64,000 bases of DNA from Halopiger goleimassiliensis (lineage in GTDB: Archaea; Halobacteriota; Halobacteria; Halobacteriales; Natrialbaceae): the NCBI RefSeq assembly GCF_000455345.1, contig NZ_HG315690.1, positions 1,625,360 to 1,689,359 of the forward strand. The letters run 5' to 3'. The notes below the pieces were generated by a model, which saw only the letters and a program-made list of their open reading frames with translations, did not search any database and was not told the DNA's origin. Of this stretch, positions 1 through 64,000 are shown one piece after another (within the stretch, counting starts at the first letter, position 1; every line of letters begins with the position of its first letter). Both the position numbers and the translations under genes were made by a program.

Positions 1-1242
1 CGGCGGACGGGCGTCGAGCAACAGCGCCCGGAAGGCCCAGACCTCGAGCGGGTCGCCCGCGGCGTACCGGATCGGGTCGACGAGCGTCCGCTCGATCACC
101 TCGTGGTCGCTCTCGGCGAGTCGGTCGCGGAACCGGACGGAAAAGCCCCGGCCGGCCCCCTCGTAGCCGTGGATCGTGGTCGCGAACGCGACCCGAGGCG
201 CGGCCAGCAGCGACTCGAGCACTGCAACGGGAAGCGCCGCGGCCTCGTCGACGACGACGGCGTCTGCCTCCGCGAGGCGATTCGATTCGACTGCCGACGC
301 GGGATCACAGAAACGGACGACTCCGCCGGTGGTCGTCCCGATTCGATGCCCGTCGCTGACGTCGCCGCCGTCGTGGCCACCGTCGTCGAGCCGCTCGAGA
401 TCCGCACATACCTCGCGCGCCCGAGCGAACACCTCGCGAGCGTTTCGCCACTGCGGTGCGGTGACGAGCACCTCGGCCCCGTCGGCGGCCAACGCGCCGG
501 CGGCCAGCCCCGCGGCGCTGGATTTGCCACGGCCGCGGTCGGCCTCGAGCACGACGGCCCGTTCGCTCGCGTCGGAATCGCCGTCCGGCCGCAGCGACTC
601 GAGGGACGCGACGGCCTCGGCCTGATCCCCGGTGAGACAGGCCTCGTAGACGGCGGCAGGGAATCGGGGGTCTTCTGGAGGGTCGATGGCATCCTCCGAC
701 GGGGCCAGCCGCGGGGCCGGTCGCGTCAGGCCGTCGTCCTCGATTCGGCCGGCCTCGAGGTCCACGACGGCGATGCCGCGGTGCGCACGGAGCGTCTCGA
801 CGAGTCGCCGTCGGAACCGTCCCGTGACGTCCGACAGGTCGAACGGCGGCACGGCCAGCGACTCGTCGAACGCGCCGCGTCGATCGGGCCACGCCTCGAG
901 GGGCGGCGCGAGCAGGACGAGGAGGCCGCCGCCGTCGACGGCACCGACGACCTTCCCCAGCGCGTTCGGTCGGAGGCCCTCGTGTGCGTCCAGCGCGACG
1001 ACCGCTCGCGTCGTCCCGAGGAGTTCGCCCGCGCGGGATTGCGGGAACTGCTCGCAGCGAAGCCGATCGTCCGGCCCCACGAGCGTCGTCTCGGTGATCG
1101 GGACGGAGAGCGCGTCGAGGACGGCCTCGAGCGCGTCGTACCCTGCCGCACGATCACCCGCGAGAACCAGCCCCCGTCGCTCGTTCGCGTCGCGGGCTTC
1201 CTCGTGCAGCGACGTAGCGAGGCCGACGACGTCGCGATCCAT
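1..1242 (-). CDS. tmcA: tRNA(Met) cytidine acetyltransferase TmcA, 3' end outside the window
   Basis: TmcA acetylates the wobble cytidine of elongator tRNA(Met) and other RNA cytidines, using acetyl-CoA and ATP. The 414 codons visible here run without a stop off the left edge, so the C-terminal GNAT acetyltransferase half is missing. The ATG at 1242 gives a protein starting MDRDVVGLATSLHEEA, with the N-terminal Rossmann-like DUF1726 region over about residues 1-190. A Walker A loop (ADRGRGKSS) lies near residues 230-238, and a Walker B-like VVVDEAAALP lies near residue 330, as in the RNA-helicase-like module of TmcA. The order of domains and the DEAA signature make the family assignment firm. 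The neighbouring gene downstream of its start points the same way but shares no obvious function. Confidence 0.9.
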   Translation of the reverse strand, partial: MDRDVVGLATSLHEEARDANERRGLVLAGDRAAGYDALEAVLDALSVPITETTLVGPDDRLRCEQFPQSRAGELLGTTRAVVALDAHEGLRPNALGKVVGAVDGGGLLVLLAPPLEAWPDRRGAFDESLAVPPFDLSDVTGRFRRRLVETLRAHRGIAVVDLEAGRIEDDGLTRPAPRLAPSEDAIDPPEDPRFPAAVYEACLTGDQAEAVASLESLRPDGDSDASERAVVLEADRGRGKSSAAGLAAGALAADGAEVLVTAPQWRNAREVFARAREVCADLERLDDGGHDGGDVSDGHRIGTTTGGVVRFCDPASAVESNRLAEADAVVVDEAAALPVAVLESLLAAPRVAFATTIHGYEGAGRGFSVRFRDRLAESDHEVIERTLVDPIRYAAGDPLEVWAFRALLLDARPP

Positions 1243-1352
1243 ACGGGGAGGTTCGTCCCTCGAGAGTAATAGGCACCGGAACCGGCTTTCGGGCACCCCC
1301 GTCGTCCGCGGATCCCGTCCAGCCTCGTCGATCGAGACGACGGGCCGTGCCG

Positions 1353-1682
1353 CTATCCCAGTTTGCGGCCCACCCAGGCGCGATAGCGGTCGAACGCCGG
1401 GAGCAACAGGACGAGCAGGAGGAGGCCGGCGAGCCACGTGAGCGGGTCGTCGGACCGCTCGGAGAGGACCACCGACACCGACAGGTCGGCGATGACCGCC
1501 GCGGCCGATCCTCCAAGTAGCGCGGCGAGCGCGACCCGGTAGGCCACGGAGATCACGACGACCAGGCCCACCACGACGCCGAGCAGGCCGACGAACCCGA
1601 TCGAGGAGCACAGCAGGCGGAGCCACCTCGAGTCGATGCCGTCGCGAACCGTCACGAATGGTGACTCGTTGCGAGCGGGCAT
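1353..1682 (-). CDS. small membrane protein of unknown function
   Basis: A 109-residue protein, counted from the ATG at 1682. It has hydrophobic segments near residues 25-50 (GFVGLLGVVVGLVVVISVAY), 53-70 and 78-95, and ends in a short basic tail, so three membrane spans are likely. A GTG at 1745 would add 21 residues (MARLRTGARRHHRSNG...) that do not look like membrane or folded sequence, so the ATG is preferred. It is divergent from the ribosomal operon whose leader begins near 1798. I do not recognise the family. Confidence 0.55.
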   Translation of the reverse strand: MPARNESPFVTVRDGIDSRWLRLLCSSIGFVGLLGVVVGLVVVISVAYRVALAALLGGSAAAVIADLSVSVVLSERSDDPLTWLAGLLLLVLLLPAFDRYRAWVGRKLG

Positions 1683-1766
1683 GAACGTATCGACGGCCCC
1701 GTTCGAACGGTGGTGGCGTCGTGCACCCGTGCGGAGTCGTGCCACAGGCCCGTGCGTTTGAACACG

Positions 1767-1925
1767 CTTTTAAGGGGGGCAACGCTACTGGCGTAGTACA
1801 CCCTACGCGGGGTTGATGATGCTCCTAGCCTCTCAGGACTTCCGCCGGACTGCTCCGGCCCGGAGCCCCCAGCGCTTCGGATGGCAGGGGAGCGCGAGCC
1901 CACGCGTAGGAGAGGTGAACAACCT
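1767..1925 (+). promoter_or_regulatory. promoter and structured 5' leader of the rpl7Ae operon
   Basis: A TATA-like box (CTTTTAA, 1767-1773) predicts transcription from about 1798, giving a leader of roughly 125 bases, long for a haloarchaeon. Bases 1802-1809 (CCTACGCG) pair with 1903-1910 (CGCGTAGG), and GGG 1810-1812 pairs with CCC 1899-1901 past one bulged A. A second stem pairs 1821-1825 (GCTCC) with 1889-1893 (GGAGC). The internal loop between them has TTGATGAT on one side and GCGAG on the other and could form tandem G-A pairs, as in a kink-turn. The ribosome-binding sequence GAGGTGA (1912-1918) sits just after the closing stem. Since L7Ae binds kink-turns, translational autoregulation is a reasonable inference. 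Confidence 0.6.
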
Positions 1926-2288
1926 ATGTCAGTCTACGTAACCACCGACATCCCAGCCGACCTCGCCGACGACGCCCTCGAGGCGCTCGAGGTCGCACGA
2001 GACACCGGACGCGTAAAGAAAGGAACCAACGAAACGACCAAGGCGATCGAGCGCGGCAACGCCGAGCTCGTCTACGTCGCCGAAGACGTCTCGCCCGAAG
2101 AGATCGTGATGCACATCCCCGACCTGGCCGACGAGAAGGGCATCCCCGTCGTCTTCATCGAGACCCAGGACGACGTCGGCCACGCCGCCGGCCTCGAAGT
2201 CGGTTCGGCCGCCGCGGCGATCGTCGACTCCGGCGAGGCCTCCGGCGACGTCGAGGACATCGCCGACAAGGTCGAGGACCTCGACTGA
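1926..2288 (+). CDS. rpl7ae: 50S ribosomal protein L7Ae / kink-turn RNA-binding protein
   Basis: A 120-residue L7Ae protein ([20 protein letters not shown]...), the normal archaeal length. It binds kink-turns in 23S rRNA and is also a core subunit of box C/D and H/ACA guide ribonucleoproteins and of RNase P. The RNA-contacting region [19 protein letters not shown] and the VAEDVSPEE segment are typical, and the surface is acidic as in halophiles. The ATG at 1926 lies 7 bases after a GAGGTGA ribosome-binding sequence. It is the first gene of the conserved archaeal run L7Ae-S28e-L24e-Ndk, with S28e starting 11 bases after its stop. The structured leader upstream suggests that the protein may control its own synthesis. 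Confidence 0.97.
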
Positions 2289-2299
2289 GGTGATCAGAC

Positions 2300-2524
2300 A
2301 TGAGTGCTGAAGAGGAAGAAACCGGATCAACGCCCGCCGAGGTCATCGAGATCGTCGGCAAGACCGGCATGCACGGCGAAGCCATGCAGGTCAAGTGCCG
2401 AATCAAGGAGGGCGAGAATCAGGGACGTATCATCACCCGAAACTGCCTCGGGCCGGTCCGCGAGGGGGACGTCCTCCAGCTTCGCGAGACCGCCCGCGAG
2501 GCCGACTCCATCGGAGGTCAGTAA
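2300..2524 (+). CDS. rps28e: 30S ribosomal protein S28e
   Basis: A 74-residue S28e protein, an OB-fold component of the archaeal and eukaryotic small subunit near the mRNA exit. The stretch [20 protein letters not shown] followed by [19 protein letters not shown] is the family core. The last residues ([13 protein letters not shown]) fit the usual basic/acidic tail. It is the second gene of the operon, 11 bases after rpl7Ae and only 3 bases before rpl24e, so the three are almost certainly cotranscribed and probably translationally coupled. Confidence 0.96.
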
Positions 2525-2527
2525 CCA

Positions 2528-2899
2528 ATGGTCGAGAAACGCACCTGCGACTACACCGGCGAAGAGATCGAGCCCGGCACGGGCATCATGTACGTCAAGA
2601 ACGACGGCACCGTGCTGCACTTCGTCGACTCGAAGGCCGAGAAGAACTACAAGCTCGGTCGCGAACCGCGCGACCTCGAGTGGACCGAGGAAGGTCGCGC
2701 CGGCAAAGGCCCCGCGGAAGCGGAGACGCCAGCCGACGAGGAAGCCGACCAGGACGAGGTCGTCGAAGCCGCCGAAGACGAGGACATAGAGACCGAGGCC
2801 GAGGCCGTCGACGAGGACGAGGAAGACGTTCCTGCTGGTGACGAGACGGTCGACGAGACCGAAGAGACCGAGACCGAAACCGAGGCCGAGGAAGCATGA
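2528..2899 (+). CDS. rpl24e: 50S ribosomal protein L24e with long acidic C-terminal extension
   Basis: Residues 1-63 are a complete L24e domain ([19 protein letters not shown], then [15 protein letters not shown]). The usual paired zinc cysteines are reduced to one Cys, so zinc binding is doubtful. Residues from about 64 to 123 form a low-complexity tail made mostly of Glu, Asp, Ala and Thr, which roughly doubles the normal archaeal length. The tail is in frame and ends exactly where ndk begins, with ndk starting inside its last codons (ATGA overlap), so it is not a missed stop. Its role is unknown; it may be a halophilic solubility tail. Confidence 0.93.
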
Positions 2900-3363
2900 G
2901 CGACGACCACGAACGCACCTTCGTGATGGTCAAGCCCGACGCCTTCGCGCGCGGCCTCGTCGGCGAGGTCGTCTCCCGACTCGAGGACCGCGGCCTCAAA
3001 CTCGTCGGGATCAAGGTCGAGAACATGCCCCGCGAGCGGGCCGAGGAACACTACAGCGAGCACGAGGACAAGCCGTTCTACGACGACCTCGTCGACTTCA
3101 TCACCTCCGGCCCGGTCGTCCCGATGGTCTGGGAGGGCCAGGACGCGACCCGTCAGGTCCGCCAGATGATCGGCGAGACCGACCCGCTCGAGGCCGAACC
3201 CGGCACCATTCGCGGTGACTACGCGCTCGACCTCGGTCGCAACGTCGTCCACGCGGCCGACCACGAGGACGAAGGCGCTAACGAGCGCGAGATCGCGATC
3301 CACTTCGACGAGGACGAACTGATCGACTACGACCAGCACGACGCCGAGTGGCTCTACGAGTAA
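2896..3363 (+). CDS. ndk: nucleoside-diphosphate kinase
   Basis: A 155-residue Ndk that transfers the gamma phosphate of NTPs to NDPs through a phosphohistidine. It begins [20 protein letters not shown], with the KPDA nucleotide-binding motif. The active-site histidine is H119 within NVVHAADH, in the position of the NxxHGSD motif of the family. The C-terminus is acidic. Its ATG overlaps the last codons of rpl24e (ATGA), the normal gene order in haloarchaea. A ribosomal operon driving Ndk couples nucleotide supply to growth; this is an inference from the order. Confidence 0.96.
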
Positions 3364-3581
3364 CGATCGGCACACCACGGCCTCGTTAACCGGCCAGCGC
3401 CACTTCACTGACCGATTTTCTCCCGGATCTCTCACTACCCGGTACGGACGGGATTCTCTCGTCAGCGATAGTTACGGGAGAAATACACGTAACAATCTAG
3501 AGAGACGTAACAACTAATGGATGGCCTGCAGTAGAGAGGAGTGGTGATTTCGTATGGTAACGTACGGTAGGTGGTCCGGAA

Positions 3582-3956
3582 ATGCGTGAAACAGAGGGGT
3601 CGACGGCACGCGTCGCGGAATCGGCACCGTCGCTCGATCTCGTCTTCGATCTCCTCTCCAATCCTCGTCGTCGATACGCCCTGTATCTCCTTTCCGACCG
3701 GACGGACGGGGTCGCGACCGTCGGCGAGATTACGGACCACATCGCCACGCTCGAGTGCGGCGACGATCCGGCCGCCGATGAGCCGCCGACCGACCTGAGC
3801 CGCGAGATCCGGATCGAACTCCAGCACGTCCACCTGCCGAAACTCGAGGACGCGGGGATCCTCGAGATCGATCAGCGAAGCGATACCGTCCGCTACTGGA
3901 GCCAACCGTCGCTCGAGGAGTGGCTCGAACACGCCTATCACAAGGAACTGTCGTAG
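3582..3956 (+). CDS. small winged-helix protein of the haloarchaeal DUF7344-like type
   Basis: A 124-residue protein beginning MRETEGSTARVAESAP. SLDLVFDLLSNPRRRYALYLL followed by VATVGEITDHIATLE and later IELQHVHLPKLEDAGILEI is the pattern of the many small haloarchaeal winged-helix regulators, where the second helix pair contacts DNA. A C-terminal WSQPSLEEWLEHAY completes the domain. An AT-rich promoter region with GATTTCGTATGG about 32 bases before the ATG supports the start. No neighbour gives a target. The domain class is fairly sure; the regulon is unknown. Confidence 0.75.
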   Translation: MRETEGSTARVAESAPSLDLVFDLLSNPRRRYALYLLSDRTDGVATVGEITDHIATLECGDDPAADEPPTDLSREIRIELQHVHLPKLEDAGILEIDQRSDTVRYWSQPSLEEWLEHAYHKELS

Positions 3957-4217
3957 CGGCGGCGAGTCGAACACGAGCGGGCGAGATCGGCGAGGCGGAC
4001 TGCTGTACCGATGTATCGGGGCACCCGCGACCCGGCGTCGGCTGCGCCGGCACAGACGTACAGTAGACCGTATGAAAGGTTTAACAGGGAGTCCGTAGTG
4101 CACTCGAGTGGCGTCCGTCGCGAACGGGGCGACGGACCGAAGCAATTGGGGTGTGATATCGTTTCACTCCTCAACACTTAACAATCGAGCTATCCATACA
4201 CTCACACGGGTGTTATC

Positions 4218-4820
4218 ATGACTGATCACGAACTTCCACCACTACCGTACGATTACGACGCGCTCGAGCCGGCGATTTCCGAACAGGTCGTCACCTGGCA
4301 CCACGATACGCACCATCAGGGCTACGTCAACGGCCTCAACTCGGCCGAGGAAACCCTCGCGGAAAACCGCGAGTCCGGCGACTTCGACTCGACGCCCGGT
4401 GCCCTCAAGGACGTCACCCACAACGGCTGTGGCCACTATCTCCACACGCTGTTCTGGGAGAACATGTCTCCCGACGGCGGCGGCGAACCCGAGGGCGACC
4501 TCGCCGACCGCATCGAGGAGGACTTCGGCTCCTACGAGGGTTGGAAAGGCGAGTTCCAGAAGGCTGCCGGTGCCGCTGGCGGCTGGGCCCTGCTGGTGTA
4601 CGACCCGGTCTCGAAGCAGCTGCGCAACCTCGCGGTCGACAAGCACGACCAGGGCGCACTCTGGGGGGCCCACCCCATCCTCGCGCTGGACGTCTGGGAA
4701 CACTCCTACTACTACGACTACGGCCCGGACCGCGGCAGCTTCATCGACGGCTTCTTCGACGTGATCAACTGGGACTCCGTCGCCGAGGAGTACCAGAAGT
4801 GCATCGACCACTTCGAGTAA
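4218..4820 (+). CDS. sod: superoxide dismutase, Fe/Mn family, probably Mn
   Basis: A 200-residue Fe/Mn superoxide dismutase that dismutes superoxide in the cytoplasm. The four metal ligands are visible as H28 (TWHHDTHH), H76 (GHYLHTLFW), D158 and H162 (LDVWEHSYY). The N-terminal helical hairpin and C-terminal alpha/beta domain are complete, and length matches other haloarchaeal enzymes. The usual haloarchaeal enzyme uses Mn. A box-A-like CACTTAAC about 40 bases upstream and the ATG after a short leader support the start. It is a single-gene unit with no obvious redox partner beside it. Confidence 0.96.
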   Translation: MTDHELPPLPYDYDALEPAISEQVVTWHHDTHHQGYVNGLNSAEETLAENRESGDFDSTPGALKDVTHNGCGHYLHTLFWENMSPDGGGEPEGDLADRIEEDFGSYEGWKGEFQKAAGAAGGWALLVYDPVSKQLRNLAVDKHDQGALWGAHPILALDVWEHSYYYDYGPDRGSFIDGFFDVINWDSVAEEYQKCIDHFE

Positions 4821-5054
4821 CGTAGTTCGACGACGGATCGCCGCCGACGAGTCAGTCAACCTCCGTTCTTTTATCAAGCACCGCCGAATAGCGGGTCGAT
4901 TCCCGACCGCGGTCGAGACGCATCGCCTCGCCCGAGCGGGCCTCGAGCGTCAGACCGGCTTCGATGGTCGGGTCCATCCGGTACCGACGACGGACTGATC
5001 GCATGTCGAACCGTGACAATCGACTACTGGCACGACGTCGAAACGGGAACGAAC

Positions 5055-5062
5055 GATTTAGG
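5055..5062 (+). promoter_or_regulatory. TATA-like box for the leaderless gene at 5088
   Basis: GATTTAGG centred about 30 bases before the ATG at 5088, preceded by purine-rich CGAAC as a possible BRE. It decides the start: an upstream GTG at 5013 would lie before the promoter. Confidence 0.6.
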
Positions 5063-5087
5063 CGTCAGAACGCGATATCGACGACAC

Positions 5088-5360
5088 ATGCCCGTTCCGA
5101 AATCCGAGTTCGACGAACTCCCACCCTGTGACTTCTATACGCCCGCAGAACTGCTCGAGCCCGATCAGATGTACACCGTCTACGAGATCGCGAGACTCCT
5201 GCAGGGACTCGAGCCGGACGCCGAAATCGAGGCCGAGACCGAGGCCATCCTGCTCGACTGGGCGATCCCGTGGATCATGACGAACGCGGACGACCTCGTC
5301 GTCGCCGAACCGCGATCGGACGACGAACCCGGCTACTACGGGCTCAAAGAAGACGAATGA
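5088..5360 (+). CDS. conserved small haloarchaeal protein, possibly DUF5827
   Basis: A 90-residue acidic protein beginning MPVPKSEFDELPPCDFYTP. It has a helical middle part (MYTVYEIARLLQGLEPDAE) and a tryptophan-rich segment (LLDWAIPWIMTNADDLV). I associate this pattern with the haloarchaeal family DUF5827, but from memory only. Start choice follows the TATA-like box 30 bases upstream. Its stop overlaps the ATG of the next gene (ATGA at 5357), so the two are translationally coupled and may act together. No catalytic motif is visible. Confidence 0.75.
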   Translation: MPVPKSEFDELPPCDFYTPAELLEPDQMYTVYEIARLLQGLEPDAEIEAETEAILLDWAIPWIMTNADDLVVAEPRSDDEPGYYGLKEDE

Positions 5361-6190
5361 ACGTCCTGGTGGTCGGTGCCGACCGCGTCGACGCCGGGAA
5401 AACGACGTTCACCGTCGGCCTGCTCGCACGGACCGGCGGCGTGGGCTACAAGCCGCGGGCCGGGAACGACTTCTGGTTCGACCACGACGACTGCCGTCGT
5501 GCGTTGGCGGAGGGACGGCTCTACGGGAAGGACGCGGCCCGTATCGCGGCCGCGGAACGGAGCGACCGTCCGCCGGAGCGACTCAATCCCGTCCATCGAC
5601 TCTGGCGACCGTCACCCGGCGGCGGTAACGGCTTGCTCGGGCGAAGCGACCGCGAGTTCCTGATCGACAGGATCGGATCGGGCGACCCCGATTCGACGAC
5701 TTACGTGCGGAACGCGACCGCCGACCTGCCCGAGTCGGTCGCCGAAGCCCTCCCACTCGAGGACGCGATTCCGGTCGAGTCCGTCGAGACGTTGAACGAC
5801 GTCGCCGAACGGGAGTACGTCCCCGCGTTCGAGCGGATCGCCGACGAGATCGCAGCCGCCGACGTCGCCGTGGTCGAATCCTACGGCGACATCGCGATCC
5901 CGATCCGGTCCCTCGAGCCGACGGTCGTCGCCGCCGTCGAACCCCGTCGCGTCCGGATCTATCCGGGTGACCGATACGCCCGCGCCTGTGACGTCGCTAG
6001 CTCCAGTCCGATGGACGGCCGCCTCGAGAAACGCACCGACGACGTACTCGAACTGCTGGACCCGCTCGAGCGGGTCGAACTTCCGGCGCTACCGAGCGAG
6101 GAACGATCCGATCCCGAATCGGTCGCAACTGCATACGAACCCGCGTACGACACGGTGTTGGCCGCAGCCGATCGAGCGGCCGACGGGTGA
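5357..6190 (+). CDS. P-loop NTPase resembling dethiobiotin-synthetase-fold proteins
   Basis: A 277-residue protein starting MNVLVVGADRVDAGKTTFTV, an N-terminal Walker A (GADRVDAGKTT) of the deviant type seen in dethiobiotin synthetase and cobyrinate synthase relatives. A second conserved part is VAVVESYGDIAIPI near residue 175, which corresponds to the Walker B region, followed by VVAAVEPRRVRIYPGDRY. No biotin or cobalamin genes adjoin, so that chemistry should not be assumed. It is translationally coupled to the small protein at 5088. The fold is likely; the substrate is unknown. Confidence 0.75.
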   Translation: MNVLVVGADRVDAGKTTFTVGLLARTGGVGYKPRAGNDFWFDHDDCRRALAEGRLYGKDAARIAAAERSDRPPERLNPVHRLWRPSPGGGNGLLGRSDREFLIDRIGSGDPDSTTYVRNATADLPESVAEALPLEDAIPVESVETLNDVAEREYVPAFERIADEIAAADVAVVESYGDIAIPIRSLEPTVVAAVEPRRVRIYPGDRYARACDVASSSPMDGRLEKRTDDVLELLDPLERVELPALPSEERSDPESVATAYEPAYDTVLAAADRAADG

Positions 6191-6230
6191 GACCCGTCGA
6201 CGGAGATCGCGAGGACGGGAGTCGACCGCT

Positions 6231-6809
6231 CTAGGCCTGGCGGGCCATCCGGGCCGCCAGTTGGACGTGGTCGTACGGATCGGTCGTCACGCTCGGCCCG
6301 TGGCCGGTGTGCATCTCCGAAAGGTCGGGCGAGATCCGCTCGAGGACGCGATCGATGCTCTCGATCAGCGTCTCCCGGTCGCCCTCCGGCAGGTCCGTCC
6401 GGCCGAAACTGCCGTTCTGGAAGACGAGGTCCCCGGCGAAGAGGATGCCCCGGTCCTCGGCGTAGAAACAGAGGTGATCGTCCTTGTGACCAGGCGTGTG
6501 CAAGGCGACGTACTCGTCGGACCCAAGTGTGACGCGCTCGTCGTCCCCGATCGCGTGGTCCACGCCCTCGATCGCGGGATCGTACCCCCAGACGTCGACG
6601 TCGAACGCGTCCGTGACTGCCTCGAGATTTCCGACGTGGTCCCGGTGGGTGTGCGTGAGTACGACCGCGTCGAGGTCGTCCGTCCGCGCCCGGATCCGTT
6701 CGACGACGTCGAAGTTCGCCCCGGGGTCGACGAGGACGGTCCGGTCGCCCTCGACCAGAAAGACGTTGCTCGTAAACGCCTGCACGTCCGCCGCGAGGTT
6801 GGCGATCAT
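6231..6809 (-). CDS. metallo-beta-lactamase fold hydrolase, glyoxalase II-like
   Basis: A 192-residue protein with the full metal-binding set of the superfamily: THTHRDHVGN (HxHxDH), HTPGHKDDHLCF, AGDLVFQNGSFGRTDLP and a late HTGHGP. The spacing and FGRTDLP resemble the glyoxalase II branch, which hydrolyses thioesters such as S-lactoylglutathione; haloarchaea use gamma-glutamylcysteine, so the natural thiol would differ. The ATG at 6809 (MIANLAADVQAFTSNVFLVE) is chosen because the domain begins there; longer starts add unrelated basic sequence. It is divergent from the gene at 6931. Confidence 0.88.
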   Translation of the reverse strand: MIANLAADVQAFTSNVFLVEGDRTVLVDPGANFDVVERIRARTDDLDAVVLTHTHRDHVGNLEAVTDAFDVDVWGYDPAIEGVDHAIGDDERVTLGSDEYVALHTPGHKDDHLCFYAEDRGILFAGDLVFQNGSFGRTDLPEGDRETLIESIDRVLERISPDLSEMHTGHGPSVTTDPYDHVQLAARMARQA

Positions 6810-6900
6810 AGCGACGCATACGGGGTCGGATCGTTTGTGCGTATCGACACGACGCGCCATGGTCGGCGTCGCCATGGGGGTGGGTCCGTATTCACAACCA

Positions 6901-6907
6901 TTTTTAG
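6901..6907 (+). promoter_or_regulatory. TATA-like box for the gene at 6931
   Basis: TTTTTAG centred 27 bases before the ATG at 6931, the spacing expected of a leaderless haloarchaeal transcript. It argues against the much longer open frame that extends upstream. Confidence 0.6.
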
Positions 6908-6930
6908 CTCCGGCACGTAGTAGACGACGA

Positions 6931-8124
6931 ATGCATCGGTCGGTTTCTGTCGGGCTCGTCGCCCTCATCGTCGTGCTCGTGGTGGTCGGCGGCCCGATAG
7001 GAGGGGTCGTCACCGCCTTCACTGGGAGTGGTACCGCGGTGCCGTCGCCAGCCCTCCAGTCTTCGTCCGACTCGGACGACGTCGACTCGAGCGACTTCGA
7101 GTCGACCACCTTCGAGATCACCGTCCACGAGAACGGGAGCGCCACCTGGACCTTTCAGTACGAACAGCCGCTAACGGAGGACAGCGACGGGATCGAGACG
7201 CCGGAGAACTTCCGGACGTTCGCCGACGAGTTCGAGTCCGAAGAGACCGCCCTCTACGTTCAGTTTACCGAGCAGGCGGAGTTGATGGCCGAGACTGCGA
7301 TCGAAGACACCGACCGTGAGATGGCGGCCTCGAACTTCAACCGATCGGCGGACATCGAGGGACAACTCAACGCCATCGGCGTCGTCGAGATGTCGTTCCT
7401 CTGGGAGAACTTCGCCGAGACGACCGACGGACAGGTCGTGGTCGGCGACGTGTTCCAGGGGCTGATCATCACCGCCGACCAGGAGATCGTCGTCAAACCC
7501 GACGGCAACCTCGCGTTCAGCAGTGCCACCCCAGAACCGGATAGCGTCGTCGGCTCGTCGATCGAGGAGGCGACGTCGCTTCACTGGAAGGGCGAACGCG
7601 AGTTCTTCGAGGGGCACCCACGAGTCGTCCTCGAGTCCGACCACGATGGGGCGGTCGGAGGCAGTTCCTCGCTCTCGGAGCGCATCTCCCCGAACGGCGA
7701 CGCGTCGCCGTGGACGCTCGGTCTCGGCGTCTTGCTCGTTGGTCTCGCGCTCGGTGCGGCCGGATTGTGGTACCGGCACCGGTCGACGTCCGACGCCGAC
7801 GGGGCCGAACCGAACACCGGCGGATCCGACGACGATACTCCCTCCGCAGATGCCCAGCCGTCGGACGCCCCTGCCGACCCACTCGAGGACGAAGAACTGC
7901 TCACCGACGAGGACCGCGTCGTCAAACTCATCGAGAACAACGGCGGCCGCATGAAGCAGGTGGACATCGTCGACGAAACCGGCTGGTCCAAATCCAAGGT
8001 CAGCATGCTCCTCTCAGACATGGAGGACGAGGGCACGATCAGCAAGCTCCGCGTCGGCCGCGAGAACATCATCAGCCTCGAGGGGTACGAGCCCGAAGCG
8101 ACGAAGTCGCCGTTCGACGAATAA
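6931..8124 (+). CDS. membrane-anchored protein with extracellular domain and cytoplasmic winged helix
   Basis: A 397-residue protein. Residues 1-30 are a hydrophobic signal sequence (VSVGLVALIVVLVVVGG). Residues about 35-250 form an acidic outside domain with VHENGSATWTFQYEQPL. A membrane span lies at about 260-282 (WTLGLGVLLVGLALGAAGLW), then an acidic linker. Residues 320-385 are a winged helix (MKQVDIVDETGWSKSKVSML, then ISKLRVGRENIISLEGY). This is the haloarchaeal layout annotated DUF7345 plus DUF7343. It suggests a one-component sensor that reads the cell surface and binds DNA at the membrane, or is released by cleavage; that role is inferred. Confidence 0.8.
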   Translation: MHRSVSVGLVALIVVLVVVGGPIGGVVTAFTGSGTAVPSPALQSSSDSDDVDSSDFESTTFEITVHENGSATWTFQYEQPLTEDSDGIETPENFRTFADEFESEETALYVQFTEQAELMAETAIEDTDREMAASNFNRSADIEGQLNAIGVVEMSFLWENFAETTDGQVVVGDVFQGLIITADQEIVVKPDGNLAFSSATPEPDSVVGSSIEEATSLHWKGEREFFEGHPRVVLESDHDGAVGGSSSLSERISPNGDASPWTLGLGVLLVGLALGAAGLWYRHRSTSDADGAEPNTGGSDDDTPSADAQPSDAPADPLEDEELLTDEDRVVKLIENNGGRMKQVDIVDETGWSKSKVSMLLSDMEDEGTISKLRVGRENIISLEGYEPEATKSPFDE

Positions 8125-8211
8125 CCGCGGCATGGCACGCCGGCCCACCCCCGGATCGAAACGGAATCCTTAAACATCGACCCGCACTACGGATGAATGC
8201 ATTCGACGCAC

Positions 8212-8286
8212 GCTCCGATAGTGTAGTCCGGCCAATCATATTGCCCTCTCGAGGCAATGACCGGGGTTCAAATCCCCGTCGGAGCA
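8212..8286 (+). tRNA. tRNA-Glu (CTC anticodon)
   Basis: A 75-base cloverleaf. The acceptor strands GCTCCGA and TCGGAGC pair fully, with discriminator A at 8286. The D arm carries GTGTAGTCCGGCC. The anticodon stem TTGCC/GGCAA closes a loop CTCTCGA that reads anticodon CTC (Glu). The T arm is GGGG TTCAAAT CCCC. No 3' CCA is encoded, as is usual in haloarchaea. A TTAAAC box about 40 bases upstream may be the promoter. Its 3' end is repeated about 120 bases downstream. Confidence 0.96.
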
Positions 8287-8678
8287 CTCTTCTGAACGAA
8301 CCTCGTGAGTGAAGAAGGAAGCGCACGAGGGGATTTGAACAAGCGAGTCGCAGCGATCGAACGAAGTGAGATCGACCGTCTCGCACCTGTTCAAATCCCC
8401 GTCGGAGCCGTTCTACGGCGAACTAACCGGCGAGCACCGCATAGCGTGTACTACCCGTGAGCCGTGAAATCGATCCGGGCGTTCATCGACCGCTGTCCCT
8501 TCGGAAACCGATCCGTGACTGCAACACCAGATCGCTGATCGAGTCAGTTCGTAACCTGCACTCGCCAGTAACGTGCTGTTACGATACGTCATGAGGGGGA
8601 GCACTCCTCGCGTCGGTCGTCGTTCGTACGGTTGGGGCCCAGTGCGGACAGAATGAGACGAGCTCCGCAGCCACTCGA
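8287..8678. repeat. gene-free stretch holding partial tRNA-Glu 3'-end copies and nested inverted repeats
   Basis: No gene is supported here. The last 20 bases of the tRNA body (8266-8285) recur as a perfect direct copy at 8389-8408, and 13 bases (GGGGATTTGAACA) recur inverted at 8329-8341, so 8329-8341 and 8388-8400 can form a 13-bp stem. A second inverted repeat (CCTCGTG 8301-8307, CACGAGG 8324-8330) abuts it. tRNA 3' ends are standard integrase attachment cores, so this may be the scar of an excised element. Bases 8410-8678 show nothing recognisable apart from a weak GTAAC/GTTAC hairpin at 8568-8582. Confidence 0.7.
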
Positions 8679-9229
8679 TTACGACGAATCACCTAAAGAG
8701 AGCAATCGATCGACTACCGATCGACCGACGTTGTGGTCGTCGGAGTTCGGGTTCTCGGCCATCATCGCGATCTTTTCCTCGTTCACCTCCTCGAGCAGTT
8801 CGATGGCGTCGAGACACGACGCGTAGAGCCCGTGTTTACGTTTGCGTCGGACCACGTCCTCGGAGCGAGGTGCGTAGACGTTAACGCGGCCCCCTTCGGG
8901 AAGGACGCGCGACGTCTTCTCGACGACGCCGAGATCGACGAGGTGGTTCAGGTGTCGGCTGACGACGCTTCGGTCACGGTCGACGGTCTCGACGAGGTCA
9001 TCGATGGTCGTTTCACCCGCAGCCATGACCTGCTGACGGACCTCGAGTTCGGTCGGGGAGATATCGAACACGTCGCGCATGAGTTCCTCGACGGTCGGCG
9101 ATTCGGTGGGGACGGTCGTCTCTACGGCGTCCATCGGCCCGTCGCAGCAGGTCGCTCCCCGTCGCTCAACGGAAGTTCGCCGCAGGTCGGACACTCGTAG
9201 ACGTCTAACTGGCTATCAGAAGGCGGCAT
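8679..9229 (-). pseudogene. zinc-ribbon plus helix-turn-helix regulator, frameshifted
   Basis: The intact reading would be 183 residues from the ATG at 9229. One frame gives MPPSDSQLDVYECPTCGELP, a CxxC zinc knuckle; the other gives GATCCDGPMDAVETTVP and then a MarR/TrmB-like helix-turn-helix (MRDVFDISPTELEVRQQVM, later VDRDRSVVSRHLNHLVDLGV). Adding one G to the run at 9157-9160 joins the two frames and rebuilds a four-cysteine ribbon, CPTC plus CC. A shortened product could start at the ATG at 9134 and keep only the HTH. Such proteins occur intact in haloarchaea. Either a real mutation or a sequencing indel explains it. Confidence 0.7.
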
Positions 9230-9368
9230 ACCCGTATCTACGGTGTTCTCGAGCAAAATAGTTCCACCTAACGTGACGCCGACTCCGTCCGACCGTTCTC
9301 GTTCTCGCGTCCGAACCCGGGCTGTCGGTCGCGACGAACCCTCCGTTAGAGCCGGGCGTGAAATCCGG

Positions 9369-10205
9369 TCAGTCGCCGGCGAGGAACTCGCGAAGCTGGT
9401 CCCCGTAGCGGTCCGGTCGATCGGCCATGACCCAGTGGCTCGCCTCGGCCACCCCGACGAGTTCGGCGTCGGGGATGTCGTCTGACAGGCGCTCGGCGTA
9501 CTCGATCCCCTGGAACTCGTCCTCGGACCCCCACAGGAGGAGCGTCCGCGCCGAAATCTCGCTCGGGTCGATCTCGGTCGTGTGACTCGTGTTGGTACCG
9601 ATGGCGTTGCGCGACAGCGAGACGATCGCCTCCTCGGAGTCCCAGGGTGCGAGCATCCCGTCGACGAACTCCTCGCTCGGGTCGTCGTACCGGGTGTTCC
9701 GAAAGATCTTCTCGAGGAGGTTCCGGGCGTCGTCGACGCTCATCTCCTTGCTGGTTGCGGGGAGGCCGAGCTCCAGAATCGTCTCGATCGGCCACGAGTC
9801 GTAACAGACCGCGTTCGAGAGGACGAGGTTCGTGACCGTGTTCGGCTCGTGGGCGGCGTAGCGCAAACCGACCCCGCCGCCGAGGTCGTGTCCGACGAAC
9901 GTTACTCGCTCGAGGGCCAGGTCGTCGACCAGCCCGTCGATCATCGCTTCCTGCGCACGGATCGACCGGTCGAAGCCGTCGTGCATCGCCGAATTACCGT
10001 AGCCGACCATGTCGGGGACGATCACGCGGTACTCGTCCGTCAGCGGCGGTGCGACGTCGCGCCAGAGGAACGACGACGTCGGGATTCCGTGACACAGGAG
10101 GACCGGTTCGCCCTCACCCTCGTCGTAGTACGCGACCTCGAGGTCGTGCTCGTCGACCGCCACCGTCGTCGTCTCTTGGTTCTCGGCCCACGTTTCGTAA
10201 TCCAT
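9369..10205 (-). CDS. alpha/beta hydrolase, haloalkane-dehalogenase-like
   Basis: A 278-residue alpha/beta hydrolase. LLCHGIPTSSFLWRDV gives the oxyanion-hole HGxP motif. The nucleophile elbow reads GHDLGGG, with Asp instead of Ser, as in haloalkane dehalogenases and epoxide hydrolases. LLLWGSEDEF supplies the acid region and ASHWVMADRP the catalytic His. An aspartate nucleophile points to ester intermediates with halides or epoxides, but the true substrate cannot be told. The ATG at 10205 (MDYETWAENQ) is chosen; the longer open frame adds a low-complexity lead. It lies between two broken genes yet is itself intact. Confidence 0.88.
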   Translation of the reverse strand: MDYETWAENQETTTVAVDEHDLEVAYYDEGEGEPVLLCHGIPTSSFLWRDVAPPLTDEYRVIVPDMVGYGNSAMHDGFDRSIRAQEAMIDGLVDDLALERVTFVGHDLGGGVGLRYAAHEPNTVTNLVLSNAVCYDSWPIETILELGLPATSKEMSVDDARNLLEKIFRNTRYDDPSEEFVDGMLAPWDSEEAIVSLSRNAIGTNTSHTTEIDPSEISARTLLLWGSEDEFQGIEYAERLSDDIPDAELVGVAEASHWVMADRPDRYGDQLREFLAGD

Positions 10206-10505
10206 GTCCCGTCTCGCTGCCACGCCGAGACCATTAGCGGTTGGGGTCGGTCGGGATTCGGACGTGTTCGTCACATCGTTCGAGAGGATTGGGTCGTCCG
10301 CGTTCCTTCTTGGCGAGTCGACGAAAGCCTCGAGACACCGGCGGCGTGCCGTCACGTTCGGCGGTAGACCGCGGGCTACGGATCGACGTCAACGTGGGAA
10401 CAGCAGCCAGATCAGTAGTCGGCAACAGATTATACCGCATTTCGGTAGTGCATCGGCGACACTCAGTCACGACACCGATTCCCGTCGCCCACCAGTACGT
10501 CAGGT
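10206..10505. other. intergenic, nothing recognised
   Basis: 300 bases between divergent genes. An AT-containing patch (AGATTATACCGCATTTCGG, about 10427-10445) may hold promoters. No repeat, RNA or convincing ORF was seen. Confidence 0.5.
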
Positions 10506-11005
10506 GTGTCGCCGAAATTCACTGAAGAGTACGACTTCCTGGTGATCGGCTCCGGATCGGGGCTGGACGTGGCGAACGCGGCCACGCGGCGCGGGCAGTC
10601 GGTCGCCGTCGTCGAGAAGAGTCGACTGGGCGGAGCGTGTCTCAATCGCGGCTGTATCCCCTCGAAGATGTTGCTCTACCGGGCGAGGTCCTCGAGACGA
10701 TCGATCGCGCCGGCGAGTTTGGGATCGACACGACGGTCGACGACGTCGCATTCGCCGATATCGTCCGAGAGGTCAACGAGGAGGTCCACGAGGACGCCGA
10801 GTCGACCCGTCGGGGACTGGAGTCGTCCTCGGATCACGACCTCTACCGGTCAGTGCGGGATGAAGCAGCCGTCTGGGACTACTGTGCCAGCGCGTTCGAC
10901 GCCGACGACGCGATCGAGGACGCGGGACTCGTCCGCATCGATGAGAACGAGGGCCATCCCAGTATCCGGTCGCTAGTCGACGACGACTACGAGATCACCT
11001 TCTAG
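10506..11005 (+). pseudogene. flavin-dependent disulfide reductase remnant, frameshifted and truncated
   Basis: From a GTG at 10506, the first 60 residues are the N-terminus of a dihydrolipoamide/mycothione/mercuric reductase-type protein: FAD motif FLVIGSGSGLDVANAATRRG and redox pair in GGACLNRGCIPSKM. At 10684/10685 one base is missing; the next frame continues EVLETIDRAGEFGIDTTVDD and later RRGLESSSDHDLYR in family style. After that, similarity stops, and a 50-residue tail of different character (DEAAVWDYCASAFDADDAIE) runs to the stop at 11005. The NADPH and dimerisation domains, normally bringing such proteins to about 450-480 residues, are absent. Not functional as a reductase. Confidence 0.75.
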
Positions 11006-11244
11006 CGGTTCGATCCCAGTTCCGTTTCGAGGCGCTGTCTCGTCGCGACCCTCGAATACAGCGGACGCTGTGTCGTCCGAGTCGGTAACCTCGGATTGGG
11101 CGGTTCGCTCGCGGAACTAAGTGCCCACTTCGCATCGGCTCGCGAGAACCGCCTACAAAAGAATTGTGGGAGTGATGTGTTGCCATACCACAACGATTCA
11201 CCCATTTATTCTTCCAATCTCTCTGCGCATACACGTGGTAACAC

Positions 11245-12686
11245 ATGACAAGAAAGGGCGGATCGAACGGCCGATTGACGCGACGCTCCCTCCTCGAGGC
11301 GGGCAGTGCAGCAGGGGCCGGTATCTCCCTCGGCTCGGGACTTTCGACGGTGGGTGCCCAACACGACGGTACCGACGAGGATGGAAGCGCATCCGCGCTG
11401 GGTCGCGACGTGACGGTTCGACAGGAACCAGGGAACGCGGTCTACTGGGTGTTGCCGGGCGAACGACGGCTCAGCCCGCAGGTGTTCGGAACGGCCGAAA
11501 ACCCACGGTTCGGCAGTCCCTCCTCGAGTCGCGGATCGAACAGGCGAAGGAACTGCCCGAACCACTCGGTGCGGCGGTTCCCCAGTTGCTCGAGGACCTC
11601 CCGTTGCTCGTGGCCGCACCGGAGGCGGGCCGCGAACCGATCGAGGACGACGAGGATGCCGGGGTCGCCGAGCAGACGTTCGTCGAGCCGAACCTCTACA
11701 GCGACGAAGCCGAGGTCACCAGCGGTGCGTTCGAGATCACCTATCGGGACCGCCAGCCGTACGACACGCCCGGCGAACCGGGTGACACGGCGGACGAAGT
11801 CGACCTCGAGACGGTGTTCACCGATCCGGCGGGCAACGAGTACCGACTGGACTTCGATCACGTCGTCAAGCCACCTATCCCAGGCTACCAGACCGGCGGC
11901 GGCGTCCGCGTCGGTGCATGGCACCACGGACAGACCGGAACCGGCTCGCCGTTGATGGCGCAGGTGTACGATTACGCCGCCTGCTGGGACGTCGGTGACA
12001 TCTACGTAAACGGCGAGCTGGCCACCGAGGACGGCTTCCGCGTGATCCACTTCATGACGACCCAGACCGTCCGCGACGAGCGCTACCGGCTAGCGATCGA
12101 CGAGGAACTTCCGCTAGCGCCCGAGGAGACGATCGCGGGGCAACTCCACCACACGCACGGCGTGGTGTTGCCGATCCGGCCGACAGACGAGGGACCGGTC
12201 TTCGATCCGGTTCCGACCGCGATGGAACTTCCCGACGGCGAAATGCAGCCGTTCATTCACGCCATGTGGGAACAGGAGGAACTCGTCGAGGGGCCGTTCG
12301 ACGACTGGGAGTTCCCCGGCCAGGCGGAGGCGGAACCCGAAGACGGGGCCGCCGAGGAACCGGCGAACGAGGACGCCGACTTCCGGCTGTCGGGCGAAGC
12401 ACCGGGCTGGCAGGGTACGGAACCCGAGGACGTCGCGAACGAAGCGAATCCGGTACTGGAACTCGAGGCAGGCACCGAGTACACGCTCGTCTGGGAGAAC
12501 GCGGACGGGTTGCAGCACAACTTCGCGATCGAGGACGAGAGCGGCGCGGACCTCCTTGAGTCCGATCTCGTCGGCGAGGAGGGGGCGACGCAGACGGTCA
12601 CGTTCACGGCCGTCGAAGAGATGGCCGAGTACTACTGTCAGGTCCATCCGGAGAGCATGCGGGGGACGATCGACATCGTAGGGTAG
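11245..12686 (+). pseudogene. Tat-exported plastocyanin-domain protein, one-base frameshift
   Basis: The ATG at 11245 begins a Tat signal (RLTRRSLLEAGSAAGAG). The frame then breaks: TTC GGC AGT at 11509-11517 needs one extra base to continue as FGQSLLESRIEQAKELPEP. With that base restored, the protein would be 480 residues. It would have a central domain of unknown type rich in His and Trp (VRVGAWHHGQTG, LHHTHGVVLPIRP), an acidic linker, and a C-terminal plastocyanin/halocyanin domain with copper ligands in GLQHNF and YYCQVHPESM. Without correction, export signal and copper domain are separated. The box-A-like CATTTATTC lies about 35-40 bases upstream. Confidence 0.72.
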
Positions 12687-12692
12687 GAGGCG

Positions 12693-14579
12693 TTACTCCG
12701 ACAGCACCGGGACGTCCACGGCCGGGTCGCCGAGTCGGATCCCCATCGGTGCCGGGCCAGGGGTATCGTACCCCCGGACGTAGCCCAGATAGAGGGCGCT
12801 GTTGACGATCCCGATGTGGCTGAACGCCTGCGGAAAGTTCCCGAGGTGAGCGCCGGTCTCGGGATCGATCTCCTCCGCGACGAGTCCGAGCGGGTTCAGG
12901 TACTCGAGCAGCGTCTCGAACCGCGACTTCGCCGCCTCGAGGCGGCCGGAGAGCGCGAGCGCGTCGACGTACCAGCACGAACAGAGGACGAACGCGCCTT
13001 CCTCGCCCGGAAGCCCGTCGTCGCCGTCGTACCGCCGGACGAACACATCCTTCTCGACCAACGCGTCTTCGACCGCGTCGATCGTTCCTTGCACGCGGTC
13101 GTCGTCGAAGGGCAGAAAGCCCACGATCGGGAGCAGGAGGCCGGTCGCGTCGAGCGCGTCCGACCCGTAGGACTGTACGAACGCGCCGACGGCCTCGTCG
13201 TACCCGTTCTCGAGGACGTCCGCTCTAATCCGCTCGTGGCTCTCTCGCCACGCCTCGAGCGGCGCGTCGTAGTCGCCGTCGGTAGTGAGCGCGAGCGCGC
13301 GGTCGAGGGCAACCCAGCACATGACCTTCGAGTAGACGAAGTGTCGGTTCCCGCCGCGGACTTCCCAGATGCCTGCGTCCGGCTCGTCCCAGATCTCGCG
13401 GACGTAGTCGACGATATCGCGAATCCGATCCCACTCCTCGTCGGTCAGCTGGCGACCGTGTCGGTGCATCTCGTCGACGGCCAGCAGGAGTTCCCCGTAG
13501 ACGTCGTGCTGGCGCTGCTCTGCGGCCTCGTTGCCGATCCGAACCGGACTGGAGCCGCGATACCCCTCGAAGTGCTCGAGTTCCCGTTCCGAGAGATCGG
13601 ATTCGCCATGGAGGCCGTACAACGGCTGGATCGCTTCGGGGTCGTCGGCCTGGCAGAGGTCCATGAACCAGTCGAAGTAGTCGTTGGCCTCCGACGCAGT
13701 TCCGAGGTTCATCAGCGCCTGCACGGTGAACCCGGCGTCTCGAAGCCAGTTGAAGCGGTAGTCCCAGTTACGGACGCCACCGATGGTTTCGGGCAGCGAG
13801 GTGGTCGGCGCGGCCGCGATTCCCCCGGACTCGGCGTGAGTCAGGAGTTTCAGGGCCAACTCCGAGCGGACGACGGTGTCGTGCCACGGCCCCTCGAACG
13901 CACAGCCGTCTTCGGGATCACAGTCGTGCACCCAGTCGGTCCAGAAGCCGATCGTCTCTTCCAGCGCGGCCGCCGGGTCCGTGTCCGCGTCCTCGGCCCC
14001 CGTACACCGGAGCATGAACCACTCCTCGTCCCCTTCCTCGAGCGATTGCTCGCCGGTTATTCGGCCGTTTCGACCGTTTCCCGACGTGATCTCGAGGTCG
14101 ATCGGGCTCTCGAGCAGCGTCCGTTCCCGTTCGCCCTCGGCGAGGATTCCCGCCTCCGTGAGTTCGATCGACGTCTCCGCTCGACCGTAATCGAACCGGG
14201 GTTCGAACTCGACCGCGAGGTCGACGCATCCCTCGTCGCAGGCTATCTTTCGGTAGAGGACTTTTTTCGGGTGGTTGGTCCGGCCGGCCGGCGGCAGGAA
14301 GTCGGTCACCGTTACCGTTCCGTCGTCGGTGTGGAAGGTCGTCTCGAGGACGTTCGTGTCGTCGACGTATCGCCGCGCGGTCTCGAACGAGTCGATCGGT
14401 GCGATTCGGAACCGGCCGCCGCCGTGAGCGTCGAGGATCGCCGCGAGGACGCTCGGCGACTCGAGGTGCGGAAAGGGAAACCAGTCGACCGAGCCATCGG
14501 GCCCGACGAGAGCACAGGTCTCGAGGTTGCCGACGATCCCGTAGGCCTCGATCGGCGGATACGCGTCGGACTCAGACAC
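12693..14579 (-). CDS. glycoside hydrolase family 15 protein, glucoamylase/trehalase type
   Basis: About 628 residues from a GTG at 14579 (SESDAYPPIEAYGIVGNLET). The N-terminal beta-sandwich contains GPDGSVDWFPFPHLESPS, a hallmark of this archaeal/bacterial GH15 branch. The (alpha/alpha)6 barrel has GGVRNWDYRFNWLRDAGFTV, YGLHGESDLSERELEHFEGY and later WYVDALALSGRLEAAKSRFE. Members hydrolyse alpha-glucans or trehalose; no signal peptide is seen, so it acts in the cytoplasm. The start is uncertain: an ATG at 14678 would add 33 residues that do not look conserved. Substrate is not decided by sequence alone. Confidence 0.85.
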   Translation of the reverse strand: MSESDAYPPIEAYGIVGNLETCALVGPDGSVDWFPFPHLESPSVLAAILDAHGGGRFRIAPIDSFETARRYVDDTNVLETTFHTDDGTVTVTDFLPPAGRTNHPKKVLYRKIACDEGCVDLAVEFEPRFDYGRAETSIELTEAGILAEGERERTLLESPIDLEITSGNGRNGRITGEQSLEEGDEEWFMLRCTGAEDADTDPAAALEETIGFWTDWVHDCDPEDGCAFEGPWHDTVVRSELALKLLTHAESGGIAAAPTTSLPETIGGVRNWDYRFNWLRDAGFTVQALMNLGTASEANDYFDWFMDLCQADDPEAIQPLYGLHGESDLSERELEHFEGYRGSSPVRIGNEAAEQRQHDVYGELLLAVDEMHRHGRQLTDEEWDRIRDIVDYVREIWDEPDAGIWEVRGGNRHFVYSKVMCWVALDRALALTTDGDYDAPLEAWRESHERIRADVLENGYDEAVGAFVQSYGSDALDATGLLLPIVGFLPFDDDRVQGTIDAVEDALVEKDVFVRRYDGDDGLPGEEGAFVLCSCWYVDALALSGRLEAAKSRFETLLEYLNPLGLVAEEIDPETGAHLGNFPQAFSHIGIVNSALYLGYVRGYDTPGPAPMGIRLGDPAVDVPVLSE

Positions 14580-14701
14580 CGGTATCACCCGTTCCTCGAA
14601 TACCAGTAGCGAACCCGGAGTGGCCGAGCGGCATACCGTTTCCTTCGGATACCAGTAGGAAAAAGACGGAGCATGCAACGCACGGATACGGTAAGGCTCG
14701 T

Positions 14702-15472
14702 TCAGGCGGCTTCGACACGCTCGAAGAGGGCGGCACCGAGAGCGACCATCGCGACTGACGAAAGCGCGAGGAGGCCGGCGTCCAGAAGCACCGAGTACGA
14801 CGAGGAGCCGATCAGCACGGCGCGGAGACCGTCGACACCGTAGGTGAGGGGGTTGACGTACGCGAGATACTGGACCGGACCGGGGAGCCCGGAGATGGGA
14901 AAGACCGCACCGGAGAGGAAAAACAGCGGGAAGATGATGAACTGGACGATCAGCATGAAGCCTTCGCTGTCGCGAAACTGCGAGGCGAGGGCGATGCCGA
15001 AGCCGACGAACGTTACTGCGATCAACACGAGGAAGACGAACGCCAGCGGCAACGAGAAGAAACTCACGAAGCGGAACCCGAGCGGGACCGCGAACACGAG
15101 GATGAGCACACCCTGGACGAACGCGGTGGTGGACCCACCCGCGATCCGGCCCAGAACGATCGACGTCCTGCTGGCCGGCGAGACGAGAATCTCCTTCAGG
15201 AACCCGACGTCGCGATCCGAGAGGATCGAGAGGCCGGCGAAGGAGGCACCGAACATCATCGTGAAGCCGACGATACCGGGGACCAGAAACTCGATGTAGC
15301 CCACGTCCTCGGGGAGGCCGGGGATCGCCGCCCCTTCGAAGCCGTACCCGAGGAACACGAGGAACAGAAGCGGCATCGACAGCGCCCCGACGATCCGGGA
15401 CGGCGTCCGCAGGAACCGTTTCACGTCCCGAAGCCAGAGACCGTAGATGGCCAGCGGATCGATTCGAGTCAT
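14702..15472 (-). CDS. ABC-2 type transporter permease
   Basis: A 256-residue permease with about six membrane spans: residues about 27-45, 60-82, 105-135, 140-165, 173-195 and 232-250. The motif GASFAGLSILSDRDVGFLKE and the LFFLSGAVFPISGLPGPVQY region are those of DrrB-like ABC-2 exporters of lipophilic compounds. The start overlaps the stop of the ATPase gene (ATGA), so the pair forms an operon and a two-component exporter. The cargo is unknown. Confidence 0.92.
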   Translation of the reverse strand: MTRIDPLAIYGLWLRDVKRFLRTPSRIVGALSMPLLFLVFLGYGFEGAAIPGLPEDVGYIEFLVPGIVGFTMMFGASFAGLSILSDRDVGFLKEILVSPASRTSIVLGRIAGGSTTAFVQGVLILVFAVPLGFRFVSFFSLPLAFVFLVLIAVTFVGFGIALASQFRDSEGFMLIVQFIIFPLFFLSGAVFPISGLPGPVQYLAYVNPLTYGVDGLRAVLIGSSSYSVLLDAGLLALSSVAMVALGAALFERVEAA

Positions 15473-16485
15473 CGCTCTCCCTCCAGCGATCCCGCGGACC
15501 CCGCAGCGCCGACCGACTGGACCGCTTCGGTCTCGGCCGCTTCAGTGTCGCCGTCCTCGAGCGTCCGCCCCGTCACCGAGAGGAACACGCTCTCGAGGTT
15601 GGGCTTCCGGAGGTCGATGGACGTAATCTGTACGTCGACCGCGTCGGCGATCCGGACGAGGTCGACGATGTGGGACTCGCCGCTTGGCAGCGTTACGTGA
15701 ACCACGGCGTCGCTCGTCGTGTACTCGGCGACCCAGGACGCCTCGTCGAGACGGTCGAGCAGGGGAGCCGTCGGGCCGTCGATCTCGAGGGTGACGACGT
15801 CGCCGCCGAGGGAGTCTTTGAGGGCGTCCGGGGAATCGAGCGCGGCGATGTCGCCGTCGTCGACGATCGCCACGCGGTCACAGAGCTGTTCGGCTTCCTC
15901 GATGTAGTGGGTCGTCAGGACGATCGAGATACCCGACTGCTCGTTCATCCGCTTGATGTAGTCCCAGGTGTCGCGGCGGGCGCGAGCGTCGAGTCCGACC
16001 GTCGGTTCGTCCAGAAAGAGCACCGAGGGTTCGTGCATCAGACCGCGCCCGATCTCGAGGCGGCGTTTCATCCCCCCGGAGTAGTTCTCGACGAGTTCGT
16101 CGCGCTCGTCGGCCAGGTCGACGAGGTCGAGAATCTCGTCGATGCGGCGTTCGCGTTCGGCTTTCCGCTGGCCGTACATCCGTGCGTGCAACGCCAGGTT
16201 CTCGGTACCGGTGAGTTCCTCGTCGAGGGCCGGTTCCTGGAAGACGATCCCGATGCTATCGCGGACGCCACCTCGGTCCTCGCGGATGTCGTGGCCGTTG
16301 ACCCGTGCGGTGCCCGCCGTCGGCTGCAACAGCGTGACCAGCATCTTGATCAGCGTCGACTTCCCAGCGCCGTTGGGTCCCAGTAACCCGAACAGTTCGC
16401 CGCTCTCGACCGTAAAGGAAAGGTCGTTGACGGCGGTCACGTCGCCGAATTCCTTCCGCAGTCCGTCGACGGTGATGGCGGCCAT
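15469..16485 (-). CDS. ABC transporter ATP-binding protein, DrrA family
   Basis: A 338-residue ATPase. Walker A is GPNGAGKST, the signature is YSGGMKRRLEIGRGL, Walker B is SVLFLDEP, and the H-loop is VLTTHYIEEAEQLCD. The C-terminal extension after residue 230 (ITSIDLRKPNLESVFLSVTG) is typical of DrrA/daunorubicin-resistance type ATPases. The ATG at 16485 follows an in-frame GTG at 16488. Together with the overlapping permease it drives export of an unidentified substrate. The final 30 residues are low-complexity Glu, Ala and Gly. Confidence 0.94.
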   Translation of the reverse strand: MAAITVDGLRKEFGDVTAVNDLSFTVESGELFGLLGPNGAGKSTLIKMLVTLLQPTAGTARVNGHDIREDRGGVRDSIGIVFQEPALDEELTGTENLALHARMYGQRKAERERRIDEILDLVDLADERDELVENYSGGMKRRLEIGRGLMHEPSVLFLDEPTVGLDARARRDTWDYIKRMNEQSGISIVLTTHYIEEAEQLCDRVAIVDDGDIAALDSPDALKDSLGGDVVTLEIDGPTAPLLDRLDEASWVAEYTTSDAVVHVTLPSGESHIVDLVRIADAVDVQITSIDLRKPNLESVFLSVTGRTLEDGDTEAAETEAVQSVGAAGSAGSLEGER

Positions 16486-16748
16486 CACCGGAGCATAACG
16501 TCAGTGCGCCAATCAATGTTTGCATAGCCGAACCCGATTCGAGGGGACGAAACCCGGCTACGGATGGACGGCCTGGCTGGGGTCCAAGTGTGGAGGGGGG
16601 CCGGTCAGTTCGGCGCTCGTCGTTGCGTCGGTCTCGAGCGACCGACGACGCTGCCGGAGAAATCGGCGACGGCTGCCAGTTTCGACTGTGTTCTGAACTG
16701 GAATATGATGGGAAGATACTTGTTGGAAGAACGGAAAGAACGGATCGT

Positions 16749-18707
16749 ATGAAGTGTCCCCGCCGAACCCTCTTGGGCGGTATCGCCACGACTGCGACCA
16801 TCGCGTTTGCGGGTTCCGCCGTGAGTGCGTCCGACGGCTCCTCCGTCGAGGCCTCGGGCGATGCACCCGACCTCGAGACGCTGCTGGAGTATCTCCCCGC
16901 GTCCGTCAGCGACGACGCGATCGTATTCCGCGCGGTCGACTACGAACGCCGTCGCGAGGCCGACGAACCCCACGAATCCCGGCCCTACATCGGTCCGCTG
17001 AACGTCGATCCCGACGGCATCGCCGCCGAGGTCACCGTGACGTCGTACGACGAGGAGTACACCCAGCCGATCCGGATCCTCGCCGGCGACATCGATCCGG
17101 ACGGTGACGGCGAGCCTGCCGAGACGGACGGCGGCCTCGAGTACGAACGGTTCGAATCCGGAAACACCGACGAGTTCGCCGCGGTCACCGACGAGTTCGT
17201 GTTCGTAACCACCGACGAGGGGACGATCGACGACGCGCTGGCCGCGGCCGCTGGCGAGGAAGACCGACTCCTCGAGACGAACGACATGCTCCAGGAGGCG
17301 ATCGAGACCGTCGGCGACGCCGACAGCTACACCGTTCAGTCAGTGAACGGTTCGGCGTCGGCTTTCACCGGTAACGAGGACGACCCCCAGCCGGAGTACA
17401 TCGCCCACGCCGAGACCGTCCTCGATCCCGATACGATCGAGATCGAGTACGTCGTCGCGTTCGAGGACGCCGACGACGTCACCGACGAGTTCGTCGAGAG
17501 GATCGAGGCCGACTTCGCGTACATGGGCACCACCGAGGAGCCGGAAGCGACGGTGGACGGCCGCTACGTCACGGTCTCCGTCGAACGCGACCTCGAGGCC
17601 GAACGCGCAGTCGCCGAACACGACAGCCCGGGCTTCCTCCGGGTCGATCGTGACATCGATCCCGACGACGAGTACCTCGAACTCGAGGTCGGCCGAGGCG
17701 ATCCGACGCCGGTCGAGGATCTGACTCTCGAACTCGGAGACGAGGAGTACGATCCCGACATCTGGGCCGACGGCCACGGGAAGATCGAAGAGGGCGATAC
17801 GATCGTCGTGAAGATGGAGGACGTCGAGCCCAACACGTCCGTCTCGATCACGCACGACCACGAGATGGGGTCGAGCAGCAGCGGGACGTCCATCCTCAGC
17901 AATCTCCGCTTCGAGTTCGAGTACGACTACGAGACGGAAACCCTCTCCATCGAGTACACCGACGACTTCCCGCTCGACGGCGACCGCATCACGATCGCGG
18001 CCCACGACGAATCGCCGTACCGGATCGTCAACGACGAGGGCGAACGGGTCGACCCCGAGCCGACCGCGACGATCCAGCCCTGGGACGGCGAAACCGTCGA
18101 GGAGGGAGCCGAAGCCACGTTCGAGGACGTCCAGCCCGGTGACGAGATCATCGTCGGCTGGGACGGAACCTCCCGATACGACTCGCTCTCGTTCCACCGG
18201 ATCGACGCGCCCGGGGACGTCGACTTCGAGTACGAATACGCGGACGACCGGCTGACTGCCACTCTCGAGGTCGAGATCGAACAGCCCGCCGACGCGTACG
18301 AGCTCCGGGTCGACGACGACCCCGCGGACGTCCAGTGGGCCGACCAGTACGAGACTATCACGGAGCCCGCAACGATCGAACTCGACGACGTCGGCTCGGG
18401 CAAACGCGTCACCGTCGTCTGGGACGGAGACGAGATCCCCGTCGGTCGGACCCGGACGATCCCGAGAGTCGACCTCGAGTACGACGACGGCGTCGTCGAA
18501 CACGCCGGCGGCGACGCGATTCCCGCGTCGGATCTCGAGCTACAGATCTGGAACGAGAACGGCCGTGACGGTGTCAGCCTCGCGGACGAGATCGACGGCA
18601 CCTTCGAGGAAGGCGATACCGTCGCGATCGAAACCGAGAATCCACGCGACGTGACGCTGTACTACAAGGAGGATTTCTACGTCGGCTCCGTCTACATCGA
18701 CCAGTAG
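16749..18707 (+). CDS. secreted acidic protein with repeated beta domains
   Basis: 652 residues from the ATG at 16749. The N-terminus has PRRTLLGGIATTATIAFAGS, a Tat-like signal ending near SAVSA. Residues about 35-330 look like one alpha/beta region. After it come about four units of 80-100 residues, each with an acidic beta strand, a GD(T/E)I-type turn and a VVWDGD- or IVGWDGT-like end, for example KIEEGDTIVVKMEDVEPNTS, GAEATFEDVQPGDEIIVGWD, DDVGSGKRVTVVWDGDEIPV and GTFEEGDTVAIETENPRD. These recall the beta domains in haloarchaeal pilin-like and surface proteins. I do not recognise the family. Very high Asp+Glu. Confidence 0.75.
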   Translation: MKCPRRTLLGGIATTATIAFAGSAVSASDGSSVEASGDAPDLETLLEYLPASVSDDAIVFRAVDYERRREADEPHESRPYIGPLNVDPDGIAAEVTVTSYDEEYTQPIRILAGDIDPDGDGEPAETDGGLEYERFESGNTDEFAAVTDEFVFVTTDEGTIDDALAAAAGEEDRLLETNDMLQEAIETVGDADSYTVQSVNGSASAFTGNEDDPQPEYIAHAETVLDPDTIEIEYVVAFEDADDVTDEFVERIEADFAYMGTTEEPEATVDGRYVTVSVERDLEAERAVAEHDSPGFLRVDRDIDPDDEYLELEVGRGDPTPVEDLTLELGDEEYDPDIWADGHGKIEEGDTIVVKMEDVEPNTSVSITHDHEMGSSSSGTSILSNLRFEFEYDYETETLSIEYTDDFPLDGDRITIAAHDESPYRIVNDEGERVDPEPTATIQPWDGETVEEGAEATFEDVQPGDEIIVGWDGTSRYDSLSFHRIDAPGDVDFEYEYADDRLTATLEVEIEQPADAYELRVDDDPADVQWADQYETITEPATIELDDVGSGKRVTVVWDGDEIPVGRTRTIPRVDLEYDDGVVEHAGGDAIPASDLELQIWNENGRDGVSLADEIDGTFEEGDTVAIETENPRDVTLYYKEDFYVGSVYIDQ

Positions 18708-18850
18708 GGCCTGAATCACCCGACCCGGCGGCGACCGGGACTACACAGACGCTATTTTGCTTCACTGAGGCACATTCGGGGTGTCCGGGTTAGTATCGAA
18801 TTACGGGCGATTTGCCCTCGATGGTCCGTCGAGACCTGCCTGACGCGATA

Positions 18851-18860
18851 GATTTTTGGG
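18851..18860 (+). promoter_or_regulatory. TATA-like box for the gene at 18884
   Basis: GATTTTTGGG centred about 29 bases before the ATG at 18884, supporting that start over the one at 18812. Confidence 0.55.
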
Positions 18861-18883
18861 GTTTTGTCCATGCATGTGAGACG

Positions 18884-19180
18884 ATGACACTCGCCGAGCG
18901 AATCGCCAGGTTCCGGGCCACGGTCGAGGAGTGGCTGCACGGCCTCTATCACGGGATGATCTCGCATCCGGCGTACGAGAAGATCGAGGCCGAGGCCGAG
19001 GACATCGAGGACGCGTTCATGCTCGCGTGCTTCCCCGACGCATTCGGGGTCCCGTCGCCGATTTCGTACTACACGGCCGAGCTCGTCCCGTACCTCGAGA
19101 ACGAGTTCCTCGCCTGGGAGCGACGGCTCTGGGATCGAAGTACGCTCGTCGAGCGGAAGGGACGACAGTATCACTTCTGA
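18884..19180 (+). CDS. conserved small protein coupled to the ArsA-like ATPase
   Basis: A 98-residue protein, MTLAERIARFRATVEEWLHG, mostly helical, with DIEDAFMLACFPDAFGVPSP and a C-terminal LVPYLENEFLAWERRLWDRS. Its TGA overlaps the ATG of the next gene (TGATG), so the two are translated together. The position directly before a P-loop ATPase of the Get3/ArsA type suggests a partner. No known motif is visible. The start follows a TATA-like box 29 bases upstream. Confidence 0.75.
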   Translation: MTLAERIARFRATVEEWLHGLYHGMISHPAYEKIEAEAEDIEDAFMLACFPDAFGVPSPISYYTAELVPYLENEFLAWERRLWDRSTLVERKGRQYHF

Positions 19181-20148
19181 TGGTGCGACACGTCTTCGTC
19201 GGGGGGAAAGGTGGCGTCGGCAAGACGACGATCGCGGCCGCCCACGCCTACAACTGTGCGGGGGACGGCCTCGAGACGCTGCTGGTGTCGACCGACCCCG
19301 CCCACTCCGTCGGCGACCTGTTCGACCAGTCCTTCGGCGACGAGCCGCGGTCCGTCGAGGGCGTCGACGGCCTGTCGGCCATGGAGATCGATCCCGACGA
19401 GGAGGTGTCCCGGCATCTCCAGGAGATCAGGGGGAAACTCTCCGAGCAGGTGTCGGCGGCGATGGTCAACGAGGTCGACAGCCAGATCGAGATGGCCCAC
19501 GGGACGCCCGGTGCCTACGAGGCTGCGCTGTTCGACCGGTTCGTCACGGTGATGCGCGACGCCGAGGGATACGACCGGATCGTCTTCGACACGTCCCCGA
19601 CGGGCGGTACGTTACGGCTGCTCTCGCTGCCGGACCACCTCGAGGGCTGGATCGACCGGCTCGCGACCAAGCGTCGCCGGAGCATCGATCGCTACGAGCG
19701 GGCGGCGATCGGCGATCGGGAACCGCGTCGGGTGCTCGAGGGCGATCCGATACTCGCCCACCTCGAGGATCGCAAGGAGTTCTTCGAGTTCGCCGGCGAC
19801 ACGCTCCGGGAAGACGCCGCGTTCGTCCTCGTGTTCAATCCGGATTCGCTCTCGATCAGGGAGACCGAACGCACGATCGACCGCCTCGAGGAGCAGGACC
19901 TGACCGTCCACGGGCTGGTTGCCAACCGGCTCACCCCCGAACCCGAACCCCACGAGGAGGGGCGTGGCGCACGGTACCTTCGCGACCGGGTCGAAACCGA
20001 GCGGAAACGGCTCGAGACCGCACGCGAGCGGCTATCGCCGCCGATACTCGGTACCGTCGAGTCACGCGTCGCCGAGATCCGCGGCGATCGACTCGCCGAC
20101 GTCGCATCCGATCTCGACCTCGGGATCGAACGCGACGACCGGCGATAA
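19180..20148 (+). CDS. ArsA/Get3-family ATPase
   Basis: A 322-residue single-domain member of the ArsA/Get3 family. The deviant Walker A is GGKGGVGKTT at residues 9-18. Switch I is STDPAHSVGDLFDQ, Switch II is VFDTSPTGGTLRLLSLPDHL, and the A-loop-like VANRLTPE follows near residue 245. One ATPase domain suggests a Get3-like chaperone for tail-anchored or other client proteins rather than an arsenite pump, and no arsenical genes adjoin. The catalytic Asp of DTSPTGGTLR and the Lys of GGKGGVGK are present. It is coupled to the small upstream protein. Confidence 0.9.
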   Translation: MVRHVFVGGKGGVGKTTIAAAHAYNCAGDGLETLLVSTDPAHSVGDLFDQSFGDEPRSVEGVDGLSAMEIDPDEEVSRHLQEIRGKLSEQVSAAMVNEVDSQIEMAHGTPGAYEAALFDRFVTVMRDAEGYDRIVFDTSPTGGTLRLLSLPDHLEGWIDRLATKRRRSIDRYERAAIGDREPRRVLEGDPILAHLEDRKEFFEFAGDTLREDAAFVLVFNPDSLSIRETERTIDRLEEQDLTVHGLVANRLTPEPEPHEEGRGARYLRDRVETERKRLETARERLSPPILGTVESRVAEIRGDRLADVASDLDLGIERDDRR

Positions 20149-20231
20149 TCGTGCGTTAGCTGCTCACGACGCGTGTTACCTTTCCGCATGATTTATGATC
20201 GTGCACGGAAAATCGGCGGAAATAGGTACCT

Positions 20232-22094
20232 ATGACCGGGGTAATATGGATCGTCGCGACGGTGCTCGTCCTGTTTACGGTGGGGTACGTAGGGTACGGC
20301 CGGTACCTCTCACAGTTCGTCGAACTCGACGATTCCAGGGAGACGCCGGCCCACAAGTACCAGGACGGCCAGGAGTACGTCCCATCGAAGAAACCGGTAC
20401 TGCTCGGCCACCACTTCTCGAGCGTGGCCGGCGGCGCGCCGATCGCCGGCCCGATCACGGCGGCGCTCGTCTGGGGCTGGGTGCCTGCACTGCTGTGGGT
20501 CGCGATCGGCAACCCGCTGATGGGCGCGGTCCACGACTTCATGTCGCTGTCCTCGAGCGTGCGCCACGAGGGGAAGTCGATCGGCTACATCATCGGCGAG
20601 TACATCGGCGAGCGGGGGAAGAACATGTTCCTCTGGTTCGCCTTCCTGGTGATCATCCTCGTCGTGGCGGTGTTCGCGTTGCTGGTGGCCGTCATCCTCG
20701 ACGCCTATCCGCAGGCCGCGACCGCGAGCCTGCTCTACATCGGACTCGCGCTCGTCTTCGGCGTCTGGCTCTACCAGTTGGATCTCCCGTTCATTCCGGG
20801 GACGCTCCTGTTCGTTGCCGGCGTCTTCGCGAGCGTCTGGGTCGGGTTACAGTATCCGATCGCGCTGTTCGAACCCGCGGCGTTCGCCGACGAGGCGTAC
20901 ATCCTGTTCGACGGGGACGGGATGTGGGTCCCCGGTGCGACCGTCTTCGAGAGCGGAAACGTCGCAGCGTGGGTCATCGTCTCGTTGCTGTACGCCTTCG
21001 TCGCTGCGATTCTTCCGGTCTGGGTGTTGCTCCAGCCGCGGGATTACCTCTCGTCGTTTCTCCTCTATACGGGGGTCGGCGGAACGCTGCTCGCGGTCGT
21101 CGTCGGCACGTTCCTCGGGACGGCCGAAGCGCCGGACGGAGCGACCGGTGCCGCAGCGCTCGAGATCCAGCTGCCCGCGTATACGAGCTTTATGGGTAGC
21201 GAACTGGTCGACGTCGCCATGCCGCTGTTCCCGCTGTTATTTATCACCATCGCGTGTGGGACGATCAGCGGCTTCCACTCGCTGGTCTCCTCGGGGACGA
21301 CGGCGAAGCAGTTGAACCGCGAGACCGATGCTCGCCTGATCGGCTACGGCGGGATGCTCGCCGAAGGCCTGCTCGCGGCGACGGCGCTTGCGGCCGTCTC
21401 CGTCATCGCTGTGACCGCCGAAGGCGTCGAGGGCATCGCCGCAGCCCTCCCGAACTTCGCTGAAGGTGGCGGTCTCATCCTCACCAGTTTCGGCATCCCG
21501 ATGCTCACCGGCGAGGTCTTCATGGCGCTCGTGTTCGTCAGTTTCCTGCTGACGAGCCTGGATACGGGCCTGCGACTGGGCCGATACATGATGGAGGAAC
21601 TCGTCGGCACGCCCGAGACAGGCGTCGAGAACGTCGCAGCCAACCGGTACGTCAACACTGCCCTCGCGACGGGGGCCGCATATCTGCTCGTCTCGAGCGG
21701 CCAGTGGGAGGAAATCTGGCCGCTGTTCGGCGGCGCGAACCAGTTGCTCGCGGCGCTCGCGTTGTTGACCGCGACCGTCTGGCTCGCCAACTGGAAGGAC
21801 ACCAAACAGCTGTTGACGACCGGCGTCCCGGTCGTGATCATGGCCGTCGTCACGGTCGTCGGCCTGCTGTGGCTGGCGTTCGTCGAGAACCTCAACCGGC
21901 AACTGCTCGACGCCGCCTGGCGGGCCGAGGCGTCGATCATCGAGATGATCTCGAGCGGGCTCCGGATGCTGCTGGCGTTCGTGCTGATCTTCCTCGCGCT
22001 CTCGATCATCCGGATGGGGTACGACAACCTGCAGTCGGCCCGCGAGAGCTTGCTGTCGACCGACGAACCCGCCGTGGGGACCGACGACGACTGA
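20232..22094 (+). CDS. cstA: carbon starvation protein CstA family transporter
   Basis: A 620-residue integral membrane protein with about 14-16 spans. LLGHHFSSVAGGAPIAGPIT near residue 57 and GFHSLVSSGTTAKQLNRETD near residue 345 are the family signatures. CstA proteins import peptides or pyruvate; bacterial homologues carry pyruvate. The C-terminal part is shorter than in the 700-residue E. coli protein. The TGATTTATGA box about 38 bases upstream may drive it as a single gene. Substrate is inferred from family only. Confidence 0.92.
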   Translation: MTGVIWIVATVLVLFTVGYVGYGRYLSQFVELDDSRETPAHKYQDGQEYVPSKKPVLLGHHFSSVAGGAPIAGPITAALVWGWVPALLWVAIGNPLMGAVHDFMSLSSSVRHEGKSIGYIIGEYIGERGKNMFLWFAFLVIILVVAVFALLVAVILDAYPQAATASLLYIGLALVFGVWLYQLDLPFIPGTLLFVAGVFASVWVGLQYPIALFEPAAFADEAYILFDGDGMWVPGATVFESGNVAAWVIVSLLYAFVAAILPVWVLLQPRDYLSSFLLYTGVGGTLLAVVVGTFLGTAEAPDGATGAAALEIQLPAYTSFMGSELVDVAMPLFPLLFITIACGTISGFHSLVSSGTTAKQLNRETDARLIGYGGMLAEGLLAATALAAVSVIAVTAEGVEGIAAALPNFAEGGGLILTSFGIPMLTGEVFMALVFVSFLLTSLDTGLRLGRYMMEELVGTPETGVENVAANRYVNTALATGAAYLLVSSGQWEEIWPLFGGANQLLAALALLTATVWLANWKDTKQLLTTGVPVVIMAVVTVVGLLWLAFVENLNRQLLDAAWRAEASIIEMISSGLRMLLAFVLIFLALSIIRMGYDNLQSARESLLSTDEPAVGTDDD

Positions 22095-22121
22095 CCCCGT
22101 TTCGCCCTTCACTACTGTCGG

Positions 22122-22742
22122 CTATCGGGAAAACAGCCCCAGGACGCGACTGAGGAGGCTACGGTCCCGTTCGATCGGCTCCCACGTGGCAAACGCCGCG
22201 TCGATCTCCGTGCGGTCGCTCGAGACGACGACCTCCCGGTCGGGCGCGACGACGCCGAGGTGGATCTCGTAGTGGCCGTGGAAGCCGTATTTGAGCAGGG
22301 TTCGATCGGAGAAGCCAGCGACGAACTCCCGAACCTCGTCGGGGATCGAGGGAGCGACGAGGACGAACGTAAACTCCGTCGCCCGGTGGCGATCGTCCGG
22401 GTCGACCCGCTCGTCGGCCAGGTCGTGGCCCAGTGCGACCAGTCGCTCGAGGTCGGCGACGCGCACGCTCGAGCGGCGGTCGGCGTAGAGGTACTCCCGC
22501 ATGCGGTGGTTCGCGTAGGTGATCGACGGGTGAAACAGGTGTTTGCTGCTCTCGACGCGGAGGTCGCCGTGGAGGGCGAACGATTCCCCGTTCGCGGTAA
22601 CGTCCTTCTCGAGGTCGTAGGTGTGGACGAGTCGATGGGCCACCCGATTCAGGTACTCGTCTTCCCAGTCGGGGACTGCCTCGAGGATTTCCTCCGGGAG
22701 CGATCCCGCCGTGGCGTCCTCGCTACCCGTCCCGTCGCTCAT
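22122..22742 (-). CDS. conserved haloarchaeal protein of unknown function
   Basis: A 206-residue soluble acidic protein from the ATG at 22742 (MSDGTGSEDATAGSLPEEIL). It contains DEYLNRVAHRLVHTYDLEKD, a two-strand region HGDLRVESSKHLFHPSITYA, then FTFVLVAPSIPDEVREFVAG and LKYGFHGHYEIHLGVVAPDR. Longer starts add a basic, unlikely lead. The pattern suggests a folded alpha/beta domain with several conserved His, but I cannot assign a family. It is convergent with cstA. Confidence 0.7.
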   Translation of the reverse strand: MSDGTGSEDATAGSLPEEILEAVPDWEDEYLNRVAHRLVHTYDLEKDVTANGESFALHGDLRVESSKHLFHPSITYANHRMREYLYADRRSSVRVADLERLVALGHDLADERVDPDDRHRATEFTFVLVAPSIPDEVREFVAGFSDRTLLKYGFHGHYEIHLGVVAPDREVVVSSDRTEIDAAFATWEPIERDRSLLSRVLGLFSR

Positions 22743-22871
22743 ACTCGAGGATGCGACGGGGAGAACTAAAACTCGTCGCCGAGTCGACCGGGTGCTCGAC
22801 CTCCGAACCCCCGACCGGTCGAGAACGGGGTCACCGGTGGGCTTACGGACGAGCATGTCGTACGTGATCGT

Positions 22872-23090
22872 ATGACATCCTATCGCGAAGCCTGCGGCCG
22901 CTGTGCGATGTCGACGGCGGTCGAGGTCGCCTCGGGGGGCGACGACGGTGAGGACGACGAGGGTCCGTACGGGGCGGACCGTATCGAGGTCGAGGAAGAC
23001 CAGTTACGCACCGTCTCGCCGGGAGCGTGGCTCGCGGGGGTCGCCGATCGGATCGGCGCGACGGTCGACCGTCTCACCTGGGGGCGCTGA
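22872..23090 (+). CDS. possible small acidic protein with N-terminal CxxC
   Basis: A 72-residue frame starting ATG at 22872: MTSYREACGRCAMSTAVEVA, then an acidic linker and TVSPGAWLAGVADRIGATVD. The CGRC pair and the acidic composition fit small haloarchaeal zinc-binding proteins, but no family is recognised, and no clear promoter is seen. It could be a spurious frame. Confidence 0.4.
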   Translation: MTSYREACGRCAMSTAVEVASGGDDGEDDEGPYGADRIEVEEDQLRTVSPGAWLAGVADRIGATVDRLTWGR

Positions 23091-23107
23091 ACGACCGGGC
23101 GGCCCCC

Positions 23108-23662
23108 TCAGAGGTCTCGCTGTCGTCCCTTCGGGACCATCGAACGCAGTTCGCCGTGGACGTAGAGGCCGATCCCGAGCGGTTCCAGTTCGCCCGCGAC
23201 CTCGTGGGCGGCGATCAGGTACCCCCAGTCGCCGTCCCAGCGCTCGAGTTCCTGGTCCTCACCGCTCGCGAACCGTCGGGCTTCCCCGCGGTCGAGTTCG
23301 ATCACGCACTCGGTCGCGTGCCCGCCGAATCGCTGGGCGAAGTCCGTCGTCGGCTTCCAGTGTTCCTGCCGCGTCCGGAGGCAAGTCATGCCCAGCGACT
23401 CGAGTTCGATCGGCGTCGGGGCCTCCCCGGCGTAGATCCAGATCTTGCCGGCACCTTTCTCCCAGAACGTGTACTCCTCGAACGTCTCCGGGGGGATGCC
23501 GAACCGGTCGTCGAAGTACTCGAGGACAGCCTCCCGACTGACGCGGCCCTCGACGGTGCGCTCCGCGGCCGTTGCGGGAAGGCGATCGAACCGCTGGCCG
23601 TCGTTTTGCTCGAGGTCGGCCGCCGAATCGGCGGATCCGTTCGCGTCGCCGTCGCCCGCCAT
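23108..23662 (-). CDS. PUA-like partner protein of the RNA m5C methyltransferase
   Basis: A 184-residue protein from the ATG at 23662, which overlaps the TGA of the upstream methyltransferase gene (TGATG). It has VLEYFDDRFGIPPETFEEYT, GAGKIWIYAGEAPTPIELES, LGMTCLRTRQEHWKPTTDF, and ends GIGLYVHGELRSMVPKGRQR. These resemble the PUA-like C-terminal part found fused to bacterial NOL1/NOP2 RNA methyltransferases. The natural reading is that the methyltransferase here is split, with this subunit supplying RNA recognition. The role is inferred from order and resemblance. Confidence 0.8.
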   Translation of the reverse strand: MAGDGDANGSADSAADLEQNDGQRFDRLPATAAERTVEGRVSREAVLEYFDDRFGIPPETFEEYTFWEKGAGKIWIYAGEAPTPIELESLGMTCLRTRQEHWKPTTDFAQRFGGHATECVIELDRGEARRFASGEDQELERWDGDWGYLIAAHEVAGELEPLGIGLYVHGELRSMVPKGRQRDL

Positions 23663-24570
23663 CAGGCGGTCACCTCCAGTTTGGCGACGAAGAAGCCGCC
23701 AGTATCGTTCTGGTGAGGGTAGATCCGGGCCGCCCGCTCGAGCGTCGAGTCGAACTCCTCGCCGTCCCACTCGGTGAGTCCCGGCGAGTGCTCGAGGCCG
23801 AGGTCGAACTCGACGACGCGACAGTCCTCCGCGTCGAGGGCGTGCTGGACGACCGCTTCGTTCTCCTCGGGGGCGAACGTACACGTCGAGTAGACGACGG
23901 TACCGCCCTCGCGGGTCGCCTGGACGGCGCGCCGGAGGATCCCCTTCTGGATGCCCGAGACCGACGCGATGTGGTCCTCGGACCAGTCGTCGAGCGCGTC
24001 GGGGTTCTTCCGGATCGTCCCCTCGCAGGAACAGGGGGCGTCGACGAGCGCCCGGTCGAACGCGTCGAACGAGAACGGTTTCAGCGAGTAGTTGCGCGCG
24101 TCCTGGTTGGTGACCGCCAGACTGGTCGCACCCAGTCGTTCCGCGTTGAACCGCAGCGCCGAGATACGCCCGAGGTTGCTGTCGTTGGCGACCACCGTGC
24201 CGCAGTCGTCCATCAGCGCGGCGATCTGGGTAGCCTTCCCGCCCGGCGCGGCACAGCAATCCCAGACCCGCTCGCCGGGTTGGGGATCGAGGACGACCGG
24301 TGGAACGACCGAAACCTCCTCCTGGCCGTGGGTAAAGCCGTGGAAGGAACTCCAGGTCGACCCCGGCGAGTCGGTCTCGAGGCGCAGCACGCGGGGGTTC
24401 CAGTCGGCCTGCTCGTAGCCGACGTCCTCCGCCTCGAGGGCGGCGAGTGCGCGCTCGACCGAGGCCGTGATCGTGTTGACCCGCACGGCGTTACCGAGCG
24501 GTCGGCGGCAGGCCGCGAGGAACGCCTCGAAGTCGTCGACGATCGGTCGATACCGCTCGAGTGGCTCCAT
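23662..24570 (-). CDS. RsmB/NOP2 (NSUN)-family RNA cytosine-5 methyltransferase
   Basis: A 302-residue SAM-dependent methyltransferase, putatively making m5C in tRNA or rRNA. WDCCAAPGGKATQIAALMDD is motif I. VDAPCSCEGTIRKNPDALDD holds the motif IV cysteine, and VVYSTCTFAPEENEAVVQHA holds the motif VI catalytic cysteine, so both needed cysteines are present. The N-terminus NAVRVNTITASVERALAALE is the family's RNA-binding lead. The start at 24570 gives the usual archaeal length. Its stop overlaps the PUA-like partner. Target base is not decided by sequence. Confidence 0.93.
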   Translation of the reverse strand: MEPLERYRPIVDDFEAFLAACRRPLGNAVRVNTITASVERALAALEAEDVGYEQADWNPRVLRLETDSPGSTWSSFHGFTHGQEEVSVVPPVVLDPQPGERVWDCCAAPGGKATQIAALMDDCGTVVANDSNLGRISALRFNAERLGATSLAVTNQDARNYSLKPFSFDAFDRALVDAPCSCEGTIRKNPDALDDWSEDHIASVSGIQKGILRRAVQATREGGTVVYSTCTFAPEENEAVVQHALDAEDCRVVEFDLGLEHSPGLTEWDGEEFDSTLERAARIYPHQNDTGGFFVAKLEVTA

Positions 24571-24660
24571 CGACCGTCCGTTCGCAGCGCCGGCGTTTGT
24601 GGGTTTCGAACCGTGGAAACCGGGATCACGGCCGCCGTCAGCATCCGAGTACGCTGCCCC

Positions 24661-24670
24661 CGTTTTTATG
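24661..24670 (+). promoter_or_regulatory. TATA-like box for the PAC2 gene
   Basis: CGTTTTTATG centred 29 bases before the ATG at 24695, matching a leaderless transcript and excluding the longer open frame. Confidence 0.6.
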
Positions 24671-24694
24671 CGGGCTCCGGCCCAAGGCGACGGT

Positions 24695-25438
24695 ATGGCA
24701 GCTATCCGTCAGCACGGCCCGGACGTCGACCTCGAGGACCCGGTGCTCGTCGAGGGGTTCCCGGGCGTCGGCCTCGTGGGCAAGATCGCGACCGATCACC
24801 TCGTCGAGGAACTCGGGATGGAGTACTACGCGAGCGTCCACTGTGACGGGTTACCCAGCATCGGCGTCTACCGGGGCGACGACCGAACTGCGCGGCCGCC
24901 GGTCCGACTCTACGTCGACGAGGCCGAGAACCTGATCGCCCTCCAGAGCGACGCGCCGATCGCCGCCCAGGCCGTCGACGACGTCGCCGACTGCCTCACC
25001 AACTGGATCGCCGAGCGAAACGCGACGCCGATCTACCTGAGCGGCCTCCCGGCCGACCAGGAGGAGAACCGCCTGGAACTGTACGGCATCGCGACCGGCG
25101 ACGCCGGCGAGACGCTCGAGCGCCACGACGTCGCGGTCCCGCCGGAAGACGGCGTCGTCACCGGCCCGACCGGGGCGTTGATCAACCGCGCGGCTCAACT
25201 GGATTCCGACAGTCTCGGACTGATCGTCCGATGTAACCCGCAGTTTCCCGATCCCGAGGCCGCGAGCGTCCTCCTCGAGGAGGGCATCGGACCGGTAGCC
25301 GACGTCGAAATCGACGTCCAGGAACTCGTCGACCGGGCCGAAGAAATCCGCCGGAAACGCGAGCAGCTCGCCCAGCAGATGCAGGCGGTCGGCCAGGACG
25401 AGAGTACGCAGGCCCAGCCGTTGCGGATGTACCAGTAA
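24695..25438 (+). CDS. PAC2/proteasome-assembly-chaperone family protein
   Basis: A 247-residue protein of the PAC2 family, relatives of eukaryotic proteasome assembly chaperones. EDPVLVEGFPGVGLVGKIAT near residue 14 is the family opening, followed by HLVEELGMEYYASVHCDGLP, ATPIYLSGLPADQEENRLEL and VTGPTGALINRAAQLDSDSL. The C-terminus is a charged helix (QELVDRAEEIRRKREQLAQQ), a possible coiled coil. It probably helps assemble proteasome or another oligomer; function in archaea remains unproven. The start is set by the promoter spacing. Confidence 0.9.
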   Translation: MAAIRQHGPDVDLEDPVLVEGFPGVGLVGKIATDHLVEELGMEYYASVHCDGLPSIGVYRGDDRTARPPVRLYVDEAENLIALQSDAPIAAQAVDDVADCLTNWIAERNATPIYLSGLPADQEENRLELYGIATGDAGETLERHDVAVPPEDGVVTGPTGALINRAAQLDSDSLGLIVRCNPQFPDPEAASVLLEEGIGPVADVEIDVQELVDRAEEIRRKREQLAQQMQAVGQDESTQAQPLRMYQ

Positions 25439-25526
25439 CCATCGTACGCGTCGTTTCGTCCTCGTATCGAGGACACAACATTTTCATTGTGTTTTTTATT
25501 TCTGATACCGTTCGATCGACGTACAG

Positions 25527-26903
25527 ATGGCTCCCAGTACGGAAACGGCGGACGTCGTCGTCGTCGGCGGCGGCACGGCCGGTTGTTTTGCCGCGGCGAC
25601 CGCAGCGCGTGAGGGGCTCGAGACCGTGCTCCTCGAGCGAAAGTCCGCCAAAGAGGCGGGCCACATCGCCTGCGGGGACGGCATCAAAGGCAAGAGCAAG
25701 TTCCCCGACGTCGTCGACCGCGAGCGGTTGCGGACCGAGTCGTTCACCAACGAGAGCATCACCCGTGGCATCTTCGAGAACCCGCGGACCGGTGAGACGA
25801 TCGACGTCGACTTCGGCGAGTCGGGAGCCGTCGTCGACCGCTACCGGTACGGACAGGTGTTGCTCGACGAGACCGAACGTGCAGGCGTAGAGATCCACTA
25901 CGACACCGTCGTCAACGACGTCATCCAGCCGGACGCCCGGGTCGAGGGTGTTCGTGCAGTCCGCGACGGCGACCCCGTCGACTACGAAGCCGAGGTCGTC
26001 ATCGACGGTGCTGGCGCACTGTCCGTCTTGCAGGACAAGATCGACTTCTCCGCGTCCGCGTTCGATACGAACGTAAACTACTCCCAGTTCTGCTCGGCTT
26101 ACCGCGAGGTGCTCGAACTCCCCGAACCGGTCGAGTGGGAGGACGCCCTCGTGTTCAAACCGACCGAGGAACTCGGCTACCTCTGGTACTTCCCCCGGTC
26201 GGCGACCGAGATCAACGCCGGACTGGGGTTTCAGATGACCGAGGAACCGATGGAGCTGGTCGACGTCCTCAAGGACGACCTGGCGAACCGGGCCGACTTC
26301 GAGGGTGCGACGGTGAAAAACAAACTCGGCGCTGCCCTCCCGACCCGTCGCCCCTACGATTCGGCTGTTCACCCCGGCTACGTGGCCGTCGGCGACGCTG
26401 CGGCCCACGTCAATCCCTGCACCGGTGGCGGCATTCCCGGCGCTGCGAAGGCCGGCCACTGGGCGGCCGAAATCGCGGCCGAAGCGATTTCCGACGGCGA
26501 CGTGAGCGAAGCGGGCCTGTGGGAGTACAACCACCGCGTCCAGACGGACTTCGGCAAGCGCTTCGCCGCGATGGATCTGTACAACATCTTCGGGACCGCA
26601 CACGGCGTCGACGACCTCGTCTCGGTCGTCACCGCTCTCCCTGGCCAGCAGATCGTCGACGCGATCGGCAAGAAGGGAACGACCGAGATGAGCCTCGGAC
26701 TCAAACTCAAGACGGTCCTCAAGACGATCGGTCACTGGGGGACCCTCTACGATCTCTACAAGGTCCAGAAGGAGGCCGTCTCGCTCAAGGACGTCTACGA
26801 CAGCTACCCGGACGATCCCGGACGGTTCGACGCCTGGCGGAAGGAACGCGACGCCCTGATGGATCGCGTCTACGAGATTACCGGCGCGGAGCCCAAGTAC
26901 TGA
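25527..26903 (+). CDS. geranylgeranyl reductase family flavoprotein
   Basis: A 458-residue FAD enzyme that saturates double bonds of geranylgeranyl chains in archaeal ether lipids (digeranylgeranylglycerophospholipid reductase type). VVVGGGTAGCFAAATAAREG is the FAD dinucleotide motif. GHIACGDGIKGKSKF and VAVGDAAAHVNPCTGGGIPG are the GGR family signatures, with the PCTGGG loop next to FAD. LGFQMTEEPMELVD and a helical C-terminal part complete the fold. An AT-rich promoter (TTTTCATTGTGTTTTTTATT) precedes it. Natural redox donor is unknown, perhaps ferredoxin. Confidence 0.93.
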   Translation: MAPSTETADVVVVGGGTAGCFAAATAAREGLETVLLERKSAKEAGHIACGDGIKGKSKFPDVVDRERLRTESFTNESITRGIFENPRTGETIDVDFGESGAVVDRYRYGQVLLDETERAGVEIHYDTVVNDVIQPDARVEGVRAVRDGDPVDYEAEVVIDGAGALSVLQDKIDFSASAFDTNVNYSQFCSAYREVLELPEPVEWEDALVFKPTEELGYLWYFPRSATEINAGLGFQMTEEPMELVDVLKDDLANRADFEGATVKNKLGAALPTRRPYDSAVHPGYVAVGDAAAHVNPCTGGGIPGAAKAGHWAAEIAAEAISDGDVSEAGLWEYNHRVQTDFGKRFAAMDLYNIFGTAHGVDDLVSVVTALPGQQIVDAIGKKGTTEMSLGLKLKTVLKTIGHWGTLYDLYKVQKEAVSLKDVYDSYPDDPGRFDAWRKERDALMDRVYEITGAEPKY

Positions 26904-27003
26904 ACGCGACCCACTCGTTCGTCCGGAACCCGATCGAACCGAAAACCCCGAACCCCTGACCGCAACCCAAACCCACTTTCACTCGCTCCCGTATCTATCA
27001 CAC

Positions 27004-27849
27004 ATGGGAACGCGAGACGCCGATACAGTCGCACCCGAATCGTGTCCGACAAGTAGCGGCATGCCCGTGCTCGGACTCGGCACCTGGCAGAACACCGACG
27101 CCGACCAATGTGCCGAAAGCGTCGAGACGGCGCTCGAGACGGGATACCGACACATCGACACGGCCCAGGCGTACGACAACGAGGAGGCCGTCGGCGAGGG
27201 GATCGCACGGGCCGACGTCGACCGGGAGGAGATCTTCCTCGCGACCAAGATCTGGATCTCCAATCTGGCGCGCGAGGACGTCCTCGAGACGGCCCGCGAG
27301 AGCCTGGATCGACTCGGCGTCGACTACGTCGATCTGCTGTACGTCCACTGGCCGGCCCGCACCTACGACCCCGAAGAGACGCTGGGCGCGTTCGAACAGC
27401 TCTACGAGGAGGGCTTGATCGAGAACGTCGGCGTGAGCAACTTCCTCCCGGAACAACTCGAGGAAGCCCTCGAACTCTGTGACGCGCCGATCCTGGCGAA
27501 CCAGGTCGAGATGCATCCACTGTTGCCCCAGTCGGAACTGCGCGAGACCTGCGCGGACAACGACGTCGAAGTCGTCGCGTACTCGCCGCTGGCACGCGGG
27601 GACGTCTTCGACCGGCCCGAAATCCAGGAGATTGCGGAGAAACACGGCGTCAGCGAGGCCCAGGTCAGCCTCGCCTGGTTGCGCGAGAAGGGCGTCACGG
27701 CGATTCCGAAAGCGACCGGCGGCGATCACATCCGCGACAACTGGGCGTCGCTCTCGCTCGACCTCGACGACGAGGATATCGAGGCGATCGATTCGATCGA
27801 GGAGCGCAACCGTGCCGTCGACCCGGAGTTCGGCCCGTGGAACCAGTAG
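27004..27849 (+). CDS. aldo/keto reductase
   Basis: A 281-residue TIM-barrel oxidoreductase using NADPH. The catalytic Asp and Tyr lie in HIDTAQAYDNEEAVGEGI, the Lys in FLATKIWIS, and the His in DLLYVHWPARTYD, the full tetrad. VTAIPKATGGDHIRDNW is the NADPH-binding C-terminal loop. A paralogue of similar size lies at 36013, with the same HxDTAQxYDNExAVGxxI box. The substrate is not identifiable. Single-gene unit with ACACATG start. Confidence 0.92.
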   Translation: MGTRDADTVAPESCPTSSGMPVLGLGTWQNTDADQCAESVETALETGYRHIDTAQAYDNEEAVGEGIARADVDREEIFLATKIWISNLAREDVLETARESLDRLGVDYVDLLYVHWPARTYDPEETLGAFEQLYEEGLIENVGVSNFLPEQLEEALELCDAPILANQVEMHPLLPQSELRETCADNDVEVVAYSPLARGDVFDRPEIQEIAEKHGVSEAQVSLAWLREKGVTAIPKATGGDHIRDNWASLSLDLDDEDIEAIDSIEERNRAVDPEFGPWNQ

Positions 27850-28033
27850 TCGTAGTCGGGAACTGATCCCGGCTTCGAACACCCGTCTCACCGCACGTCG
27901 TTTTTCCGTTCGGTGAACGAACGCGATCACGCCGTAGCCCCTCGAATCGGCCGCTCGTCCTTCGATTTCGCCACCTGTCGTCCGGCCGGAAAGAGCAGGA
28001 AAGTTTACGGTACAAGGGTGTTATGGCTCGCGT

Positions 28034-28789
28034 ATGTCCACCCGCTCTCGTAGAGGCGGCGGCGGTGGCATCGTCGGTGCGATACGGACCGACTTAGCGC
28101 GGTTACACGGGGCGTGGATGGAACTGGTCTTTCCACGTCAGCGCGGCCGCGGCCACTCCGTCATGGGTAAGTGGAAGCCGGAGACGCTTCCACAGAAGAT
28201 CGGCTACTACGGCTGGGCTACCGTGGGAGTGCTCGGTCTCCTCGTCCTCTATCCGCTCACGGTTATCGGTCTCGCTACCCGCTACTACGCGGCGAAACTC
28301 GACTCGACCCGCACCCGACTCGGCATCGTCGGCGTCACTGGCGTCGCCATCCTCGCCTGGGGGGCACTGACCGTCAGTGCGTATCTCAGACTCCCTTTCG
28401 ACGCGTTCGTCGCGGTCGCCGCCGCCAGCAGCGCCGGCGTCGTCGCCGCAGCGCTCGCGGCAGCGTCCGCGAAGTTCGGCGGCCGCTTTACGACGGTCCT
28501 GCTCGCCTACCCCTTCGCGATGACCGCCATCTTCCTTCCACCGGTCGTCGCAGCGCTCGTCACGCCGTCGCTCGAGCCGTACGTCCTCGATCCGAGCTAC
28601 GACTTCGCGGTCTGGATCCTCGATAACGTGCTGTTCGTCGGGGACCTCAACTCGCTGTTGCGCGAGAACTTCACGCTCGAGGGCGGCGCTTACGCGGCCA
28701 TGTGGCTGGGAATGTCGTTCCCACTGGGCTGGTTCCTCGGAGTTCTCGTCGCCCTGGCCAATCTGGTCCGCCCGTCGGAGCAGAACTAG
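28034..28789 (+). CDS. multi-span membrane protein of unknown function
   Basis: A 251-residue protein with a basic cytoplasmic N-terminus (STRSRRGGGGGIVG) and about five to six membrane spans: near residues 58-82, 95-115, 122-155, 160-185 and 225-245. PRQRGRGHSVMGKWKPETLP precedes the first span. No catalytic or transport motif is visible. The gene stands between an aldo/keto reductase and a small membrane protein in the same direction, with a 64-base gap to the latter. Confidence 0.65.
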   Translation: MSTRSRRGGGGGIVGAIRTDLARLHGAWMELVFPRQRGRGHSVMGKWKPETLPQKIGYYGWATVGVLGLLVLYPLTVIGLATRYYAAKLDSTRTRLGIVGVTGVAILAWGALTVSAYLRLPFDAFVAVAAASSAGVVAAALAAASAKFGGRFTTVLLAYPFAMTAIFLPPVVAALVTPSLEPYVLDPSYDFAVWILDNVLFVGDLNSLLRENFTLEGGAYAAMWLGMSFPLGWFLGVLVALANLVRPSEQN

Positions 28790-28853
28790 GCCCCGACTCG
28801 AGGGGGTTGCCGGTTTCCGATTCGTTTCAGGGATCCGGTCGAAATCGTCCGCT

Positions 28854-29063
28854 ATGGAGTTCGACCTCCCCAAAACGATCGCTGCCTTCGTTGCGGTCGT
28901 CGCCATCGGCGTCGGCGGACTGTTCCTCGTACCGGAACTGACCCCGATGACGCCGATGGGGACCGAGACGATTCTCATGATGGTGCTCCCGTCGATGGCC
29001 GTCTTCGGCGCGATCACCCTCGCGATCGGCGTCAAACACGGCGAGTACCGTGCGACCCACTGA
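28854..29063 (+). CDS. small two-span membrane protein
   Basis: 69 residues, MEFDLPKTIAAFVAVVAIGV, with spans near residues 8-26 and 40-60 linked by a Thr/Pro-rich loop (LTPMTPMGTET), ending KHGEYRATH. Such short paired-span proteins are common in haloarchaea (DUF7333-like), but I cannot confirm the family. It follows another membrane protein and may be cotranscribed with it. Confidence 0.65.
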   Translation: MEFDLPKTIAAFVAVVAIGVGGLFLVPELTPMTPMGTETILMMVLPSMAVFGAITLAIGVKHGEYRATH

Positions 29064-29102
29064 CTGACCCGCGTTGAATTCGAGTCGTCGATCGTATCGA
29101 CG

Positions 29103-30302
29103 TCACTCGGCAAACGCCGGTGGTTCAGCCTCGAGCGCACGCATCGTAAGCCAGCAGTTCGTTAGCGGGTGATAGCCCGGTTCGACTGCAGGGCCTCGGT
29201 CCAGCGCGTTGCGGTCGCCGGTTCGGCTCGCCCGTTCGTACCAGTTCCCGTAGCGTGGGTTGCGCAGGTGCTCCCGGACGTACGCCCAGACCCGGTCGTA
29301 CCACGCGGCGTACGCGTCGTCGTACCGGCTCAAGAGCGCACTCGCCCCGATGGCTTCCGCGTGTGCCCAGCCGTACTTGTCGGGGACGTTCGGGTCGCCG
29401 TCGGCCTCGACCGTGTAGTAGAGCCCGCCGTACTCGTCGTCCCACCCGAGTTCGATCGCCGCGTCGAACAGGTCCCGTGCTCGCTCGAGGAGCCACGTCT
29501 CATCGCGGTAATCGGCGAGCAGGGCGAGCAGTTTCGCCCACTCGGCGTGGTGGCCGGGCTGGTAGCCCGGCGGCCGGAACGTGTGGCGGGGTTCGTCCTC
29601 GTTGTAGGAGCGGTCCGGCTCCCAGTCTTCGGTGTAGTGTTCCCACAGGAGTCCGTCCGTCGCGCTCGTTACCTCCCGGGTGAACCGGTCCGCGACGGTG
29701 ACGGCGCGGTCGAGGTACCGCTCGTCGTCGGTCGCCTCGTACGCCGCAACGAGCGCCTCGCAGGCGTGCATGTTCGCGTTCCCCCCGCGGTAGGGCTCGA
29801 GCGACGACCAGTCGGCTGCGGCCTGATCGGCGTACAGGCCGTGATCGGGCTCCCAGAATCGCCGCTCCAGCACGGCGTCGGCCCGCTCGAGTGCCGCCCG
29901 CGCGCCGGGAATGCCGGCCTGGTGGGCACGGGCCGCCGCGAGCAGGACGAACGCGTGTCCGTAGCAGTACCGCCGCCGTTCGACCGGCGTTCGTCCCTCG
30001 AGCAGCCAGTCGTATCCCTCGTACTCGTCGTCCCAGTGGGCACTCGAGAGGAAGGACAGCCCGTGTTCGGCGGCGAACCGACACCAGTCGGGACCGTCCG
30101 CGAGGACACCGAGACTGAAGTTGTGGACGCCGCGGGCCGTCGCGACGAGGTGCCGCGATCGGGCGTCGTAGACGTGCCCGTCGCGTTCGTCCAGTTGGAA
30201 GACGTAGCCGCCGCTCGCGGTATCGACGCAGTCGGGGTAGTAGAAGTGCAGCACGTCCCGGAACTGGTGACGAAGTCCCTCGCGGGTCCGATAGATTGTC
30301 AC
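29103..30302 (-). CDS. AGE family epimerase/isomerase
   Basis: A 399-residue (alpha/alpha)6-barrel protein of the N-acylglucosamine 2-epimerase family. HAFVLLAAARAHQAGIPGAR and GGNANMHACEALVAAYEATD are typical, and late HAEAIGASALLSRYDDAYAA plus GYHPLTNCWLTMRALEAE carry conserved His. Members interconvert mannose/glucose or N-acyl hexosamines or hydrolyse unsaturated sugars. The start is a GTG at 30302. It is next to an operator-controlled PAPS-reductase-like gene, but no shared pathway is seen. Confidence 0.88.
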   Translation of the reverse strand: MTIYRTREGLRHQFRDVLHFYYPDCVDTASGGYVFQLDERDGHVYDARSRHLVATARGVHNFSLGVLADGPDWCRFAAEHGLSFLSSAHWDDEYEGYDWLLEGRTPVERRRYCYGHAFVLLAAARAHQAGIPGARAALERADAVLERRFWEPDHGLYADQAAADWSSLEPYRGGNANMHACEALVAAYEATDDERYLDRAVTVADRFTREVTSATDGLLWEHYTEDWEPDRSYNEDEPRHTFRPPGYQPGHHAEWAKLLALLADYRDETWLLERARDLFDAAIELGWDDEYGGLYYTVEADGDPNVPDKYGWAHAEAIGASALLSRYDDAYAAWYDRVWAYVREHLRNPRYGNWYERASRTGDRNALDRGPAVEPGYHPLTNCWLTMRALEAEPPAFAE

Positions 30303-30374
30303 GAGCGAGGGAACGTTCTCCGGGCGATCACATAGTGGTTCGCCTCGTCCCGGATCGATGCGAAGACGCCGATC

Positions 30375-31346
30375 CTACATGTAGCCGAGGTCGCGCAGGC
30401 GCTCCATCAGGTCCTCCTTGTCCTGGGCGCGGCCCGCGCGCTCGGTCGTCTCCTCGAGGTTCTGGAGCCAGGCGGGGTCGTCCTCGGTCTTCTCGGTGCT
30501 GACTTCGCTGCCGAGCGACCGGAACCCTTCCCAGTACTTCGGCGAGACGGGCGTATCGGCGGGCTCGAGGTCGTCCGGCAGGTCGTCCTTCCCCTCGGGG
30601 ACGTAGCCCTCGTCGGGGAACGCCTCGACGGTGTCGGGGACGACGAAGTTCCAGAACGCCTCCCAGACGGCGGCCTCGTCGAACTGCAGGATGGGCTGGA
30701 TGCGGTCGTGGGGCGGGTAGATGTCGGGGTCGTGACGCGGCGAGAAGAACGTCTCGTCGGCCCGGGCTTCCTGTTCGTCCCAGCGGACGCCCGAGATGAC
30801 CCCGTCGACGTCGTACTCCTCCAGGGCGTTGTTCAGGGCGACGGTCTTCAGCAGGTGGTTGCCGACGTAGGTGTCCAGCAGGAACGGGAACGTGTCCTCC
30901 TCGTACTCGAGGATGTTCTCGACGTGGTGCTGGTTGTGGTCGTTCAGCTCGTCGATCTCGATCTCGTCGCCCGGCGTGAGGTCGTGTTCGTCGACGTAGT
31001 CGCCGACGTCCTCGTTGCGCGCGTAGATGACCTCGAGGTCCCACTCGTCGGCCCAGCGGTCGACGAAGTCGTGGATCTCGTCGAAGTGCTGGTAGTGATC
31101 GATGAAGATGGCCGGGGGCACCTCGAGGTCGAACCGGTCGGCGACCTCCGTGACGAAGTACAGCACGAGCGTCGAGTCCTTGCCGCCGGTCCACATCACG
31201 GCGGGGTTCTCGTACTGCTCGAGGCCCTGCCGCGTGACCTCGACGGCCTTTTCGATCTTCTCGTTGATGTGGGGGTAGTCCTCGGGATCTTCGCCGTCGC
31301 CGTCGTCGTAATCGACGTCCACGTAGTCGGGGAAGTCTGCCGTCAT
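30375..31346 (-). CDS. phosphoadenosine-phosphosulfate-reductase-like PP-loop protein
   Basis: A 323-residue member of the PAPS reductase / CysD superfamily. AVMWTGGKDSTLVLYFVTEV is the PP-loop (SGGKDS type) that binds and adenylates or cleaves AMP-linked substrates. GVISGVRWDEQEARADETFF and HDRIQPILQFDEAAVWEAF are the downstream substrate-loop motifs. The C-terminal CGLH redox cysteine of classical PAPS reductases is not visible, so sulfate reduction is not assured; a sulfate adenylyltransferase-like or other thio-chemistry is equally possible. A perfect inverted repeat lies in its promoter. The N-terminus is highly acidic. Confidence 0.88.
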   Translation of the reverse strand: MTADFPDYVDVDYDDGDGEDPEDYPHINEKIEKAVEVTRQGLEQYENPAVMWTGGKDSTLVLYFVTEVADRFDLEVPPAIFIDHYQHFDEIHDFVDRWADEWDLEVIYARNEDVGDYVDEHDLTPGDEIEIDELNDHNQHHVENILEYEEDTFPFLLDTYVGNHLLKTVALNNALEEYDVDGVISGVRWDEQEARADETFFSPRHDPDIYPPHDRIQPILQFDEAAVWEAFWNFVVPDTVEAFPDEGYVPEGKDDLPDDLEPADTPVSPKYWEGFRSLGSEVSTEKTEDDPAWLQNLEETTERAGRAQDKEDLMERLRDLGYM

Positions 31347-31351
31347 ATCGT

Positions 31352-31369
31352 GTAATTAGATATAATTAC
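31352..31369. promoter_or_regulatory. 18-bp inverted repeat in the PAPS-reductase-like gene promoter
   Basis: GTAATTA at 31352-31358 and TAATTAC at 31363-31369 are perfect 7-bp arms around GATA, 6-23 bases upstream of the ATG at 31346. An AT-rich box (GTTTACG on the minus strand, about 31375-31381) lies just upstream. The site lies between TATA and start, where a bound repressor would block transcription. The regulator is unknown. Confidence 0.6.
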
Positions 31370-31735
31370 GATACGTAAACCCTTTGGGAGAGCGGAAACG
31401 TCTGTCGGGATCTTCGAGCGCTGTCGCCCGTTGTGAGTCGGCGTCGGACTCGCCGACGGGAACGGGTCCGTCCGATACCGGAGTCCAACTGTCGCCCGAT
31501 TTCGACCGATTCGTCCGCTCTCGCCGTCGTTCTCGACTCGAGTATTTCCCGAGAGTGGTCGGCTCCAGTGATTCCAATCCGGAGCGACGATCCGGGATCG
31601 ATCCACGACGGGGTACGAGACAGTATTGTCACTACCACAAGCCGATTCGTCGGTTCGAGCGTTCTTATCGGACCCACCGACGTCTCCCTGGAAGAGCCCC
31701 GACGGAGGTCCGTTCGGGCGAGGGTTCGTGCCCAG
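31370..31735. other. intergenic, no gene seen
   Basis: About 366 bases between the PAPS-reductase-like gene and wecB, which point the same way. Only out-of-frame shadows with low-complexity translations are open here, and I see no RNA or repeat. Part of it carries the promoter described at 31352. Confidence 0.5.
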
Positions 31736-32845
31736 TCAGTCCAGCGAAACGGGTTCGGCTTGCGGCTCCGCTTTGGGCGCTGGCAACTGCTCTTCGAGCA
31801 ACTCGACGATCCGGCGGCCGGCGGTGCCGTCGCCGTAGGGCTGTGGATCGGCCGTCGGCTGCCAGTCGTCCCGCAGGGCCTCCCGAATGCGGCTCTCGTT
31901 CGGGCCGACGAGGCGGTTCCAGCCGCAGTCGACCGTCTCGACCCACTCGGTCTCCTCGCGTAACGTGAGACAGCGCGTACCGAGGAAGAAGGCCTCTTTC
32001 TGGACCCCACCGGAGTCCGTCGCGACCCGTTCGGCCGCGTCGAGCAGTCGGACGAAGTCGAGGTACCCCTGGGGTTCGATCACCTCGAGGTGCTCCGTCG
32101 CTCGGGACCACAGGCCGTACTCCTCGAGTCGGTCGACCGTCCGCGGGTGCGCGGGGAAGACGACGGGCAGGGGGGCCGACGCGAGGGCGTCGACGATCGA
32201 CGCGAGGTTCGCCCGGTCGTCGGTGTTGCTGGCGCGATGGACCGTCGCGAGGACGAACTCCCCCGGTTCGAGGTCGAGGTCCTCGAGGATCGTCGACTGT
32301 CTGTGGGAGCGCTCTCGAGCGTCGAGGATGGCGTCGTACATCACGTCGCCGGTCAGGTAGACGCCGTCCCCGAGTCCCTCCTCGGCGAGGTTAGCCACCG
32401 CCGCTTCGCTCGGCGCGAAGAGGAGATCCGAGGCGTGATCGGTCAGGATTCGGTTGATCTCCTCGGGCATCGATCGGTTCTCGCTTCGCAGTCCCGCCTC
32501 GACGTGGGCGACCGCGACGTCCCGTTTCGAGCCGACGATCGCTCCCGCCAGCGTCGAGTTCGTATCGCCGTACAGCAGGATGGCGTCGGGGGAGGTCTCC
32601 TCGACGACCGGTTCGAGACGCGCGATCATCTTTGCCGTCTGCCGGCCGTGGGTATCCGAGGCGACGCCGAGGTTGTAGTCCGGTTCGGGGATGTCGAGTT
32701 CCTCGAAGAAGACGTCGGACAGTTCCTCGTCGTAGTGTTGCCCGGTGTGGACGAGGACCTCTTCACCCGCCTCCCTGAGTTGGCGCGAGACGACCGCGGC
32801 CTTGACGAACTGCGGCCGCGCGCCGACGATCGAACAGATACGCAT
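31736..32845 (-). CDS. wecB: UDP-N-acetylglucosamine 2-epimerase
   Basis: A 369-residue WecB/MnaA enzyme making UDP-ManNAc from UDP-GlcNAc for surface glycans. All marks are present: IVGARPQFVKAAVVSRQL, VHTGQHYDEELSDVFF, LYGDTNSTLAGAI, AHVEAGLRSENRSMPEEINR, ATVHRASNTDD, and ATDSGGVQKEAFFLGTRCLT. The ATG at 32845 (MRICSIVGARPQ) is preferred over an upstream frame. No other glycan gene adjoins within the window. Function is well supported by motif completeness. Confidence 0.95.
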   Translation of the reverse strand: MRICSIVGARPQFVKAAVVSRQLREAGEEVLVHTGQHYDEELSDVFFEELDIPEPDYNLGVASDTHGRQTAKMIARLEPVVEETSPDAILLYGDTNSTLAGAIVGSKRDVAVAHVEAGLRSENRSMPEEINRILTDHASDLLFAPSEAAVANLAEEGLGDGVYLTGDVMYDAILDARERSHRQSTILEDLDLEPGEFVLATVHRASNTDDRANLASIVDALASAPLPVVFPAHPRTVDRLEEYGLWSRATEHLEVIEPQGYLDFVRLLDAAERVATDSGGVQKEAFFLGTRCLTLREETEWVETVDCGWNRLVGPNESRIREALRDDWQPTADPQPYGDGTAGRRIVELLEEQLPAPKAEPQAEPVSLD

Positions 32846-33391
32846 CAGTAGCCCCCCGCGTGCGTGTGTTCGGTTCGGCTGACGACCGACGGGTCCACCA
32901 CCGTCGGTGTTCCCCACGAGCAGCGCCCGTCGAGGTGCTGGCTCGAGACGACCGGAGGGCTGGGTCGCGTCCGGAGCACGGATCGAGCGGCAGGAATCGG
33001 AGACGGGGAAACGCGTGCCATCGCCGCAGACGGACTGCTGTAAGTCAGTCCCGGCACAACCGCAACCCCGGATCGGAGTTGCACCGGCACATCGTTACAG
33101 CGTTCCGTATCAGCGACGGACGCTGCACGCGCGCTCACCTCGTGAAACATGGCAGTCACTGCTTCCAAACAATCGCATTTCGTTATCAGTCCGCTACCGC
33201 CGAGAAATCGTCACCTATCAGCCCGACTGACTCTCAGTGTGATCGTCCCGGCTCGATCCGACCGCAGGACCGTGTAACGGCACGTAGCAAGGCGATGAGA
33301 GAGCGGAAACCGGTGACTACGCCGGTCAGTTTCCGCCTCGAAACAGCCCGACCCGCAAATCCTTTTGGCCGCACGTTCCGTACCTCGAATC
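32846..33391. other. intergenic, no supported gene
   Basis: 546 bases between divergent genes. Open frames here translate to Arg-, Ser- and Pro-rich text with no halophile acidity and no motif, so none is called. The last 40 bases contain the TATA-like box of the gene at 33392 (CCTTTTGG, 33361-33368). Confidence 0.55.
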
Positions 33392-34018
33392 ATGTACGTG
33401 CGGGACGCGAAAAACCGGGAGGAGGTCTGGCTGCTCGATCACATCGAGGCCATGGGTCTCGACGAAACGGCGTTCCGCTCGCGTGACTACGTCGTCGCCG
33501 TGGACGAGGAATCGGGCGAGAAAGCCGGTTTCGGACGCATCCGGATCCACAAGGCCGACGGAACGTCGTCGTCCGATGCCGACTCCGGTCGCGCCAATGG
33601 GGGTGCAGACGACGTCTGCGAGTTGACCAGCATCGGCGTCCTCGAGGGGTGGCGCGGCCAGGGCGTCGGCGCACACGTCGTCGAGCGCCTCGTCGAGTAC
33701 GCGAGCGACGAAGGGTTCGATACCGTCTACGCGCTGACGAGCGAGGGAGCATACCTCGCCCAGTTCGGGTTTCGCCGCATCGAGGAGTCCCGGCTTCCCG
33801 ACGCGCTCGAGGATCGACTCGAATCCAAACGTGACGGCGTCGATCCCGAGGCCGTGCCGTACGCACTCGAGGTCGACCGGTTCCGCATGCCCGAGCGTCT
33901 CCGGGAGGCGTTCAAACGCGCACCGGAAGGCCGTTCCGACGCGTCGACGGACGAATCCGCCGAGGACTTCGGTATCGATCCGGATTCGGCGACGTACAAG
34001 TACGATACGGGCGACTGA
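33392..34018 (+). CDS. GNAT family N-acetyltransferase
   Basis: A 208-residue GNAT protein. SIGVLEGWRGQGVGAHVVER is motif A that holds acetyl-CoA (RGQGVG), and YALTSEGAYLAQFGFRRIEE is motif B. The N-terminal RDAKNREEVWLLDHIEAMGL fits the family lead. ATG 33392 is chosen by the box CCTTTTGG 28 bases upstream; a longer start at 33365 would cover the promoter. The acidic tail (SDASTDESAEDF) is halophile style. The acceptor is unknown. Confidence 0.88.
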   Translation: MYVRDAKNREEVWLLDHIEAMGLDETAFRSRDYVVAVDEESGEKAGFGRIRIHKADGTSSSDADSGRANGGADDVCELTSIGVLEGWRGQGVGAHVVERLVEYASDEGFDTVYALTSEGAYLAQFGFRRIEESRLPDALEDRLESKRDGVDPEAVPYALEVDRFRMPERLREAFKRAPEGRSDASTDESAEDFGIDPDSATYKYDTGD

Positions 34019-34113
34019 GTCGAACGCCACCGCCCCCGGATCGCCGACGCGTGGCCCCGCAAGCCTGGTGCGTTCATCAAGCTTGAAGCCCTCCGACCAC
34101 GTCGATATCTATA

Positions 34114-35799
<1,686 letters not shown>

Positions 35800-36012
35800 T
35801 CGGGGGATCGTATCGTCGTCGGGATCTCGCATCGGTTCTCCTCTAGTGACCGCACCTCCAGTCACTACCCGACGACGCGAGACGCGACCGTCCAATTCTC
35901 GAGCACCGACGCGTCCACCAGTCCGTGGCACTCGTCGTACGCCGGGTGATTAGCCCGGCGAGATCCAGCGATCGGGCGAGATTTCAAGCCTGAAGACGGG
36001 GAACGCTGCACC

Positions 36013-36852
36013 ATGGGAACCGAATCGAGCGTCTCGACGGCGACCGTCTCGGCCGACGGTGCGGAGATTCCCGCACTCGGGTTCGGAACGGCCCGCATGA
36101 CCGGCGACGAGTGTCGTCAGGCGGTCGAACGAGCCCTCGAGGTCGGCTACCGCCACGTCGACACCGCCCAGCTGTACGACAACGAGTCGGCAGTCGGCGA
36201 CGCCATCGCCGCCAGTACCGTCGATCGCAACGACGTCTTCGTCGTCACGAAAGTTCACCCCGACAACGCCGCACGTGAGGACGTCCTCGAGTCGACCCGG
36301 ACGAGCCTCGAGCGCCTCGGCCTCACGACCGTCGATCTGCTCTTGCTCCACGCGCCGAGCGATGAAGTGCCCCTCGAGGAGACCCTTTCGGCGATGAACG
36401 AGTTACAGGACGAGGGTAGCGTCGATCACGTCGGCGTCAGCAACTTCCCGGTCGAGGCACTCGATCGTGCTCGCGAACTCTCGGACACACCGATCGTCGC
36501 GAACCAGGTGAAGTACCACCCGTACCATCACCAACCCGAGTTGCTCGAGTACTGCGTCGAACACGACGTCTGCCTGACGGCCTACAGCCCGCTGGCTGAA
36601 GGAGCCGTCCCCGGCGACGATCGGCTGGGCGAGATCGGCGACCGGTACGGGAAGTCGGCCGCACAGGTCGCGCTGCGGTGGCTGGTTCAACAACCGATGG
36701 TGGCGGCGATCCCGAAGGCCGCCTCGCCGGCGCACGTCGAGACCAACGCCGACGTCTTCGACTTCGAACTGGACCCAGCGGAGATGGACGCGGTCGCCGA
36801 CCTCGGCGACGGGCGCTGGAGCGCCCTCGTGTCGAAACTCGGCCTGCGTTGA
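36013..36852 (+). CDS. aldo/keto reductase
   Basis: A 279-residue NADPH-dependent barrel enzyme, paralogue of the one at 27004. The tetrad lies in HVDTAQLYDNESAVGDAI, VVTKVHPDNA and DLLLLHAPSDEVP, where the His is kept. MVAAIPKAASPAHVETNADV is the cofactor loop. It stands between the mutase and the epimerase genes, but its own promoter region (213 bases) suggests independent expression. Substrate unknown. Confidence 0.92.
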   Translation: MGTESSVSTATVSADGAEIPALGFGTARMTGDECRQAVERALEVGYRHVDTAQLYDNESAVGDAIAASTVDRNDVFVVTKVHPDNAAREDVLESTRTSLERLGLTTVDLLLLHAPSDEVPLEETLSAMNELQDEGSVDHVGVSNFPVEALDRARELSDTPIVANQVKYHPYHHQPELLEYCVEHDVCLTAYSPLAEGAVPGDDRLGEIGDRYGKSAAQVALRWLVQQPMVAAIPKAASPAHVETNADVFDFELDPAEMDAVADLGDGRWSALVSKLGLR

Positions 36853-36932
36853 GTCGTCGTTCCACCAGCGACGTCCCGGAGCCTCGAGCGAGATCCCCGC
36901 GATATTTGACGCCCGGTCGGTAACGGTCGATC

Positions 36933-37316
36933 ATGCACTTCGATCACGCGGGGATCGCGACCGAGGACGCACGCGCGCTGGCCGACCTGTACGGCGACCT
37001 CTTCGGCCTCGAGGTCGCCCACGAGGAGGAGTTCGACGGGATGCGAGTGGTATTCCTCGCGGTCGGCGAGGGCTTCCTGGAACTGCTCGAGCCCCTCGAG
37101 GAGGGGACGATTTCGCAGTATCTCGAGGAGAACGGGCCGGGCATCCACCACCTGGCACTGGGAACCGACGACGTCGAAGCCGCGCTCGAAAGAGTGCGCG
37201 AGCACGACGTGACGCTGATCGACGAGGAGCCACGGGAGGGTGCGTGGGGCCACAGCGTCGCCTTCCTGCATCCGAAGGACACCGGCGGCATCCTGATCGA
37301 GTTCGTCGAACACTGA
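36933..37316 (+). CDS. mce: methylmalonyl-CoA epimerase
   Basis: A 127-residue glyoxalase-fold enzyme that interconverts the two stereoisomers of methylmalonyl-CoA. MHFDHAGIATEDARALADLY supplies the first metal His (H5), FLELLEPLEEGTISQYLEEN the Glu motif, GPGIHHLALGTDDVEAALER the second His, and DTGGILIEFVEH the last Glu. Length and motif order match archaeal Mce. Together with mcmA1 it serves propionyl-CoA conversion to succinyl-CoA. Confidence 0.94.
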   Translation: MHFDHAGIATEDARALADLYGDLFGLEVAHEEEFDGMRVVFLAVGEGFLELLEPLEEGTISQYLEENGPGIHHLALGTDDVEAALERVREHDVTLIDEEPREGAWGHSVAFLHPKDTGGILIEFVEH

Positions 37317-37358
37317 GGGTCCGACCGTCCCGACTCGAGCGCGGTTCGGACGGGGGCG

Positions 37359-37883
37359 TCAGTGGAGCGTCCCCTCCCGGACGTGATCGTCGTAGGCGAA
37401 CAGCGCGTAGCCGACCTCGGCGACGCTGTAACCCGTGTCGTCGGCGATCTCGCGGATCGGCTCGATCATGGTCACGTAGTCGTCGGCGTCGAACGACTCC
37501 TTGCGGCCCTCGAGGTAGTCCAGACGCTCGAGCGAGGCCCAGACGCGAGTGTCGACGACGGCGTGGCGCTCGGGATCGTACGCCGTCAGGACGCAGGACG
37601 CCGTCGGGGCCTTGAACCCGGAGAGGCCCGTCAGCAGTTGAATCTTCGAGAAGTCGTCGTCGACGGCCAGCACGTTCGCGGTGACGGTTCGACACCGCGC
37701 TTCGGGGTTGCGCTCGACGTGGTAGGCGCTGCGCGTCGAGGACTCGTAGGCGATCTCGTACAGTTGCTCGCGGGTGAGATACCCCTGCTCGCGATAGGTG
37801 TCGCCGAACTCCTCGAGTCGCTCGGGCAACACCCCCTGGGTGTCGGCGTAGCGCTCGAGGTTCTCCGCGATAAACGCCTCCAT
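37359..37883 (-). CDS. conserved haloarchaeal protein of unknown function
   Basis: A 174-residue protein from the ATG at 37883 (MEAFIAENLERYADTQGVLP). It contains RLEEFGDTYREQGYLTREQL, YEIAYESSTRSAYHVERN, LTGLSGFKAPTASCVLTAYD and YLEGRKESFDADDYVTMIEP. The text is well folded in style and soluble, but no motif is recognised. Possibly related to helical haloarchaeal proteins of about this size near RNA or DNA genes; not assigned. Convergent with mce. Confidence 0.68.
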   Translation of the reverse strand: MEAFIAENLERYADTQGVLPERLEEFGDTYREQGYLTREQLYEIAYESSTRSAYHVERNPEARCRTVTANVLAVDDDFSKIQLLTGLSGFKAPTASCVLTAYDPERHAVVDTRVWASLERLDYLEGRKESFDADDYVTMIEPIREIADDTGYSVAEVGYALFAYDDHVREGTLH

Positions 37884-38222
37884 ACGCGTCGCTGGGGACG
37901 ACACTTACTCGAACGTTGTGGTCCGTTCGAATCCGCGTCGGCCCCTGTGCAACTCCCCGCGGTGTCCGCTCGAGCACTCGTCCCAGCCGTCTTCGACCCA
38001 GCGATCCGAACGACCGATACTGCCGTCGTAGCCGCCGGTTCCGAGGGATTCGACAGTGTGATAATATGACAATCGAACCGAGAGAACGTCTGTGTAAGCG
38101 ACGAGTACGCGCTCGTCAACGATCCTGATCCTCGCTCAGAGCTGACACTCACGGCGATTGGGTGGCGGGAAAGGCTACCGGAAACCCAACGGGTCTATAC
38201 GGCATCGTGGTGGCTTGGGGTG
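37884..38222. other. intergenic, promoter region only
   Basis: 339 bases between divergent genes. AT-rich TGTGATAATATGACAATCG at 38055-38075 may be promoter sequence. No gene or RNA was seen. Confidence 0.5.
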
Positions 38223-38903
38223 ATGACGACGGTGGTCGAACTCGACGTTCCGGCTGAACGGCTCGGATTCGCGCGAACGTTCGATCGGATTCCGTCGTTC
38301 GAATTCCAGGTGCGCGGCCTCGTCGGCGACGCGCCTCCGTTGTGTCAGGTCTCGGGGACCGACCGGCCGACGATCGAAACGACGCTCGAGGAGGACCCGT
38401 CCGTCGACGTGATCGCACGGCTCTCGTCCGACAGCGGGGACGACGCCGACGACGAGCGTGCGGGGTGGCTGTTCCGCCTCGCGTTCGACGAGGGGTTCAA
38501 ACTCTTCGAGCAGATCGTCCTCGAGAACGACGGCGCGATCATGAGCGCTCGAGGACGCGACGGCACCTGGAACGTGCAGTTGTTGTTCCACGACCGGGAA
38601 TCGGTCTCGACCTGTCACGAGCGGTTCCAGCGCTACGAGTACGACGTCGAGGTCGTCCGAGTTCGCGGCATCGACGACCTCGAGCGGGCCGGGACGCCCC
38701 TGACCGAGACGCAGTACGAGACGATCTGGACGGCCCACGAACTCGGCTACTTCGACGTTCCTCGCGAGATCACGCTCGAGGAGCTGGCGGCGGAACTCGA
38801 CGTCTCCCACCAGGCACTCTCGGAGCGACTGCGTCGCAGTCACGCGGCGCTCATCAGTTCGGAACTCGAGGGCGGCCTCGGCCCGACGAAGATCGATCCG
38901 TGA
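38223..38903 (+). CDS. bacterio-opsin-activator-type helix-turn-helix regulator
   Basis: A 226-residue protein from the ATG at 38223 (MTTVVELDVPAERLGFARTF); a GTG stands just before it. The C-terminal domain reads LTETQYETIWTAHELGYFDV then PREITLEELAAELDVSHQAL and SERLRRSHAALI, the HTH_10 domain of haloarchaeal Bat-like regulators. The N-terminal part with VQLLFHDRESVSTCHERFQR is the small sensory domain that usually precedes it. Targets are unknown. The region downstream (38904-39318) is gene-free and AT-rich. Confidence 0.87.
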   Translation: MTTVVELDVPAERLGFARTFDRIPSFEFQVRGLVGDAPPLCQVSGTDRPTIETTLEEDPSVDVIARLSSDSGDDADDERAGWLFRLAFDEGFKLFEQIVLENDGAIMSARGRDGTWNVQLLFHDRESVSTCHERFQRYEYDVEVVRVRGIDDLERAGTPLTETQYETIWTAHELGYFDVPREITLEELAAELDVSHQALSERLRRSHAALISSELEGGLGPTKIDP

Positions 38904-39318
38904 TCGGGACGACCACGACCCTGTCGAACGGCCGTCGATCTACCAGCGTGATCGACGAGCGTGGAAAACGAGAGGGGCGACTCGAATAATTATCTGATAT
39001 ACATCACTGAATACGGACTAGTTTGTACGATCGTTTTCCAATATCTGATATAGTGGCGAATTCGCCTCGAGAGGTAGTTTTATTATTAAACAGACAGACA
39101 ATACTGGTGTCGGCGTGATGCCGACCCGTGACGCATTGCCCGATAACTGAACCCTGTGAGCGCCGGTGGATCACTCGTGCTCAAACAGCGCTCGCGGTCA
39201 CTCGTGGCTGTGTGACCGTACCTCTGTTGTACGATCCATTGGGTCGGGCCAGCATGCCGGTGGCTCGTCCCACTGATACTCCTCGTATAACTCGTCGTCC
39301 GAGCCGTTGGGTCGCGGT
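38904..39318. other. 415-base gene-free region with direct repeats, strong TATA and a hairpin
   Basis: Two exact copies of TATCTGATATA lie at 38991-39001 and 39042-39052. A strong TATA-like box (GTTTTATTATTAAAC, 39077-39091) follows. About 20-30 bases after it is a perfect hairpin, GTCGGC-GTGAT-GCCGAC (39109-39125). No reading frame after it looks like a protein (one frame at 39128 is Arg/Ser/Pro-rich). This suggests a small RNA or a degraded gene under a regulated promoter. Confidence 0.5.
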
Positions 39319-39765
39319 TCAGTCGTCGGCGACCGTGGCGTCGAACCCCGATGCGTCGGCCTCGAGCCGTCGGTGGGCGTAGAAAGCGACCGAGAAGTCC
39401 TGTGGGCTCGGAATCGCGCAGCCGAGCCAGCCGATCGTCACCGCCGTCCCGAGCGGGGTCTCGAGCGAGACGGTACCCGAGCCGACGAAGACGAGGACGG
39501 GCAGACCCATCGCCAGTGGGGCCAGTGCGGCGAGTCGGAGTTTCCAGGGCGGTACCTCACCCGCTGGACGCGGGTGGACGGCCGCCCACGGACAACTGGC
39601 CAGCAATCCCAGGACGCCCTTCGATCGGCCCGGAAAGAGCGACACCCCGTACTCGATCCGGGCCAGCCGTAACACCAGTGCGTGGGTTCCTTCGTGAACG
39701 AGCAGCCCGATCGCTACCGCGAGAGCGAGTCCGCACCCAGCGACCGCGAGATTCGCGTCGATCAT
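39319..39765 (-). CDS. small membrane protein with HExxH motif
   Basis: A 148-residue protein from the ATG at 39765 (MIDANLAVAGCGLALAVAIG). The first span ends in LLVHEGTHALVLRLARI, where H24-E25-GT-H28 is a HExxH metalloprotease motif at the membrane, followed by GVSLFPGRSKGVLGLLASCP. Three further hydrophobic parts lie near residues 72-95 and 100-125. It resembles the DUF3267/M50-like small zinc proteins, but the third ligand is not clear. A membrane zinc peptidase is plausible; function is unknown. Confidence 0.7.
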   Translation of the reverse strand: MIDANLAVAGCGLALAVAIGLLVHEGTHALVLRLARIEYGVSLFPGRSKGVLGLLASCPWAAVHPRPAGEVPPWKLRLAALAPLAMGLPVLVFVGSGTVSLETPLGTAVTIGWLGCAIPSPQDFSVAFYAHRRLEADASGFDATVADD

Positions 39766-39975
39766 ACGGGCTCCCACCGATGCCGTCTCGGCACCCGGCC
39801 TGTTCCGTGCACCCGTCTCGAGGGAGGCGACGCCCAAACACCCGCGGCTGGACGCGTGTCGACATTAAGACGGGACGGTCGTCGCGACGTCCGACCCGTA
39901 TACCTTGCGAGAGAAACGGGGCTGGAACGGAGCGTCAGCGTTTTTTCGAACCGTCGTTCTAGCGTCGACCGAACC

Positions 39976-40509
39976 ATGCGTGCGATCGTACTCGCCACGG
40001 ATGGTGTCGAGGACAGCGAGTTCAACTACCCCTACTACCGCCTACAGGAGGCCGGTCACGAGGTAGACGTCGCGACACCCGACGGCGAGACGATCGAGGG
40101 CAAGACCGGCTACGAGTTCGAGGCCGACTACGCGATCGACGAGTACGACGCCGACCGGTGGGCCGACGAGTACGACCTCCTGGTCGTCCCCGGCGGCTAC
40201 TCGCCGGAACCCCTCCGACTCGAGGCCCCCGAGGCGGCCGACATCGTCGCGGCCTTCGACGACGCCGACCAGCCGATCGCCGCGATCTGTCACGGCGCGC
40301 AGCTGCTGATCAGCGCCGACGTCCTCGAGGACCGCTCAGTTGCGGCCTACTGGAGCCTCGAGGACGACGTCGAGAACGCCGGGGCCACGTTCGTCGACGA
40401 GGAGGTCGTCGTGGACGACAACCTCGTCACGGCCCGGGTGCCAGACGACCTGCCAGCGTTCGCGAGCGAGGTACTGGCCCTGCTCGAGGAAGAACCGATC
40501 GCGGCCTGA
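39976..40509 (+). CDS. DJ-1/PfpI family protein
   Basis: A 177-residue protein of the DJ-1/PfpI superfamily. The nucleophile elbow is IAAICHGAQLL, with C105 as the reactive cysteine, and LLVVPGGYSPEPLRL precedes it. MRAIVLATDGVEDSEFNYPY holds the conserved Glu. Members act as deglycases, chaperones or intracellular proteases. A TTTTTTCGAA box centred 31 bases before ATG supports the start. Physiological substrate unknown. Confidence 0.92.
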   Translation: MRAIVLATDGVEDSEFNYPYYRLQEAGHEVDVATPDGETIEGKTGYEFEADYAIDEYDADRWADEYDLLVVPGGYSPEPLRLEAPEAADIVAAFDDADQPIAAICHGAQLLISADVLEDRSVAAYWSLEDDVENAGATFVDEEVVVDDNLVTARVPDDLPAFASEVLALLEEEPIAA

Positions 40510-40594
40510 TCCGGTACTGACGGCCGCTTCCCCGCCTTCTTCCGCGGTTCGCGCCGTACGCGGGGACTGCGTTCTCGGTCGCTCGAGGCGCGTA

Positions 40595-41539
40595 TCAGCG
40601 AGCGGTCGAACGTCCACTGCGGGCGTGCTCGACCAGCCGTTCGATTCGCTCGTCGGTGTCCGGGTGCGTCGAGAACAGGCGACTCCACGCGTCCTCCTCG
40701 TCGGGCGAGACGTACAGCGTCGAGAGCAGTCCCCGACGGGGGTTCGCGGCCCGTTCGATCGTCTCCAGCGCGCTGGCGAGCGCGAGCGGCTTCCCGGTGA
40801 CGACGGCGGCGCGATCGTCGGCGGCGTACTCCCGTCGCCGGGAGTGGGCACGAACCAGCGCCGTGAACGCGAGGAGACCCACCGTCACGCCGCGTTCCGT
40901 CCAGCGGACCAGGCGGCCGAAAACCGTCTCCGTCCACGCGGCGGGGCGACCGCGCGCCCACGCGATGGCGCGTGCGACGCCGACGACGAGAAACACGGCC
41001 GGCGAGAGCACCAGCAGAACGAGACCGGCGAGCGTGCGGAAGAGGCTGTACGCCAGCGTCTGGACGAACGCGTCGTAGCGCTCCAGATGGGCGAGTTCGT
41101 GGGCGATCAGCCCCTCGAGTTCGTCGAGCGAGAGCAGTCGGAACAACGATCGATCGAGGACGATCACGCCGTTGCGCGCCCCGCCGAGCGCGAAGGCGTT
41201 GGGGACCGGCAGCCGTGCGACGTAGACCGTCGGTTCGGAGAGGTCCATTCGTTCCGTCAGGCGATCGATTCGCCGGTAGAACGTCGGGGCCCGCGATCGG
41301 GGGAGTTCGGTCGCCTCGAGTCTGGACAGTAGCTGTCGCGTCCCGAACCGGTAACTCAGGTAGCCGCCGACGAGACCGCCGAGGGCGAGCACGAGGAGCA
41401 ACGTCTCGAAGTTCGGCGTCGAGAGCCACAGCAGCGTCAGCGCGAAATACCCCAGGGCCGCCAACCCGACGTACGCCAGCAGGACGAAACACCCGACGAG
41501 GACCATCGTCACCCGGGCAACGGTCCGATGCGTGAACAT
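40595..41539 (-). CDS. M48 family membrane metalloprotease, HtpX-like
   Basis: A 314-residue membrane protease. Spans lie near residues 10-32 and 46-62, and again near 165-190 and 222-238. The zinc motif is H147-E-L-A-H151 in LIAHELAHLERYDAF, with the third ligand in RREYAADDRAA. PVPNAFALGGARNGVIVLDR is the HtpX-family strand before it. Such enzymes degrade damaged membrane proteins. The start at 41539 gives the usual length. Confidence 0.92.
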   Translation of the reverse strand: MFTHRTVARVTMVLVGCFVLLAYVGLAALGYFALTLLWLSTPNFETLLLVLALGGLVGGYLSYRFGTRQLLSRLEATELPRSRAPTFYRRIDRLTERMDLSEPTVYVARLPVPNAFALGGARNGVIVLDRSLFRLLSLDELEGLIAHELAHLERYDAFVQTLAYSLFRTLAGLVLLVLSPAVFLVVGVARAIAWARGRPAAWTETVFGRLVRWTERGVTVGLLAFTALVRAHSRRREYAADDRAAVVTGKPLALASALETIERAANPRRGLLSTLYVSPDEEDAWSRLFSTHPDTDERIERLVEHARSGRSTAR

Positions 41540-41690
41540 TCAGTCGGCCGTAGGTGCGGCCGACTGAAACGCGTTTCGCGCTCCGCCCCCCGCTGGGAAC
41601 GCTACCGAAGAGCGAGCGGCTGAACCGCCCGATGACCGACTCGAGTCGATCCGCCGTCCCGTGATCGGTCACGTCCGAAGGCGGAAATTC

Positions 41691-41707
41691 GTTCAGGATT
41701 GCTGAAC
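41691..41707. promoter_or_regulatory. inverted repeat upstream of the S9 peptidase gene
   Basis: GTTCAG at 41691-41696 and CTGAAC at 41702-41707 pair perfectly around GATTG. It abuts the presumptive TATA region (ACATTTACCTG, 41705-41715), about 30 bases before the ATG at 41738, so it could be an operator in place of the BRE. Confidence 0.45.
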
Positions 41708-41737
41708 ATTTACCTGTATCGGATGTGAGTCCCCACC

Positions 41738-43606
41738 ATGATCGACGCAGTCGAGGATCCGCTCGAGGAACTCGCGAACCTGCCGACGATCGCACACCCG
41801 GTCGTCTCGCCCGACGGCACCGAGGTCGCCTGCTACTACGACGGCAGCGGCCGGAACGAACTCCACGTCATCGACCTCGAGACCGGGGAAATGGGACAGT
41901 GGTCCGACGGTCAGGTACCCCGGAACGCCCGCTGGCCCGTGCAGTGGGGAGCCGACGGCGACCGGATCTACTTCCACCTCGACGACGCAGGGGACGAACA
42001 GAACGACATTTACGCACTCTCCCGCGAGGGCGACGCCGAGACGGTCGTCGAGATGGACGGCCAGAACGTCCTCCAGGACGTCGGTCCCGACGGCGAGACG
42101 CTGTTGCTCAGCTCGAACCGCGACGGACAGATGAACGTCTATCGCCACGACGTAGCGACGGGCGAGACGACCGCCATCACGGACTACGACCGGGCCGTCA
42201 CCGGCCCGATCCTCGCACCGGACGGCGAGCGAATCGCCTATGCGACCAACGAGGCCGACGACTTCGACAACCGGGACGTCTACGTCGCGAACGTCGACGG
42301 CTCGGACGCCCGCAACCTCGAGATCGGAGCCGTCGGGGCCGAAGCGACGCCGATCGACTGGGACGAGACCGGAACGCGGCTGCTGGTCCACGACAACACG
42401 CCGGACCTCGGCCGCGTGGGGGTCTACGACCTCGAGGAGGAATCGATCGAGTGGTTCGGCGGCGACGAGTACGAGGAAGCCGGCGTCTCCTTCCTGTCGG
42501 GCGGGGACCGCGTGCTCGCAGCCCGGTGCCGCGGCCCGCTGTACGTCCCGGTCGTCTACGACGTCGCGACCGGCGAGGGACGCGAACTCGACCTGCCGGA
42601 CGGTGTCGCGAGCTACGCCCAGGGCGGGCGCGCGTCCTACGAGTCCGCCGACAGTCGCCTCCTGGTGCCGTACACGACGCCGACGCGCCGGACGGAACTG
42701 CTCGTTTACGACCTTGCGGACAACTCCCACGAGACGCTGCTGCCGGCCGAGTACGGCCCGTTCGACCAGTCGGACTTCGTCGACGCCGAGTACGTCACGT
42801 TCGAATCCGATGGCGTCCCCGAGACGCCCGCGAACGCCGTCGAGCACGAGCCGGCCGACGAACTCGAGATCGGCGGGTTGTTCTACGACTCCGGTGAACG
42901 ACCGTCGCCGCTGATCGTCAAGCCGCACGGCGGACCCCGCGGTCGGGACACCAAATCGTTCGACCTCTACACGCAGGTGCTCCTCTCGCAGGGCTACTCC
43001 GTCCTCGAGGTCAACTACCGCGGCTCTACGGGCCGCGGCCGCGAGTTCGTCGAGCGACTCATCGGCGACTGGGCTGGTGCGGAACAGGGCGACGTTGCCG
43101 CTGGCGTCGAACACGTCCTCGAGACCCGTGACTGGCTGGACGAGGACCGCGTCGCCGTCTTCGGCGGCTCCTACGGCGGCTACTCGGCGTACTGGCAACT
43201 CGTCCAGTACCCTGACCTCTACGACGCGGGCGTGGCCTGGATCGGACTCACCGACCTCCAGGAGATGTACGAGACGACGATGCCCCACTTCCGCGTCGAG
43301 TTGATGGAGAAGTACCTCGGGACGCCCGAGGAGAACCCCGACCTGTACGCGGAACGGTCGCCGATCACGTACGCCGACAACCTCGCAGCCCCGCTACTAC
43401 AGGTCCACGGCGTCAACGACCGGCGCGTCCCGATCTCGCAGGCCAGACTGTTCCGCGACGCCCTCGAGGAAGCCGGCTACGAACGCGGCCAGGACGGCGA
43501 CTTCGAGTACGAAGAACTCGGCGAGGAGGGCCACGCCTCGACCGACTCCGACCAGAAACTGCGGATGTTCCGCCTGCTCTGTGACTTCCTCGAGCGGCGT
43601 CTCTGA
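41738..43606 (+). CDS. S9 family prolyl-oligopeptidase-type serine peptidase
   Basis: A 622-residue enzyme. Residues 1-380 form a seven-bladed propeller with repeated PDGxxxxxxxN(R)DG and TDYDRAVTGPILAPDGERIA type blades. The C-terminal alpha/beta hydrolase has the nucleophile S478 in FGGSYGGYSAYW, D561 in VNDRRVP, and H599 in EEGHAST, the complete triad. PHGGPRGRDTKSFDLYTQVL is the oxyanion region. It cleaves short peptides, probably acylaminoacyl- or prolyl-type, in the cytoplasm (no signal peptide). Confidence 0.94.
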   Translation: MIDAVEDPLEELANLPTIAHPVVSPDGTEVACYYDGSGRNELHVIDLETGEMGQWSDGQVPRNARWPVQWGADGDRIYFHLDDAGDEQNDIYALSREGDAETVVEMDGQNVLQDVGPDGETLLLSSNRDGQMNVYRHDVATGETTAITDYDRAVTGPILAPDGERIAYATNEADDFDNRDVYVANVDGSDARNLEIGAVGAEATPIDWDETGTRLLVHDNTPDLGRVGVYDLEEESIEWFGGDEYEEAGVSFLSGGDRVLAARCRGPLYVPVVYDVATGEGRELDLPDGVASYAQGGRASYESADSRLLVPYTTPTRRTELLVYDLADNSHETLLPAEYGPFDQSDFVDAEYVTFESDGVPETPANAVEHEPADELEIGGLFYDSGERPSPLIVKPHGGPRGRDTKSFDLYTQVLLSQGYSVLEVNYRGSTGRGREFVERLIGDWAGAEQGDVAAGVEHVLETRDWLDEDRVAVFGGSYGGYSAYWQLVQYPDLYDAGVAWIGLTDLQEMYETTMPHFRVELMEKYLGTPEENPDLYAERSPITYADNLAAPLLQVHGVNDRRVPISQARLFRDALEEAGYERGQDGDFEYEELGEEGHASTDSDQKLRMFRLLCDFLERRL

Positions 43607-43721
43607 TTCCGGTCCGACCCGGAACCGGTACTGAGAGGACGACGACGGGATCGGAACTTTCGGGACGACCGTCCCGAACAGCGATACTTTGATCACGCTC
43701 ACTCCGGATCGTTCAGCTACG

Positions 43722-44126
43722 GTGACTTCCAGGCGCTCCTCGATCGGCACGCTGTTGCTCGTCGGCGCGATCCTCCTGACGGCGGTCGTCTACGGCTGGC
43801 TCGTCCCGACGCACGCGCTGGACGACGATCACGGGGGCGCGCTGTTGTACCTCACTATCGGTTGGGTCCCGTACACGCTCGTGTTCTACCTCGTGGGCCG
43901 GCGGTTCTCCGCGCCGTCGAAACTGCCGAACATGCGCGCCGCCGACGCGGGCCTCGGTCTCTTTCTGATCTCACTGTTGCTTAGCCTGGGACTGGACGCC
44001 TGGGGGTTCGAGCCCGAACTGGTGCCCCAAGCCCACGTCCTGCAGGCGATGGGTATCTTCGTCGGCCTCGCGCTGTTCGGCTGGGGGATCGGTCGCCGCT
44101 CGAAAGCGGTTTCGGCGTACGAGTAG
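43722..44126 (+). CDS. multi-span membrane protein of unknown function
   Basis: A 134-residue protein from a GTG at 43722 (TSRRSSIGTLLLVGAILLTA). Spans lie near residues 8-28, 40-58, 76-93 and 104-123. PTHALDDDHGGALLYLTIGW joins the first two. The end is basic (RRSKAVSAYE). An ATACTTTGATC box about 34 bases upstream supports the start. No motif links it to the peptidase that precedes it. Confidence 0.65.
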   Translation: MTSRRSSIGTLLLVGAILLTAVVYGWLVPTHALDDDHGGALLYLTIGWVPYTLVFYLVGRRFSAPSKLPNMRAADAGLGLFLISLLLSLGLDAWGFEPELVPQAHVLQAMGIFVGLALFGWGIGRRSKAVSAYE

Positions 44127-44253
44127 GAATTTGCGACGGCGCATTCGTAACTCGAGTCGCTCCCTCGAGAAAACCCAGTCGCGACGACGAGACCGAAACC
44201 GAAACCGAAACGGGCGCGGATCGGCCGGCGAGAGAAGCGTCCAACGGCGTCGC

Positions 44254-45117
44254 TCAGTAGAACTCTCGAACCAGGTCCATGGCGTCCTCGGGCGCGCCGT
44301 CCGGAATGTCGGACATGTCCTCGGTGACGCCGTGTTTCTCGTGGTACGGGACGGACTCTTCGTCCTTGTACATCACGCCCTGGTACTCGCTGTCGCCGTC
44401 AAGGATGACCTCCTTGGCGGCCTCGTAGTCGGTCGGATCGTGGTCTTCGTCCTGGAGGTCGACGAGGTTGTCGCGGAAGTAGTCGTAGGTGTCGACGTCG
44501 TTGAACGTGACGCAGGGGCTGAAGACGTTGACGAAGCCGAAGCCGTCGTGCTCGATGGCCTTCTCGACGATCTCCTGGTGGCGCAGGGCGTCGGAGGCAA
44601 AGGACTGGGCGATGAAGCTCGCGCCGGAGGCTAGCGCCAGAGCCAGCGGGTTGACCGGCGGCTGTTTCGGTCCCTCGGGCGTCGTCGAGGTCTCGAAATC
44701 CGAGCGCGAGGTCGGCGAGGCCTGTCCCTTGGTGAGGCCGTAGATGCGGTTGTCCATGACGACGTAGGACATGTCGACGTTCCGGCGGACGGCGTGGACG
44801 AAGTGGCCGGCACCGATCGAGTAGCCGTCACCGTCGCCGCCGGCGACCATGACCTCGATGTCAGGGCGGGCCATCTTGACGCCCGTCCCGACGGGCAGGG
44901 CGCGACCGTGGACTCCATGCAGCGCGTAGCTGTGCATGTAGGTCCCGATCTTGCCGGAACAGCCGATCCCGGCGACCACGAACGTGTTGTCGGGGTCGTT
45001 GCCGGTCTCGGCCAAGGCTTTCATCATGCCGTTCATCGTCCCGAAGTCGCCGCATCCGGGACACCACGTCGGCTGCTTGTCGGATTTGAAGTCTGTGAAT
45101 CGGACGTCTGAGCTCAT
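44254..45117 (-). CDS. korB: 2-oxoacid:ferredoxin oxidoreductase beta subunit
   Basis: A 287-residue thiamine-diphosphate-binding subunit. WCPGCGDFGTMNG starts it, MVAGGDGDGYSIGAGHF is the TPP/Mg motif (GDG ... ), and VMDNRIYGLTKGQASPTS completes the cofactor site. It works with the gamma-alpha fusion subunit next to it to oxidise 2-oxoacids (2-oxoglutarate-type or broad) to acyl-CoA and reduced ferredoxin in the haloarchaeal oxidative citric acid cycle. Its ATG overlaps the TAA of korA by one base. Confidence 0.94.
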   Translation of the reverse strand: MSSDVRFTDFKSDKQPTWCPGCGDFGTMNGMMKALAETGNDPDNTFVVAGIGCSGKIGTYMHSYALHGVHGRALPVGTGVKMARPDIEVMVAGGDGDGYSIGAGHFVHAVRRNVDMSYVVMDNRIYGLTKGQASPTSRSDFETSTTPEGPKQPPVNPLALALASGASFIAQSFASDALRHQEIVEKAIEHDGFGFVNVFSPCVTFNDVDTYDYFRDNLVDLQDEDHDPTDYEAAKEVILDGDSEYQGVMYKDEESVPYHEKHGVTEDMSDIPDGAPEDAMDLVREFY

Positions 45118-46868
45118 TAGGCAGGCACCTCCTCGGAGAGTTTTTCGGTGATCTCTTCGGCGAGTTCGTCCGCCTTGAAGCGGACGCCGGTATACTTGTT
45201 AATGCGCTTCACACGGGTAAGTGCGTCGTGTTCGAGCAGGTCGGCGAACTGACCCGTGGCGTTGTTCTCGACGACGATGACCTCGTCGGCGGCCTCGATC
45301 TCCTCCGAGAGGTCCGGTCGCGGGAAGATGTACGGCACCGAGATGACCCGGACGTTCAGGCCGTCTTCTTCGAGGTAGTCGAGGGCTTCGATGAGCGCGC
45401 CCTCGTTGGAGCCCCACGAGATGACGAGGTCGTCGGCGTCGGCATCGCCGAACTCCCGGTAGTCCCAGTCCTCGCGCTCCTCGGCGGTTTCGACCTTGCG
45501 GTAGCGTTTGTCGACCTGCTGGACGCGCTCGTCCTGGTCCTCGGTCCGGCGACCGAGTTCGTCGTGCTCGAGGCCGGTGGACATGTGTGCACCCTCTTCG
45601 GTGCCCGGGATCGCCCGGGGACTGATGCCGTCGTCGGTGACGGCGTGGGCGCGGAACCGACCCTGGGCGTCGAGCCACTCGTCGACCTCGTCCTCCTCGA
45701 CGAGTTTGCCGCGATCGATCTCCACCTCGTCCATGTCGAACGCCTCCGGCGGGAACGTCTGTTCGGTGACCGACATCGCGAGGTCGGAGACGAGGAAGAC
45801 CGGCGTCTGGTACTTCTCGGCGAGGTTGAACGCTTCGACGGTCTTCCAGAAACACTCCGTGATCGAGGTCGGCGTGATGACGAACCGCGGGATCTCACCG
45901 TGACCGCCGTACAGCGCCATGTTGAGGTCGCCCTGCTCCTGTTTCGTCGGCATCCCCGTCGAGGGACCGGAGCGCTGGACGTCGGTGATGACCAGCGGCG
46001 TCTCGCTCTGGGCGACGAGGCCGAAGGTCTCGGTCATCAGGTCGATCCCCGCACCGGACGTCGCGGTCATCGCGCGGGCACCGCCGCGGGCAGCGCCGAG
46101 CGCCATGTTGATCGCCGAGAGTTCGTCCTCGGCCTGCACGACGTGGCCGCCGTACTCCTCGATCCGACCGGTCAGGTACTCCATGATCGAGGTCGCGGGC
46201 GTGATCGGATAGCCGGCGTAGAACCGACAGCCGGCGGCGAGGGCCCCCATCCCGATCGCCTCGTTCCCGTTCAGGAGGACGTAGTCCTCGTCGGTGACTT
46301 CGAGATCGTAGCCGAGGTCGACGTCGTAGTTCTCCTGGACGTACTCCTGGCCCAGGCGGGCGGCCTCCTTGTTGTTCTCGACGATCTTCGACCCCTTGCC
46401 GCCGAAGCGCTTCTCGAGCGCCTCGTCCAAGTACTCGACGTCGAAGCCGGTGATCTCACAGGCAGCCCCGAGCGCGACGATGTTGCGCATGATCGCGCCG
46501 CCGGCGTCCTCCGCCAGCGACTTCAGGGGGACGTCGACGGCCGTCATCTCCTCGGGAATCTCGGCCTCCCAGGAGCGTTCGCCGTCGTAGATGATGGCGC
46601 TCCCCTCGTGGAGTTCATCGAGATTTTCGTCGATGGTCCGCTGGGTGAGCGCGACGAGAATGTCGAGGCGATCGACGACGCTGCGTACCTCGTCGACCGA
46701 CGTCCGAATCTTGTACGCGGTGTAGCCGCCACGGATCCGCGACGCGAAGTCCTTCGACGTGAACACGTGTCGCCCAGCGCGCGAAAGCGCCTGCGCGAAG
46801 ATCTTCCCGGTGGAGTCGATACCGTCGCCGGCCTCGCCTCCAATCGCCCAGTTGAGGTCCTCAGCCAT
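45117..46868 (-). CDS. korA: 2-oxoacid:ferredoxin oxidoreductase alpha subunit (gamma-alpha fusion)
   Basis: A 583-residue subunit from the ATG at 46868 (MAEDLNWAIGGEAGDGIDST). Residues 1-190 are the gamma domain with GGEAGDGIDSTGKIFAQALS; residues 200-440 the alpha TPP-cofactor part with AGYPITPATSIMEYL, QAEDELSAINMALGAARGGA and TDVQRSGPSTGMPTKQEQGD; the C-terminal part is the transketolase-C-like domain (SWGSNEGALIEALDYLEEDG). The YPITPATS signature indicates KorA-type. Couples to ferredoxin, not NAD. An AT-rich promoter and GGAGGG precede it. Confidence 0.95.
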   Translation of the reverse strand: MAEDLNWAIGGEAGDGIDSTGKIFAQALSRAGRHVFTSKDFASRIRGGYTAYKIRTSVDEVRSVVDRLDILVALTQRTIDENLDELHEGSAIIYDGERSWEAEIPEEMTAVDVPLKSLAEDAGGAIMRNIVALGAACEITGFDVEYLDEALEKRFGGKGSKIVENNKEAARLGQEYVQENYDVDLGYDLEVTDEDYVLLNGNEAIGMGALAAGCRFYAGYPITPATSIMEYLTGRIEEYGGHVVQAEDELSAINMALGAARGGARAMTATSGAGIDLMTETFGLVAQSETPLVITDVQRSGPSTGMPTKQEQGDLNMALYGGHGEIPRFVITPTSITECFWKTVEAFNLAEKYQTPVFLVSDLAMSVTEQTFPPEAFDMDEVEIDRGKLVEEDEVDEWLDAQGRFRAHAVTDDGISPRAIPGTEEGAHMSTGLEHDELGRRTEDQDERVQQVDKRYRKVETAEEREDWDYREFGDADADDLVISWGSNEGALIEALDYLEEDGLNVRVISVPYIFPRPDLSEEIEAADEVIVVENNATGQFADLLEHDALTRVKRINKYTGVRFKADELAEEITEKLSEEVPA

Positions 46869-47195
46869 GTTAGGGCGACACTTGCCCTCCACAAATGAAA
46901 AGGCTTCTGAAACCCGTACCGACGATTGTGATTGACTCAAAATTTTCCCGATTTCCGGGTGACGGTTCGGTCCAGAAGATCACCGGACAGGTCGACGGCC
47001 GATCGAATCGGCACCCGTGCTAACAGCGGCCGTGTTCCGACGGTAGTCATACCCGATCGCACCGGTTTCGATCGAGGTTTCTCGCCGTGAATCGCACGGC
47101 TGTCTCGATCACGGTCCGCGACGGCCGCGGGACTCGCGCGACGAACCCGTCGGCGAACGAAACGACTTTTCGAGCGACTGCCGAATCGCTGCGGT
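46869..47195. other. intergenic between divergent genes
   Basis: 327 bases. On the minus strand, GCCTTTTCATTTG and a GGAGGG before korA look like its promoter and ribosome-binding site. An AT-rich patch (CAAAATTTTCCC, about 46938-46950) is also present. No RNA or ORF is supported. Confidence 0.5.
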
Positions 47196-47834
47196 ATGGA
47201 AGGCACTCCCGTCACCGTCGCTTCCGTTCGCGACGTCGGCCCCGATACGGTCGCACTCGAACTCGAGACGCCCCCGGAGTTCGACGCCGCGCCCGGACAG
47301 TTCGTCCTGCTGCGGGCGGCACCCGAAGGCGAAGAGATCGCCCGCCACTACACCCTCTCCTCGCCGTCCGTCGGCGAGACGTTCGAACTCACCGTCGGAA
47401 TCGATCCCGACGGCGACCTCTCCCCGTGGCTCGCCGACCTCGAGGGCGGCGAGACCGTCCACGTCGAAGGTCCCTTCGGGAACATCACCTACGAGCGCGA
47501 CCGCGACGTCGTCGCCGTCGCTGGCGGACCCGGCGTCGGCCCCGCGGTGTCGATTGCCGAAGCCGCACGCGAAGCGGGCCACGAGGCCGTCGTCATCTAT
47601 CGGGACGACGCCCCCGCCCACACAGACCGTCTCGAGGCCCTCGAGGACGACGGCGCGACCGTCCACGTGCTCGAGGGGGACGCCGACGACGAACTGGCCG
47701 CGGCGATCGACTCCCACGTCGACGACGGGCAGGTGTACGCCTTCGGCTTCGCTGACTTCGTGACGGCCGTCGCGGACGCCATCGAGGACGCCGGCGGCGA
47801 TCCGGACGACGCGCTCATCGAGAACTTCGGGTGA
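47196..47834 (+). CDS. FAD/NAD-binding ferredoxin-reductase-like oxidoreductase
   Basis: A 212-residue protein of the FNR family. The first half binds flavin (PGQFVLLRAAPEGEEIARHY, then TLSSPS, the RxYS-type motif). The second half binds NAD(P) (VAVAGGPGVGPAVSIAEAAR). A terminal VYAFGFADFVTAVADAIEDA follows. It likely moves electrons between NAD(P)H and a small redox partner; being between korAB and phoU suggests but does not prove a ferredoxin link. Short for the family. Confidence 0.88.
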   Translation: MEGTPVTVASVRDVGPDTVALELETPPEFDAAPGQFVLLRAAPEGEEIARHYTLSSPSVGETFELTVGIDPDGDLSPWLADLEGGETVHVEGPFGNITYERDRDVVAVAGGPGVGPAVSIAEAAREAGHEAVVIYRDDAPAHTDRLEALEDDGATVHVLEGDADDELAAAIDSHVDDGQVYAFGFADFVTAVADAIEDAGGDPDDALIENFG

Positions 47835-47907
47835 CGCCGGGAAACGGACCGAGACCTCGACGCAGACGAGCACAAGCTATTTTGCCACACGAACTGCTTG
47901 CTGAACC

Positions 47908-48579
47908 ATGGCTCGCAAATCCTATCAGGAGCAACTCACGGAACTCCGTGAGGACATCCTCTATATGAGCGAGGTCGTCCTCGAGCGACTTCGCATGGGA
48001 CTCGACGCGTTAGAGCAGAAAGACGAGGAGTTGGCCCAGGAGGTCATCACCGGCGACGACGAGATCAACCGGATGTACCTCGACCTCGAGCAGGACTGCA
48101 TCGACCTGCTCGCGCTCCAGCAGCCGGTCGCCAGCGACCTGCGCTTTATCGCGGCCTCGTTCAAGATCATCACCGACCTCGAGCGCATCGCCGACCTGGC
48201 GGTCAACCTCGGGGAGTACACCCTCGAGGCCGAGGAGAACCTCTTCCCGGACGTCGACGTCCAGGAGATGGGCGAGTTGACCCTCGAGATGGTCGAGGAT
48301 GCGATGACCGCCTACGAGACCGAAGACACCGACGCCTGTCGCCAGCTTGCGGTCCGCGACGACGACCTCGACCAGTTCGCGGAGCGAGCGAGCGAGATCG
48401 TCGTCCGGGACCTCATCGAACGCGAACTCGACTCGCCGGACGAGGTCGAACGCATCCTGCAGGACGTCTCGCGGCTCCTGTTGACGATTCGTGACTTGGA
48501 GCGCGTCGGCGATCACTCGGTCAACATCGCCGCGCGAACGCTGTACATGGTGGAGAACGACGACGAACTGATCTACTGA
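47908..48579 (+). CDS. phoU: phosphate signaling complex protein PhoU
   Basis: A 223-residue PhoU with two repeated three-helix bundles. MARKSYQEQLTELREDILYM and LQQPVASDLRFIAASFKIIT are the first repeat's metal-site helices (with DLERIADLAVNLGEYT); the second repeat has RLLLTIRDLERVGDHSVNIA. PhoU tunes phosphate uptake with a Pst transporter, but no pst gene is beside it in the window. The TATTTTGC box 27 bases upstream supports leaderless expression. Confidence 0.93.
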   Translation: MARKSYQEQLTELREDILYMSEVVLERLRMGLDALEQKDEELAQEVITGDDEINRMYLDLEQDCIDLLALQQPVASDLRFIAASFKIITDLERIADLAVNLGEYTLEAEENLFPDVDVQEMGELTLEMVEDAMTAYETEDTDACRQLAVRDDDLDQFAERASEIVVRDLIERELDSPDEVERILQDVSRLLLTIRDLERVGDHSVNIAARTLYMVENDDELIY

Positions 48580-48591
48580 CCACGACCGTAG

Positions 48592-48969
48592 CTATCCGTT
48601 CTTCTCGCGGCCCGGAACGCCGGTCAACAGTTGCCCCACGTCGTGGACGTTTCGCGTCTGGAGCAGCAGTTCCGCCGCCTCGCGGACGGTGAACGACGCC
48701 TCCAGTTCGACGCCGTGACAGCGGGCGTAACACTCGAGCCAGTCGTTCATCGCGCCGGTCAGGGCCTCGAGTTCGGCCGGCGAGAACGGGACCATCCGGC
48801 CGCCCGTCCGTGCCTCCACGTAGAGCCAGATGGCTTCGCCAGCCCCCTCGCGGAGGTAGGCAGTCGGCTCCTCGCGTTGCCTACGATCGGGACGCTCGTC
48901 GTCGAAGGCGGCGCGGTCGCGTTCGGCCCGTCGCTCGAGTGCGGCGATGCGTGGTCCGTACCCGCTCAT
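48592..48969 (-). CDS. small conserved protein at the end of the flavoprotein operon
   Basis: A 125-residue protein from the ATG at 48969, overlapping the fixCX stop (TGATG). MSGYGPRIAALERRAERDRA is a charged helix; EPTAYLREGAGEAIWLYVEA and FSPAELEALTGAMNDWLECY follow, and the end is FTVREAAELLLQTRNVHDVG. No motif is known. Coupled translation with the ETF operon suggests it serves that complex, perhaps in assembly or as a regulator of it. Confidence 0.75.
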   Translation of the reverse strand: MSGYGPRIAALERRAERDRAAFDDERPDRRQREEPTAYLREGAGEAIWLYVEARTGGRMVPFSPAELEALTGAMNDWLECYARCHGVELEASFTVREAAELLLQTRNVHDVGQLLTGVPGREKNG

Positions 48970-50663
48970 CAGCCCTCCCTGTACTCGACGCCCTTCCCGC
49001 CACGGGGATGTTCCCACTCGGTGTCGGCGACGATGGCGCACGTGCCACACTCGACGCAGGGCTGGGTGTCGAGGCTGACGACGGTTTCGGTCGTGCCGTT
49101 GCGCTCGACCTCCTCGGAGCGGTAACAGCCGCCGCCAAAGTCCTCCGCGCTGACCGGACAGGCGTAGACGGCCGCCCCGCTCGCGTCGAACGACTCGTCC
49201 TCGAGTTCGATGTGGGGGTTTCCCACGTCCGTATCGTAGGTGAGGTCGCCGATGCGCTCCTCGAGCGTCGGCGGGTCGACCTCGTTCTCCCAGTGGATGG
49301 TCCGGCCCTGCGTCTCCCCGATGATCGACGGAATCGTGACGTAGCCCGTCCGCGTGTCGGGCAGCATCGACAGCAGGAACGGCGAGTTGAACGCCCGCTG
49401 CAGCAGGTAGCTCGAGAGCGAGTTGCCGAGCGCGACGCGGCCGACCGGCGAGTCCAGTACCCGCTCGGCGAGGTTCGTGACAGTCTCGTTCTCGCCGACG
49501 GTCCGTGCGAGTTCGTACCGCCGGGGACGGAGTTTGTCCATCGTCCCCGACTCCTCGAGGAGTTTCGCGTAGCGCCGGCCCGCGGCTTCGGGATCGGCGT
49601 TGCCCTTCGTGACCGCGTAGGCGTCGGCCGCCAGCGCGCCGGCGGTGACGGCGTGATTCATCCCCTTGATGATCGGCCCCTGGGCCTGCATCTGACCGGC
49701 GGCGTCGCCGACCAGTACGAGTCGGTCTTCGTAGGGCTCGCGGTGGGCGATCTTCTTCGAGTCGGGGACGAGTTTCGCGGCGTACTCCCGTTCCTCGTAC
49801 TCGTCGCCGATCCAGGTCGCCAGCATCGGGTGGGTGAGCAGCGCGTCGAGCAACGCGTGGGGATCGGCCCGCTGCTCGACCAGGCTGTCGAGGTGGAAGA
49901 CGGTCCCGATCGACAGCGACTCGGCGTTCGTGTAGAGGAAGCCGCCGCCGCGGACGTCCTCGAAGAGGTCCCCCGAGAAGAGGTGGGCGACGCCTTCGTC
50001 CGCGTCGATCCCGAACCGATCGTCGATGACGTCGGGGTCCATATCGACGACGGCCTTGACGCCCTGGAACCACTCGTCGGGCTCCTCCCAGTCCATCAGG
50101 CCCGCGTCGCGGGCGAGTTCGGAGTTGACGCCGTCGGCCGCGACGATCAGGTCCGCCTCGATGGGGTCGAGTTCGTCGCAGGTGACGCCGACGATCTCGC
50201 CGTCTTCACGCAGGAGGCCGTTCACCCGCACGTTCGTCAGCACGCCGCCGCCCGTCTCGCTGGTCTTCTCGTGGACCCGCTCCTCGAGCCACGAATCCAT
50301 CCGCCGCCGGAGGACGGCGTCGCACCACTCGGTGTCGTGCTCGTGGAGGTCGGTGAGGTCGTACGTCTTGACCTTGTTGCCCGCGACGTTGTGGATTCGA
50401 TACTCCGTGACAGGTCGTTCGGCGGCCCCCTCGCGGAAGCCGTCGAACAGGTCGTCGATCGTGTACGGGGCCGACTCCTCGGCGTAGATCAGCCCGCCGG
50501 AGACGTTCTTCGATCCCGCCTCGGTGCCGCGCTCGAGGACGAGCGTCTCGACGCCGTGCTCGGCGAGTCTGGCCGCGGCCGCGGCTCCGCCAGGACCACA
50601 GCCGACGACCACGGCCTCGTAGCGTTCGCGCTCGGCCTCGTCTGCGTCGATGCCGACGCTCAT
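48969..50663 (-). CDS. ETF:quinone oxidoreductase-like FixC with fused FixX iron-sulfur domain
   Basis: A 564-residue flavoprotein. The FAD motif VVVGCGPGGAAAAARLAEH lies near residue 18. GDAAGQMQAQGPIIKGMNHA is the second FAD motif. The C-terminal 70 residues carry a FixX-like [4Fe-4S] domain with an early Cys (YACPVSAEDF) and CVECGTC near residues 534-540, ending EHPRGGKGVEYREG. The two units FixC and FixX are fused. It takes electrons from EtfBA to (mena)quinone. Overlapping ATGA start with etfA confirms the operon. Confidence 0.92.
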   Translation of the reverse strand: MSVGIDADEAERERYEAVVVGCGPGGAAAAARLAEHGVETLVLERGTEAGSKNVSGGLIYAEESAPYTIDDLFDGFREGAAERPVTEYRIHNVAGNKVKTYDLTDLHEHDTEWCDAVLRRRMDSWLEERVHEKTSETGGGVLTNVRVNGLLREDGEIVGVTCDELDPIEADLIVAADGVNSELARDAGLMDWEEPDEWFQGVKAVVDMDPDVIDDRFGIDADEGVAHLFSGDLFEDVRGGGFLYTNAESLSIGTVFHLDSLVEQRADPHALLDALLTHPMLATWIGDEYEEREYAAKLVPDSKKIAHREPYEDRLVLVGDAAGQMQAQGPIIKGMNHAVTAGALAADAYAVTKGNADPEAAGRRYAKLLEESGTMDKLRPRRYELARTVGENETVTNLAERVLDSPVGRVALGNSLSSYLLQRAFNSPFLLSMLPDTRTGYVTIPSIIGETQGRTIHWENEVDPPTLEERIGDLTYDTDVGNPHIELEDESFDASGAAVYACPVSAEDFGGGCYRSEEVERNGTTETVVSLDTQPCVECGTCAIVADTEWEHPRGGKGVEYREG

Positions 50664-52255
50664 TCGGGCTCACCTCCGCCGTCCGCGCCGCTACCGTCGG
50701 CGACGGCCTCGGGCGCGAGTTCGCCCGATTCGACGGCCTCCGTCAGTTGCGGGAGCACCTCGAACAGGTCCCCCTCGACGAAGTAGTCGCTGAAATCGCG
50801 GATGCGCGCGTCGGTGTCGGTGTTGATCGCGACGATAGTGTCGGACTCGTCCATCCCGACCTTGTGCTGGACCGCGCCGGAGACGCCGGCCGCTATGTAG
50901 AGGTCGGGCGCGACGACCTGGCCCGTCTCCCCGATCTGGCGTTCCTCCTTCGCGTACGCCTCGACGTGGCTCTCGAACTCGTACGAGGAGGTGACGATCC
51001 CCCGGGTGATGCCGAGGGCGGCGTCCTCGAAGGCGTCGACGAGGTCGAGGCCCAGTTCCATCCCCCCGGTGGGGTCGTCGGCGATGCCGCGGCCGAGACA
51101 GACGATCACCTCGTGACCGGTGAGGTCGACGCCTCCCTCCAGCCGATCGTACTCGGTGATCTCGACGCGGAACCAGTCGTCCGGGAGGTCCATCTCGTGT
51201 TCGACGACCAGCCCGTCCCGATCGTAATCGGGATCGATCGGGTCGAAGCTCCCCGGAATGACCGACGCACCCTGCGGGTGGAACTCCCGGCCCGGATTGT
51301 CGAGACAGAGGATCGTCGAGTACTCGAAGCCGGAGAAGTCCGGCCGCTTCATGTGCAGGACCTTCTCGAAGGTCTTCTTCACGCCCGGCTCGCCGGTCTT
51401 GACGGGGTTCGAGACCTCGTTCTCCTCGATGAAGAGGTCCGAGCAGTCCGAGGCGAGTCCGGAGTCGAGTTCCGCCTGGACCTTCGCGGAGAGGTCCCGG
51501 CCGTTGTTCGTCGCCGGAAACAGGACGTACCGGGGTTTGTCGTAGTCGCGCCAGTCGGTGCTCTCGATCGAGCCCTCGCCGCGGGCCATGTGAGCCGCGA
51601 TCTCGGTGTAGGGCTTGTGCAGGAAGCGATCGAGGCGCTCGTCGTCGTGGTAGACCGCGACGTCGGCCCCGTAGGCGATGCACTCCTCGGCGAGGCCCTC
51701 ACAGTCGTCACCCATCAGGAACGCGACGACGCGCTCTTCGTCCCCGTACTCGTCCGCAAAGTCGTCCATCAATCGTCGCGCTTTGCCGAGCATCTCCCTC
51801 GAGACGTCGATGAGGTCGCCCCCCTGGGTCTCGCAGAAGACCCACATGTCGGCGTACTCGCCGTCCTCGAGCGCACGGACGTGTTTCTTGTCCCGGGTGG
51901 GGTGAGAGAGGTCGTCGTCCGCTTCGTCGGCGTCGGTTTCGTCGGGTTCGGTCTCCTCGTCGTCTGCCTGGGCTTCCTCGATCTCCTCACCCTCTGCCTC
52001 GTCACCGACCGTCTCTTTCGTCTCCTCGTACTCGCCTTCCGTCTCGGTGTCGCCCTCCACGCCCGCGGTTTCGTCGTCGGCGTCGAGCGCGCCGATCGCC
52101 TCGAGCCGTCGGTGGACGACCTCGCGGGCCGTCTTCCGGTCGCGACCGGCCTGCTCGGCCTCGAGGATCGACTGCAGGACGTCCGCGTCGTCGACCGCCT
52201 CGAGTTCCTCGCGCAGTTCGTCGACCGTGTGCTCGTCTGGATCGATCTCGGTCAT
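50660..52255 (-). CDS. etfA: electron transfer flavoprotein alpha subunit with acidic N-terminal extension
   Basis: About 531 residues from the ATG at 52255 (MTEIDPDEHTVDELREELEA); a GTG at 52264 gives 3 more. Residues from about 140 on are EtfA (FixB), with the FAD motif AGVSGAVQHKVGMDESDTIV near residue 455 and the preceding GRGIADDPTGGMELGLDLVD. The N-terminal 140 residues are an extra: helical EAVDDADVLQSILEAEQAGR, then a Glu/Asp-rich stretch. The usual EtfA is about 320 residues. Partner of EtfB; electrons flow on to FixCX. Confidence 0.92.
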   Translation of the reverse strand: MTEIDPDEHTVDELREELEAVDDADVLQSILEAEQAGRDRKTAREVVHRRLEAIGALDADDETAGVEGDTETEGEYEETKETVGDEAEGEEIEEAQADDEETEPDETDADEADDDLSHPTRDKKHVRALEDGEYADMWVFCETQGGDLIDVSREMLGKARRLMDDFADEYGDEERVVAFLMGDDCEGLAEECIAYGADVAVYHDDERLDRFLHKPYTEIAAHMARGEGSIESTDWRDYDKPRYVLFPATNNGRDLSAKVQAELDSGLASDCSDLFIEENEVSNPVKTGEPGVKKTFEKVLHMKRPDFSGFEYSTILCLDNPGREFHPQGASVIPGSFDPIDPDYDRDGLVVEHEMDLPDDWFRVEITEYDRLEGGVDLTGHEVIVCLGRGIADDPTGGMELGLDLVDAFEDAALGITRGIVTSSYEFESHVEAYAKEERQIGETGQVVAPDLYIAAGVSGAVQHKVGMDESDTIVAINTDTDARIRDFSDYFVEGDLFEVLPQLTEAVESGELAPEAVADGSGADGGGEPE

Positions 52256-52256
52256 C

Positions 52257-53126
52257 TCACTCACCCGCCTCCGCAGCGTACGGGTGCATCTCCGCGACGA
52301 GTTCGCCCATCCCCTCGGGGTCGTCGGGTTCGATCATCGTCGCCTCCCGCTCGGATGGGGCCTTCGGGATCGGGTCGACCGAGGAGACGATGGTCGGCGA
52401 GCCGTCCAGGCCGATGTAGTCCGGGTCGAGGTTGAGGTCGACGTGGTCCCACGTCGTCAGGTGATCCTCGTGGTCGGCGGCGCGCTCCTCGGTCTCGGTC
52501 CGGAGTCGCTTGTGAGTCAGCCGGTGGGACGCTTTCCGGTAGATGGGTTCGAACTCGGGGTCCGTGACGACGAAACAGGGGAGCGGTGCCTCTACCGTCT
52601 CGATCTCGTCCACGTCGCCCTCGACGAGCCGTCTCGCCCGCAGTCGGCGCTCGTCGGGGTCGATGTCGAGCGCGATCACGTGGGTGACGATCGGCCAATC
52701 CATCGCCCAGCAGGTCTGAGGCCCCGTCTGGCCCGTCTCCCCGTCGGCCGTCTTGAACCCCGCGAACACGAGGTCGATCTCGGCGACCTCCTCCCGATAC
52801 TTCTCGAGGCCCGCGCTCAGGGTGATCGCCGTCGCCCACGTGTCCGAGGCCGCGAGTTCCCGATCCGAGAGCAGGTAGCTGTCGTCGGTGTACACCGACT
52901 CCATCGCCTCCTCCAGAACGTCCGCGTACCCCGGCGGCCCCATGCTCATCCCGCTGACGTGGCCGCCGTGGCGAACCTTCGTCTGGAGGGCCGCCTCGAG
53001 CGCGAACGCGTCGTTCGGGTTCATCACCGTCGGCGTCTTCCCTCGCTCGAGGTGGCCGTCCTCGTCGAACGACACCGCGCCCTCGGAGAAGTCCGGGACC
53101 CCCTTCGTCAGCACGATCGATCGCAT
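52257..53126 (-). CDS. etfB: electron transfer flavoprotein beta subunit
   Basis: A 289-residue EtfB/FixA from the ATG at 53126 (MRSIVLTKGVPDFSEGAVSF). DLVFAGFKTADGETGQTGPQ is the nucleotide-binding loop; in bifurcating FixA-type proteins this loop reads DGxTxQVGP, and here it is DGETGQTGP, a near match. VMNPNDAFALEAALQTKVRH is the family N-terminal motif. It opens the etfB-etfA-fixCX-small-protein operon. Whether it carries a second FAD (bifurcation) or AMP is not settled by sequence. Confidence 0.93.
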   Translation of the reverse strand: MRSIVLTKGVPDFSEGAVSFDEDGHLERGKTPTVMNPNDAFALEAALQTKVRHGGHVSGMSMGPPGYADVLEEAMESVYTDDSYLLSDRELAASDTWATAITLSAGLEKYREEVAEIDLVFAGFKTADGETGQTGPQTCWAMDWPIVTHVIALDIDPDERRLRARRLVEGDVDEIETVEAPLPCFVVTDPEFEPIYRKASHRLTHKRLRTETEERAADHEDHLTTWDHVDLNLDPDYIGLDGSPTIVSSVDPIPKAPSEREATMIEPDDPEGMGELVAEMHPYAAEAGE

Positions 53127-53341
53127 GAGACGCTCCCTCCGTGTGTGGTGTTTTCTCGTACCATTCCCGCCTCGGGCTATCACACTATAACTATTAAGAA
53201 TGGGGGAGCGTTCCACCGCGAGAAGCACGGGGGAGACGGCCTCCTACCGGACGAATCGGACGGTCGGTTCTGGTCGTCTCCGAGGATAGCCGTGGAAATC
53301 AACCGATCACGACTACGGCCGTCTCGAGCCAACGACCGCCG

Positions 53342-54199
53342 TCACTCGCGTTGGCGTTCGGTCGTGCCCATCGTGATCTCGCCGTCGGCACGGATCGTGC
53401 CGTCGACTTCGGCGTCGGGTCCGAGCTCGAGGTCCGCACACGAGACGTCGCCGAGAATCCGCGCGCCCGCGGCGACGGTGACGTCGCCGTGACGCGTCGT
53501 CAGGTCGCCGTGGATGCGCGTGTCCTCGCCTACGGTGACGTCGCCGCGGGCCCGGAGGCTGCCGAAGACGTTGCAGTCGGCCCCGACGTCGATGGTTTCG
53601 GCGCGGACGTTCCCGTGGAGCCGACAGTCGTCGCCGATCGTCGCCGGCGTCGACACGCGCCAGGCGTCGTCGCCGACGGTCGCGTTCCGCGGGATGACAA
53701 GCGGGTCGGTGTCGGGCGTCTCGCCCTCCTCGTCGACCAGTTCCGAGATGAGCCGCTGGGCGGTCTCCTCCTCGCCGATCAACAGCAGGTGCTTGAGGTA
53801 GACGAACAACAAGACGATGGTCGGCATCGGGTTCCGGATGACGATCCAGCCGTTGGCCTCGAACCCCTCCTCGATGTCGACGTCGTCGCCGATGTCCAGG
53901 TCCCCGGCGACTTTCAACTTGCCGCCGATGTGGACCCGTTCGCCGATGTAGGCGTCCTGGCCGACGAGCACGTTCTCGGCGACGTCACACCACATGTCGA
54001 GGCGACAGTCGCCGTCGGCCTCGATGTCGCCGCCGAACTCGACGCTCTCGCCGGCCAGCACGTTCCGTCCGCGCACGCCGAACTCGATCGTCGAGCGCGC
54101 GCCGACGAGCACGTCCCCGTCGGTCTCGAGGGCGACTTCCTTCGCTTCCGTCCCGTCGGGAACGACGAGTTCGTCGAGCGGGTCCCTGCCTACGGCCAC
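53342..54199 (-). CDS. bactofilin-like / polymer-forming protein with an internal hydrophobic helix
   Basis: A 285-residue protein from a GTG at 54199. Repeating hexad-like turns (VLVGARSTIEFGVRGRNVL, IGDDVDIEEGFEANGWIVIR, VTVGEDTRIHGDLTTRHGDV, ILGDVSCADLELGPDAEVDG) form a right-handed beta-helix like bactofilins or the left-handed helix acyltransferases. The helix is broken near residues 125-150 by NPMPTIVLLFVYLKHLLLIG, hydrophobic enough for a membrane contact. No acyltransferase active site is seen. A surface or cytoskeletal role is inferred. Confidence 0.78.
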   Translation of the reverse strand: MAVGRDPLDELVVPDGTEAKEVALETDGDVLVGARSTIEFGVRGRNVLAGESVEFGGDIEADGDCRLDMWCDVAENVLVGQDAYIGERVHIGGKLKVAGDLDIGDDVDIEEGFEANGWIVIRNPMPTIVLLFVYLKHLLLIGEEETAQRLISELVDEEGETPDTDPLVIPRNATVGDDAWRVSTPATIGDDCRLHGNVRAETIDVGADCNVFGSLRARGDVTVGEDTRIHGDLTTRHGDVTVAAGARILGDVSCADLELGPDAEVDGTIRADGEITMGTTERQRE

Positions 54200-54305
54200 A
54201 CTCGAGGGCCATGTGACTGCCGCGTAATAAACTTCGTCGTTGGTCGTCTGACGCCTGTCTGCACGCCGTCAGGTCCGCGTCTCCGCCGACGCGACAGCCG
54301 TCCCC

Positions 54306-54313
54306 TTTTCATA
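54306..54313 (+). promoter_or_regulatory. TATA-like box for the gene at 54335
   Basis: TTTTCATA centred 26 bases before the ATG at 54335, typical of leaderless haloarchaeal genes. It supports the short start. Confidence 0.6.
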
Positions 54314-54334
54314 GCTCGACTCGTACGCCCGTGC

Positions 54335-54532
54335 ATGACGACCCTCGCGTTCGACGACGACGGCGTCGACGTCGTCTACGAAGGTACCGAGTTCCGCCTC
54401 GAGCGGGAGTTGATCGAAGAAGCGACGGAGAAGTCCTACTACGACGTCACCGACCACGAGGTGCTGAAGATCGTCGCCGAACAGCCGAACCTGCAGGGGG
54501 AACCGCGACGGATCGGCGACATCGTCGACTAA
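54335..54532 (+). CDS. small conserved protein, possibly DUF5800
   Basis: A 65-residue protein, MTTLAFDDDGVDVVYEGTEF, continuing RLERELIEEATEKSYYDVTD and ending QGEPRRIGDIVD. I associate this with the small haloarchaeal family DUF5800, from memory only. It lies between the bactofilin-like gene and the transducer gene and is convergent with the latter (3-base gap). Confidence 0.75.
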   Translation: MTTLAFDDDGVDVVYEGTEFRLERELIEEATEKSYYDVTDHEVLKIVAEQPNLQGEPRRIGDIVD

Positions 54533-54535
54533 CGA

Positions 54536-56140
54536 CTACCGATCGTCGGTTTTTCGATCGGTGCCGCCGTCCGTGGCGGCGACCGACGGCCGTTCGTCGA
54601 TGTCGAAGGTCTCGAGGCGCTCGTCGAGTTCGTTCGCCCGGGTGGCGAAGGAGTCGGCGTTCGTCGAGACCTCGGTAATCGTGGACGTCTGTTCCTCGAC
54701 GGCGGCGGAGACGCTCTGGGTCTCCGACTCCGTTCGTTCGCTCGCCTCGACGACGTCGTCGACCATCGCGACGACCTCTTGCGCGGAGGCGGCCTGCTGG
54801 TCCGTCGCGTCGTTGACCTCCTGGATGCTCGCGTTGACCGTCTCCACGTGTTCGGTGATGTCCTCGAGTGCGTCGATACTCGCCTCGATCGTGCCGACGC
54901 CGTCGGTGATCTGTTCGCGCATCGTCTCCATCTCGCCGACGGCGTCGGTGGTCGAGGACCGAACGTCGGTGATCTGCGCTTCGATCTCCTGGGTCGCCTG
55001 TCCGACCTCGCCGGCGAGCGTCTTGATCTCGTCGGCCACGACCGCGAAGCCGCCGCCGGAACTGCCGGCCGTCGCGGCCTCGATTGAGGCGTTGAGCGCG
55101 AGCAAGTTGGTCTGCTCGGCGATGTCGTCGATCAGGTCGACGATCTCGATGATCGACTCCATGTCGTCGTCGAGCGATTCGACCTCTCGGACCGTTCGGT
55201 CGCTCGTCTCCTGAATCCTCGAGAGCGCGGCGACCGCCTCGGTGGCGTTCTCCCGACCCGTCTCGCCACGTTCTGCCGCGTTCTCGGTCGTCTGGGCCAC
55301 GTTCGCCGCCGAGGACGCGACCTCCTCGACGGTCGCCGAGAGGTCACTCATCTCGTCCGAGACCGTCTGGAGGCTCGTCGTCTGCTCGGAGTTCGTCGCG
55401 GCGATCTCCTGGATGGAGTCGCTCACCTGCTGGCCCGCCGCTTCGATGTCCTGTGCGCTGGCCCTGACGGACGAGCTTTCGGTCGCGATCTCCCCGGCGA
55501 ACTCGCGGATCTCGCCGATCGTCCGCTCGAGGTCGGCCATCATGTCGTTGAAGGCCGTCGCGATGTCGGTCATCGCCCGGCTCTCGCTCTCGGGATCCAT
55601 CCGCTGGGTCAGGTCCCCGTCGGCCGCCGCCTCCATCGTCCCCTTGAAAGCGGTTGCTTTTCGCTGGAGGGTTTCCGAGAGTTCCTCGGCCTCCTGCTTC
55701 GCGGTCTCCGCCTCCGTCCGCGCTCGTTCGGCTTCTTGCCGGGATTCCTCTGCTTCCTGGCGAGCCGTTTCGGCTTCAGCCTGCCGTCGTTCGGCCTCCT
55801 CCTTCGCGGCGACGGCGTCGCGGCGAGCGGATTCGACGGACCGGCGCTCGCTTTTCAGTTCGACGACGGCCGACAGCGATCCGGTCGACGTGATCGCGAA
55901 GACGCCGATCGTGATGCCGAGCAGGATCAGTCCGAGCAGGTCCCAGAACCCGCCGCTGATACCGAGCCACTCGGCGGCGGTTACGGCGGCCCACAACATT
56001 CCCAGGAAACAGCCGAACGCGACGTTCGACCAGAAGCCGGCCTCGAGCTCGAAGTCGCGATAGTTCTGCGCGGCGATGACTCCACCCGTCGCGAACGCGA
56101 CGGTGCCGACGATGTCGAACAGGGCGGTGATTTCGACCAT
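54536..56140 (-). CDS. methyl-accepting chemotaxis transducer with membrane-embedded sensor
   Basis: A 534-residue transducer. Three spans lie within residues 8-85 with no outside domain between them. A long coiled coil ([20 protein letters not shown] ...) at 100-165 leads to a HAMP-like part near 170-215, then the signaling domain with [20 protein letters not shown] and [20 protein letters not shown]. Since almost no extracellular part exists, the signal is probably a membrane state or a partner. The gene at 56144 supplies a candidate partner 3 bases upstream. It should act on CheA/CheW. Confidence 0.9.
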
Positions 56141-56143
56141 CGA

Positions 56144-56452
56144 TCACACCTCCGGGCTCTCGATTTCGTCGTCCGACTGGGCCAGCAACCGCTGCCGTCG
56201 GTGGTAGGTCGCGTACGCGAACGCGATGCCGACGCCCATGAGTCCCACGCTGTGCTCGAGGAAGTTGAACGCCGTATTGAACGCCAGGGCCTCGAGGTTG
56301 GTCGCGAGCGTCCCGACGACGATACAGCCGTAGCCGACGGCGAACCACTTCGCCTCCGGCTTGTACCCCAGTAACACGGGAACGAGTCCGACGACCGCGA
56401 TCGTGAGGAGAATGAGCTCTCCGGGCTCGAGCGCCGATAGTGCCAATGCCAT
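56144..56452 (-). CDS. small three-span membrane protein paired with the transducer
   Basis: A 102-residue protein, MALALSALEPGELILLTIAV, with spans near residues 12-30, 37-55 and 65-84. Its stop is 3 bases before the transducer's start, so the two are cotranscribed and probably coupled. Its spans 2 and 3 look like those of the transducer: EAKWFAVGYGC versus [12 protein letters not shown], and VGLMGVGIAFAYAT versus [16 protein letters not shown], at nearly equal distances from the start. No named family is recognised. A sensor partner is the obvious idea. Confidence 0.75.
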   Translation of the reverse strand: MALALSALEPGELILLTIAVVGLVPVLLGYKPEAKWFAVGYGCIVVGTLATNLEALAFNTAFNFLEHSVGLMGVGIAFAYATYHRRQRLLAQSDDEIESPEV

Positions 56453-56574
56453 AGCCGGTAGAGGAAGAACCGGTTAAAGAGTCTTATCGCCAAAATTACA
56501 AACGTTCTATAGAACGTCTAGAGTTTATATCGGAGTAGAGGAGATGATGGACGCCGACGGGGGGACGGGACCGA

Positions 56575-57042
56575 CTATCTATCGTCCTTTCGGCCGCGGT
56601 CCGTCGTTACGGTTCGATCCCCGTGTGGCGGGGCGTCTTCGTTGTCCTCGTGTCGATTAGCACCCTCTTCGCCCTCGACCTGCGTCCGATCCGACGCGTC
56701 CATCTTGCCGTCGCCCGTCCCGGCCCCCACGTCTCGAGGATCGGCGTCTCCCTCCTCCTGTTCGACGACGGGATCGCCCGCGTCGCTCGAGGGGGCATCC
56801 GACGCCGACGCCTCGAGTCGAACCGCGTCGTCGGTGACGGCCGCGACGTCGTCCACGTCGACGGGAACCGGCTCGTCGGCCTCGAGTTCCCAGCCAAGCG
56901 CCGCCTTGATCGAATCGAGCGCGCTCGGGTTCGGTTCGACGAGGACCCGCTCGCCCTCCACGTCGGTGAGGACGCCGATCGCCGAGCCGTTCGGTTCGGT
57001 GACGGTCTTGCCAATGTCGTCGTCCGTGAGTTGCGGTGCCAT
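56575..57042 (-). CDS. PRC-barrel-like acidic protein
   Basis: A 155-residue protein from the ATG at 57042 (MAPQLTDDDIGKTVTEPNGS). Residues 8-60 are a PRC-barrel-like domain (IGVLTDVEGERVLVEPNPSA, then LGWELEADEPVPVDVDDVAA). Residues 75-155 are a Glu/Asp/Gly-rich tail with no structure seen. PRC barrels occur in many archaeal small proteins. Divergent from the SRPBCC protein. Confidence 0.75.
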   Translation of the reverse strand: MAPQLTDDDIGKTVTEPNGSAIGVLTDVEGERVLVEPNPSALDSIKAALGWELEADEPVPVDVDDVAAVTDDAVRLEASASDAPSSDAGDPVVEQEEGDADPRDVGAGTGDGKMDASDRTQVEGEEGANRHEDNEDAPPHGDRTVTTDRGRKDDR

Positions 57043-57189
57043 ACGCGGGTGACGGTTCCGGCCGGGCAAGCGGCTGGTGCCTGCACCGGCCGGGGCGACT
57101 GGCCCGGATTGCCGACGATTTCGACACCGACGGTTGCATCTGCAGCCCGAATTACCAATGGACGGCCCGGTCCGAGTGCGTATCGACCT

Positions 57190-57966
57190 ATGTCACCGTC
57201 TCAAGACGCGGTTGACGACGCCGCGACGCAGGTAGCGAACGACGCCAGTGATCCCGGCGCGAACGTCGGCCGACTCGAGCGGATCGCGTCCGTGGGCGTC
57301 GGAACGGCCCTCGTCGTTCGCGGCGCGTCCAGCCGTTCCCTCGGCGGCGTCGCGACGGCACTCGTCGGGGTCGGCCTGGTTGTCCGGGGCGTTCGCGGTA
57401 CGAGCCGCCTCTACCGACGACTCGGCGTCGACACCGCGTCGACGCCCGATCGCGCCGGCAGCGAGGAGCGGGCGGTCACGGTCGAACGCTCGATCACGGT
57501 CGGGGAGCGCGCCGAGGACCTCGAGGCGTACTGGCGCGACCCGGATCAGTTGACCCGGATCGTCGGGCCGGTGGCCGACGTCTCCGGCTCGACCCGTAAC
57601 GAGGGCGGCCACCGCTGGGAACTGGCCGGCCCGTTCGATCGCACCCTCGAGTGGGAGACGCGGCTGGTCGACGAGCGACCGGGCGAACGGCTGCGGTGGG
57701 AGACCCTCGACGGAGCGACGATTCCCCACGACTGGACGGTGCTGTTCGACCGCGCGCCGGACGATCGAGGGACCGAGGTCACCGTCCGGATCGGGTACGA
57801 TCCGCCGGGTGGCTCGATGGGCGACGCGACCCTCTCCAAACTCGGTCCCGGCGTCGACGCGCTCGTCGGCCAGGCACTGCGCCGGTTCAAACGCCTCGCC
57901 GAGACGGGAACGGTCCCGTCGCTCGAGGCCAATCCCTCCGGGAGAGGGAAAGGAGACGTGCTCTAA
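57190..57966 (+). CDS. SRPBCC family protein with membrane lead
   Basis: A 258-residue protein from the ATG at 57190 (MSPSQDAVDDAATQVANDAS). Residues 30-70 hold one or two hydrophobic stretches (VGVGTALVVRGASSRSLGGV, VATALVGVGLVVRGVRG). Residues 95-240 are an SRPBCC/START-type domain: ERSITVGERAEDLEAYWRDP, VADVSGSTRNEGGHRWELAG, ERLRWETLDGATIPHDWTVL, GDATLSKLGPGVDALVGQAL. Such domains bind hydrophobic ligands. A DUF2892-like lead is possible. Function unknown. Confidence 0.82.
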   Translation: MSPSQDAVDDAATQVANDASDPGANVGRLERIASVGVGTALVVRGASSRSLGGVATALVGVGLVVRGVRGTSRLYRRLGVDTASTPDRAGSEERAVTVERSITVGERAEDLEAYWRDPDQLTRIVGPVADVSGSTRNEGGHRWELAGPFDRTLEWETRLVDERPGERLRWETLDGATIPHDWTVLFDRAPDDRGTEVTVRIGYDPPGGSMGDATLSKLGPGVDALVGQALRRFKRLAETGTVPSLEANPSGRGKGDVL

Positions 57967-57994
57967 CCCTTCTTCGACGGTCGCGCCGATCCGC

Positions 57995-59098
57995 TTAGCC
58001 GGCGACGTCGATCCGCGGCGATTCGGTGTCGGGCGTGCCCTCGTCGAAGAAGCCGGCCACGCCCTCGAGGTCGAGGACGAACTCGGGACCGAACGCGCCG
58101 GCGGGCGTCCGGAATCCCGGCTCGAGGTCGGTCTCGAGGACGCGCTCGACTGCCGTCACCGCCGCGTCGACGGTCAGCACGTACGGGTCCGGCGTCCGGA
58201 GGCGTGAGACGACGCGTTCGCCCGAGTACTCGTCCCGGGCCTCGCCCCAGACGTAGGCCGACCCGCGCTCGCGCGACCACGACGACGGCCCTTCACGGAC
58301 GAGCCCGGCGACGGCTTTCAGCGTCTCGGAGACCGGCTTCGCGGCGACGATCGGCGCGACGTACCGGTGAAGCTTCAGGAGGCTCCGCGCAGGCTGGGGG
58401 ATCGCCACGTAGACGGCGACGTTCGAGATGCCGGTCGTGTAGTGGGCCGTCGCCACGTCGCCCGTCGGCATGGTGACGCCCTCCCGATAGCCGCGTCCGA
58501 AGTCGATCCGCCGGGTTCGCCAGGCCGCGGGAACGTGCTCGAGCCGTCCGTTCCGGTAGACGGCCCCGCCGTCTTCCGCCCCTTCGATGACCGTCCGAAC
58601 GGTGCCGATGGAGGGCGGCCGGAGCGAGTCGACCCCCAGCGCGAGGGAATCGGGGTCCGGCAGCCGCTCCGCGAGGTGGGCCGCCAGACAGTCCATCGGG
58701 ACCGCCGAGAAGGCAGCGGCCGGAACCAGCGTCACGCCGGCCTCGCGAGCCGCTTCGTCGCGGTCGGCGATCCCCTCGATGACCGGAATCTCGCCCGTGA
58801 TGTCCACGTACTCCGTTCCCGTCTCCACGCAGGCCTCGACGAGCGGCTCCGCCGTGTTCGAGAACGGCCCGGCGCAGTTGAGCACGCAGTCGACGTCGGC
58901 CCCCGCGAGCGCCTCGCGGACGACGTCCGACTCCTCGAGCGCGAAGCGCCGTCCCGGGCGCTCGAGGTCCTCGACCTGTTCGCGCACTGCCTCCGGATCG
59001 CGGCCGGCCAGCACGACCTCGAGTCCGCGGTCGATCGCCTCGCGGGCCACGAGCGAGCCGACGAAACCGTACGAGCCGTAGATCAACACCGACGACAT
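57995..59098 (-). CDS. saccharopine dehydrogenase-like / trans-acting enoyl reductase family protein
   Basis: A 367-residue NAD(P)-binding protein. MSSVLIYGSYGFVGSLVARE is the Rossmann motif, LNCAGPFSNTAEPLVEACVE and YVDITGEIPVIEGIADRDEA are the family marks, followed by AAAFSAVPMDCLAAHLAERL. Relatives act on amino acids (saccharopine dehydrogenase) or lipids (mycobacterial trans-enoyl reductase). The C-terminal domain ends PAGAFGPEFVLDLEGVAGFF. Substrate not determined. Confidence 0.88.
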   Translation of the reverse strand: MSSVLIYGSYGFVGSLVAREAIDRGLEVVLAGRDPEAVREQVEDLERPGRRFALEESDVVREALAGADVDCVLNCAGPFSNTAEPLVEACVETGTEYVDITGEIPVIEGIADRDEAAREAGVTLVPAAAFSAVPMDCLAAHLAERLPDPDSLALGVDSLRPPSIGTVRTVIEGAEDGGAVYRNGRLEHVPAAWRTRRIDFGRGYREGVTMPTGDVATAHYTTGISNVAVYVAIPQPARSLLKLHRYVAPIVAAKPVSETLKAVAGLVREGPSSWSRERGSAYVWGEARDEYSGERVVSRLRTPDPYVLTVDAAVTAVERVLETDLEPGFRTPAGAFGPEFVLDLEGVAGFFDEGTPDTESPRIDVAG

Positions 59099-59192
59099 AG
59101 ACGGTAGTGTTCGACTCGCTTGCGTGTAAGCGACGGGCCAGCGATCGCCGTCGTGGGGTGTTTTCGGGGCGAAAAGCGCCGACTTCGGGGGG

Positions 59193-59738
59193 TCACCCTT
59201 CGTCGTCCGTCTCGAACCGTTCGGCAGCGGACTCGAAGCCGAGTTCCTCCTGCTCGCGGCTCCGTCGGCCCTCGAGTTCGGCGATGGCCTCGGGTTCGGG
59301 GGCCGCGTCGTCGGTGACCCGCGCCCAGGAGTTGTGGATCTTGGCGTGACACCATCGACAGAGGTAGATCGTGATCTCGTGGCTCAGCTCTGTGCCGTCT
59401 CGCGCGTACGAGAGGTGGTGTTCCTCGAGCAGCGGGCGCTCGTCGTCGTGGGCCATGCGTTTCTCCGCGAGACCACAGCGGGCACACTCGCGGTCGCGGT
59501 TACGACAGCGGAAGTGGGGACACTCGCCCCAGTCCGGCTCCGCGTCGGCGTCCGGATCCGGATCGACGATGGGGCAGGCGTAGTCGTCGCTGGCCCGTTC
59601 GCGAGCGAACTCGGGGTCGTGTTCGTAGTGGTCGTAGGCGTACCGACACTTCCCGTCGCCGGTCAGGTAGTCGCAGACGCCGACGAACTCGTAGGGGTCG
59701 TCGACGCCGACCGAGGTCCCCTGGGGCGTTTTCTCCAT
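59193..59738 (-). CDS. HNH-like zinc-finger protein
   Basis: A 181-residue protein rich in Cys and His. The first half has CDYLTGDGKCRYAYDHYEH and GECPHFRCRNRDRECARCGL; the second LLEEHHLSYARDGTELSHEI and LCRWCHAKIHNSWARV, the pattern of an HNH endonuclease (HH...N/H with CxxC). I associate it with a haloarchaeal family of this kind (DUF7097-like), but from memory. Nuclease activity is not proved; a missing catalytic residue cannot be excluded. Confidence 0.78.
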   Translation of the reverse strand: MEKTPQGTSVGVDDPYEFVGVCDYLTGDGKCRYAYDHYEHDPEFARERASDDYACPIVDPDPDADAEPDWGECPHFRCRNRDRECARCGLAEKRMAHDDERPLLEEHHLSYARDGTELSHEITIYLCRWCHAKIHNSWARVTDDAAPEPEAIAELEGRRSREQEELGFESAAERFETDDEG

Positions 59739-59790
59739 GCGCTCGCCAGTCCGTTGGCAGCGGATCGATTTGAATCTGCTGTCGGGCGGG

Positions 59791-59800
59791 AAGCTTTTTG
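59791..59800 (+). promoter_or_regulatory. TATA-like box for the DUF192 gene
   Basis: AAGCTTTTTG centred about 28-30 bases before the GTG at 59825. It decides that start over the ATG at 59798, which lies inside the promoter. Confidence 0.55.
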
Positions 59801-59824
59801 CCGACCGCGCGCCGACTCGAGGGC

Positions 59825-60196
59825 GTGCGCGTCAAGTGGGAGCCGGCGGCCGATCGCACCGTAGAGACCGAGCGGCGAACGCTGGCGACGAACGTCGACC
59901 TCGCGGATTCCGTTCTCAGCCAGGCGCGCGGGTTGATGTTCCGGCGATCGATCCCGGACGACTACGCGCTGGCCTTCCGGTTCGGCGCGGCCAAATCGCG
60001 GGACGTTCACATGGTGTTCGTCCCGTTTCCCATCGACGCCGTCTGGGTCGTCGACGACGTCGTAACTCGCGTCGAACGGCTCCGCCCCTGGCGGGGGTTC
60101 GCCCGCGAGGAAGCCGACCTGCTCGTCGAACTCCCGGCCGGCACCGCCGACGAGGTCGAAGCCGGCGACGGGCTGGTACTCGAGGGCGTCGAGTGA
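59825..60196 (+). CDS. DUF192 family protein
   Basis: A 123-residue DUF192 protein from GTG at 59825 (RVKWEPAADRTVETERRTLA). SVLSQARGLMFRRSIPDDYA and VHMVFVPFPIDAVWVVDDVV are the two family motifs (GLM.R and HMxFVxFPID). It binds an unknown ligand and is widespread in archaea. Start chosen by promoter. The C-terminus is acidic. Confidence 0.88.
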   Translation: MRVKWEPAADRTVETERRTLATNVDLADSVLSQARGLMFRRSIPDDYALAFRFGAAKSRDVHMVFVPFPIDAVWVVDDVVTRVERLRPWRGFAREEADLLVELPAGTADEVEAGDGLVLEGVE

Positions 60197-60250
60197 CGCT
60201 CTGCGGCGAGGTGTCAACGCCCCATCCGAAAGACGTGCCCCCACCGGCGG

Positions 60251-60258
60251 ATTTATGA
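60251..60258 (+). promoter_or_regulatory. TATA-like box before the LeuA-family transcript
   Basis: ATTTATGA centred about 31 bases before the ATG at 60286. The transcript would therefore begin at or a few bases before the small leader ORF, not at the GTG at 60350 of the enzyme. Confidence 0.5.
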
Positions 60259-60285
60259 GAGGCCCCTTCGATAGGACGAGATACA

Positions 60286-60372
60286 ATGGCACGAGACTCG
60301 TTCTCAACGCCTGACGAGGATAGAGGAAGTCGGGGCAACCCGGCTGGGCGTGAAATTCTCCGCCGAGACTGA
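60286..60372 (+). CDS. 28-residue leader ORF overlapping the LeuA-family gene
   Basis: ATG at 60286 reads 28 codons (MARDSFSTPDEDRGSRGNPA, then GREILRRD) to a TGA at 60370-60372, 20 bases past the GTG start of the next gene and in another frame. Promoter spacing makes it the leaderless first ORF. A hairpin CGGG-GCAA-CCCG (60331-60342), with a GNRA-type loop, lies within it, 7 bases before that GTG. It may couple translation of the enzyme to its own reading. Only one Leu codon is present, so classical leucine attenuation is not suggested. Confidence 0.45.
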   Translation: MARDSFSTPDEDRGSRGNPAGREILRRD

Positions 60373-61927
60373 TCGCAGTTCCAACTCACTACGCTTGCCC
60401 GTACACGACTCCACCGAACAGACCGTTCCATCCGATCGTACAGTCCGCCTTCTCGATACGACGCTTCGCGACGGCGAACAAGCCCCCGGCGTATCGCTGT
60501 CGCCCGACGAGAAAGTCGAGATCGCCCGCGCGCTCGAGCGCGCCGGCGTCGCCGTCATCGAAGCGGGCAGCGCCTGTACCGGTGCGGGCGAGCGACAGGC
60601 GATCTCGCGGGTCACCGACCTCGAACTCGATGCGGTCGTGACCAGTTTCTGTCGCGGGATGCAGTCCGATATCGACCTCGCACTCGACTGCGACGTCGAC
60701 GGCGTCCACATCGTGGTCCCGGCGAGCGACCGCCACGTCGAGCGCAAGGTCGGCACCTCCCGCGAGGACAACCTCGAGACGACGGCCGAACTCGTCGCGT
60801 ACGCGACCGACCACGACCTCTGGGTCGAGGTCATCGGCGAGGATGGCTCCCGGGCCGACCTCGACTACCTCGAGCGGCTGGCCGAGACGTCGCTCGAGGC
60901 CGGCGCGGATCGGTTCTGCTTCGCCGACACGGTCGGCCACACGGGGCCGGAACACACCCACGAGGCGGTCGCCCGCCTCGCCGAAATCGGGCCAGTCAGT
61001 GCTCACACGCACGACGACCTCGGGCTGGGCGTTACGAACGCCCTCGCCGCCGTCGCGGCGGGTGCCGACCTCGTCCACTGCACGGTGAACGGCCTCGGTG
61101 AACGCGCGGGCAACGTCGCCCTCGAGGAGGTCGCGATCGCGCTCTCGCACGTCTACGACGTCGAGACACTCGAACTCGACCAGCTGTACGATCTCGCCCA
61201 ACGCGTGGCACGGGCGACGGGCGTCCAGCTCCCCCCGAACAAGGCCGTCATCGGGGAGAACGCCTTCACCCACGAGAGCGGGATCCACACGGACGGCACG
61301 CTCAAAGACGACAAGATGTACGAGCCCTATCCCCCCGAGACCGTCGGGCGCGAACGCCGGCTGGCGCTTGGCAAACACACCGGCCGCGCGGGCGTCGAGG
61401 CGACCCTCGAGGAACACGGGCTCGAGGCCGACGACGACGAGGTCGCGGAGATCGCGACCCGCGTCACGGAACTGGGCGACCGCGGCCGACGGGTGACCGA
61501 CGCCGACCTGCTGGCGATCGCCGAGGACGTCACCGGCGACGACCGCGAGCGCGTGGTCGAACTGCTCGACCTCAACGCCACGAGCGGCGGCTCCGTCCCC
61601 ACGGCGAGCATCCGCCTCGAGGTCGACGGCGAGGAACGGATCGCCAGCGGCACCGGCTCCGGCCCCGTCGACGCGGCCGTCTCGGCGGTCCGGGAGGCGC
61701 TGGGCTCGATGGCCGACGCCGAACTCGACTCGTACCACGTCGACGCCGTCACGGGCGGCACCGACGCCGTGGTGACGGTCGAGGTGACGATGGTCCGGGA
61801 CGACCGCTCGGTGACCGTCGCCCGCAGCGAGGCCGACATCACCCGCGCGAGCGTCGAGGCCATGGTCGACGCCCTCGACCGGTTGCTCGCGACGGAGTCC
61901 CAGCCGCTCGCGCCGGCCGACGACTGA
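60350..61927 (+). CDS. leuA: 2-isopropylmalate synthase / (R)-citramalate synthase family enzyme
   Basis: About 525 residues from a GTG at 60350; the enzyme core starts with LLDTTLRDGEQAPGVSLSPD near residue 34. HTHDDLGLGVTNALAAVAAG holds the metal His pair, GLGERAGNVALEEVAIAL and NAFTHESGIHTDGTLKD follow. The C-terminal LeuA regulatory domain spans about 390-510 (VPTASIRLEVDGEERIASGT). It condenses acetyl-CoA with 2-oxoisovalerate (LeuA) or pyruvate (CimA); the sequence alone does not decide. Start is uncertain because the first 30 residues are poorly characteristic and a leader ORF overlaps it. Confidence 0.88.
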   Translation: MKFSAETDRSSNSLRLPVHDSTEQTVPSDRTVRLLDTTLRDGEQAPGVSLSPDEKVEIARALERAGVAVIEAGSACTGAGERQAISRVTDLELDAVVTSFCRGMQSDIDLALDCDVDGVHIVVPASDRHVERKVGTSREDNLETTAELVAYATDHDLWVEVIGEDGSRADLDYLERLAETSLEAGADRFCFADTVGHTGPEHTHEAVARLAEIGPVSAHTHDDLGLGVTNALAAVAAGADLVHCTVNGLGERAGNVALEEVAIALSHVYDVETLELDQLYDLAQRVARATGVQLPPNKAVIGENAFTHESGIHTDGTLKDDKMYEPYPPETVGRERRLALGKHTGRAGVEATLEEHGLEADDDEVAEIATRVTELGDRGRRVTDADLLAIAEDVTGDDRERVVELLDLNATSGGSVPTASIRLEVDGEERIASGTGSGPVDAAVSAVREALGSMADAELDSYHVDAVTGGTDAVVTVEVTMVRDDRSVTVARSEADITRASVEAMVDALDRLLATESQPLAPADD

Positions 61928-62033
61928 CCTCAACCCGCCGCTTTTCGTCCACTCAGGTCGAACTGATCCGGATTTCCCGATCCGCTGTCGCTCCGTTACG
62001 TTGATATTGGACTGTCCCCACCGGAAGGACACG

Positions 62034-62660
62034 ATGATGCTGCCGACCCACGCGCTCGCCGGGATGGTCCTGGCGGTGCCGCTGGTCGCCACGGCCCCGG
62101 AGCTCACCCCGATCGGCCTGATCGCCGGCTTGCTCGGCGGCGTCGTTCCCGATCTGGATCTGTACACCGGTCATCGCAAGACCCTCCACTTTCCCGTCTA
62201 CTACAGCCTCGTCGCCGCCGTTGGAACCGTCACGGCGCTCGCGGTGCCGACGACGCTGACGGTCGCCGCCGCGCTCTTCTTCCTCGCTGCGGCGCTGCAC
62301 TGCGTGACAGACGTGTTCGGGAGCGGCCTCGAGTTACGGCCGTGGGAAGGAAAGTCGGAGCGAGCGGTGTACGACCACTACCGCGAGACGTGGATCCGGC
62401 CCCGTCGCGCGGTCCGATACGACGGTTCGCCGATCGATCTGTTGCTGTCGATCGCGCTGGCGACGCCGTTGCTCGTGGTTTTCGAGGGCGGGCTTCGGAT
62501 ACTCGTCCTCGGAGCACTCGCCGTCGGATTCGTCTACACTGTACTCAGACGCGCTCTCGCCGACGTCGCGGCCACCGTCGTTTCACTGCTCCCTGCGAGC
62601 GTACTGCCGTACGTCCCGCCGCGGTATCTCGACGAACCCCCCTCCGACCGGTCGGTCTGA
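62034..62660 (+). CDS. membrane-bound metal-dependent hydrolase, DUF457/YdjM-like
   Basis: A 208-residue protein from the first of two adjacent ATGs (62034, 62037): MMLPTHALAGMVLAVPLVAT. HALAG plus GGVVPDLDLYTGHRKTLHFP plus AALHCVTDVFGSGLELRPWE are the family's metal-binding set (H, DxD, HR.xxH, H..D). Four to five membrane spans. E. coli YdjM is LexA-regulated. Chemistry in archaea is not known; it probably acts on lipids or at the membrane. Confidence 0.86.
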   Translation: MMLPTHALAGMVLAVPLVATAPELTPIGLIAGLLGGVVPDLDLYTGHRKTLHFPVYYSLVAAVGTVTALAVPTTLTVAAALFFLAAALHCVTDVFGSGLELRPWEGKSERAVYDHYRETWIRPRRAVRYDGSPIDLLLSIALATPLLVVFEGGLRILVLGALAVGFVYTVLRRALADVAATVVSLLPASVLPYVPPRYLDEPPSDRSV

Positions 62661-62759
62661 TCGGGGGTTCGCATCGAGCAGTCGGCTTTCGACGGCTCCC
62701 TCGCACTGAGCAGGACCCCGATCCCGAGAGGCCAACAGTGTCGGAGACTCTTTCGAAGA

Positions 62760-62880
62760 TCACGAGACGGCGAAGCCGTCTCGAACGACGTCACGTCCAC
62801 AGCCCACCAGGTGAACCGCCTCGGGGTCAAGCTCCCGGGGCATTCGCCTTGACCGCCTGTAAAGCCGAAAGACGACCGTC
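62760..62880 (-). ncRNA. orphan IS200/IS605 right-end / omega-RNA-like element
   Basis: Read on the minus strand, GTCAAG (62853-62848) pairs with CTTGAC (62831-62826), and GCCCCGGG (62841-62834) pairs with CCCGAGGC (62825-62818, one G-U). The strands interleave, so the two stems make an H-type pseudoknot. About 35 bases further lies a perfect 9-bp hairpin with loop TTC (62783-62763). Haloarchaeal IS200/IS605 (TnpB) right ends, as I recall them, carry a GAATGCCCCG-type GC-rich core followed by subterminal hairpins. No tnpA or tnpB lies beside it, so it is an orphan or remnant. A plain terminator is less likely because of the pseudoknot. Confidence 0.5.
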
Positions 62881-62896
62881 GACGTGCTGCTCAGTT

Positions 62897-63097
62897 TCAA
62901 TCGCTGTGTGGACGGTGGTCGAGGATGCCTCTGGGATTGAACAGGTACACGCCGGCCAGCAACAGCGCCGTTAGGACGACGAGCAGTCGTGCGATCGTCT
63001 CGAGCGACGTCGGGTCGGTCGGATCGAGGGTGATCGAGATCAGTCCGGCGACGGCGATCCAGAGAACGGCGACGATCACCCGCTGACGGTCGGTCAT
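62897..63097 (-). CDS. small two-span membrane protein
   Basis: A 66-residue protein, MTDRQRVIVAVLWIAVAGLI, with spans near residues 8-24 and 36-52 and a short LDPTDPTSLETI loop between them, ending GILDHRPHSD. Its stop lies just upstream of the omega-RNA-like element on the same strand (about 40 bases), an arrangement that could mean cotranscription. Its sequence shows no likeness to TnpB. Function unknown. Confidence 0.65.
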   Translation of the reverse strand: MTDRQRVIVAVLWIAVAGLISITLDPTDPTSLETIARLLVVLTALLLAGVYLFNPRGILDHRPHSD

Positions 63098-63155
63098 ACA
63101 CGGCCCTTCGTGGCCAGCGATAAGAAATGTGCGAGTTGCCGCGCTCCTGGGTCGA

Positions 63156-64000
63156 TCAGTACAGCCCGCCGTCGACCGTCGACTCGTCGAGGACGTTCTT
63201 CCGGTTGTCGACCATGCCGACCTCGTCGTAGGCCACCGGCCCTTCGACCTGTTCGGCGTTGGGTCCGGGCTCGTTGCCGATGTACATCACGTTCGGGTTC
63301 GTGTTGAACTCCTCGAGTAGCCTGAACTGCGAGGAGTTGTCGCCGTACTCGCCCTCGAGGAGCCGTTCGGCGTCCTCCTCGGTCAGTCCGTCCTCGTCCT
63401 CGCCGGCCGGGTCCTGTTCTCCCGCGACGATGGCCATCGCCTCCTGGAGGTCCTCGTCGTCGGGGTCGTCCTCCCGGGCGCGTGCCAGCGTCACGTTCTC
63501 GAGGTAGGACTGGGGGTCGCTCTCGGGATCGTTCATGTCGCCGAACTGGATCGCGCCGGGCGGGCAAGCGTCCTCACAGGCCGTGGTGCCGACCATCTCC
63601 TCGCCCATGTTCCCGTCCTGGCGCGCCGGATCGAAGACGCACTTCTCCATGACGCCCTGCGGGCCGGTCCCGCTGACCCATCGGTCGCGTTCGTCGTACA
63701 TCATCTCGTCGCCCAGCTCCTCCTCGACGTCCACTTCCGGTTCGTCCCACGAGAAGTAGTTGACGCCGTAGGGGCAGGCGACCTGGCAGTACCGGCAGCC
63801 GATACAGACGTCGTAGTCGGTCAGCACGAGGCCGTCCTTCTCGCGGGTGTGACGGGCCGTCGTCGGACAGACTTTCTCACACGGCGCGTCGGTACAGTGC
63901 TGGCACGGGCGGATGAGGTAGTTGAAGTCGCGGGTTCCGGGATCCTCCTCCGGATCGGGAGATTCGACGATGCCGTCCTCGTAGGCGATGATGTACATCC
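63156..64000 (-). CDS. 4Fe-4S ferredoxin-type oxidoreductase subunit, 5' end outside the window
   Basis: At least 281 codons are visible; the frame runs off the right edge, so the ATG at 63998 may be internal. Cys clusters: PCQHCTDAPCEKVCPTTA, DYDVCIGCRYCQVACPYGVN, MEKCVFDP...and TACEDACPPGAIQF, about 11-12 cysteines for three or more [4Fe-4S] clusters. These fit the iron-sulfur subunit of DMSO-reductase or HmcB/NrfC type complexes. The last 100 residues are an acidic tail (EDEDGLTEEDAERLLEGEYG). Partner subunits should lie upstream, outside the window. Confidence 0.85.
   Translation of the reverse strand, partial: MYIIAYEDGIVESPDPEEDPGTRDFNYLIRPCQHCTDAPCEKVCPTTARHTREKDGLVLTDYDVCIGCRYCQVACPYGVNYFSWDEPEVDVEEELGDEMMYDERDRWVSGTGPQGVMEKCVFDPARQDGNMGEEMVGTTACEDACPPGAIQFGDMNDPESDPQSYLENVTLARAREDDPDDEDLQEAMAIVAGEQDPAGEDEDGLTEEDAERLLEGEYGDNSSQFRLLEEFNTNPNVMYIGNEPGPNAEQVEGPVAYDEVGMVDNRKNVLDESTVDGGLY

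Follow-up and report, generated by a model that had tools for sequence, protein, structure and literature searches.

Why is the gene of a haloarchaeal chemotaxis transducer immediately preceded by one that encodes a membrane protein of 102 residues, and are the two proteins parts of one receptor? The question is raised by a pair of genes on the minus strand of a stretch of 64,000 nucleotides (the window) of Halopiger goleimassiliensis, whose genome (G000; 3.9 Mb) has 20 MCP-domain matches. The small gene, here called S, lies at 56144-56452 and the gene of the transducer (534 aa, Htr17-like; see below) at 54536-56140; both genes lie where the preliminary description put them, and the transducer does, as it said, lack an extracellular domain: short loops join its three spans. 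These spans make up the membrane domain T (residues 1-90; 55871-56140), and are followed by a charged linker that, from its sequence, resembles a coiled coil (residues 95-165; 55646-55858), a HAMP-like segment (residues 168-205; 55526-55639) and a C-terminal MCP signalling domain (residues 304-463; 54752-55231; PF00015, E = 3.9e-37). The HAMP-like segment is one weak, partial Pfam match after the last helix (E = 0.0055, below the Pfam cut-off); homologues of the Htr7/Htr17 type yield no HAMP match at E <= 1e-4.

The S and transducer genes share one reading frame across a gap of 3 nt (56141-56143; TGA TCG ATG), and are probably translationally coupled. A TATA-like element upstream of S, GATATAAAC (56523-56531, minus strand), is, to judge by its letters, the probable promoter of the pair. 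Between this element and the S start lies a perfect 16-bp palindrome, ACGTTCTATAGAACGT (56502-56517), a possible operator; none of the other pairs examined has it upstream, and it was dropped as a candidate for a conserved operator. Two neighbours may be mentioned in passing: a bactofilin-like protein (PF04519, 4.3e-11) is encoded close to the transducer at 53342-54199 (minus strand), beside electron-transfer-flavoprotein genes, and a short ORF of about 65 aa that looks coding (54335-54532, plus strand) converges on the end of the transducer gene.

Is this arrangement peculiar to one genome? The 391 genomes of the class were searched separately with S and with T, and the loci then read. S occurs in 49 copies in 46 of the 391; T-type transducers likewise number 49, in the same 46 genomes, and all have their S gene, upstream and co-oriented in 49 of 49 cases drawn from 23 genera, at spacings of -20 to +6 nt (mostly -8 to +3). 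The expectation that the gene pair would be conserved, and S kept in relatives that have the transducer, thus holds in both directions. The distribution is patchy (the pair is present in two genomes of the window's own family and absent from at least 20 of those listed); a scan of named genomes places it in Haloarcula, Haloferax, Halorubrum and Halobacterium salinarum DSM 3754, and a plasmid collection gave no match to it. No clear orphan of S or of T turned up when profiles were run against 247 and 383 genomes of the phylum and 153 of the class; in the 153 class genomes the T profile found solely transducers of the MCP type, accompanied by S, and three further weak matches. (Weak genome matches, at E of about 1e-3 to 1e-2, were judged unrelated; the ones that were translated proved to be membrane proteins of larger size or a 90-aa ORF that lacks the pair.) The subunits have also diverged together: the S and T distance matrices correlate with r = 0.86, a value that 0 of 2000 permutations equalled, and where a genome carries two pairs, as three do, the S and T of each pair fall in the same clade and partners are not swapped.

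S and its transducer are, then, a real, conserved and obligate unit. Haloarchaeal genes are often tightly packed, and one might think of the two as nothing more than neighbours in an operon, linked neither functionally nor physically, were it not that the genes flanking the pair differ between loci, so that only the pair itself is conserved (no third conserved partner was found), and that S is retained with three kinds of second gene, as described below. Adjacency in 49 of 49 loci and 23 genera, amid otherwise different flanks, effectively refutes that explanation. At one locus, apparently of Halorubrum ezzemoulense (L062 (G284) 791-1099 / L097), the transducer looks broken, since an in-frame TGA interrupts its membrane region; the S gene there is intact.

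The occurrence of the pair in H. salinarum allows it to be connected with named transducers. Strain DSM 3754 has two S-T pairs, about 14 kb apart, one of which adjoins a CosT-like transducer, an OpuAC-type binding protein (CosB), a bacteriorhodopsin-like protein of 237 aa and a 764-aa transducer (HtrII). Only two transducers, Htr17 (OE3436R) and Htr7 (OE3473F), are listed with 3 TM helices and no assigned signal (PMC3579733, Table 2), and a Htr7 locus flanked by CosT/CosB and HtrII/SRII agrees with the OE numbering. Neighbouring gene order and this unique three-TM listing, that is, position, TM count and strand, identify the T-type transducers of H. salinarum as the orphan transducers Htr7 and Htr17. 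The window's transducer, with its three-span N-terminal domain and an S gene directly upstream, is of the same type, orthologous or paralogous to both; its pair is closer to the Htr17 pair than to the Htr7 pair. In the main text of PMC3579733 Htr7 and Htr17 are described as orphan transducers only, whereas in DSM 3754 an S gene stands directly upstream of each. The proteomics paper does not mention an S protein with either, which counts against a shared complex, although membrane proteins of 10 kDa are easily missed.

What sort of protein is S? It has three predicted membrane helices (model residues 10-28, 32-54 and 59-93) and a set of conserved residues, G22, Y41, T51-N52-x-E54, E66-H67, G70 and G75, of which E66 is invariant (55 of 55 sequences) and H67, E54, T51 and G75 are nearly so. 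The transducer, for its part, conserves D9, W37, W50, E57, G60 and D/N67 (D67 in the window). The C-terminus of T must be cytoplasmic and both N-termini should therefore be outside, so that S and T would each run from N-out to C-in; with this topology the TN-x-E (51-54) and E66-H67 of S and the D9, E57 and D/N67 of T would lie near the outer face of the membrane. An AlphaFold2 model of a natural read-through of the pair has three helices in each half (mean pLDDT 89, pTM 0.54), and a run restricted to paired rows has a pTM of 0.60: the helices are good and the domain arrangement is not confident, these pTM values being too low for the model to resolve an S-T interface. Foldseek found no structural match in the PDB, and the sole match of a PDB sequence search was at E = 0.045.

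Are S and T, both three-helix units, related? The preliminary description had taken S for a free-standing duplicate of the transducer's membrane half, because of motifs shared at matching positions. The quoted letters do stand at the same residues in both proteins (E33-A34..G-C at 33-43/44; G70-L71-x3-G75-I76), but for the window's pair this amounts to chance, and neither the S nor the T family conserves the "GC". BLASTP of the window's S against its T yields no alignment, and a Smith-Waterman score of 32 compares with 30 +/- 5 for a local-shuffle null. The profile-profile comparison that had been proposed as a check, performed with haloarchaeal S and T only (hhalign), turned out negative (probability 0.08%, below the shuffled mean); BLASTP and the haloarchaeal-only profiles both being negative, a recent duplication was rejected. 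What survives of the idea is distant homology, which emerges once the stand-alone and kinase-linked relatives taken up below are added. A stand-alone T (genome G448) aligns with its own S end to end and in register (score 54, reached by 14 of 20,000 shuffles), and with haloarchaeal S at scores up to 68, against a cross mean of 30 +/- 6. S members outrank nearly all of 263 three-span decoys against a stand-alone-T profile (median rank fraction 0.004), and two T proteins stand above every one of the same decoys against S profiles. The comparison of divergent S with divergent T, kinase-linked members added, reaches an hhalign probability of 59% (E = 9e-5) over 71 co-linear columns, which was matched by 1 of 250 shuffles that keep span layout and hydropathy; such shuffles of the full families did as well in 0 of 250 and 2 of 250 trials. 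The homology of S and T accordingly has computed statistical support, with two provisos: several S-T pairings were tried, so that any single p-value is weakened, and, the haloarchaeal-only profile test being negative, the case rests on bridging sequences. Allowing for both, an old common ancestry of the two subunits appears quite likely. Their split would have to be old because they are found side by side outside the haloarchaea with no chemoreceptor attached.

Convergence of three-span proteins would be the other way of accounting for the similarity. S might then be the receptor and T a mere transducer, on the pattern of sensory rhodopsin and Htr; haloarchaea have well-established gene pairs of receptor and transducer (SRI/HtrI, SRII/HtrII; PMC3579733), and the failure of the haloarchaeal S and T profiles to match fits this account. 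It does less well with the bridging sequences, whose co-linear similarity goes beyond layout-preserving shuffles and matched decoys, and with the fact that T, too, has polar residues conserved there at the outer face, and we hold it to be distinctly unlikely. The likeness to the rhodopsin systems, a membrane receptor subunit and a transducer encoded as a gene pair, is in any case limited: sensory rhodopsins, retinal proteins with 7 TM helices, are not related to the 2-TM transducers they work with, while S has three helices, is distantly related to T, and has no match to PF01036 (the SRII in L109 matches at 1.4e-63).

Searches of the phylum with the S profile found S in other archaeal lineages, in a small sample of two kinase-linked and four stand-alone loci: in two of these lineages the second subunit forms the N-terminal part of a histidine kinase, and in a third both proteins stand alone. 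One kinase (G683, locus L175; 639 aa) has three N-terminal spans, two PAS domains, HisKA and HATPase_c, and is overlapped by S by 4 nt; the other (G399, L176; 325 aa), with three N-terminal spans and HATPase_c, is overlapped by 8 nt. Their S proteins scored 2.4e-11 (G683) and 1.5e-5 (G399) before inclusion in the profile, and 2e-25 and 3e-21 with a rebuilt profile that contains those rows. The T of the kinases is divergent (Td profile, 2e-4 and 0.11), and these N-termini are assigned as putative T segments by profile plus position plus motifs such as LEWSG. The pair in L175 sits in a signalling cluster (3130-8914), preceded by a PAS/HAMP histidine kinase and a response regulator and followed by a phosphonate-type substrate-binding protein. 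At the stand-alone loci (one in G448, two in G437, one in G414) S is followed by a separate T of about 95 aa (95-97 aa in G448 and G437); the overlap with S is 4 nt in G448 and G437, and in G414 the two genes abut. PF00015 has no match in any of these three genomes, and the control genomes gave the expected results. The stand-alone T gene of G414, a small archaeal genome, has an in-frame stop (L151 7598-7780 and downstream, minus strand) and an intact S partner. The recurrence of the same pair with a histidine kinase or alone in other archaea is what makes it look like a reusable two-part membrane sensor; the module is probably older than its use in chemotaxis and independent of that use.

These loci also bear on two further explanations of why S is there at all. 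1) S could be a dedicated assembly or stability factor, a membrane chaperone of T-type receptors with no sensing role; obligate 1:1 pairing and translational coupling would look identical if it were. A chaperone would not lead one to expect that S has invariant membrane-embedded polar residues of its own (E66, along with H67 and E54), that it persists where T stands alone without an output domain, or that it is distantly related to T, and we regard this explanation as unlikely. 2) As small paralogous subunits, S and T could make up what is primarily a transporter or a channel, comparable to SemiSWEET or the paired SMR proteins, which acquired its sensing role through fusion to MCP or kinase domains. 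The stand-alone pairs without output domain, in genomes without an MCP match, and the conserved charged residues in the spans are what such an origin would leave behind; set against them, no transporter family is matched at curated cut-offs and no structural match was found, and this explanation strikes us as quite unlikely.

The pair may be compared with several known systems. Other than a weak likeness to 7TMR-DISM, matches of S to Pfam and NCBIfam are scattered and insignificant. As to that likeness, 25 of 34 haloarchaeal S proteins weakly match the last third of 7TMR-DISM_7TM (PF07695; best 1.7e-5), and P0002 attains 16.3 bits, over the last third only, against a curated cut-off of 29; it is perhaps a trace of a common origin of three-helix sensor halves. 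7TMR-DISM_7TM and HisKA_7TM resemble the S-T module as membrane sensors placed on varied outputs, and differ from it in being 7-TM domains of one chain, whereas S has three helices and matches below the cut-off. CosB-CosT and BasB-BasT have in common with S-T a separate partner encoded beside the transducer; there the partner is an extracellular binding protein, while S is embedded in the membrane, lacks any large soluble part and has no match to substrate-binding-protein families. A receptor-plus-transducer pair is thus, after SR/Htr and CosB/CosT, of a kind already known in haloarchaea. MpcT (Htr14), assigned to membrane potential (PMC3579733, Table 2), provides the likeness of a haloarchaeal transducer that senses a membrane state; it differs in being listed with 2 TM helices, and PMC3579733 mentions no small membrane partner for it. 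The open-access literature (subscription papers were outside the search) yielded no description of the S-T pair, of the small subunit, or of a partner akin to a transducer's own membrane domain; nor did it yield one of a two-gene module common to MCPs, kinases and an output-free form.

We consider it reasonably likely, as a whole, that S and T constitute a two-subunit, heteromeric membrane sensor, which might work in the following way. The subunits would be made in step through translational coupling, and their three-helix units would assemble into a heteromer, in its simplest form a unit of six helices. A change at the outer face of the membrane, at the conserved acidic, His and Asn residues of both subunits, would be the input, passed through the third helix of T to the coiled-coil/HAMP-like linker, from there to the MCP domain, and on to the Che system; elsewhere the same unit would operate with T fused to a histidine kinase or free-standing. 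What might the signal be? The protonatable residues near the outer face and the absence of a soluble sensing domain invite the guess of a proton or membrane-energy state, or of a small membrane-soluble ligand; this is speculation, to which we attach low confidence.

Tentatively, and with rather more doubt, one can go further and think of S-T as an uncatalogued class of archaeal sensors: two distantly paralogous three-helix subunits, encoded by overlapping genes, that may serve as the interchangeable input of chemoreceptors and histidine kinases, with an output-free form (possibly a transporter, a channel or a part of some other complex) ancestral to the receptors. A single input module of two genes, used by chemotaxis receptors and by histidine kinases and found in a receptor-less form as well, would be useful for studying how membrane sensors arise from duplicated half-modules and switch outputs. 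For H. salinarum, a genetic model among the archaea, the consequence is more immediate: the orphan transducers Htr7 and Htr17 gain a previously unremarked and apparently obligatory partner, and their signal consequently becomes testable by way of one small gene.
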